A DNA stretch of 36,045 bases from an uncultured Bacteroidales bacterium (GTDB lineage: Bacteria > Bacteroidota > Bacteroidia > Bacteroidales > UBA4417). A program made the position numbers and the translations under genes. Location of the stretch: contig CAJAXK010000366.1 in the NCBI GenBank assembly GCA_903946925.1, positions 1 to 36,045 on the forward strand, given 5' to 3'. The notes beneath the pieces were generated by a model, which was not told the DNA's origin, did no database searches, and saw only the letters and a program-made list of their open reading frames with translations. Shown here piece after piece: positions 1 through 36,045 of this stretch (position 1 is the first letter of the stretch; the number at the start of each line of letters is the position of its first letter).

Positions 1-46
1 ATTTCTGCCTTTTTACTTCCCTAGCTTTTAACGATTCTTTTGCCAT
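1..46 (-). CDS. rpsN: 30S ribosomal protein S14, N-terminal fragment
   Basis: Only the first 15 codons are inside the window. They read MAKESLKAREVKRQK, a typical S14 N-terminus, starting at an ATG at 44-46 on the minus strand and running off the left edge. It follows rplE by 11 bases, which is the normal spc-operon order L5-S14. S14 binds the head of the 30S subunit. The zinc-binding or zinc-free type cannot be judged because the CxxC region would lie outside the window. This gene is too short for the ORF track. Confidence 0.9.
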   Translation of the reverse strand, partial: MAKESLKAREVKRQK

Positions 47-57
47 GTCAATATATG

Positions 58-606
58 TTATTTCTTAAATGGTAATCCAAATTCTTTTAACAAAGCCATA
101 CATTCTTTGTCAGTTTTGGCTGTGGTAACAAAAGTGATATCGAGGCCGTTAATTTTCAAAACTTTGTCGATTACAACCTCTGGGAAAATAATCTGTTCGG
201 TGATCCCCATGGTATAATTTCCGCGGCCATCGAAACCTTTAACATTAATACCCCTGAAGTCACGTACACGTGGTATTGCGATAGCAACCAACCTGTCCAG
301 GAATTCGTACATCTGCTCACCTCTTAGGGTTACGCGAACGCCAACCGGCATGTTTTTACGCAACTTGAAGTTTGAGATATCCTTTTTTGATTTAGTGGAA
401 ACTGCTTTCTGACCTGCAATTGCTGTCATTTCGGCTACACCGACATCAATAATTTTTTTATCGGAAATTGCAGTCCCTAAACCCTGATTTAAACAGATTT
501 TAACAAGTTTAGGTACTTGCATGTGGTTTTTGTACTGGAATTGTTCAGTCAATGCCGGAACAACTTCCTGGTGGTACTTTTCTTTGAGGCGAGCTGAATA
601 TTCCAT
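58..606 (-). CDS. rplE: 50S ribosomal protein L5
   Basis: L5 of the large subunit, which binds 5S rRNA and contacts the 30S head. The 182-residue product matches the family length. It has the conserved core [18 protein letters not shown] and ends in a [20 protein letters not shown]-like tail typical of L5. Its ATG overlaps the stop codon of rplX by one base (TAATG), so translation is probably coupled. It is co-directional with all neighbours in the spc part of the operon. No Shine-Dalgarno is seen, as expected for this phylum. Confidence 0.98.
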
Positions 607-929
607 TATTTAATTACCTCCCCTGATTTTTTTGAAACACGAACGGTTTTGTTTGTTTTTTCATCTTTCTTATAACCCACCCTGGTAGCTTTACCGCTTC
701 CGTCAATAAGCATAAGGTTAGAGATATGAATAGGCATTTCCTGTTTCAGGATTCCGCCTTTTGGGTTTTTAGCGTTAGCTTTGGTATGTTTCGTAGCCAA
801 GTTTACATTTTCAACAATAGCTTTGTAACTTTCTACCTCAACTTCAAGAACTTTTCCGGTTTTACCTTTTGAGTTGCCGGCAAGGATCTTCACGTTGTCC
901 CCTTTTTTAATATGGACTTTAATACTCAT
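606..929 (-). CDS. rplX: 50S ribosomal protein L24
   Basis: L24 is an assembly-initiating protein of the 50S subunit that binds 23S rRNA domain I. The N-terminus has a KOW motif ([19 protein letters not shown], about residues 9-27), followed by the usual basic linker with [17 protein letters not shown]. At 107 residues it has normal family length. It lies between rplN and rplE in the canonical order; its stop overlaps the rplE start by one base. Confidence 0.97.
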
Positions 930-941
930 AGTTTCTGTAAA

Positions 942-1310
942 TTAAAGCACTTCAGGTGCAAGTGAAACAATTTTCATATACTGTTTTTCCCTAAGTTCCC
1001 TCGAAACTGGCCCGAAAATACGGGTACCAATCATTTCTCCGGCGTTATTGAGAAGAACTACGGCATTGTCGTCGAACCTAATATAAGAACCATCTGCGCG
1101 ACGGATTTCCTTGCTGGTGCGAACCACAACGGCTTTAGCTACAGTTCCTTTTTTTATGTTTCCTGATGGGATGGCTTTTTTCACCGAAACGATGATTTTA
1201 TCGCCTACAGACGCATATTTCCTTCGTGTTCCACCAAGGACCCTTATACAGAGTACCTCTTTGGCACCGCTGTTATCGGCTACCGTAAGTCTTGATTCCT
1301 GCTGTACCAT
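942..1310 (-). CDS. rplN: 50S ribosomal protein L14
   Basis: L14 sits near the factor-binding side of the 50S subunit and forms an intersubunit bridge. The 122-residue protein begins [19 protein letters not shown], the family signature, and continues with [18 protein letters not shown]. It starts two bases after the rpsQ stop, showing tight operon packing. The length and both termini agree with the family, so the start is secure. Confidence 0.98.
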
Positions 1311-1312
1311 AA

Positions 1313-1570
1313 TTATTTTGCTCTTTCAATGATTTCAACTAATCTCCAACATTTTGTTTTGCTCAGAGGACGCGTTTCGGATATGCGTACAGTATCACCT
1401 ATACCACATTCATTTTTTTCGTCGTGTGCAGCAAATGTAGAAGTCTTTTTAACGAACTTGTGGTATTTAGGGTGTTTTACACGTCTTTCCACTTGAACTA
1501 CAATGGATTTCTCCATTTTATTGCTTACAACAAGACCGATTTTTTCTTTTCTGAGATTTCTTTCTTCCAT
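1313..1570 (-). CDS. rpsQ: 30S ribosomal protein S17
   Basis: S17 is a primary 16S rRNA binding protein of the 30S body. The 85-residue sequence has the S17 OB-fold pattern: a [16 protein letters not shown] start, [13 protein letters not shown] in the middle and [20 protein letters not shown] near the end. It lies between rpmC and rplN, 14 bases after the rpmC stop, as in most bacteria. Confidence 0.97.
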
Positions 1571-1584
1571 TGCTGTGATAATTA

Positions 1585-1803
1585 TTATTTATTAGCCTTG
1601 TTAGCAACTGCCGATTCTAAACTGCGCTTATGAAGTTCAGTTACCAAACGGGCTACAGTCCTGCGATAAGCCTTAATTTTATTAGGGTTCTCAAGTGGGG
1701 AAACTGCATGGTTCATTTTTAGCTTGCTGAGCTGCATGCGTTCATCATCGAGTCTCTCAATCAACTCTGGAGTTGACAGTTCACGAATAACTTCTTGTTT
1801 CAT
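1585..1803 (-). CDS. rpmC: 50S ribosomal protein L29
   Basis: L29 is a small two-helix protein at the polypeptide exit tunnel, next to L23. The 72-residue product has the L29 pattern ([20 protein letters not shown], then [18 protein letters not shown]), with a slightly extended C-terminal tail. It sits between rplP and rpsQ. Its small size and position make the call firm. Confidence 0.95.
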
Positions 1804-1847
1804 TTTGCTTCTATTATACGATTGGCAACTTTTGACTGTAAGCCAGA

Positions 1848-2276
1848 TTAAGCTAAATTTTCTTCATAATCCCTGCGAACAACGTATTTTACGGCTATCG
1901 GCAGTTTTTGTGATCCCAAGCGGCATGCTTCTTTGGCTATTTCGGCACTTACGCCTTCCAATTCAAAAAGCAAACGACCTGGGGTTATTCTTGCAACGAA
2001 ATATTCCGGGGCACCTTTACCTTTACCCATACGTACTTCGGCAGGTTTTTTTGTAACAGGTTTGTCAGGGAATACTCTGATCCATAATTGACCTTCACGT
2101 TTCATGTAACGGGTGATTGCCTGACGGGCAGCTTCAATCTGACGACCGGTTAGCCAAACTTCTTCAAGAGCTTTTATACCGAATGAACCGAAAGATAATT
2201 CGTATCCACGTTTGGCATTGCCTTTCATTTTGCCTTTCTGCTGCTTCCTGTATTTTGTTCTTTTAGGCTGTAACAT
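1848..2276 (-). CDS. rplP: 50S ribosomal protein L16
   Basis: L16 organises the A-site region of the 50S subunit. The protein is 142 residues and starts [19 protein letters not shown], the standard L16 N-terminus. It contains [20 protein letters not shown] and the [10 protein letters not shown] segment. It lies between rpsC and rpmC in the conserved S10-operon order, with a 38-base gap after rpsC. Confidence 0.98.
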
Positions 2277-2314
2277 CGCTAATACTATATGATGATGAGT
2301 ACTTTATTCCTTAC

Positions 2315-3088
2315 TTATTTTTTATTCCTTGGACGACGATCACCGCCACGGTCACCACCTCTTTCGCGATCTCCGCGTGGGCCTTTGCCTGATGGTCTGC
2401 CAGTGCCATGTGATGGTTTATTATCTTTAACAATATTGTCAGTTCCAGGTACCAAATCTACTTTACCATAAATCTCGCCTTTGCAAATCCAGGTTTTAAT
2501 ACCCAATTTACCATAAGTAGTTTGAGCCTCAGCTAAAGCATAGTCGATATCAGCGCGTAATGTGTGCAATGGAATACGGCCTTCTTTGAATTGTTCGCGA
2601 CGGGCCATTTCCGCTCCACCTAAACGTCCTGAGATTTGAACCTTAATTCCTTCGGCACCGATACGCATTGCGGAAGTAATTGCAGTTTTGATAGCTCTCC
2701 TGTAAGAAATACGTCCTTCGAGCTGACGTGCAATGGTATTGCCAACAATAACAGCATCCAATTCAGGGCGTTTAATTTCAGATATGTTAATCTGAACTTC
2801 CTTACCGGTAAGTTTTTTTAATTCTTCTTTAAGTTTATCAACTTCCTGACCAGCTTTACCAATAATAATTCCTGGGCGGGCTGTGTTGATGGTCACAGTT
2901 ACCAATTTGAGCGTGCGTTCAATAATGATATGTGAAATGCCAGCTTTTGAAAGACGTGCATTCAGGTATTTACGAATTTGATCGTCTTCTACCAGTTTAC
3001 TTGCAAATTTCTTACCACCGTACCAGTTAGAATCCCATCCTTTAATGATACCTAACCTGTTGCCGATTGGATTACATTTTTGTCCCAT
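2315..3088 (-). CDS. rpsC: 30S ribosomal protein S3 with basic Arg/Gly-rich tail
   Basis: S3 lines the mRNA entry channel of the 30S subunit. The N-terminal [21 protein letters not shown] and the KH-domain loop [17 protein letters not shown] (about residues 70-90) are characteristic. The body is followed by a tail of about 45 residues (from roughly 211) rich in Gly, Arg, Asp and Lys, with repeated RGGDR-type units. Total length is 257, longer than the E. coli protein. Similar basic tails occur in other Bacteroidota S3 proteins as far as I recall, so the extension is probably genuine. It sits between rplV and rplP. Confidence 0.97.
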
Positions 3089-3100
3089 TAGGCTGCTTGA

Positions 3101-3526
3101 TTATTTAGTTACTATTTCAGTTTCTTCCACTTTCACCCTACTGCCCAAAATAACAGTAACATGATTTGAACGCTTTTTGATGCGGTGAGCCCGACCCTGA
3201 GGTGCAGGTTGTACCCTTTTCAGACTACGGCCACCATCAGTTTTAACCTCCATAATGTAGAGATTGCTGTCTTCCATACGCACACCTTCATTTTTCTGTT
3301 GCCAGTTAGCTAAGGCAGATTTCAAAAGCTTTCCAAGTTTCTCGGCAGCGTAGTTTGGAGTATGTTGCAGAATGTGCATTGCAGTTTCTACATTTTTTCC
3401 GCTTACCAGATTGGCTACAAGCCGCATTTTTCTGGGTGAGGAAGGGCAGTCGTTCAATTTGGCAAAATACATTGTTTTATTTGCCTCTTTTCTCTGCTCA
3501 GCTGAATTATGTTTTCTTGATCCCAT
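3101..3526 (-). CDS. rplV: 50S ribosomal protein L22
   Basis: L22 contributes a beta-hairpin to the wall of the nascent-peptide tunnel. The 141-residue product has the family core: KLNDCPSSPRKMRLVANLV, then ALANWQQKNEGV, and the tunnel hairpin/tail GRSLKRVQPAPQGRAHRIKK. The N-terminus is about 20 residues longer than in E. coli, and the C-terminus has a short acidic extension. It is placed between rpsS and rpsC. Confidence 0.97.
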   Translation of the reverse strand: MGSRKHNSAEQRKEANKTMYFAKLNDCPSSPRKMRLVANLVSGKNVETAMHILQHTPNYAAEKLGKLLKSALANWQQKNEGVRMEDSNLYIMEVKTDGGRSLKRVQPAPQGRAHRIKKRSNHVTVILGSRVKVEETEIVTK

Positions 3527-3541
3527 TGTTGCTAAGTCTTA

Positions 3542-3814
3542 TTACTTCTTACCTTTATTTCCGGCATGTCCCCTAAAAATACGGGTAGGACTGAATTCCC
3601 CTAATTTATGCCCAACCATGTTCTCGGTCACATAAACAGGTATAAACTTATTCCCGTTATGAACAGCTATAGTTTGACCAACAAAGTCAGGAGTTATTGT
3701 TGATGACCTTGACCAGGTTTTAACTACAACTTTCTTTTTACTCTCAATCAGGTCAAGAACCTTTTTTTCAAGTTTATAATCTATGAAAGGGCCTTTTTTT
3801 AGCGAACGGCTCAT
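3542..3814 (-). CDS. rpsS: 30S ribosomal protein S19
   Basis: S19 is a 30S head protein near the P-site. The start [19 protein letters not shown] and the end [15 protein letters not shown] are standard S19 signatures, and the 90-residue length is typical. It lies between rplB and rplV in conserved order. Confidence 0.98.
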
Positions 3815-3832
3815 GATGCTTTATGTATTAGA

Positions 3833-4657
3833 TTACTTCTTCCTTCTTTCAATAATGTATTTATCCGAAGCATTGGTCTTCGAGCGGGTTTTGTAACCCT
3901 TGGCTGGAGTGCCCTTGCGTGTACGTGGATGTCCACCAGTAGCCCTACCTTCGCCTCCACCCATTGGGTGATCAACAGGGTTCATAACAACCGGACGTGT
4001 GCGAGGCCTACGACCTAACCATCTTGAGCGACCAGCTTTACCTGAAACTTCGAGTTGATGATCACCATTAGATACCATACCCACAGTAGCTTTACAGGTT
4101 TGAAGGATTAACCGGGTTTCTCCCGAAGGCATCCTAACAACAGCAAACTTACCGTCCCTCGACATTAACTGAGCTGATGCACCAGCACTACGAACTAATT
4201 TGGCGCCTTGTCCAGGACGAAGCTCAATGTTGTGAATCATTGTACCGAAGGGGATCTCGCTCATAAAGAGTGCGTTTCCAACTTCAGGAGCAGCTCCTAC
4301 GCCCGACAACAATTCCATTCCCACTTTAAGACCTTGGGGTGCTAAAATATACCGCTTTTCACCATCGGCATACCACAACAAAGCTATGCGGCCGGTGCGG
4401 TTTGGGTCATACTCGATCGTTTTAACAACGGCCGGAATATTATCTTTTTCGCGTTTGAAATCGATTACACGATAATGTTGTTTATTACCACCACCCATGT
4501 AACGCATAGTCATTTTTCCGTCGTGATTACGGCCACCAGACTTATGCTGAGGTTCAAGCAAACTTTTCTCGGGCACCGAAGTGGTGATTTCGTCGAAGGT
4601 GCTGATAACCTTAAAACGCTGACCGGGTGAGGTTGGTTTAAATTTCTTGAGAGCCAT
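3833..4657 (-). CDS. rplB: 50S ribosomal protein L2
   Basis: L2 is a core 50S protein near the peptidyl-transferase centre. The 274-residue protein begins [17 protein letters not shown] and has the OB and SH3-like domains. The C-terminal signature reads [12 protein letters not shown], where E. coli has DHPHGGGEG. This His-to-Met change is, as far as I recall, usual in Bacteroidota and supports the phylum assignment. The gene starts six bases after the rplW stop. Confidence 0.98.
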
Positions 4658-4663
4658 TATTCC

Positions 4664-4954
4664 TTAGATATTGCTGTAAAAATCTATTGATTCGCCTTTA
4701 GCTAATGTGATGATAGCCTTTTTAAATGAATTGGTCTTGCCTGAAAGAACACCGGCTTTTGTAAAGCGCGATTTCCGTTTACCAGCGTATGTCATTGTGT
4801 TGACGTCTTCAACTTCAACGTTATACAAATCTTTCACAGCTTTTTTAATCTGCAATTTATTTGCACGTTTGTCAACTACAAAGCCATAACGTCCCAGTTT
4901 TTCGCCAAGGGCTGTCATTTTTTCAGTAATGATTGGCTTGATGATGATACCCAT
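4664..4954 (-). CDS. rplW: 50S ribosomal protein L23
   Basis: L23 sits at the tunnel exit and docks trigger factor and SRP. The 96-residue product has IIKPIITEKMTALGEKLGRYGF at the N-terminus and the conserved ANKLQIKKAVKDLYNVEVEDVNT-type segment. Position between rplD and rplB matches the S10 operon. Confidence 0.96.
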   Translation of the reverse strand: MGIIIKPIITEKMTALGEKLGRYGFVVDKRANKLQIKKAVKDLYNVEVEDVNTMTYAGKRKSRFTKAGVLSGKTNSFKKAIITLAKGESIDFYSNI

Positions 4955-4991
4955 CGCTAATTTATTTTAATGTTATTGCTAACGGTATTGA

Positions 4992-5621
4992 TTAATTTTC
5001 AAACGATTTTTCAATTTCGCTTACAGAACTTACCAACAATATAAGATTCTGGGCATTGAGTATGTCGTAAGTATTAAGATCGCAGGCGCGGGTTACTTTT
5101 GCCCTTTTCAAATTACGCGACGAAAGCACTATATTTTGAATATTTTCGGGCAATACCATCAATGTTTTACGACCTTGAAGGTTTAACGCTGACAAAACTG
5201 AGGCAAACTCACGGGTTTTTGGAGTTTCAAAGTTGAAATCTTCAATAACCATAATGTTGTTATCTTTTACCTTGTAGGCCAAAGCTGAAAGACGCGCCAA
5301 TTTTTTCAATTTTTTGTTCAGTTTGAAACTATAATCGCGTGGCTGAGGACCAAATGCACGAGCTCCTCCCCGGAATAAAGGTGATTTACGGCTACCTGCT
5401 CGCGCCCCACCAGTTCCTTTTTGCTTTTTCAGTTTCTTTGTGCTTCCACTCACCATTGATTTTTCGAGTGAAGCATGAGTGCCTTGACGCTGATTTGCAA
5501 GATACTGTTTGGTATCGAGGTAAATTGCGTGATCATTAGGAGTTACCTCGAAAATACTATCGCTGAGAGTAACTGTTTTGGCTGTTTTTTCGCCCTTGAT
5601 GTTATATACTGTTAGCTCCAT
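4992..5621 (-). CDS. rplD: 50S ribosomal protein L4
   Basis: L4 binds 23S rRNA domain I and extends a loop into the exit tunnel. The loop is recognisable as [19 protein letters not shown] followed by [14 protein letters not shown]. The 209-residue length is normal. The first ten bases overlap the end of rplC, so the two are probably translationally coupled. Whether it autoregulates the operon as in E. coli cannot be told from the sequence. Confidence 0.97.
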
Positions 5622-6241
5622 CTTTCAACAATTACATATGAACCACTAGCTCCTGGAATAGAACCTTTAATTACAAGCAGATTTTTTTCAGGTACAATTT
5701 TCATAATCTGCAAGTTTATCATCTTAACGCGATTGACTCCCATGTGGCCAGCCATGCGCATTCCCTTGAAAACTTTGCTTGGGTAGGAAGAAGCTCCAAC
5801 TGAACCCGGTGCCCTAAGCCTGTTGTGCTGACCGTGGGTAGCACCACCAACACCCGAAAAACCATGACGGCGAACTACACCCTGAAAACCTTTACCAATT
5901 GTTGTTCCAACAACATCAATAAATTCACCTTCTTCAAAAATATCCACTTTTAAAATATCACCAAATGTTTTTTGATGATCAGCTTCAAAACGTGTAAATT
6001 CTTTAACAATCCGTTTAGGTGCAATCCCAGCCTTCTTAAAATGACCAATTTCAGCTTTGTTCGAGTGCTTTTCTTTCTTGTCCTCATACGCAAGCTGAAT
6101 AGCTTCGTAACCGTCATTCTCCAAGGTCCTGACTTGGGTAACAAAGCAAGGACCAGCTTCGATAACCGTACATGCTACGTTTTTGCCATTGGCATCAAAC
6201 AAGCTAGTCATTCCTATTTTTTTTCCGATAATTCCTGACAT
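5612..6241 (-). CDS. rplC: 50S ribosomal protein L3
   Basis: L3 is an assembly-initiating 50S protein whose finger reaches the peptidyl-transferase centre. The start [19 protein letters not shown] and the signature [22 protein letters not shown] are clear. At the position where E. coli has the PrmB-methylated Gln (GSIGQ), this protein reads [20 protein letters not shown], so the methylation site is absent. The length of 209 is standard. It follows rpsJ in normal order. Confidence 0.98.
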
Positions 6242-6298
6242 TATATCGAGATATTAATGTTTCTTATTTTATTCTTTCAATCCTAAACCTGATTAAGA

Positions 6299-6604
6299 TT
6301 AGATTTTAATTTCTACTTCAACACCGCTTGGCAACTCAAGTTTCATAAGAGCGTCAATAGTTTTCGCAGTTGAACTGTAGATATCAAGCAACCTTTTGTA
6401 AGAACTCAACTCAAACTGTTCGCGCGACTTTTTGTTTACGAAAGTTGATTTAAGAACGGTATAAATCTTTTTATCAGTTGGAAGAGGAATTGGCCCGTTA
6501 ACAATTGCACCGGTCAATTTTACCGTCTTCACGATCTTTTCGGCAGATTTGTCCACCAAATTATGATCGTACGATTTCAGCTTTATTCTAATCCTCTGGT
6601 TCAC
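6299..6604 (-). CDS. rpsJ: 30S ribosomal protein S10
   Basis: S10 is a 30S head protein that also takes part in antitermination with NusB. The 101-residue product has the family pattern [36 protein letters not shown] and a C-terminal [16 protein letters not shown]. It directly follows fusA with a 35-base gap; the tuf gene often found here in Proteobacteria is absent. Confidence 0.98.
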
Positions 6605-6639
6605 GTTGTAATCTTTATTACGTTATTATGACTGAATTT

Positions 6640-8736
6640 TTATCCTTTGATCTTGGCAATTACATCTTCGGCAATGAACTTTGGTACTTCCTGGTAATGT
6701 GAGAATTCCATACTTGAATTTCCCCTCCCGGATGTTACAGTCCTTAAACTTGTAACATATCCAAACATTTCCGACAACGGCACTTTAGCTTTGACAATCT
6801 GATATTTGATTTTGGCATCAATGTTTTCAACCACAGCCCTACGCTTGTTAAGGTCACCGGTTACATCACCAACATAATTATCAGGACAAACAACTTCTAT
6901 TTTCATGATAGGCTCAAGCAGAACACTTTTAGCTTTGCGGGCAGCCTCTTTGAAACCAATTTTAGCACAGATTTCAAAAGCTAATGCATCGCTATCAACT
7001 GCGTGGAACGAACCATCAATTAATTTAACTTTCATGCTTTCTAGAGCAAATCCGGCCATTACGCCATTCGACATTGCAGCTTTAAAGCCTTTTTCAATAG
7101 GTCCGATAAATTCTTTTGGAATATTTCCGCCTTTTACTTCATTATCGAACTGAAGCCCTTTAAATTCAGAATCATCAGCAGGTCCAAGTTCAAAGATGAT
7201 ATCAGCGAATTTCCCTTTACCACCAGTTTGTTTTTTATAAACTTCGCGATGATGAACTGTAGCAGTAACAGCTTCACGGTAAGCTACTTGTGGTGCGCCT
7301 TGGTTTACTTCAAGTTTAAATTCCCTACGCAAACGGTCAGTCAGGATATCTAAGTGCAATTCGCCCATTCCAGATATAACGGTCTGACCAGTTTCCTGAT
7401 CGGTACGAATCTTGAAGGTTGGATCTTCTTCAGCCAATTTTAATAGGGCAATATCAAGTTTGTCCAAATCATCCTGGGTACGTGGCTCAATAGCAACACT
7501 TATAACAGGCTCTGGGAAAGACATTGACTCCAAAATAATTGGATTTTTTTCATCACACAATGTATCGCCGGTACGAATTTGTTTAAATCCAACAGCGGCA
7601 CCTATATCACCAGCTTCAATAAATTCCAAAGGAATTTGTTTGTTGGCGTGCATTTGCATTATGCGTGAAATACGCTCTTTCTTTCCGGTTGAGGCATTCA
7701 GTACATAACTTCCTGACTGAAGGGAACCTGAATATACCCTGAAGAAAGCTATACGACCTACAAATGGATCAGTTGCAATTTTGAAAGCCAAAGCGGCAAA
7801 AGGTTCATCTGAATCAATATGGCGAATTTCTTCTTTTTCTGTATCTGGATTTATACCAGTAACCGCTGGAACATCATAAGGATTAGGCAGATATAAACAA
7901 ACAGCATCTAAAAGATTTTGAACGCCTTTGTTTTTAAACGCTGAACCACAAATTACCGGGGTAATCTTCATTTCGAGTGTAGCCTGACGAATAATGCGGC
8001 GCATTTCTTCCTCAGTTATTGAGTTATGGTCGTTAAAGAATTTCTCCAACAAAACATCATCCTCTTCGGCACAACCTTCAACGAGACGGGTACGATAAAC
8101 GTCAACTATTTCGACCAAATCTTCAGGAACAGGTCCTTCGGAATAATGCATCCCCTTGGAATCATCATCCCAGATAATTGCCTTATTGCTAATCAAATCA
8201 ACAATTCCTTGAAAAGTATCTTCGGAACCAATTGGAATTTGCAGTGGAACTGCATTTGCACCCAACTTTTCTTTAAGCTCGTCAATAACTGCAAAGAAAT
8301 CAGCACCGGCGCGATCCATCTTGTTGATGAAACAAATACGTGGTACACTGTATTTATCAGCTTGTTTCCATACAGTTTCACTCTGTGGTTCAACACCACC
8401 AACTGCACAAAAAACAGCAACAGCTCCATCCAATACCCTAAGTGAACGTTCTACTTCAACAGTAAAATCAACGTGTCCCGGAGTATCTATAATATTTAAG
8501 CGGTAATCTTGCGATTCAAATTCCCAACTAACTGTAGTAGCAGCAGAGGTGATGGTAATTCCACGTTCCTGTTCCTGGATCATCCAGTCCATTGTAGCGG
8601 TACCATCATGTACTTCACCAAGCTTATAATTACGGCCGGTGTAATACAATATACGCTCCGTCGTCGTCGTTTTGCCGGCGTCGATATGGGCCATAATGCC
8701 TATGTTTCGCGTATATTTCAGTTTATCTGATGACAT
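6640..8736 (-). CDS. fusA: Translation elongation factor G
   Basis: EF-G is the GTPase that drives ribosomal translocation. The G-domain motifs are [15 protein letters not shown] (G1, about residues 16-30), a [10 protein letters not shown] switch I segment, DTPGHVDF (G3) and NKMD (G4). Domain IV and the C-terminal EF2 domain follow, with [17 protein letters not shown] near the end. At 698 residues it is full length. It sits between rpsG and rpsJ, the usual str-operon position. A second EF-G paralogue, common in this phylum, would be elsewhere. Confidence 0.98.
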
Positions 8737-8765
8737 GTATTAACCTTCCTTTAAAAAACTTAAAA

Positions 8766-9233
8766 TTAGAACCGGAAATGCGAGAAAGCTTTGTTAGCTT
8801 CTGCCATACGGTGTGTATCTTCTTTCTTTTTGAATGCTGAACCTTCTTCTTTGTAGGCTGCCATAATCTCACTGGCTAATTTAGAAGCCATTGATTTTTC
8901 GTGCCTACGACGTGAGTAGAGAATAAGGTTTTTCATTCCTATCGACTGTTTACGGCCTGGACGTATTTCAGATGGAATCTGAAAAGTAGCACCGCCAATA
9001 CGACGGCTGCGAACCTCTACGTTAGGAGTAACATTAGCCAAGGCTTTTTTCCAGACTTCCAAACCGTCTTCTTTAAGTTTTTCAGTTACGAGTTCAATTG
9101 CGTCGTAAAAAATGTCGTAAGCGCAGTTTTTCTTTCCACGCTCCATCATATTGTTTACAAACTTGGTAACAACCTGTTCGTTGAACTTTGGATCAGGTAG
9201 TATGACGCGTTTTTTGGGTGATGATTTCCTCAT
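8766..9233 (-). CDS. rpsG: 30S ribosomal protein S7
   Basis: S7 nucleates assembly of the 30S head and contacts the E-site tRNA. The product is 155 residues, beginning [19 protein letters not shown]. It includes [18 protein letters not shown] and the [19 protein letters not shown] signature, ending in [15 protein letters not shown]. It follows rpsL by 32 bases. Confidence 0.98.
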
Positions 9234-9265
9234 TTTGAAATATCCTTATCGTTTCGACAATTCAA

Positions 9266-9679
9266 TTATTTTTTCTTGCCTGCTACAGGTTTCTTAGCCA
9301 ATGCACCTTTTTTTGGACGCTTTGTACCGTATTTTGATCGGCTTTGATTCCGGCCATCTACGCCAGATGTGTCTAAAGCTCCACGAATAATATGGTAACG
9401 TACACCTGGCAAATCTTTCACACGACCACCTCTGATCATTACGATTGAGTGCTCTTGTAAATTATGGCCTTCACCTGGGATATAAGCGTTTACTTCTTTA
9501 CCATTTGTGAGACGAACCCTTGCTACTTTACGCATTGCAGAGTTAGGTTTCTTAGGTGTAGTTGTATAAACCCTTGTACAAACCCCGCGGCGCTGAGGAC
9601 ATGAATCCAATGCCGGTGATTTGCTCTTATCTGTCAGTTTTTGACGACCTTTACGAACCAGTTGTGCTATTGTAGGCAT
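9266..9679 (-). CDS. rpsL: 30S ribosomal protein S12
   Basis: S12 is the decoding-centre protein. The start [15 protein letters not shown] and the conserved loops [17 protein letters not shown] and [18 protein letters not shown] are present. The Lys residues in both loops, where streptomycin-resistance changes usually fall, are the wild-type residues. The 137-residue length includes a basic C-terminal tail. It is the first gene of the operon and lies about 50 bases downstream of a clear promoter at 9732-9761. Confidence 0.98.
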
Positions 9680-9731
9680 ATTGAATCTATTGATTTTTCT
9701 GTTATTTCAGGTATTTTTTTCTAAAGGGCTG

Positions 9732-9761
9732 CAAAAGTAAAACTTAATTTTTGATTATCAA
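9732..9761 (-). promoter_or_regulatory. Promoter of the rpsL operon (Bacteroidota type)
   Basis: On the minus strand TTG, 19 bases, then TACTTTTG. This matches the primary-sigma consensus of the phylum (TTG/TTTG, 17-23 bases, TAnnTTTG). Transcription would begin about 50 bases upstream of the rpsL ATG, leaving a short leader. Confidence 0.7.
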
Positions 9762-9813
9762 TATGATAACCTAAATATATTTGTGTTATTTTTGACAGAT
9801 TTTCGCAAATAGC

Positions 9814-9852
9814 AAAAAAAAATGCCCTTTGCAGATTTCTCCTACAATGGGC
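9814..9852 (-). terminator. Intrinsic terminator of the candidate RNA
   Basis: GCCCATTG pairs with CAAAGGGC (one mismatch, 13-base loop) and is followed by a run of nine T after one A. The loop contains TAGGAG, which is complementary to CTCCTA at the 5' end of the same transcript. Confidence 0.65.
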
Positions 9853-10055
9853 TTTCATCTTTAACTACGGGGTATAACTATGATAATAAGACGTTTAACA
9901 CAAGAGGCTTTCGCAAAAGCTGCAAACAGTTTCCTGCCTACTTTATCGTGTTTTGAAACCTATATCGTCTTACTTTCTCAGGTTTCCCGGACTGTAAAAA
10001 ACTTTAGTCCTTCGCTAATAAACGGTTGCATTATAAAAATCCTGCCGCTTTAGGA
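9814..10055 (-). ncRNA. Candidate structured small RNA upstream of rpsL
   Basis: A gene-free stretch with its own promoter (10061-10090) and terminator (9814-9852) that would give a transcript of about 240 nt. Perfect complementary pairs seen on the minus strand: GGACT/AGTCC (10010-10006 with 9993-9989), GAAACCT/AGGTTTC (9986-9980 with 9961-9955), TAAGACG/CGTCTTA (9972-9966 with 9893-9887) and AACAC/GTGTT (9952-9948 with 9901-9897). Inside the last are AAG/CTT and AGGC/GCCT, plus a CAG-GAAA-CTG mini-hairpin. The TAAGACG arm lies in the loop of the GAAACCT hairpin, so pairing with CGTCTTA would form a pseudoknot. No convincing ORF is present. I do not recognise it as tmRNA, RNase P RNA or SRP RNA; 6S RNA or an operon leader are possible alternatives. 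Confidence 0.55.
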
Positions 10056-10060
10056 GGGTG

Positions 10061-10090
10061 CAAAGATACAACTTATTTATTACGTGCAAC
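10061..10090 (-). promoter_or_regulatory. Promoter of the candidate RNA
   Basis: On the minus strand TTG, 18 bases, then TATCTTTG at 10061-10068, a near-perfect match to the phylum consensus. No start codon follows within 240 bases that opens a credible gene, so it appears to serve the RNA. Confidence 0.7.
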
Positions 10091-10238
10091 ATTAAGCATA
10101 AAATAATTACCATATATTTATACACATACTTATTAATTATAGCTAATTAATTTAAAATGAATTGCTTGAACTGTTTTTACTAACATTCTCCTGATAAAGA
10201 AAATGCCGTAAGCCGTCAATTTTGGCAAAAAACAGGTT

Positions 10239-10985
10239 TTATAAGCGGTTTTTAAGTATCATTACCGTGCTGTCCAAGTCGGGAATTACAACTAATTGTT
10301 CAGGGATTTTAGCCGAAAACTCGTCAACTGCCTTCACAAGGCCTTCCCACTTTTCGTTATAATCGTGAATAATTATAACTCCCCCTTGTGAAAGCCTTGG
10401 GTAAAAATACTCAAGGCCAGCTTTGGTGGGGTTATACAAATCGGCATCCATGTTTACGAGGGCGAAATTGTATTCTTGAAGCCCAACAGCAGAATCGGGA
10501 AAATGGCCGGGATGCACTTTTATTTTATCCGTATTGCCCCCAATGTTTTTCAATACCTTATTAATAGAGGTATCGGCAAAGTCGTTTGATGAATAGGTGG
10601 CTGCCTTCCCGGTTTCAGGTTTCAGGTCTGCATTGGTAAACCCTTCGAATGTATCGAACAAATGAAACATCCGGCTTGAATCCATCAAATGTATCAGCCT
10701 TGCGCTTTCGCCTTTGTAAACACCAAGTTCGGCAAAATCGCCTTTTACATCCCTTTGTTTTAATCGTTGGACCTGAATCCAAAAATTGTAAAGCCTAACT
10801 TTATCGGGATAATTGCGTGATAGCTTTAGTAGTTCGTGGCTAATGTGGCCATCTTTGCGCGCTTTCTCCCAAACTGGAGGCTCGTAGGTTTCGCCGAAAA
10901 ACATATCCCAAACATATTTGATCAAGAAAACCAATACGATAAGGATGATGGAAAAATTGAACAATTGGAATAAAGGAAGGTGCAT
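10239..10985 (-). CDS. TylF/MycF-like O-methyltransferase with N-terminal membrane anchor
   Basis: This is likely an S-adenosylmethionine-dependent methyltransferase of the TylF/macrocin-O-methyltransferase type. It has AELGVYKGESARLI (SAM-binding loop), FHLFDTFEGF and the metal-site-like segment FALVNMDADLYNPT, ending with GGVIIIHDYNEKWEG. A hydrophobic stretch (FSIILIVLVFLIKYVW) near the N-terminus suggests membrane anchoring. The ORF track begins 24 codons upstream, but I prefer the ATG at 10983-10985: the extra residues look non-coding, and a partial -7 element (TTACTTTG) lies just upstream of this ATG. The substrate is unknown; family members act on sugars of polysaccharides or natural products. 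No sugar genes are adjacent. Confidence 0.75.
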   Translation of the reverse strand: MHLPLFQLFNFSIILIVLVFLIKYVWDMFFGETYEPPVWEKARKDGHISHELLKLSRNYPDKVRLYNFWIQVQRLKQRDVKGDFAELGVYKGESARLIHLMDSSRMFHLFDTFEGFTNADLKPETGKAATYSSNDFADTSINKVLKNIGGNTDKIKVHPGHFPDSAVGLQEYNFALVNMDADLYNPTKAGLEYFYPRLSQGGVIIIHDYNEKWEGLVKAVDEFSAKIPEQLVVIPDLDSTVMILKNRL

Positions 10986-11133
10986 GGCGGATTGGGTAAA
11001 AGCGTATGCAAAGTAACGGAAAAAACGTGAATAGGTGTTTGGGTTGTGTCTGCACACCCGCAGGGCGCCTGAAAGGTTACCCTTAATTCCTCGGGATCAA
11101 AAAGCAACAGCCCTCTTTGCAATTAAAAAGATG

Positions 11134-11282
11134 AGTCCAATCCGAAAAGTCTTTTTTCGCCACAAAGGCACAAAGCATCTAAGTTTCACTAAGTTTATTG
11201 CATTGAATGACAATGCTTTGTGAACCTTTGTGCCATTGTGTCTTAGTGGCGTTTCTTCAATTTTTGGTTATCGGATCGGACT
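11134..11282. repeat. 149-bp palindromic intergenic element, copy A
   Basis: Bounded by terminal inverted repeats AGTCCAATCCGA and its partner TCGGATCGGACT. Inside, CACAAAGGCACAAAG near the left is answered by CTTTGTGAACCTTTGTG on the right, so the whole unit can fold into a long imperfect hairpin. It resembles copies at 18545-18746 and 22801-22950. It lies directly upstream of the RAYT-type transposase gene. Confidence 0.8.
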
Positions 11283-11309
11283 TAAAGATACTTTTTGTAT
11301 TTTTACAGC

Positions 11310-11894
11310 ATGAATTTTCCCGAACCCGGATTATACCATATCTATAACAGAGGCAATAATAAACAGCCAATATTCTTTGGCGATAACGACTACGTGCATT
11401 TTGTTTTACTTTGCCAGAAATATATTGCTAATCGGTGCCAAATAATAGCATGGTGCCTTATGCCCAATCATTTTCATTTTATGGTTGAAGTAAATAATGT
11501 AAGTCTTGAACCAATTAAATGGGGAGGAAACCTTATGCCTTACATATCCAATGGGTTTCAATTACTGCAAAGCAGCTATTCCAAAAGGATTAATTTCAGG
11601 GAAAACAGGACAGGCAGTTTATTCCAACAAAAAACAAAATCAAAATTGCTTGAAACCAAAAACTATGCACTTACTACGTTTTGGTATTTGCATCAAAATC
11701 CAATGAAAGCTTCATTGGTCAAAAATATTTTGAATTGGGAGTACTCATCGTACAAGGAATATTGTGGCTTGCAAAGCGAAAATTTAAGTAATGTTGCTTT
11801 GGGCAAACAAATTTTAAACTTATCGGAAATAGATTTTAAGTCGGCAGAAATGATGGAATTAAGTGAAAAAGAAATAGAAAACATTTTTTTATAA
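11310..11894 (+). CDS. REP-associated tyrosine transposase (Y1/IS200-like, RAYT)
   Basis: A 194-residue single-strand DNA transposase of the Y1 HUH class. It has FPEPGLYHIYNRGNN at the start, the metal-binding HUH segment MPNHFHFMVEV (His54 and His56) and a helix with WYLHQNPMKASLV, where Tyr126 is the likely nucleophile. The closing NWEYSSYKEYCG is typical of RAYT proteins. ATG at 11310 fits the family start better than the in-frame TTG at 11295 used by the track. It is a single gene without an accessory TnpB. REP-like hairpins follow immediately (11918-11978). RAYTs are domesticated or semi-domesticated relatives of IS200/IS605 TnpA thought to move REP sequences. The ORF is intact, so it may be active. 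Confidence 0.85.
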   Translation: MNFPEPGLYHIYNRGNNKQPIFFGDNDYVHFVLLCQKYIANRCQIIAWCLMPNHFHFMVEVNNVSLEPIKWGGNLMPYISNGFQLLQSSYSKRINFRENRTGSLFQQKTKSKLLETKNYALTTFWYLHQNPMKASLVKNILNWEYSSYKEYCGLQSENLSNVALGKQILNLSEIDFKSAEMMELSEKEIENIFL

Positions 11895-11917
11895 CTATTT
11901 GGCGTTTCAGCAAGTAA

Positions 11918-12005
11918 GTGTCAGACACCCTTTGGGTGTGCAGACACTATACTGACACCCGTTGGGTGTGCAGACACTAAAGCAAGGTCAGTGACACTAA
12001 AGCAA
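11918..12005. repeat. REP-like palindromes flanking the RAYT gene
   Basis: Two hairpins exactly 30 bases apart: ACACCC-TTT-GGGTGT at 11925-11939 and ACACCC-GTT-GGGTGT at 11955-11969, each followed by GCAGACACTA. A third partial unit follows, in which GACACTAAAGCAA (11973-11985) is repeated at 11993-12005. The last repeat overlaps the stop codon of the response regulator gene. Foot sequence plus short palindrome next to a RAYT is the classical REP arrangement. The hairpins could also terminate the two converging transcripts. Confidence 0.8.
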
Positions 12006-12743
12006 AGCACGCAGTTTTTTATACCCTTCGGCGCTTGCCCTTATTTTTGCGCCACATTTAAGTGTAACTAAATGGGTATCTTTTGTATAAGGCTCAATGG
12101 CAGCTATTTGCGACAAATTGATAATTGAACCTCGGTGGATACGAACAAAGTTATTATTTGGTAAATGTTCTTCAAAGAATTTCATTGTCTTTTCCTTCAG
12201 GTGATTGCCAAGTTCGGAATAAATCATCACATAATCGTCGGCTGACTCTATATACCAAATCCTATCAACAGGAATTACTGTTACTTTGGATCCCAAACGG
12301 GTTACGATCCGGTCCAAAATACCTCTTGTATCCTGGGCATTTTCTTTTAAAGCAACAACAGGGTTTTCAGTTGTTTTTTCAGCTGTTATTCTTGCCAAAG
12401 CTTTATTAACGGCATTTTCAAACCGTTCTTTGGAAAAAGGCTTGAGAAGATAGTCCACTGCATTTCTCTCAAATGCTTTGATCGCAAATTGATCGAAGGC
12501 GGTAGCAAAAATAATTGCCGGTGAATAATCGAGTACTTCCAGTAACTCAAAACCATCCAGTTTTGGCATCTGAATATCGAGAAACAGCAATTGCGGCTTA
12601 TACTGTTGAATTTGCCTAAGCGCTTCGAAACCATCTCCACATTCGGCAACAATGTTCAACTGTTCAAAATCGGATGCATAGCGTCTTACAATTTCTCGGG
12701 CCAGGGGCTCATCATCGATTATTATTGTAGATATTGTAGTCAT
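11997..12743 (-). CDS. LytTR-family response regulator
   Basis: A two-component DNA-binding regulator of the LytR/AlgR type, 248 residues. The receiver domain (about 5-120) has IIIDDEPLAR, the phospho-acceptor Asp56 in LFLDIQMP, and the Lys of DYLLKPF. The LytTR domain (about 145-248) contains IWYIESADDYVMIY and NNFVRIHRGSIINLSQI. It starts 38 bases after the kinase stop and belongs to the same operon, so it is presumably phosphorylated by that kinase. Targets are unknown. Its stop codon lies in a duplicated 13-base sequence belonging to the adjacent REP cluster. Confidence 0.93.
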   Translation of the reverse strand: MTTISTIIIDDEPLAREIVRRYASDFEQLNIVAECGDGFEALRQIQQYKPQLLFLDIQMPKLDGFELLEVLDYSPAIIFATAFDQFAIKAFERNAVDYLLKPFSKERFENAVNKALARITAEKTTENPVVALKENAQDTRGILDRIVTRLGSKVTVIPVDRIWYIESADDYVMIYSELGNHLKEKTMKFFEEHLPNNNFVRIHRGSIINLSQIAAIEPYTKDTHLVTLKCGAKIRASAEGYKKLRALL

Positions 12744-12781
12744 TGATGTTATTGTTTTTAAAATATTTTTTTTCGTAATTT

Positions 12782-13837
12782 TTATTCAACGACCTTGCCG
12801 GGTATGGTCAGTTCAACTTCAAAAACCTCATTTGATGAGCCAAATTTCAATAAATCGCTCCTTCCGTAAAGTGCCGACATGCGTTTGTTTACATTGTTCA
12901 ACCCGGTGCCTGTGCCTTTTAAAGGAACTGCATCCGGATCGAAGTTGTTGGTGATGGAGACAATCAGTTTGGATCCCTTACATTCTGCCTTAAGTTTGAT
13001 GGCACAAATGGTAAGCATTGTGTTTACACCATGCTTTACTGCATTTTCGAGCAATGGTTGAAGGATCATGGCTGGAAGCTGCATTTCACCACAGGCATTA
13101 TCAATCTCCTTTTCAACTTTAAGCCGATCAGAAAAACGGACTTTTTCGATATCTAAATACAATCCTGCGTGGTAAAGTTCGTCTTGAAGGGTATTCATGG
13201 TTTCGGTGCCAAGACTCAAAGAGTGGCGCATAAACTCCGAAAGTTTGATAATCATATCCTGAGCAGCCTGTGGATTGGAAAGGGTTAGCGCACTCACAGA
13301 GTTCAGACTATTGAACAAAAAATGTGGCCTGATCTGCGATCGCAACATTGAAAGTTCGGCTTCGCGTAGCATAGCTGAAAGGGAAGCTTCGTGTTCGGCT
13401 TGTTCCTGCATTTCTTCGAAACTAAGGATAAGAAAATCAACCGAAATAAGCAGCGAATATATTAGTACGCCAATAATTATCTTTACTACCACCGAATCGA
13501 AAAGGAAACTCACATACTGGGCATTGCCATCAAACAGGGTTCTGAGGATTGAAAAGGATAACAATTGCCAAATTACAATAGTAAAGGCACAAACTGTAAT
13601 TTGATAGGTTAGGTTCTTGATAAAGCCCTTACTCTGTTTTCCCGAAAAACGGACCATATACCATAACCCTACCCCAAAAAGGGCAAAAATGGAATTAGAA
13701 ACAATGCTGTCGGCAATAGCAACAATTAATTCCTGATTGTACAAACCATAAGATAACGCAAATTGGACAGCAGCAATTGCCATCCAAAATGCGAAATAAT
13801 ATAAGGTTAGGTTGCGGGCAAAAAATGATTTTTCCAA
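12782..13837 (-). CDS. LytS/YehU-type sensor histidine kinase
   Basis: A membrane sensor kinase, 351 residues. Four hydrophobic segments occupy about residues 10-140, a short coiled linker follows, and then the His_kinase domain SQIRPHFLFNSLNSVSAL with His172. An ATP-binding domain with LQPLLENAVKHG (N box) and GTGTGLNNVNKRM (G box) completes it. The only start available is TTG at 13835-13837; there is no ATG before residue 19, which lies inside the first membrane segment. The frame stays open upstream through the heptamer array at 13851-13948, so the true N-terminus could be longer. It stands between a LiaF-like gene and a LytTR regulator, suggesting an envelope-sensing system. Confidence 0.9.
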   Translation of the reverse strand: MEKSFFARNLTLYYFAFWMAIAAVQFALSYGLYNQELIVAIADSIVSNSIFALFGVGLWYMVRFSGKQSKGFIKNLTYQITVCAFTIVIWQLLSFSILRTLFDGNAQYVSFLFDSVVVKIIIGVLIYSLLISVDFLILSFEEMQEQAEHEASLSAMLREAELSMLRSQIRPHFLFNSLNSVSALTLSNPQAAQDMIIKLSEFMRHSLSLGTETMNTLQDELYHAGLYLDIEKVRFSDRLKVEKEIDNACGEMQLPAMILQPLLENAVKHGVNTMLTICAIKLKAECKGSKLIVSITNNFDPDAVPLKGTGTGLNNVNKRMSALYGRSDLLKFGSSNEVFEVELTIPGKVVE

Positions 13838-13850
13838 AGGGGGCGTGGGG

Positions 13851-13948
13851 ATTGCGGATTGCGGATTGCGGATTGCGGACTGCGGATTGCGGATTGGGGA
13901 TTGCGGATTGCGGATTGGGGATTGGGGATTGCGGATTGCGGATTGCGG
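13851..13948. repeat. Heptanucleotide tandem array, 14 units
   Basis: Fourteen head-to-tail units of ATTGCGG with ATTGGGG (three) and ACTGCGG (one) variants, 98 bases in total. It fills the gap between the stop of the LiaF-like gene (13957) and the kinase start (13837). Because 7 is not a multiple of 3, each unit gained or lost shifts the frame. The ORF-track protein at 13777-14034 is a translation of this array and is not a gene. Confidence 0.95.
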
Positions 13949-13956
13949 ATTTGCTT

Positions 13957-14715
13957 TTAAAAATTCTTCACTTCACCACCGCCAAAAATAGTTACCCCTT
14001 TTACGATAACAGTTTTATTGAGGTCAACTTGTGAAGAAATCCGTTTATCTGAATAACCGCCAAAGATATTAAAAACTTCAACCTTAACATTCCAGTCGGC
14101 AGGAACCAATAAGGTTGATCCTCCAAAAATAGATACAACTTCAATCACGGGCCTCTCCCCTACTGCAAATCCACAACGCGAAAGGTCAACCTTAGATCCT
14201 CCAAATGCTGCAACCAAGCGGCCACCTTTAAAATTAGATGTAACAACCTTACGTTCGCCACCGCCAAAAATGGCAACATCTTCAAAAAAGTCCTCACTGC
14301 CAACAGAATGGTTAAACATCCGTTGTTTGAAAATCCGTTTTTCGAAACGGGATGTGCCAAAAATCATCTTTAATCCTACCAAAATTATCAGAGCGGGAAA
14401 AAACAATTGCCATGTACTGAAAGGCATGTGGTAAAAGTTGACAAGCAAAAAGAAACTTCCTAAGCCAATTAATATCACACCCGACCAAAATGACTGCCGC
14501 CAGAAAATATTCACTGCCCCAATGGCAATCAAAAGCATTTCCCACGAAAAAACAATCCGGCTTACCGAGTGGGTCAAAAGCCCGGTATTGCTTGCAAGCA
14601 ATAACAAACCTGCGGCAATTATTATAACACCAAGCCCGGATGCTCTTCCTTTTACTCCTCTTTCAATTACAACTTTATCTTCGTTGTTATCGGTTTTGTT
14701 GAAATTGTATTCCAT
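13957..14715 (-). CDS. LiaF-like membrane protein
   Basis: A 252-residue protein with four short membrane segments in the first half (for example VIIIAAGLLLLASNTGLL and GVILIGLGSFFLLVNFY). The second half is soluble and beta-rich. Its spaced FGG motifs (IFGGGE, AFGGSK, IFGGST, IFGGYS, IFGGGE) are typical of the LiaF C-terminal domain (cell-wall-active antibiotic response family). In Firmicutes LiaF restrains a kinase sensing envelope stress. Here it is the first gene of an operon with a LytS-type kinase and LytTR regulator, so an analogous role is inferred, not shown. A -7 box (TACTTTTG, 14766-14773) lies about 50 bases upstream. Confidence 0.8.
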   Translation of the reverse strand: MEYNFNKTDNNEDKVVIERGVKGRASGLGVIIIAAGLLLLASNTGLLTHSVSRIVFSWEMLLIAIGAVNIFWRQSFWSGVILIGLGSFFLLVNFYHMPFSTWQLFFPALIILVGLKMIFGTSRFEKRIFKQRMFNHSVGSEDFFEDVAIFGGGERKVVTSNFKGGRLVAAFGGSKVDLSRCGFAVGERPVIEVVSIFGGSTLLVPADWNVKVEVFNIFGGYSDKRISSQVDLNKTVIVKGVTIFGGGEVKNF

Positions 14716-14765
14716 GGTTATTAAATTTAGGTTGTTTTAAAATTTAGTTGTTTGTTTTAATGAGG

Positions 14766-14773
14766 CAAAAGTA
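14766..14773 (-). promoter_or_regulatory. Probable -7 element for the LiaF-like operon
   Basis: TACTTTTG on the minus strand, about 50 bases upstream of the start codon. I could not find a convincing -33 element at the right distance. Confidence 0.4.
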
Positions 14774-14948
14774 TGTTGGTAACAGATTAAATGAAAGAGC
14801 AAATCGGTGAATGGCGGTTTTTGTTTGGGGAATGAGGTAGTGGGCTGGAAGAATGGGAAAGCAAAAGCAAAAAGCGGACACAAAAACAAATTGTAATAAA
14901 AGGTTATGCAGGATTTTGTAAAATGAAACGGACAAATCAAGAAACCGC

Positions 14949-14975
14949 TTGCAAAGGAAAAAGGAAGTATCTTCG
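14949..14975 (+). promoter_or_regulatory. Probable promoter of the cvfB-like gene
   Basis: TTG, 16 bases, then TATCTTCG at 14968-14975, close to the TAnnTTTG consensus. It falls inside the longer ORF given by the track and so supports the downstream ATG at 15001. Confidence 0.45.
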
Positions 14976-15000
14976 CGGAGAATTGTTAACAAAAGTATTT

Positions 15001-15846
15001 ATGGCAACCATAGGGCGTTACAATGTGTTAAAAGTGTTGAGGGAAACCGGGAGCGGCTATTTTTTGGATGGTGGGGAACTTGGTGATATTTTGCTTCCGG
15101 GAAATAATGTACCATCGGCATTGGAAGTTGATGACCAAGTTGAGGTTTTTCTTTATTTCGATTCGGAAGACCGCATAATTGCCACTACCGATGACCCATA
15201 TTGTGAAGTTGGCGAGTTTGCCCTGTTAGAAGTAATAGAAGTGAACGAGATTGGTGCATTCCTGTATTGGGGATTACAGAAAGACTTGCTTGTGCCTTTT
15301 AGGGAACAGAAAGTTAAAATGGAACCAGGAAGTTGGCATGTTGTTCATGTTTACATCGATGGACAAACCAACCGGATTGCAGCATCGGCAAAAGTGGATA
15401 AATTCCTTGGAATCGAGCCTTTGTCATTTAAACCTGGCGACGAAGTACCCCTTTTCATTTATGGGCCATGCCCATTAGGGTTCAATGCAATTATCAACAA
15501 TACCCATTGGGGAATGCTTTATGGGAACGAGGTTTTTCAACCTTTGAATCGGGGCGAGCATATTAAAGGCTATATAAGTAAGGTACGCGAAGACGGAAAA
15601 ATTGACCTCAGCTTGTACCCTGCGGGTTTCAAAAAAACTAAAACCTCGGCTGAACTCATTGTGGAATATTTGAAAAGGAATGACGGATATATGCCTCTTA
15701 CCGATAAAAGTCCAGCCGATGCTATTTATGAAACATTTGGGATAAGCAAGAAAAATTTTAAAATGGCAGTTGGTGGGTTGTATAAAAATAAGGTGATTGA
15801 GATTGGGGAGAATGGGATAAGGATGATTCAGGAGATGGGGAAATAG
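15001..15846 (+). CDS. CvfB-like S1 RNA-binding protein
   Basis: A 281-residue protein resembling CvfB/YitL. S1-like OB modules come first: the first starts MATIGRYNVLKVLRETGSGYFLDGG, and the second starts near EVGEFALLEVIEVNEIGAFLYWGL. A third S1 repeat (REDGKIDLSLYPAGFKK) and a winged-helix tail (DAIYETFGISKKNFKMAVGGLYKNKVIEI) follow. The track starts 26 codons earlier, but a promoter-like element (14949-14975) within that extension and family alignment favour ATG 15001. CvfB proteins affect virulence or RNA-related expression in Gram-positives; the role here is inferred to be RNA binding. Monocistronic by context. Confidence 0.85.
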   Translation: MATIGRYNVLKVLRETGSGYFLDGGELGDILLPGNNVPSALEVDDQVEVFLYFDSEDRIIATTDDPYCEVGEFALLEVIEVNEIGAFLYWGLQKDLLVPFREQKVKMEPGSWHVVHVYIDGQTNRIAASAKVDKFLGIEPLSFKPGDEVPLFIYGPCPLGFNAIINNTHWGMLYGNEVFQPLNRGEHIKGYISKVREDGKIDLSLYPAGFKKTKTSAELIVEYLKRNDGYMPLTDKSPADAIYETFGISKKNFKMAVGGLYKNKVIEIGENGIRMIQEMGK

Positions 15847-15862
15847 GGGTTGGGTTTTGGGT

Positions 15863-16012
15863 GGTCATTCGGTGGTCATTCAGTGGTTGATTGGTGGTCA
15901 TTCGGTGGTTGATTGGTTGTCATTCGGTGGTCATTCGGTGGTTGATTCGTGGTCATTTGTGGTTGATTCGTGGTCATTTGTGGTCATTTTGTGGTAATGC
16001 GTGGTCATTTAT
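15863..16012. repeat. 11-bp degenerate tandem array upstream of the helicase gene
   Basis: About 14 consecutive units of the form GGTCATTCGGT or GGTTGATTGGT. The first eight units are exactly 11 bases; later ones alternate 10 and 11. The total is 150 bases. It fills most of the 368-base gap between the cvfB-like and uvrD-like genes; the rest of the gap is AT-rich and holds only a probable promoter. Confidence 0.85.
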
Positions 16013-16181
16013 AGTTGCTTTTCGTTATTTTTGAATGATGGGGGGTTGAAATGATGTTTTTTTGTTTGTTGATAATACTATAATTTGTTTTCTGATAATG
16101 GCTTTTTATAGTTTTGATTTTGAAACCAATCACAATACACCCTGTTAATAAAAAATCTTCGTATTGCATAGCCATAAGGTT

Positions 16182-16189
16182 TAAATTTG
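16182..16189 (+). promoter_or_regulatory. Probable -7 element of the uvrD-like gene
   Basis: TAAATTTG, matching TAnnTTTG, lies 25 bases before the TTG start codon. A TTG occurs 15 bases upstream, a little closer than the usual spacing. Confidence 0.5.
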
Positions 16190-16214
16190 CGCCTTACAAA
16201 AACAGCCACATATC

Positions 16215-18539
16215 TTGAGCCACAATATACTTGACGAACTTAACGAATCGCAGCGCAAAGCGGTTGAACGCATTGAAGGTCCAATAATGGTGATTGCCGG
16301 CGCGGGTTCTGGCAAAACCCGCGTGTTGACTTACAGGGTTGCCCACCTTATCAGCAAAGGCGTTGACCCATTTAATATACTTTGCCTCACTTTTACCAAC
16401 AAAGCTGCCCGCGAAATGAAGGACAGGATCGTAAAAATTGTTGGTGGCGAAGCCCGAAATGTTTGGATGGGGACTTTCCATTCCGTTTTTGCCCGCATTT
16501 TACGCATTGATGGGCATCTGCTTGGCTATCCCGCAAATTTCACCATTTACGATAGCGACGACAGTAAAAGCCTGATCCGCAATATTGTTAAAGAATTTGA
16601 ACTCGATTCGAAAGAATATGCACCCAACAATGTGCTTTCGCGAATATCGGCTGCCAAATCGAACCTTATAACCCCTGAAGATTATAATAATAATGCAGAA
16701 ATAATCGAACAAGACCGTCAAGCACGAAAACCTTCCATCGGGCAGATTTATACGCGGTACCAGGCACGGCTTTTCAAATCGGGAGCCATGGATTTCGATG
16801 ATTTGCTATTCAATACCAACGTTTTGCTTCGCGACCACGCCGAAATCCTTTACAAGTACCAGGATAAATTTAGGTACATACTCGTTGATGAATATCAGGA
16901 TACCAACTTTTCGCAGTACATTATTGTTAAAAAATTAGCTTCGCGATTCCTTAATATATGTGTTGTTGGCGACGATGCCCAGAGCATTTATGCTTTCCGT
17001 GGCGCAAACATCCAGAATATACTGAACTTCAGGAACGATTATCCTGAATACAAACTCTTTAAATTGGAGCAAAACTACCGCTCGACCCAAAACATTGTGA
17101 ACGCGGCCAATAGCATTATTGCCAACAATAAAGACCAGATACAAAAGGAGGTTTGGACCGAAAACGAGATTGGCCAACCGATTAAAATCATCAAAGCAAC
17201 GAGCGATACCGAAGAAGGCACCATGATTGCCAACGGGGTTTTCGAAACCAAAATGAACGAACAACTCCGCAACGATGCTTTTGCCATTCTTTACCGTACC
17301 AATGCCCAATCGCGTTCCATCGAGGAGGCTTTGCGCAGGCTGAACATCCCATACAGGATTTATGGTGGCTTATCGTTTTACAGCCGCAAGGAAATAAAGG
17401 ATTTGCTTGCCTATTTCCGCCTCGCGGTAAACCCACTTGATGAAGAAGCATTGCGCCGCATCATCAATTATCCGCACCGTGGCATTGGCGAAACCACCAT
17501 GCAAAAAATCACACTGCTTGCCGGGCAAGGCAACCTGCCCTTGTGGGATATAATTGCCAACCACTCCTCGTACCAATTAGGTTTAGGTGGAAGAACGGCA
17601 ACTGCCATCAATAATTTTGTTACCATGATTTTGTCGTTTGGCACCCAAATGCAGACGCGCAACGCATTTGAAATGGCCGAATCCATTGCAAAAGCATCGG
17701 GAGTGATAAAGGATATTGATGAGGACAAAACTGTTGAAGGGCAAGCCCGAATGGATAATATTGAAGCCTTGTTGAATGCGGTTCAGGAATTTACAGAGCG
17801 TGAGCCGGGCCCCGGCGAAGAAACTGGCGAGGTGCGGCATTTGGATCTTTTTATGCAGGAAGTTTCGTTGCTTACCGATCAGGACAATACTGATAAAGAG
17901 GATACCGACCGCGTTTCGCTGATGACCATTCACCAGGCAAAAGGGCTTGAATTTCCGTATGTATATATTGCTGGCCTCGAAGAAAACCTTTTCCCATCGT
18001 TTATGGCAATAAACTCAAGGGCGGACCTGGAAGAAGAACGCCGCTTGTTTTATGTAGCCATTACCCGTGCCGAAAAACGTGCCACCATTTCGTATGCCGA
18101 AAGCCGCTACAAGTGGGGACAACTTACGCTTTCGGAACAAAGCCGTTTTATTGATGAAATTGACGAGCGCTTTGTTGAGCGCCCTGCCCGTGCTAAATGG
18201 AACCGACTGACCGAAGATTTGCAAACCAAACAAGTAAAATCGGCTTATACCCCAAAACCAGCCAAACCTGTGCAAGGCCAGCCAGCAAAGCCCAGCCCTC
18301 CCCCACCGGGAAACTTAAAAAAAGTTGGCAGTTATCAAAAAGATGCGCCTACAGAACCTTTGGCTGGAAACGACGATTATGATAAAATACAGGTAGGGAT
18401 GACCGTTGAACACGGCTCTTTTGGAAGAGGGACAGTACAAAGCGTTGAAGGCTCAGGGCCAAACAAAAAGGCGACCGTAGCTTTTGAAAGTGTTGGGGTT
18501 AAGCAGCTTTTGTTGAGGTTTGCGAAGTTGAAGTATTAA
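16215..18539 (+). CDS. UvrD/PcrA-family DNA helicase
   Basis: A 3'-5' superfamily 1 helicase of 774 residues acting in nucleotide excision or mismatch repair and clearing of replication forks. Motifs in order: Q-motif region NESQRKAV, Walker A GAGSGKT (29-35), LTFTNKAAREM (Ia), VDEYQDTN (II), GDDAQSIYAFRGA (III), LEQNYRST (IV), LMTIHQAKGLEFPYVYIAGLEE (V), and EERRLFYVAITRA (VI). A disordered Pro-rich linker is followed by a C-terminal GMTVEHGSFGRGTVQSVEG Tudor-like domain typical of PcrA. The start codon is TTG; the first residues SHNILDELNESQ fit the family. It stands alone with its own promoter. Confidence 0.95.
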   Translation: MSHNILDELNESQRKAVERIEGPIMVIAGAGSGKTRVLTYRVAHLISKGVDPFNILCLTFTNKAAREMKDRIVKIVGGEARNVWMGTFHSVFARILRIDGHLLGYPANFTIYDSDDSKSLIRNIVKEFELDSKEYAPNNVLSRISAAKSNLITPEDYNNNAEIIEQDRQARKPSIGQIYTRYQARLFKSGAMDFDDLLFNTNVLLRDHAEILYKYQDKFRYILVDEYQDTNFSQYIIVKKLASRFLNICVVGDDAQSIYAFRGANIQNILNFRNDYPEYKLFKLEQNYRSTQNIVNAANSIIANNKDQIQKEVWTENEIGQPIKIIKATSDTEEGTMIANGVFETKMNEQLRNDAFAILYRTNAQSRSIEEALRRLNIPYRIYGGLSFYSRKEIKDLLAYFRLAVNPLDEEALRRIINYPHRGIGETTMQKITLLAGQGNLPLWDIIANHSSYQLGLGGRTATAINNFVTMILSFGTQMQTRNAFEMAESIAKASGVIKDIDEDKTVEGQARMDNIEALLNAVQEFTEREPGPGEETGEVRHLDLFMQEVSLLTDQDNTDKEDTDRVSLMTIHQAKGLEFPYVYIAGLEENLFPSFMAINSRADLEEERRLFYVAITRAEKRATISYAESRYKWGQLTLSEQSRFIDEIDERFVERPARAKWNRLTEDLQTKQVKSAYTPKPAKPVQGQPAKPSPPPPGNLKKVGSYQKDAPTEPLAGNDDYDKIQVGMTVEHGSFGRGTVQSVEGSGPNKKATVAFESVGVKQLLLRFAKLKY

Positions 18540-18544
18540 ACTTT

Positions 18545-18746
18545 GAGTCCGCTCCGAAAACCCTTAAAAAAAGAAAACCACAGAGGCACAGAGGACACAG
18601 AGGCACACAGAGTGTTGTTAATCAGTACTATAAACTTTGTGAACTTAGCGAAGCGGTATCACGAATTCCTTTTAAAACAAGCAATTATGAGTACACTTAG
18701 AGGTTTTGTGCCTTTGTGGCAAAAAAAGACTTGTCGGATTGGACTC
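18545..18746. repeat. Palindromic intergenic element, copy B (about 200 bp)
   Basis: Ends are AGTCCGCTCCGA on the left and TCGGATTGGACT on the right. Read on the minus strand its right end matches the left end of copy A (AGTCCAATCCGA, then CTTTTTT, then GCCACAAAGGCACAAA), so it is inserted in the opposite orientation. The interior is longer and more diverged, with CACAGAGGCACAGAGG repeats. The 96-residue ORF of the track at 18543-18833 is only a read-through of this element. Confidence 0.75.
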
Positions 18747-18754
18747 AACTTTGG

Positions 18755-20335
18755 CTATAGTTTAATCAGTTTCTCCTGCCCCACCTGTAAATTAACCTTA
18801 AACAATTTCAAGAAGTACATCCCTTCCCGGTAATCACTTATATTGAAAGTAAATTTATTTTCGGCAACTTTCATTTCACTGATTTTAATGCCCGACAAAG
18901 AGAATATTTCCAACCTGTAATCTGGATTTTCTGAACCTGGAATTTCAACTGTCACTAGGTCGTTGGAAGGATTCGGATAGATTATAAGTCTGACTTGTTT
19001 AGTATCAGGTATTGAATTAGGGATAATCCATTTGGTTGTATCAAGCGGCTTTCCCCAGGTTTCGGAATCTTTTTTGAAATACACTAAATTGTAAAATGTA
19101 ACATGTGTGTCATGATAAGAATTAGTGGAAGAATAGTAATAATACATTCCCCCGCATCCATCAATGTAAGATTTTGAAATGAACGAAGATTCCACATATT
19201 GTTTAAGCATCCCAACCAGGGTATCGGAACAAAAAGAATAAGGCATGTAGGTGTTTGTCTTGTTCTTCACTCTGCGTGAATTATACGATGAGCCCCGGTA
19301 CTGAATGAAAGAACTAACTGATTTTAGAGTTCCTGATGTATCAAAACAAAATCCGGTCTGCTCGGGGAAATTATCAAAACCTGAGCATGCATCAGGATGT
19401 GTTGAGTAGGTTCTTGTAATAGTATCTTTACCATAAATGTGCTTCCCATCCGGTTGCCCGTTATAATAGTGATAAAACCTGCTGAATGTAAAGGTAATTG
19501 AGTTGTGATCTGGACTCCAGGCTGAATCAATCACTACGCTGATCGTTTCAGTTTTAGGAGGGGAATAATGCGGATCGCTGCCACCCTCAACCGTATGAAA
19601 TACATCTCCGGGAGCTATCATATATACTTCGTTCAGGTTCAGATTATGCTCTCCTTTATACGATCCTGCGGTCTCCATACCAGCCAGCAAATGAACCGGA
19701 CTATATAACGGATAACCGGCAGAATAGTTAGGAAATGAATAAAAATCATACAAAGTAATCATGCCAAAGTGCTTGCTCAATACAAAAATCTGGCTATTCA
19801 TTGGGTGCGTTAAAAGCTTCCCGGTATTGCTTTTTGCCTGGAATGAAATATATTTTACCGAATCCGCTTCCCCGAGTATCGACTTAACATCCATCGAAGC
19901 TACAGTAGCATAAAGCAATGAGGTATCCGATAATCCACAGCATATCCAGGACTGACCGGACTGCCTGAGGGTACTTATCCTGATTCCCTGTCCGGCGGAA
20001 TTGAAAAAGAAATTTTCGCCTCCAAGCTCCGACATGGCGACGCCCATCCTGGAAGGTCCGTAAGCATCGAAACAGGATTCATACCCGTGAGGATAATTGT
20101 TTATTTCGCTGATTTTCCTGATCTGGTGAAAACCATAATGATAGTTCCAGCCCTGGTACACTCTCACCGAATCAATATGTACCATCCATGCTGTATGTTG
20201 TGTATTTTGATTCAAGGTTGAAGTATCAACAAAAGTAGCAGTAACACCTACGCGGACGCACTGCCAGTCCTGAGCCTGGATTTGTAAAGGAATCAATACA
20301 ATCATCAACATTAAAAACCTATATGTGATATTCAT
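18755..20335 (-). CDS. Unrecognised secreted protein with T9SS sorting tail
   Basis: A 526-residue protein with an N-terminal signal peptide (hydrophobic core FLMLMIVLIPLQIQA, cleaved near AQD). The C-terminal domain of about 75 residues begins IIYPNPSNDLVTVEIPGS and ends in GMYFLKLFKVNLQVGQEKLIKL, the type A T9SS sorting pattern. The 430-residue middle part is rich in Tyr, Ser and Thr, with several Cys and no domain I recognise. It is predicted to be exported through the outer membrane and attached to the surface or released. It is monocistronic and converges with uvrD across palindromic element B. Confidence 0.8.
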   Translation of the reverse strand: MNITYRFLMLMIVLIPLQIQAQDWQCVRVGVTATFVDTSTLNQNTQHTAWMVHIDSVRVYQGWNYHYGFHQIRKISEINNYPHGYESCFDAYGPSRMGVAMSELGGENFFFNSAGQGIRISTLRQSGQSWICCGLSDTSLLYATVASMDVKSILGEADSVKYISFQAKSNTGKLLTHPMNSQIFVLSKHFGMITLYDFYSFPNYSAGYPLYSPVHLLAGMETAGSYKGEHNLNLNEVYMIAPGDVFHTVEGGSDPHYSPPKTETISVVIDSAWSPDHNSITFTFSRFYHYYNGQPDGKHIYGKDTITRTYSTHPDACSGFDNFPEQTGFCFDTSGTLKSVSSFIQYRGSSYNSRRVKNKTNTYMPYSFCSDTLVGMLKQYVESSFISKSYIDGCGGMYYYYSSTNSYHDTHVTFYNLVYFKKDSETWGKPLDTTKWIIPNSIPDTKQVRLIIYPNPSNDLVTVEIPGSENPDYRLEIFSLSGIKISEMKVAENKFTFNISDYREGMYFLKLFKVNLQVGQEKLIKL

Positions 20336-20440
20336 AACGAATGGAATTAATTAAACATACCATATAGACACTTGAAAACCGTTTTACCCCTACAAGAAAT
20401 ATAAAAATACTTTCGATTCTCGGGATTTTTTTTAAACAGA

Positions 20441-21745
20441 TTAGCTTAACACCTGATATACAGCCTTTTTCGCCATCAAGCTCAAAATCAAACCTCTTGC
20501 ACCCATAAACAGCATTATGGCAAGCCAAAGTCCGTTGTTGCCTAAAATTGGCTGGAACAAATAATACGCCGGAAGGAAAATGAGTAAAGTTATAACCAAC
20601 ATACTGTTGCGCATGGCTTTTGAGGCAGTTGCCCCCACATAAATCCCATCCCAAATAAAAGCCGAAAAAGTGATTATTGGAACCAAAACCACCCAAAACA
20701 TATAAGGCTTTGCAGCCATGATGATATTGGGGTTATTAGTCAATAATTTCAGGATGAAACCACCAGCAAAAAGGTAAACCAATGTAAATACCCCGGCAAT
20801 TGCAGCGCCCCACACGAAAAGCCTTCGGATAACTTTTTTCAGCATTCCGTTGTCGGCCGAACCAATGTACTTTCCGGCCAAGGCTTCGGCAGCATACGCG
20901 AAACCATCAACAAAATAAGAGAAAAAGTAAAAAAACTGGAAAAGCAATGTGTTAACGGCCAGTATGGTATCGCTTGTGTTTGCCGACTGTGTGGTAAAAA
21001 ACGAAAGCGTAAAAATGAGGCAGAGCGTCCGGATAAAAATATCTTTGTTAACATGGATAAAGCGGAGGAAAGCTAAACGGCTTAAAGCATCGGCCACGAC
21101 AACCTTTTTACCGATTTTTCGCCAGTAGAAGGATAAAAGATAAATCCCAAGCAACAATCCCCCATACTGACTGATCACATTGGCCCAGGCCACACCATTG
21201 CTACCCATCGCTAATACTTTGATAAACAATAGGCTAAGCAAAACATTCAGCAAGTTTACACTTATGGCCAAAACCATTGGCAATTTTGCATTCTGCATAC
21301 CTATAAACCAGCCAATAACTGCGTAGATAAACAAGGTGGCAGGAGCTGCATAAATGCGGATTGTAAAATACTGATATGCCAATGATTCCACTTGTGCGCT
21401 ACCATCAACAAGCTGGAAAGCAACCCAGCCCAGCGGCCATTGCAACACTATAAGCAAAATACCGGCACCGAAAGCAGTTAACACCGAACGGATAAGGATA
21501 TTGCCAGTTTCGGCAAGGTTGCGTTGCCCAAAAGCTTGCGCCGTGAAACCGCTTGTGCCCATGCGCAGGAAACCAAATGCCCAGAATATAAAACTGAATA
21601 TCATCCCGCCCAAAGCAACCGCACCAACATATTTTTCGGAGCCTAAATGACCCATCAGCCCAAGATCGACCATGGCCAACAATGGTATGGTAATATTGGA
21701 AACAATATTCGGGATAGCCAGGCGGAGGATTCGGGAATTTAACAA
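20441..21745 (-). CDS. MATE-family multidrug efflux transporter
   Basis: A cation-coupled exporter of the MATE (NorM/DinF-like) family with about 12 hydrophobic segments in two repeats. It begins ILRLAIPNIVSNITIPLLAMVDLGLMGHLG, the hallmark of the family, and contains GFLRMGTSGFTAQAFGQRN. The track begins at TTG 21793, but that codon forms part of a -33 box. A strong promoter (TTTG, 17 bases, CATCTTTG at 21766-21773) lies within the first residues of that ORF. I therefore prefer TTG at 21743-21745, giving 434 residues. No ATG precedes the first membrane segment. The substrate cannot be inferred. Confidence 0.88.
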   Translation of the reverse strand: MLNSRILRLAIPNIVSNITIPLLAMVDLGLMGHLGSEKYVGAVALGGMIFSFIFWAFGFLRMGTSGFTAQAFGQRNLAETGNILIRSVLTAFGAGILLIVLQWPLGWVAFQLVDGSAQVESLAYQYFTIRIYAAPATLFIYAVIGWFIGMQNAKLPMVLAISVNLLNVLLSLLFIKVLAMGSNGVAWANVISQYGGLLLGIYLLSFYWRKIGKKVVVADALSRLAFLRFIHVNKDIFIRTLCLIFTLSFFTTQSANTSDTILAVNTLLFQFFYFFSYFVDGFAYAAEALAGKYIGSADNGMLKKVIRRLFVWGAAIAGVFTLVYLFAGGFILKLLTNNPNIIMAAKPYMFWVVLVPIITFSAFIWDGIYVGATASKAMRNSMLVITLLIFLPAYYLFQPILGNNGLWLAIMLFMGARGLILSLMAKKAVYQVLS

Positions 21746-21765
21746 CTTTTGGTTTTTGGAAAATG

Positions 21766-21794
21766 CAAAGATGCAGGTTTTTATTTTAGGCAAA
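21766..21794 (-). promoter_or_regulatory. Promoter of the MATE transporter gene
   Basis: On the minus strand TTTG, 17 bases, then CATCTTTG (one change from TAnnTTTG). It overlaps the 5' end of the ORF given by the track and implies a start codon downstream at 21745. Confidence 0.6.
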
Positions 21795-22015
21795 AAAATG
21801 ATTCAGCTAAAATGCAGAAACTTATGAACGAAAATAATATTACCTTTGGCACCAGATTTAAAAACAAATACTTTCCGAGCATTATTTTTATTGATTAAAA
21901 GGAATCCGGCAGACAGGCGCAGAAATCAGCCTTACCACAACACTTTCAGAAACTACATTTTTTAGTACTTATATATCAACTTAGCCTTCAGGCAAACATG
22001 CAAAGCATTAACACG

Positions 22016-22675
22016 ATGGAATACAACACCACACGCGGCCCAATGAAAATTTCGGAATATGGCCGGAATATCCAAAACATGATCCTTTATATCGTTTCGC
22101 TTCCCGACAAGGAACAACGCAACCGTATGACAGGCACGCTTGTAAATATACTGGCAATTATGAACCCCGATATGCGCGACCAAGTTGATATCAGGCACAA
22201 ACTTTACGATCACGTTCATCTGATGTCGGATTTTACCCTCGATATTGATTCGCCTTATCCAGTACCACCTCGCCCCGAAGAAGCGCCCGCACCAGAAATT
22301 ATTCCATACACCCAGGAAAAAATCAAGCTTAGGCCTTATGGCAAGTACATGCAGCGTATGATTGAAAAAGCGGTTGAATACGAAGAAGGCGAAGAAAAAG
22401 ATGCTTTGGTTAAGACTATTGCCAACAATTTGAAAAAAATGTATCTGAACTGGAACCGCGATTCGGTTAACGATGAATTGATACACGAGCATTTAAGCTT
22501 GCTTTCGGGAACAAAACTCAAACTCCGCGACGAAGACCGACTGCACTCAACAGTTGATATCCTAAAGGCAAACAAGCAAGTGGCCGAAAAACAAAAAACA
22601 ACAACTTTTAAACGCCATAAATTCCCAGGAAAGAAAACAGAAAATGTTGGTAGGAAAAAGAATTTTGGGAAGTAG
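22016..22675 (+). CDS. DUF4290 family protein
   Basis: A 219-residue protein of a family confined, as far as I know, to Bacteroidota (DUF4290). The conserved N-terminal region is MEYNTTRGPMKISEYGRNIQ, then LPDKEQRNRMTGTLVNI and PDMRDQVDIRHKLYDH. A helical, charged second half ends in a very basic tail (KRHKFPGKKTENVGRKKNF), which suggests nucleic acid or ribosome contact but proves nothing. ATG at 22016 fits the family start; an in-frame ATG six codons earlier (21998) is possible. It is divergent from the MATE gene; the 200-base gap shows no clear consensus promoter. Function unknown. Confidence 0.85.
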   Translation: MEYNTTRGPMKISEYGRNIQNMILYIVSLPDKEQRNRMTGTLVNILAIMNPDMRDQVDIRHKLYDHVHLMSDFTLDIDSPYPVPPRPEEAPAPEIIPYTQEKIKLRPYGKYMQRMIEKAVEYEEGEEKDALVKTIANNLKKMYLNWNRDSVNDELIHEHLSLLSGTKLKLRDEDRLHSTVDILKANKQVAEKQKTTTFKRHKFPGKKTENVGRKKNFGK

Positions 22676-22703
22676 GGTGTTAGGCGGTTAGGCTATTAGA
22701 CTT

Positions 22704-22744
22704 TTAGGCTGTAAGGTTGTAAGGTTGTAAGGCTGTAAGGCTGT
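22704..22744. repeat. Short 8-bp tandem array
   Basis: A run of four exact-length units AAGGTTGT, AAGGTTGT, AAGGCTGT, AAGGCTGT preceded by TTAGGCTGT, just downstream of the DUF4290 gene and 56 bases before palindromic element C. Related TTAGGCT/GGCTGTAGG fragments occur at about 27178-27205. Confidence 0.75.
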
Positions 22745-22800
22745 GGAAACGCAGCTTTCAACTTGGTGTTTTTGGGAAATGTATTATTGCAATAATGCTG

Positions 22801-22950
22801 AGTCCACTCCGAAAAGACTTTTTTTGCCACAAAGGCTCAAAGCCTCTAAGTTTCACGAAGTTTATACCACTCAATAACAATGCTTTGTGAGCCTTTGTGT
22901 CGTGGTGACTTAGTGGCGTTTATTCCTTTTTAGGGTTTTCGGAGTGGACT
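22801..22950. repeat. 150-bp palindromic intergenic element, copy C
   Basis: The best-preserved copy. Terminal inverted repeats are perfect over 15 bases: AGTCCACTCCGAAAA at 22801-22815 and TTTTCGGAGTGGACT at 22936-22950. The interior shares GCCACAAAGGC, CTCTAAGTTTCAC and CTTAGTGGCGTTT with copy A, in the same orientation. It has no coding capacity. Together with the preceding 8-bp array it fills the first half of the 536-base gap before the next gene. Confidence 0.85.
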
Positions 22951-23126
22951 TAACCTTTGACCTTTGACTTTTTTCAGATTTAACCACTGATTGTGCGTAT
23001 GTTACGCTATTGAAAGCGAAGTGATATTAGGATTTTTTTCATATCTATTTATTAAATATATTTCCTTGTTTTACCTAATTATGATATTTTTTATAAAGAA
23101 AATGTACCATAAGATAAATTATATAT

Positions 23127-23134
23127 TACTTTTG
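23127..23134 (+). promoter_or_regulatory. Probable -7 element for the first Omp28-like gene
   Basis: TACTTTTG in a very AT-rich stretch, about 78 bases before the ATG. No clear TTG at -33. Confidence 0.45.
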
Positions 23135-23211
23135 TTGTTTAGGAAACAACCACCTGATTTCCAAATCCCCTAACCTTTCCCTAAATTTCTTAACAATTAA
23201 AAAAAGTGCTT

Positions 23212-24723
23212 ATGAAAAAATTTACTCTAATAATTGCTTCTTTCGTCTTTGCAGCTTTTGTAGCTCAGGCGCAGGTTGAGCGCAACATGGTTGCCGTTGA
23301 AATTGGAACCGGTACTTGGTGTACTTATTGTCCGGGTGCAGCCATGGGAGCTGATGACCTAGTAGCCAACGGTAAACGCGTGGCTGTTGTTGAAAACCAC
23401 AACGGAGATACCTATGTTACCCCCAATACAGACTGTAGGAATACCTATTACAACATTACCGGTTATCCTACCGCAAGGTTCGATGGAGGCAATGCAGTTG
23501 TTGGCGGAAGCCACACAGCAAGTATGTATTCGTCGTATTTGCCAAAATACAACATTTGCATCGCAATCCCTTCGCCCCTCACCATTGATTACACTGTAAC
23601 CCGCAACGGGCAGCAGTTTTCCTTTAATTTTACCATCACTAAACTTGCTGCCTTACCTAACAACCAGGTAAAATTCCAGTTTGTAGCTACCCAGTCCGAA
23701 ATTGCACAAGTTTGGCAAGGCCAAACCCATCTCAATTTCGTTAACCGTTTAAATCTTCCTGATTGTAGTGGAACTGCATTGGATTTTACAAGTTCTGATG
23801 TACAAACTGTAAGTATTGTTGCCAATATAGATCCAATGTGGCCAATGAAGGATATTGAATTTGTTGCTTTCGTACAGGATGATGCAACAAAGGCTATACA
23901 CAATACCATACGCCCTGTAATGAGCGATTTTGGCGCAACCACACCAACCAACATTTGCCAGAACAACACAATTTCATTCGCCGATAATAGCGTTGGCCGC
24001 CCTGCCGAAGTAAGCTGGCTTTTCCCAGGTGGAAGCCCAAGCTCTTCAACAAGCGAAGCTCCTTCGATTTTATACCAGACCCCTGGTATTTACGATGTTA
24101 TAATGATTACAAAAACGGGATTGGACACCGATTCGGTTGTTAAAGACGATTATGTAACAATCCGCCCAGGTGCCATAACAACAACCCCGGTTGGTAACAC
24201 TTTAGTATGTACCAATAATTTGAACCAAACCACCGATTATACCACCGAAGGTGGCTTGCCAGGCACTACTTATATTTGGGAAATATACCCAGCAACAGGT
24301 GCTGGTACCATTATCAACAATGGTGCAAGCTGCACAATTCACTGGACACATAACTGGAACGGAACAGCTAGCCTTAGGGTTAGGGGCAGTAATGATTGCG
24401 GCTTAGGCCCATGGACAGAATACATGGATATTACATGTACTTCGTGTGTTGGAATAAATGAAAAAGAACAGGCACATCAGGTTTCCGTATTCCCTAACCC
24501 TGCATCAAAGGATATGACATTGAATATCAACACTGGTACAGCCGAAACATTGTCAGTAAAAATAATGAATGCTTTAGGAACAGTTGTGTATTCAAAAAAC
24601 CTTACTACAACCGGAAAACTTAGTCATATTATAAATGTGAGTGGGTTTGCTGAAGGCATGTATTTCCTAAACGTAGAAGGCAAGAAATTGAATTCTTCAC
24701 AAAAAATTACGATACAACACTAA
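23212..24723 (+). CDS. T9SS-exported Omp28-like protein with CxxC and PKD-like domain
   Basis: A 503-residue exported protein. The signal peptide is MKKFTLIIASFVFAAFVAQA, cleaved before QVER. Residues about 25-240 resemble the Omp28/thioredoxin-like family, with the CxxC motif WCTYCPG (Cys37, Cys40) and a cis-Pro-like GYPTARFDGG. A PKD-type segment follows (NTISFADNSVGRPAEVSWLF). The C-terminal sorting domain starts VSVFPNPASKDMTLNINTG and ends GMYFLNVEGKKL..KITIQH. ATG at 23212 is preferred to the track's start two codons earlier. A second CxxC Omp28-like cargo gene follows downstream after a terminator, so the two are related but separately transcribed. Redox activity is inferred from CxxC only. 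Confidence 0.85.
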   Translation: MKKFTLIIASFVFAAFVAQAQVERNMVAVEIGTGTWCTYCPGAAMGADDLVANGKRVAVVENHNGDTYVTPNTDCRNTYYNITGYPTARFDGGNAVVGGSHTASMYSSYLPKYNICIAIPSPLTIDYTVTRNGQQFSFNFTITKLAALPNNQVKFQFVATQSEIAQVWQGQTHLNFVNRLNLPDCSGTALDFTSSDVQTVSIVANIDPMWPMKDIEFVAFVQDDATKAIHNTIRPVMSDFGATTPTNICQNNTISFADNSVGRPAEVSWLFPGGSPSSSTSEAPSILYQTPGIYDVIMITKTGLDTDSVVKDDYVTIRPGAITTTPVGNTLVCTNNLNQTTDYTTEGGLPGTTYIWEIYPATGAGTIINNGASCTIHWTHNWNGTASLRVRGSNDCGLGPWTEYMDITCTSCVGINEKEQAHQVSVFPNPASKDMTLNINTGTAETLSVKIMNALGTVVYSKNLTTTGKLSHIINVSGFAEGMYFLNVEGKKLNSSQKITIQH

Positions 24724-24743
24724 ACTAAAAAAAATATTTTAGA

Positions 24744-24770
24744 AAGCCTGTTTAACCGACAGGCTTTTTG
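24744..24770 (+). terminator. Intrinsic terminator after the first Omp28-like gene
   Basis: AAGCCTGT pairs with ACAGGCTT around a seven-base loop, followed by TTTGTTTT. Confidence 0.8.
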
Positions 24771-24773
24771 TTT

Positions 24774-24781
24774 TATATTTG
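24774..24781 (+). promoter_or_regulatory. Probable -7 element for the second Omp28-like gene
   Basis: TATATTTG, matching TAnnTTTG, directly after the upstream terminator and 57 bases before the ATG. Confidence 0.45.
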
Positions 24782-24838
24782 TAGCCGATAAAAATCAGTT
24801 AGTTAACCCCAAAATCAAACCAAACAAATACAAGAAAA

Positions 24839-26971
24839 ATGAAGAAAACATTACTTTTAGTTGCCGTTCTTTTAGCTTCGGCGGGCCTGTATGCACAGGT
24901 ATTGCTACAACAGGATTTTAGTGCAGGCCAAATGCCTCCTACAGGGTGGATGGTTTTTGGCAACCAGAGCAACTGGGCCATTTCGCAATCAAATACTGCC
25001 GGTGGGGTTATACCCGAAGGCAGGGTTAAAAGCACTCCTGCATTTAACGGCACCATGCGTTTTATTTCGCCACAAACCAACACAACCGGGCTTACCCAGG
25101 TTATTATTCAATTCAAACACATGTTTGATCATGTGGATGGGAATTCGGTAGCGTTCAATCTTAGTGTTGAAACCCGTGCTACTACCAGCGGTACCTGGCA
25201 TCAGGTTTGGACCAAAGCGGCAACAACCGACATAAATTCGGAAACTGTAACCGCATTGGCAAACAACACCGATGTTGGTTCGGGAACATTCCAGTTTTGC
25301 CTTGTAGTTTCGGGTAGCAGCCAGAATTTTAAAGACTGGTTTTTCGATGATATTACCTTGCTCGACCCATTGAACAACGATGCTGCTATGGCAAGCATTG
25401 GCGTTCCGGGTATGTTTGTTGGAAGCCATGCCGTAAACGGAAAAATTGTTAATGTTGGCGAAACAGCAATAACATCTGCCAATGTAACTTGGGCACTCAA
25501 CGATGGCGTTACACACACCACTGCATTAACAGGTTTAAACATATTAACAGGCAGCGAGTTTGCATTTACAAGTACGGATTCAATCAGCGGGGATCCTGGA
25601 GTATTTGATCTGAAAGTTTGGGTATCGAACCTAAATGGGAGCACGGTTGCCGATGATAACGCAGCAAACGATACTATGGTAAAAAGCATTTCGGTTCCTG
25701 ACCACTTAGTTTACCGGAGGCCTATGTTCGAGGAGTTCACAAGCTCTACTTGTTCGCCATGTGCAAGTTTCAATAATTCAACCTTCAACCCATTTATCGC
25801 AGCCCATGGCAGTGAAATTACTTTGGTAAAGTATCAAATGAACTGGCCTGGCAGCGGCGACCCATATTACACAGCCGAAGGTGGTGTTAGAAGAACCTAT
25901 TACGGTGTAAACGCAGTTCCCGACTTATACGTGGATGGAAAAGTATGTGCAACCAACACCACTGGCGTAAACAATGCTTTCAATGCATCAAAAGCTACCA
26001 TGACCTATCTCGATATACAATCGGTACACGAAGTTCAAGGAAATAATGTAATAATTGATTGCAATTTAATCCCTTATGCAAATTACAGTGGGGTAACTGT
26101 ACAGATTGCCGTTTTAGAAAAAAAGACCACCCAAAATGCAACAACCAATGGTGAAAACGAATTTCATAATGTAATGATGAAAATGGTTCCCGATGCAACA
26201 GGCTCAATGGTTTCGCTTACAGCCAACCAACCATATAACCTGAACTATACGGTAGATATGTCGGGTACCAATGTTGAAGAAATGGACGACCTGATAGTAG
26301 CCATTTTTGTTCAGGCATCAAACAAGGAAATCCTGAACTCAAATTATTCGATCGAAACCGGCTCCATGATTGTCTCGATGACACCTGCAAATGGTTCGAA
26401 CAACGTAAGCGTGTCAGCTCCGATGGTAATTACTTTCCACCAGCCAGTCCGCCTAAAAAACGGGTCTCCACTAACCAACAGCAATGTTGCTTCGGTGCTT
26501 ACACTTAAAGAAGACAATGCCACTGGTACTGATGCAGGTTTCACTGCAACCGTGAATGCTGCAAAAACAGTTATTACCGTAACGCCAAGTCCTGATCTTA
26601 AATACAACCAGCAGTATTACCTGAAAATTGATACTCTCGAAAACAATTCAGGGATCAACACTTTGGCCCAATCATCAACATTTTCGACCGAACTCAGCAC
26701 AGTTGGAACCAACAACCCACTGGCCAGCACCATCAATATTTATCCAAACCCGGCAACCGATAGAATTTATATCAAATCAAGTGATATATCTAAAATCAGC
26801 AGGGTTGAACTGTTGAATACAATTGGAAGCACAGTTCGAGTTATTGAAAATCCATCGAAAACCTCAAACGAGTTGTCGCTAAAAGTAACCGATCTTCCAT
26901 CGGGTCTATACTTTGTAAGGGTTATCAGCAGTGGCAACATCCAAACCCTGCGCGTTTTGATTAACAGGTAA
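24839..26971 (+). CDS. T9SS-exported multidomain protein: choice-of-anchor J, Omp28-like CxxC, SbsA-like Ig
   Basis: A 710-residue exported protein with signal peptide MKKTLLLVAVLLASAGLYAQ. Residues about 22-180 look like the cleaved-adhesin/choice-of-anchor domain (QQDFSAGQMPPTGWMVFG at the start, WFFDDITLLDP at the end). Then comes an Ig-like segment. An Omp28/thioredoxin-like module carries CSPC (Cys305, Cys308) in EEFTSSTCSPCASFNN and the cis-Pro-like AVPDLYVDG. An SbsA-type Ig-like domain (MTPANGSNNVSVSAPMVITF onward) and a T9SS sorting tail (INIYPNPATDRIYIKSSD to QTLRVLINR) complete it. ATG 24839 is followed directly by the signal peptide, so the start is firm. It is flanked by terminators and forms its own transcription unit. 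Confidence 0.87.
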   Translation: MKKTLLLVAVLLASAGLYAQVLLQQDFSAGQMPPTGWMVFGNQSNWAISQSNTAGGVIPEGRVKSTPAFNGTMRFISPQTNTTGLTQVIIQFKHMFDHVDGNSVAFNLSVETRATTSGTWHQVWTKAATTDINSETVTALANNTDVGSGTFQFCLVVSGSSQNFKDWFFDDITLLDPLNNDAAMASIGVPGMFVGSHAVNGKIVNVGETAITSANVTWALNDGVTHTTALTGLNILTGSEFAFTSTDSISGDPGVFDLKVWVSNLNGSTVADDNAANDTMVKSISVPDHLVYRRPMFEEFTSSTCSPCASFNNSTFNPFIAAHGSEITLVKYQMNWPGSGDPYYTAEGGVRRTYYGVNAVPDLYVDGKVCATNTTGVNNAFNASKATMTYLDIQSVHEVQGNNVIIDCNLIPYANYSGVTVQIAVLEKKTTQNATTNGENEFHNVMMKMVPDATGSMVSLTANQPYNLNYTVDMSGTNVEEMDDLIVAIFVQASNKEILNSNYSIETGSMIVSMTPANGSNNVSVSAPMVITFHQPVRLKNGSPLTNSNVASVLTLKEDNATGTDAGFTATVNAAKTVITVTPSPDLKYNQQYYLKIDTLENNSGINTLAQSSTFSTELSTVGTNNPLASTINIYPNPATDRIYIKSSDISKISRVELLNTIGSTVRVIENPSKTSNELSLKVTDLPSGLYFVRVISSGNIQTLRVLINR

Positions 26972-26990
26972 CTAAAGGTACTTTTAAAAC

Positions 26991-27032
26991 AAAAAGAAAA
27001 GGCTGTCAGGAAATTGACAGCCTTTTCTTTTT
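26991..27032. terminator. Strong bidirectional terminator
   Basis: An 18-base perfect inverted repeat, AAAAAGAAAAGGCTGTCA and its complement, around the loop GGAAAT. A-run on one side and T-run on the other allow termination from both strands. It ends the 24839 gene and could stop read-through from the M1 peptidase gene. The following 300 bases (27033-27332) hold no gene; I see only AT-rich sequence and a short TTAGGCT-type repeat remnant. Confidence 0.85.
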
Positions 27033-27332
27033 GACCACTTATTAGATTGCTATTATTGCTTCACTATTATTGGTTTATAAAAAACCTACATGCCCGAAAA
27101 ATATAGTGTGGGTTAGACTTGATACGAAACTATTCATCCTGCATCCGAAATTAAGAAGAACATGTCGTTTAATTGAGTTAGGCTTTTTGGCTGTAGGCTT
27201 TTAGGGCAGTGTTATTCAAATAATGCTTGATATTGATGCACAATAACGCACAACAGGACGACCCCTAACACCCAAACCCCAAATTCCCAACACCTAAAAA
27301 AGTTAAGCCCATGAATTGTTACTCTGTATTCA

Positions 27333-29288
27333 TTATCTTTTCACCACAAACTTTCTTGCAACAATACCATCCTTATATGCCAGGTGTAGAATGTACATCC
27401 CAGGTTTTAATAGGTTTAGGTTTATTTTTATGGTTTCCTTGCCCTGTTTTTCATATTTAAAATTTGCAGGTTTTCCATCCATTGCAATAATTTTCAACGA
27501 ATTGATTTCTCCAAGATTATGATTGACAATCAGAAAATCATTTGCAGGATTGGGCAATAATGTAAGGTTCTTCCCTCTTGGCAGGTCAGGTTTACCTAAT
27601 GTTATTGTGTCGAGAGTGGAAATCAACCATAAATCGGGGTCCAATTTTATCGAATCAATGGCAAAATCAAGGTTTGCCACGAACATTTGTCCGGAAAAAG
27701 TATTATCAAAAACCAATAAAGTATCCTTACCTTCACCATAAAACTTAACAGGAACAGGCATCTCGAAAAACAAAACAGAAGGATGCGATTGGCTCTGGTA
27801 TATAGTTATTGAAGTTTGGTTTTCAGGTAATTGCCCTGCTTCTATAGTATAGATTGGGAATCCCTGGCCATAAAACCAATCGTCAAAAAACCCTGTAAGA
27901 TCCTTTCCTGAAGTGGCTTCAATATGGTTCTTAAAATCGGAAGTACGCGCAAATCCATGTTTCAATTTCGGGTCGTTCAGGTAATTTTTCATGGCGTCAA
28001 AGAAAGCCTCATCACCAACCACCCAACGCAAGGTATGCAACAGCACCGCACCTTTGCTGTACGAAAGCCTCGAATCGAAAATCCGGCCTATAGTAGTCGT
28101 ATCATCACAAAATACAGAACCACCTGGTTGAGTACATACGTAAGAGATATTGTTATTTTTCCAAATAGGCCAGTAATATCCATCAAACAGATGTTCGTAA
28201 GTAAGCCCAGTACAATAGGTTGCAAAACCCTCATTCAGCCAAATATCCTGCCACGAACCACAAGTTATCATATCGCCAAACCATTGGTGAGCCAGTTCGT
28301 GTGCAATAATTTCATGGTTAAAAGCTCCTTTCCCTAAAAAAGTCATGGTTTGGTGTTCCATACCACCACCCCAGCCAAATTGTGCGTGGCCATATTTCTC
28401 CGCACGAAAAGGGTAAGGAACAAAAAGGTTTTCGAAAAGTGCCAAGCTTGGAAGTACAGTTTTGGCATTTTCGCGCAGAATCAACGAGTCTTCAGGATAA
28501 ACATAATTTAAAATCTGCAATGAATCGTTGCCTGTGATATAATAATCCGAAAAACGCGCATAATTGGTCGAAGCTATTGCAATAAGGTAAGATACAATTG
28601 GATAGCGATGTTTCCAATGTGCAAGCGTAAAATTAGCCCCAAATGGCGTTTCGCTCAGTAAAACCCCATTGCTTGCCACGTGGTTCCCTTTAGGCGTAAC
28701 CACAAACACATCAATGGAATCGATTTTATCGGTAAGGTCGTTTTTTGAAGGCCACCAGTCGGAAGCGCCATACGGCTCCGAAAGCGTCCACATGCCCGGA
28801 GCACCAGCATGAACCTCGGTACCAAAGGATCCGAAGCCACTAACCGTTGGGTTTCCATGGTAATAAACAGTTACCGAATCTAATGTGCCTACATCTGTAA
28901 TTTCGCCAAAAGGCACTGTAACAATATTTCCTGTATGATTTGCGCTATACATAAATCCATGGTGTGAAGCTGAATCGGCTGACATGGATGCATTAAGCTC
29001 AAACTGTATGCTTGTCATGAAAGGTTGGGTAGCAACAAAATACGAAGTAACCGCACCACGGATATGGGTTTGAGCAGGATCGGCAAACCAGTAAAACCTA
29101 TGATATTTCAAATCGTAATTGTTTACAAGTAAAGTTTCATGAGGTTTTAATAGTTTCTGTTGGACTTGGTTTTCGCTGTATGAAATTTTAGTTAGGTTGT
29201 TTATCGAAGGCTCTTGTTGGGCAAACAAGTTTGAAAGGTTACCTAAAAATACGAGAAGGGTTAAAATATGGCTGATATGGGTTTTCAT
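27333..29288 (-). CDS. M1-family metallo-aminopeptidase with T9SS sorting tail
   Basis: A zinc-dependent peptidase of the gluzincin M1 family, 651 residues. The signal peptide is MKTHISHILTLLVFLGNLSNLFAQ. The substrate-binding exopeptidase motif reads GGGMEHQ (307-313) instead of GAMEN. The zinc site is HELAHQWFGD (His330, His334) with the third ligand Glu353 in WLNEGFATY. A catalytic-domain YSKGAVLLHTLR segment follows. The C-terminus is a T9SS sorting domain (LTLLPNPANDFLIVNHNLG to GIVARKFVVKR). The full ERAP1-like helical domain is absent, as in other short bacterial members. It should act outside the cell on peptides. It is convergent with the Omp28-like gene. Confidence 0.93.
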   Translation of the reverse strand: MKTHISHILTLLVFLGNLSNLFAQQEPSINNLTKISYSENQVQQKLLKPHETLLVNNYDLKYHRFYWFADPAQTHIRGAVTSYFVATQPFMTSIQFELNASMSADSASHHGFMYSANHTGNIVTVPFGEITDVGTLDSVTVYYHGNPTVSGFGSFGTEVHAGAPGMWTLSEPYGASDWWPSKNDLTDKIDSIDVFVVTPKGNHVASNGVLLSETPFGANFTLAHWKHRYPIVSYLIAIASTNYARFSDYYITGNDSLQILNYVYPEDSLILRENAKTVLPSLALFENLFVPYPFRAEKYGHAQFGWGGGMEHQTMTFLGKGAFNHEIIAHELAHQWFGDMITCGSWQDIWLNEGFATYCTGLTYEHLFDGYYWPIWKNNNISYVCTQPGGSVFCDDTTTIGRIFDSRLSYSKGAVLLHTLRWVVGDEAFFDAMKNYLNDPKLKHGFARTSDFKNHIEATSGKDLTGFFDDWFYGQGFPIYTIEAGQLPENQTSITIYQSQSHPSVLFFEMPVPVKFYGEGKDTLLVFDNTFSGQMFVANLDFAIDSIKLDPDLWLISTLDTITLGKPDLPRGKNLTLLPNPANDFLIVNHNLGEINSLKIIAMDGKPANFKYEKQGKETIKINLNLLKPGMYILHLAYKDGIVARKFVVKR

Positions 29289-29463
29289 GGTTGAAGTGTT
29301 ATAATTTCAGGATGTAAAGATACTGTAAATGGGTAGAATTTAGGATATAAACGATATTTCAAATTTCAGGAAAACAACATGGATGAAATAGCTTAATGAT
29401 TGCGCAGCAAATCTGTTAAAAGCCCGAAGTGCAGAAAATAAACCTATCACCCCAAATTTTTCC

Positions 29464-29471
29464 CATCTTTG
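29464..29471 (+). promoter_or_regulatory. Probable -7 element of the lipoprotein gene
   Basis: CATCTTTG, one change from consensus and identical to the MATE-gene -7 box, 23 bases before the ATG at 29494. Confidence 0.4.
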
Positions 29472-29493
29472 CAAAAGCAAAAACTGAATAAAT

Positions 29494-31197
29494 ATGCCAG
29501 TAGGCCAGCAAAGTTATTTCCAACAAATACTCAAGTTTTTTATTCCTGCAAGTATGGTTTTATATGCCATATCATGTGCTACCATAGTTGCGCCAACGGG
29601 TGGACCAAAAGATATTACCCCGCCAATGATGTTAGGCTCACAACCTAAAAACCTTTCGACCAACTTTAAAGGGGATAAAATAACCATCAGTTTTGATGAA
29701 TATGTTCAGTTAAAAACACCCGAAAAATTCCTGCTTATATCGCCACCATTGGGCAAAATGCCTGATATTAAAGCTAAAGGACGTTCGCTGCTACTCGAAC
29801 TTGAAGATACGCTTCGCAGCAATACCACATATAATTTCTATTTTGGTGATGCCATAGTTGATAATACTGAAGGCAACCCGCTTACCAATTTTAATTTTGC
29901 TTTTTCGACCGGACCCGAAATTGATTCCCTGAGTTTATCGGGCAATGTTACGGATGCTTTTACCCGAATGCCTGTAAAAGGCGCACTTGTAATGCTTTAT
30001 GATGACTTTACCGACTCAATACCAAAAAAGCAGATTCCAATGTATGTTTCGCGTACGCTCGAAAATGGAAGTTTCAGGCTTAACAGCCTAGCCTCGGGAA
30101 AATACCGTGCTATTGCCCTTGTTGATGGAAACAGCGATTATATGTATAACCTGCCTACTGAATATATCGGGTTTAGCTCCGATTCGGTTAAGCCTTTCTA
30201 TAATGCAGCAAGCCAAAACGACACAAATGCAGTAAAACTACTTGAGGCTGACAGGAAAAATTTTATTTCCATTGATGTATTTCCGGAACCTGATTCAGCC
30301 CAACGAATACTCAAAAACTTTATAGCGGCTAATAACAGGCTTTCGATCATTTTTAGGTACAGCACAAACAAGCCAGCATTCCGTGCATTGAATATGCCTG
30401 ATTCATTGCCTTGGTCAATTCTTGAATGGAACCAAACCAATGATACATTGAACGCATGGCTGATAAACAAACCAGATACACTCCATTTGGAGATATCGGA
30501 TAAAGGTAACATCTTGGATACAATTTCACTTTCCACTGCAATGAAAACAAGCAACAAAGGCAGAAAAACAAGTACTTCTGAATCGTTGAAATACTCAGCC
30601 TCATTAAGTGGTGGGTTATTAGCTTACGATAAACCTCTTTTGCTTAGTTTTTCAAACCCGGTTAAATTGTATGATTTTAGCGCATTAAAACTAATTTGTA
30701 AAACGGAAAAAGACACAACCACACTTACCCCTACTGCCTACTTTGCCGATAGCAACCACCGTAAATTATTGATAACCCACAAATGGGATTCAAAAGCCGG
30801 ATACGATTTATATATACCAAGAAATTCGTTCATAGATATTTACAGTGATTCGTGCGATTCGACCCACGTAGTGTTCCAAATGCGCGACATTGAAGAGTAT
30901 GGGCGCTTTGCATTGGCACTAAAACGAAAAGATCAAAACTACCCGATAATCGTTCAGCTACTTTCAGAAAAAGGTTTGCCCTTAGCCGAACAGATTGTTA
31001 CAAATGACAGAAAAATAGATTTTGGTTTGTTGCCGCCTGCAAAGTATGGGCTTAAGGCTATTATTGATTCGAATAAAAACGGAAGGTGGGATACCGGCGA
31101 ATTTTTAAAGAAAATCCAGCCCGAAAAAGTGCTTGTTCACCCTAAATTATTTGAGGTGCGCACAAATTGGGAACTGGAGGAAACGTGGGATTTATAA
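29494..31197 (+). CDS. Lipoprotein with SbsA-like Ig domain
   Basis: A 567-residue lipoprotein. The hydrophobic N-terminus ends in the lipobox YAISC, with Cys28 followed by ATIVAPTGGPKDITPP, a start seen repeatedly in Bacteroidota Ig-like lipoproteins. The first 100 residues after it form an SbsA-type Ig-like domain (KITISFDEYVQLK, NTTYNFYFGDAIVDNTEGN). A carboxypeptidase-regulatory-like repeat follows (SGNVTDAFTRMPVKGALVMLYDD, with SGKYRAIALVDGNSDYMY). The C-terminal part again has a GLLPPAKYGLKAIIDSNKNGRWDTGEF-like prealbumin-type module. Likely anchored in a cell membrane, probably the outer one. Exact role unknown. Confidence 0.82.
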   Translation: MPVGQQSYFQQILKFFIPASMVLYAISCATIVAPTGGPKDITPPMMLGSQPKNLSTNFKGDKITISFDEYVQLKTPEKFLLISPPLGKMPDIKAKGRSLLLELEDTLRSNTTYNFYFGDAIVDNTEGNPLTNFNFAFSTGPEIDSLSLSGNVTDAFTRMPVKGALVMLYDDFTDSIPKKQIPMYVSRTLENGSFRLNSLASGKYRAIALVDGNSDYMYNLPTEYIGFSSDSVKPFYNAASQNDTNAVKLLEADRKNFISIDVFPEPDSAQRILKNFIAANNRLSIIFRYSTNKPAFRALNMPDSLPWSILEWNQTNDTLNAWLINKPDTLHLEISDKGNILDTISLSTAMKTSNKGRKTSTSESLKYSASLSGGLLAYDKPLLLSFSNPVKLYDFSALKLICKTEKDTTTLTPTAYFADSNHRKLLITHKWDSKAGYDLYIPRNSFIDIYSDSCDSTHVVFQMRDIEEYGRFALALKRKDQNYPIIVQLLSEKGLPLAEQIVTNDRKIDFGLLPPAKYGLKAIIDSNKNGRWDTGEFLKKIQPEKVLVHPKLFEVRTNWELEETWDL

Positions 31198-31234
31198 TCA
31201 GTAAACTATCCGGCAAGTAAAATATCAGGCTGTT

Positions 31235-31540
31235 TTACTGAGCTTCGTTACATTTATTGATACAAACTATTATATCGAGCAGGGTATTGTTTTTGAGCGT
31301 GTAATGAATTTGCTTTCCATCGCGTTTTGATGCGAGAATTCCTTTGCTTTTCAAAATATTAAGATGATGTGAAGCTGCGGCTTGCTCGATGCGCAGTGAT
31401 TCATATATTTCAGTCACATTAAGTTTTTTGTTGTTATTGAGCAATTCGATGATGGCAATACGCATAGGATGAGCCATTGCACGAAGTTTACTTGCTGCTG
31501 CTTCAAGTTTTACAATGTCAAGTTTGTTAGATTCTGTCAT
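31235..31540 (-). CDS. ArsR-family winged-helix regulator
   Basis: A 101-residue winged-helix protein. The HTH segment is LNVTEIYESLRIEQAAASHHLNILKSKGILASKRDGKQIHYTL (about 39-82). There is no CxC metal site in the recognition helix, although a Cys pair near the C-terminus (IVCINKCNEA) might serve as a sensor. Its own promoter overlaps an inverted repeat, which suggests autoregulation. The convergent neighbour is a lipoprotein gene, and upstream is the end of ade; no transporter partner is adjacent, so the signal is unknown. Confidence 0.9.
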   Translation of the reverse strand: MTESNKLDIVKLEAAASKLRAMAHPMRIAIIELLNNNKKLNVTEIYESLRIEQAAASHHLNILKSKGILASKRDGKQIHYTLKNNTLLDIIVCINKCNEAQ

Positions 31541-31556
31541 TTTAATATATTTTTTG

Positions 31557-31584
31557 CAAAAGTATAAATAAATACATTATCCAA
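31557..31584 (-). promoter_or_regulatory. Promoter of the ArsR-type gene
   Basis: On the minus strand TTG, 17 bases, then TACTTTTG, a full match to the consensus, about 17 bases before the ATG. Confidence 0.65.
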
Positions 31585-31617
31585 TCGTAAATATGTAAAA
31601 ATATTAATGTGTTTATT
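31567..31617. promoter_or_regulatory. Inverted repeat, possible operator of the ArsR-type regulator
   Basis: AATAAATACATTA (31567-31579) and TAATGTGTTTATT (31605-31617) are inverted copies with one mismatch in 13. The left arm lies between the -7 and -33 boxes. ArsR-type proteins bind AT-rich palindromes near their own promoters, but the 25-base gap between arms is wide for one dimer. Confidence 0.4.
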
Positions 31618-31734
31618 GCTTTTTACATAATAAAATCATAATCAGATTCATACATCATTTATTGCACTTATTACTACGAATGTAACGCAAAGCGGGCCAT
31701 TCAAAAGCAATAAAAATCACAAAAACGCCTTATA

Positions 31735-33372
31735 CTAGTCATTTTGAAAGAGCTCGGTAAAAGCAAATTTCAACCCATCAAAAAGTCCTTTGTCGCTAAG
31801 TTTCAATTCAGGGATAACCAGCAAAGCCATGAACGATAGTGTCATAAAAGGGGCTTTGAGCGGGCCACCCAAAGCAATCGCTTTTTTGTTGATGCGTTCA
31901 TACTTTTCGGCCACATCGTATCCATTGGCCGAGGCCATTAAACCCGCAACTGGCAGAGGCAGGATATCGGTCTTACCTCCATCAATTACGGCAATCCCGC
32001 CCTTATTTTCAAAGAGGCTGTTAATTACAGAAACCATGTCTGCATCGCTTGTGCCAATACAGATAATATTATGGCTGTCGTGAGCAACCGTTGAAGCCAT
32101 GGCTCCCCTTTTCAATCCAAAACCTGATATGAACCCGATTGCTGGTTTAGAAAATTCGTAACGGTTTATAACAGTGATTTTTAAAATATCATTTTCAATA
32201 TCGCTTACCACTTTTCCATCCTCAATAAGCGGGTTTGTTAAAAAATTGCCAGTTACCAAATCGCCATCAACAGCACTAATTACTTTTAGCTTTCCCTTTC
32301 CAGCCTCAATTTCTAGATCGGATTTATTGATGGGCAGTGCTTTAAAACAGTTGGGCGACAAATAGTTTGAGGGCGTTATGAGCGACTTACCATATTCCGC
32401 AACCGTATTCCCATTTATAATTGTGCGGGTTACATTGAAATCGTTTAGGTTATTAACCAAAACAAGGTCGGCTGCATCGCCAATTTGTAACAATCCGGAT
32501 GTAAGTTTATAGTGTTTTACAGGGTTTAAGGTACATGCCCTAAGAACTGCTATTGGGTCGTAGCCCATTTTTAAGGCGCGTTTTAAAAGCAAGTTGATAT
32601 GTCCGGCAACAAGGTCGTCAGGGTGCTTGTCGTCGCTGCAAAACATCACTTTTTCAGGATGTGTGCCCAACAACGAAACCAATGCATCGAAATTGCGGGC
32701 AGCACTTCCTTCGCGAATCAAAATATGCATCCCGGAATTTATTTTTTCGAGTGCCTCGGCAATATTGGTACACTCGTGATCGGTTGTAATGCCGGAAGCA
32801 GCATATTTTATAATATTTTCGGAATCCAATCCCGGCGCATGGCCATCAATTGGTTTGTTGTATTTTTTTGCGTAAGCCAGTTTTTGATGCACTTCGGGGT
32901 CACCAAAAACTACTCCTGGAAAATTCATCATTTCCGAAAGGTAAAAAATGTCGTCCCTTTTCAGCAACGAATCAATTTGCTTAGCATCAATAACCGCCCC
33001 CGAAGATTCGAAACCGGTTGCAGGTACGCAGGAGGGTGCGCCAAAATGGAATTTGAAAGGGGTAAGTTTCCCGTTTTCTATCATAAAATCCACTCCATCC
33101 ATACCCAACACATTGGCAATTTCATGAGGATCGGAAACCGTGGCTGTTGTGCCGTGTACCACCGCCAGCCGTGCAAACTCGGCTGGAACAAGCATCGAGC
33201 TTTCAATATGCACATGGGCATCTATCAAACCCGGAACAATAAACTGATTATCAACAGTTTCGCATTGCGTAACAGAGGCTATTTTACCATTGGCTATTTC
33301 AATTTTGCCTGGAAATATTGTACCGGCAACAACATCAACTATTTGCCCTGTGAGGGTGAAGTTTTTTTGCAT
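31735..33372 (-). CDS. ade: Adenine deaminase
   Basis: Adenine deaminase (EC 3.5.4.2) converts adenine to hypoxanthine and ammonia in purine salvage. The 545-residue protein belongs to the amidohydrolase superfamily. It has the metal ligands HVH in GLIDAHVHIESS (His53, His55), TVSDPHEIANVLG, DGHAPGL, a DHECTN segment and CSDDKHPDDLV. The C-terminal domain includes RGAMASTVAHDSHNIICIG, typical of bacterial Ade. Length is normal. A -7 box TACTTTTG lies at 33405-33412, giving a short leader. It appears monocistronic. Confidence 0.95.
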   Translation of the reverse strand: MQKNFTLTGQIVDVVAGTIFPGKIEIANGKIASVTQCETVDNQFIVPGLIDAHVHIESSMLVPAEFARLAVVHGTTATVSDPHEIANVLGMDGVDFMIENGKLTPFKFHFGAPSCVPATGFESSGAVIDAKQIDSLLKRDDIFYLSEMMNFPGVVFGDPEVHQKLAYAKKYNKPIDGHAPGLDSENIIKYAASGITTDHECTNIAEALEKINSGMHILIREGSAARNFDALVSLLGTHPEKVMFCSDDKHPDDLVAGHINLLLKRALKMGYDPIAVLRACTLNPVKHYKLTSGLLQIGDAADLVLVNNLNDFNVTRTIINGNTVAEYGKSLITPSNYLSPNCFKALPINKSDLEIEAGKGKLKVISAVDGDLVTGNFLTNPLIEDGKVVSDIENDILKITVINRYEFSKPAIGFISGFGLKRGAMASTVAHDSHNIICIGTSDADMVSVINSLFENKGGIAVIDGGKTDILPLPVAGLMASANGYDVAEKYERINKKAIALGGPLKAPFMTLSFMALLVIPELKLSDKGLFDGLKFAFTELFQND

Positions 33373-33404
33373 ACACGTATTGTTAATAATTGGTTTCCCA
33401 AAGA

Positions 33405-33412
33405 CAAAAGTA
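33405..33412 (-). promoter_or_regulatory. Probable -7 element of ade
   Basis: TACTTTTG on the minus strand about 33 bases before the ade ATG. A TTTC rather than TTG lies at the -33 distance. Confidence 0.45.
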
Positions 33413-33626
33413 AGTAATCTTCTCGAAAATCAGACCATGTTATACTTCATGTCAATACTTGCTTTTGAAGCACGGATAACGGTATAAAGCTGAAGAAAGA
33501 CTTGAAACACATTAAAAAAACCTAAAAAACTCTAAAAGCCCTTCAGCATATCAAAATAACATTTAGCCGTGTTGCAGGAGGAAGAAAAAAGCGACCGTTG
33601 CATATTCATTGCAACAGTGCATAAAT

Positions 33627-34430
33627 TTATCCCTCTTTCAAAACGGGAGGGAATTCCAGCATCATTATGACCCAGAATTCATATTCGAGCAGCATTTGTG
33701 CCGAACCTGGCCCAACGAAACGCTGTTTCACCGTACTGCCCTCAATTGTTCCGGTAAAGTCAATTTCAAAATAAACAGAAGCATTTATATTGTTGATGTA
33801 AACACCGGTAATTTCAAATTTATGCAGTGTAAACGATTCGTAAGCATCGCGGAAATTGTTATACCACTGGGATTCACTTGCTTCCCGTGTGAAAAATAGC
33901 GCATGATCTTCATGGTTTTTCCTGAAATAATCAGAAATTGCATCCTCACAATGGTTTCTAATGTCATAATCGTGGTTAGGATGGAACTCTTCGTAAATAA
34001 AGCACGACATCATCCCTTTTATGCGAATGTTGTCCATTTCGTGTTCAAAAAGCTCTTCAGTTATAAACCGGTAAATTTCACGCTCCTCCACATCGCAAAT
34101 AGTGTCGAGTTGTATGTCGTTTTTGTGTAAAATGTCCATTATCCGATCTAATTCCGCACTGATTTTATCATCGGGTATGTCCTCAACTTTAATATAATCA
34201 GGTCTTTCGATAAAATCGTAAAGCAAAATAGTTTCGGTTTGGTGGAAGTTATTTTCAAACTCTTCAATATGCTTAAGAAACTCGTTTTCAATAGTTGGAT
34301 CCAATGGCGTTTTGCCCGGGAATTCCGAAAAATGGGCGCCATGTTCGAGTATGAGCTTCATTTTTTTGAATTCGTTCTCCATACGGAGTTTGTCGAGTTC
34401 GTCGTCGTTGGTATTATCTAAAGGAGGCAT
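33627..34430 (-). CDS. Unrecognised acidic protein
   Basis: A 267-residue cytosolic-type protein with no signal peptide or membrane segment; I do not recognise the family. The first half is acidic and helical (DDELDKLRMENEFKKMK onward, EHGAHFSEFPGKTPLDP). The second half, from about EDAISDYFRKN to the end, has an alternating pattern that could be an NTF2-like fold (YESFTLHKFEITGVYINN, ASVYFEIDFTGT, FWVIMMLEFPP). A possible -7 element TACATTTG lies at 34515-34522. It sits between ade and cstA, divergent from the latter. The 254-base gap to ade shows only a GTTGCA..TGCAAC hairpin at 33597-33616. Confidence 0.75.
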   Translation of the reverse strand: MPPLDNTNDDELDKLRMENEFKKMKLILEHGAHFSEFPGKTPLDPTIENEFLKHIEEFENNFHQTETILLYDFIERPDYIKVEDIPDDKISAELDRIMDILHKNDIQLDTICDVEEREIYRFITEELFEHEMDNIRIKGMMSCFIYEEFHPNHDYDIRNHCEDAISDYFRKNHEDHALFFTREASESQWYNNFRDAYESFTLHKFEITGVYINNINASVYFEIDFTGTIEGSTVKQRFVGPGSAQMLLEYEFWVIMMLEFPPVLKEG

Positions 34431-34514
34431 GATTTTGTGGCTTTAAAGTATAATTTCAATTCAATATTTCCATAAAAAAGGACAGATTTTGCATTCTGGA
34501 TTGGTTTGCCAATG

Positions 34515-34522
34515 CAAATGTA
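34515..34522 (-). promoter_or_regulatory. Possible -7 element for the unrecognised acidic protein gene
   Basis: TACATTTG on the minus strand, 85 bases upstream of the ATG at 34430; no convincing -33. Confidence 0.3.
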
Positions 34523-34777
34523 GTTTATTGGCGGTGCATGTTGCTTGGTTTGCACGAAAAGTTTCTTTGCTTCTGCATTTATGCTATCACTCTTTAAAGT
34601 CAAGCATATAGTTTTATCCTTTTTTTGCATTAGCGGAGCGATTTTTAACAGATTCACATACCCTCCTAAGCCTATATGTTATGGCGGCCCGGTGCTTGAT
34701 ATCCACAATCATTTCAGGGTAAAACCGTTAAATTTTATTCTTTTCAACAAAAACCGTCATGTTAAAAATGCTTCAAG

Positions 34778-34785
34778 TATTTTTG
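34778..34785 (+). promoter_or_regulatory. Probable -7 element of the cstA-like gene
   Basis: TATTTTTG, a match to TAnnTTTG, 17 bases before the ATG; the leader would be very short. The rest of the 34431-34802 gap holds no credible gene. Confidence 0.45.
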
Positions 34786-34802
34786 CAAAAAATCACTTTG
34801 CT

Positions 34803-36045
34803 ATGATTACTTTCTTTGCTTCCATCCTTGCGCTCATAGTTGGTTATTTTGTTTATGGCCGCTTTATCGAAAAGGTTTTTGGTATCGATACCTCGAAGCA
34901 AACCCCCGCCCTAATACAACCCGATGGCGTTGATTATGTGCCTATTAGGTGGGGCAAGATATTCCTGATACAGTTCCTGAACATTGCAGGCCTTGGTCCA
35001 ATTTTCGGGGCAATAGCTGGGGCTGTTTGGGGTCCGGTTGCTTTTGTATGGATTGTTTTTGGGGCGATTTTTGCCGGTGCGGTACACGATTTTATGTCGG
35101 GCATGATGTCGCTCCGCATGAATGGCCAAAGCATACACGGAATTGTTGGCAAATACATGGGAAACAATGTAAAGCAGTTTATGAGCCTTTTTACCGTTGC
35201 CATGATGGTATTGGTTGGTGCTGTTTTTATTATGGGGCCAGCCAAAATCCTTTCGGGACTAACAACGGGTTATTTTGATGTAACCGCTTGGGCAACAATA
35301 ATTTTTATTTACTATGTTTTGGCCACCTTGTTGCCAATAGATAAGTTGATTGGCCGTATTTATCCTTTTTTCGGTTTTGCCATGCTTTTTATGGCAGTCG
35401 GTATTGGTGGCGCAATGATTGTAAACGGGTTGCCAATCCCCGAATTGGTGCCGGCAAATTTCGTGAACATGAATGCCGAGCCTGGCAAATTCCCAATATT
35501 TCCTATGTTGTTTGTTACCATTGCCTGTGGTGCGATTTCCGGGTTTCATTCCACGCAGTCGCCGCTTATGGCGCGATGCATCACAAACGAAAAATATGGC
35601 CGAAGGGTTTTTTATGGAGCTATGATCACCGAAGGCCTTGTTGCCCTGATTTGGGCCGCAGTTGGAATGAGTTTCTTTGGTGGTGTTAGGGAATTGAACG
35701 ATGTATTAGCCGAACAAAAAGGAAATGCAGCCTGGGTAGTGAACGAAATTTCCAATACCTTGTTGGGCCGTTTTGGTGCGGTACTTGCTATTTTGGGTGT
35801 GGTTGCGGCCCCAATAACCTCTGGCGACACAGCTTTCAGGAGTGCTAGGCTAATTGTTGCCGATTTCTTTAAGTTCGACCAAAAAAGCATCAAGAACAGG
35901 CTAATACTAACAACCCCATTATTTGTCCTTGGATTTTTGCTCACCCAGGTCGATTTTTCAATAATATGGCGGTATATGGCTTGGTCGAACCAAACGCTTG
36001 CAACCATAGTGCTTTGGACAATTACCATTTACCTTGCCACTGAAC
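34803..36045 (+). CDS. cstA: CstA-like carbon starvation/peptide transporter, N-terminal part
   Basis: An integral membrane protein missing from the ORF track because it runs off the right edge without a stop. Translation from ATG 34803 gives 414 codons. It starts MITFFASILALIVGYFVYGR and continues with the family landmarks LNIAGLGPIFGAIAGAVWGP, VHDFMSGMMSLRMNGQSI, ISGFHSTQSPLMARC and ITSGDTAFRSARLIVADFF. About ten hydrophobic segments are visible. CstA proteins import peptides or pyruvate and respond to carbon limitation in E. coli. In this phylum members are shorter (about 470-490 residues as I recall), so most of the protein is present. All minus-strand ORFs here are shadows. Confidence 0.95.
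   Translation, partial: MITFFASILALIVGYFVYGRFIEKVFGIDTSKQTPALIQPDGVDYVPIRWGKIFLIQFLNIAGLGPIFGAIAGAVWGPVAFVWIVFGAIFAGAVHDFMSGMMSLRMNGQSIHGIVGKYMGNNVKQFMSLFTVAMMVLVGAVFIMGPAKILSGLTTGYFDVTAWATIIFIYYVLATLLPIDKLIGRIYPFFGFAMLFMAVGIGGAMIVNGLPIPELVPANFVNMNAEPGKFPIFPMLFVTIACGAISGFHSTQSPLMARCITNEKYGRRVFYGAMITEGLVALIWAAVGMSFFGGVRELNDVLAEQKGNAAWVVNEISNTLLGRFGAVLAILGVVAAPITSGDTAFRSARLIVADFFKFDQKSIKNRLILTTPLFVLGFLLTQVDFSIIWRYMAWSNQTLATIVLWTITIYLATE

Follow-up and report, generated by a model that had tools for sequence, protein, structure and literature searches.

A conserved pseudoknotted RNA ahead of the str-S10-spc operon in part of the Bacteroidales, a probable ribosomal-protein operon leader

Background

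To our knowledge, regulation of the main ribosomal-protein operon is almost unstudied in the Bacteroidota. The closest described systems are RNA elements that precede rpsL, or other ribosomal-protein genes, in various bacteria. The rpsL motif of Candidatus Pelagibacter is a bulged stem that runs into a three-stem junction and, in the passages of the original report that deal with it, is assigned to Pelagibacter and marine metagenomes only (Meyer et al. 2009, PMC2704228). Naville and Gautheret (2010, PMC2965389) described rpsL-leaders in Listeria, Xanthomonas, Pseudomonas and Rickettsia that contain terminators and are proposed attenuators, with S7 as the suggested ligand. For the Bacteroidia, leaders have been published for L13 and S4, and the table of 20 leaders in that work has no entry for rpsL (S12) (Eckert and Weinberg 2020, PMC7247131).

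Locus and gene context

The locus described here lies in "the window", the whole 36,045-nucleotide stretch of DNA that was analysed, from an uncultured Bacteroidales bacterium. A gap of 559 bases (9680-10238) is flanked by rpsL and by a gene for a TylF-like methyltransferase, both on the minus strand. An earlier note on this DNA had read in the gap a promoter, about 240 bases with no credible gene, a terminator and a separate promoter for rpsL. All are present on the minus strand, in the order Bacteroidota-type promoter, structured RNA of about 240 nucleotides, terminator and rpsL promoter. Downstream of the RNA and on the same strand lie the genes of the str-S10-spc operon (more than 15 ribosomal-protein operon genes), identified with Pfam:

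9266-9679, minus strand: rpsL (ribosomal protein S12), the first gene of the operon
58-9233, minus strand: remaining operon genes in the window, rpsG, fusA, rpsJ, rplC, rplD ... rplB, rplV, rpsC, rplP, rplN, rplX, rplE

Among 27 loci found with a covariance model (see below), the gene 5' of the RNA varies by family and rpsL is constant on the 3' side. The TylF-like methyltransferase gene (10239-11057, minus strand) is the 5' neighbour within the genus and for some other families as well (L034, L048), but not for most. No coding frame is shared across the RNA region; the small frames differ among congeners, and a coding explanation was rejected for this reason.

Architecture of the RNA

The elements recognized in the window are given below from 5' to 3' along the transcript, with the evidence for each.

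10012-10048, minus strand: lineage-specific 5' hairpin, GCGGCAGG...CAACCG..., seen by eye when 13 homologues are aligned, its stem sequences changing in concert
9989-10010, minus strand: P2 hairpin GGACU/AGUCC, immediately 5' of the core (homologue alignment, structure covariation test)
9981-9988, minus strand: 5' strand of P4 (GGGA...), which pairs with 9868-9874 and closes the core (swap test; a long covarying helix in relatives)
9955-9986, minus strand: core, P3 hairpin GAAACCU/AGGUUUC with the conserved loop GAnAAnnUAAGACnnUAU, near-invariant in all homologues, the exact pattern retrieving rpsL-linked loci
9980-9986 and 9955-9961, minus strand: the two P3 strands, GAAACCT and AGGTTTC in the DNA
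9966-9972, minus strand: 5' strand of the pseudoknot, TAAGACG, inside the P3 loop
9897-9952, minus strand: P5, stem AACAC/GUGUU (9948-9952 and 9897-9901) with variable inner hairpins (swap and covariation tests)
9887-9893, minus strand: 3' strand of the pseudoknot, CGUCUUA (swap and covariation tests)
9868-9874, minus strand: 3' strand of P4, UACCCCG (homologue loci, covariation test)

In the core a variable P4 surrounds a nearly invariant P3 and a variable P5, and nAGAC in the P3 loop pairs with a GUCUn located after P5. Many families have a long P4, such as AACUUUAAGA/UCUUAAAGUU in L030 and AAUUCAGG/CCUGAAUU in L036. The helices that the earlier note had named were all found in the window. 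When the single sequence is folded, its energy only mildly beats that of shuffles (z -2.08, 3/200), a mildly unusual value of the kind that chance helices in a non-functional intergenic gap might also give. Folding energy alone is weak evidence, and proof of the structure was therefore taken from relatives.

Distribution

A DNA search found homologues in congeners, always before rpsL. When a covariance model built from ten of these congener homologues (R1) was run on 295 genomes of the order, it found the RNA in 27, each time directly upstream of rpsL-rpsG-fusA. Class- and phylum-wide searches with R1, a genus-based model applied with strict filters, gave no match outside the order. A second model, R2, placed the RNA 5' of rpsL in 23 of 95 family representatives; 20 of these are clear matches, set off by a gap from the last three.

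The exact core pattern was also scanned over 85,462 species genomes (one genome per species) and occurred in at least 118 places. Among the pattern matches listed, at least 107 lie on the same strand as rpsL and 135-403 nt 5' of it, 3 more are cut off where a locus ends, next to the methyltransferase gene, and 8 in unrelated taxa look like chance. Assemblies that carry the RNA are assigned to the Bacteroidales or the Bacteroidota, most of them from uncultured organisms; Lentimicrobiaceae and Marinilabiliales are among the groups represented. An apparent tandem arrangement of the RNA in L103 was rejected as a scaffolding artefact, with identical cores flanking a gap of Ns.

Covariation in relatives

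The pseudoknot is part of neither R1 nor R2, and its test is therefore not circular. Across 23 family-level sequences, 84.5% of cells pair, as compared with 78.2% in shuffled and at most 54% in slid controls; the covariation score is 0.269, versus 0.166 for shuffles (0/500) and at most 0.116 for slid controls, where the shuffles leave relatedness in place and the slid controls retain it. The outer pseudoknot pair is seen as GC, AU, CG, GU and UG. In the larger set of 111 unique sequences, 77 carry the complement of their own nAGRC downstream, against a mean of 39.6 (maximum 53) after strands are swapped between sequences. A graded version of the swap test on the 111 sequences had the pseudoknot, P4 and P5 each beating all 5000 permutations, and an upstream control that does not exceed them. 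For the whole structure the covariation score is 0.411 versus 0.156, with an alignment that was itself fitted to P2, P3, P4 and P5.

The RNA has a conserved secondary structure with covariation. The proposal that TAAGACG and CGTCTTA form a pseudoknot is borne out by both the 23 family representatives and the 111-sequence swap test, and the aligned gaps upstream of rpsL contain the covariation that had been sought there, in the pseudoknot, P4 and P5. The long helix of the earlier note stands in part: AACAC/GTGTT is supported, and relatives do not conserve the AAG/CTT and AGGC/GCCT pairs inside it. Covariation and conservation over the 23 family representatives refute the notion that the helices are accidental, which has a negligible probability.

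In one lineage (L052, L122, L132, L140, L156) a second hairpin follows the core, some 60 nt ahead of the start of rpsL, and its stem changes among the members (GGCGCC..GCGCC, AGCGC..GCGCU, GACGC..GCGUC).

Promoters and terminator

10061-10089, minus strand: promoter 1, -33 TTGCACG (10083-10089) and -7 TATCTTTG (10061-10068), a box found upstream of the core in homologues and before tRNA-Arg genes
9815-9852, minus strand: intrinsic terminator, stem 9824-9852 and T-run 9815-9822, -13 kcal/mol, its stem sequence changed and the stem retained in close relatives
9732-9761, minus strand: promoter 2, for rpsL, -33 TTGATA (within 9753-9761) and -7 TACTTTTG (9732-9739)

A scan of the window for E. coli-type promoters and terminators missed both kinds of signal, because the promoter is of the Bacteroidota type and a single A stands between the terminator stem and the T-run. 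Transcription from promoter 1 probably starts near 10055. Of 111 homologues, 105 have the TANNTTTGC box 5' of the core. A stretch nearly identical to the promoter and start region TATCTTTGCACCCTC (10042-10079 of the window) precedes a tRNA-Arg(ACG) gene both in this genome and in congeners (L014, L015, L017-L021, the copy of this genome being L020:1501-1535), which suggests that promoter 1 is of a strong stable-RNA type shared with tRNA-Arg.

The arrangement 3' of the RNA differs among relatives. A good terminator follows it in the close relatives of the window. By a strict definition, 76 of the 111 homologues have a promoter box separating the RNA from rpsL, and by a relaxed one 84 do, leaving 35 (strict) or 27 (relaxed) with none; L002 is counted among the latter kind solely through a mutated box (TACTTTCG). 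Cases in which no promoter separates the RNA from rpsL include L027, L030, L035, L038 and the congener L011, a member of the same genus whose sole promoter box is 5' of the RNA.

Comparison with Rfam

The window was scanned against Rfam 15, RF00013 included, at the gathering cut-off and with E up to 10, and only sub-threshold matches appeared, the best of which lies outside the RNA; 13 homologous loci likewise returned no family. The earlier remark that the fold was not recognisable thus agrees with the Rfam check. This best match is to the S15-Flavobacteria leader model. It spans promoter 2 and the beginning of rpsL (window 9677-9739, minus strand), scores 25.9 bits where the cut-off is 46.5, and probably reflects the common TTTGCA promoter box and an A-rich leader.

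A divergent 6S RNA had been among the identities offered. Its expected size and equipment are similar (about 200-240 nt, with its own promoter and terminator), and no other RNA is seen to take the 6S role, since 6S-Flavo (RF01685) has no match in the whole genome. The RNA, however, has a conserved pseudoknot and an invariant hairpin loop, where a 6S RNA would be one long hairpin opened by a central bubble, and the congener G012 has a weak 6S-Flavo match on a different contig; a 6S identity is very improbable and was dropped. The G012 match itself (C2:5374-5508, L168) scores 36.9 bits against a cut-off of 85 and is possibly the true 6S RNA of the genus.

A probable leader of the operon and its alternatives

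The RNA is probably the 5' leader of the str-S10-spc operon in part of the Bacteroidales, most likely as a cis-acting feedback element. In 27-35 of the 111 relatives it would, judged by sequence, be the rpsL 5' leader, there being no promoter box between the two. Among the options raised beforehand, a ribosomal-operon attenuator fits best, given that recognisable copies lie upstream of rpsL and that some relatives, L011 included, have no intervening promoter. The account that most simply covers all these relatives is a cis-acting leader, with attenuation and a back-up rpsL promoter in some lineages.

The main rival to the leader reading is a stand-alone, trans-acting small RNA, such as a protein-binding or regulatory one, whose gene is fixed before rpsL and which is cut from the rpsL 5' UTR where the second promoter is missing. 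The intervening promoter box (in the window and the 76 homologues) and the terminator of close relatives mean that the RNA may be a separate transcript, and its strong promoter with a sequence common to tRNA genes, as well as the very high conservation of the P3 loop, would suit such a molecule. Yet no copy away from rpsL was found in any Bacteroidota genome searched (pattern matches as listed), and the homologues that lack an intervening box also speak against it; a stand-alone RNA is thus possible but doubtful. The description "independent" in the earlier note applies to the anatomy of the window's close relatives, with terminator and second promoter, and fails beyond them. A related and rather unlikely proposal is that the core belongs to an undescribed class of stand-alone RNAs, which bind a protein or another ligand and link ribosome supply to another signal, and that in several Bacteroidales lineages the core was freed from the operon by gain of a terminator, with rpsL left to the second promoter.

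Under the leader reading, transcription would start at the strong upstream promoter, and the nascent RNA would fold into the pseudoknotted core, with P4 enclosing P3 and the P3 loop paired with the strand past P5. By analogy with other ribosomal-protein operons, a product of the operon in excess over rRNA might then bind the invariant P3-loop/pseudoknot core. Candidate ligands would be S7, for which E. coli offers a precedent, or S12, encoded by the nearest gene, and the data favour neither. The bound protein would stabilise the core and expression of the operon would presumably fall. In the close relatives of the window we infer control by termination at 9815-9852, with promoter 2 supplying basal expression; in relatives with neither a terminator nor a second promoter, the element could act on the rpsL start region or through mRNA decay.

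Local alignment to the 16S and 23S rRNA of a congener (G004) gave scores like those of shuffles, and rRNA mimicry was rejected at this level of sequence comparison. A switching antiterminator was also sought and was not consistent across relatives. By eye, a candidate that joins the 3' strand of the core to the 3' arm of the terminator has 5-7 bp in several congeners and 3 bp in the window. Several congeners show, again by eye, the alternative pairing UCCCG/ACGGG, which in L008 and L009 carries a U-to-A / A-to-U change. Attenuation through UCCCG and the terminator arm ACGGG is not claimed, as the window has 3 bp and a mismatch interrupts the pairing in L002.

Another reading is an element for processive antitermination or for transcription speed, through which factors would be loaded onto RNA polymerase where a very long operon begins. 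The number of genes in the operon is in keeping with this, and the invariant loop may suit protein binding, but in the window a terminator and a second promoter follow directly downstream, and we know of no precedent for an element of this kind in the Bacteroidota. It is considered improbable.

The RNA offers a defined molecule, with a covariation-supported pseudoknot and an invariant loop, that heads the operon in 23 of the 95 Bacteroidales families sampled. A ligand can be searched for directly among S7, S12, L4 and others. The direct-leader and the terminator-plus-second-promoter arrangements form a natural series in which to ask how a leader might turn into an independent RNA.

Comparison with known systems

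The Pelagibacter rpsL motif is similar in being, as its published account has it, a structured RNA in the rpsL 5' UTR that heads a fused str-S10-spc operon; it differs, as far as the description of the motif in that account goes, in that a pseudoknot is not mentioned, and the Bacteroidales RNA has no Rfam match (PMC2704228). The rpsL-leaders of Listeria, Xanthomonas, Pseudomonas and Rickettsia have no common sequence or structure reported even among themselves, and none is from the Bacteroidota (PMC2965389); here too, the Bacteroidales RNA is set apart by its lack of an Rfam match. The S7 site of the E. coli str operon would be alike in exerting feedback on the same genes, but it is located in the rpsL-rpsG interval and resembles the S7 site of 16S rRNA, whereas the Bacteroidales RNA precedes rpsL and no resemblance to rRNA was found. 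The L13 and S4 leaders of the Bacteroidia belong to the same class of bacteria and are elements of a similar kind in different operons (PMC7247131). 6S-Flavo RNA (RF01685) is a stand-alone RNA of the Bacteroidota, with a different architecture and no match in this genome. Because the published leaders differ and no Rfam 15 family matches either the window or the 13 homologous loci, the RNA, for which a search of open-access full text found no earlier description, is a new family of a known kind, probably the ribosomal-protein operon leader.
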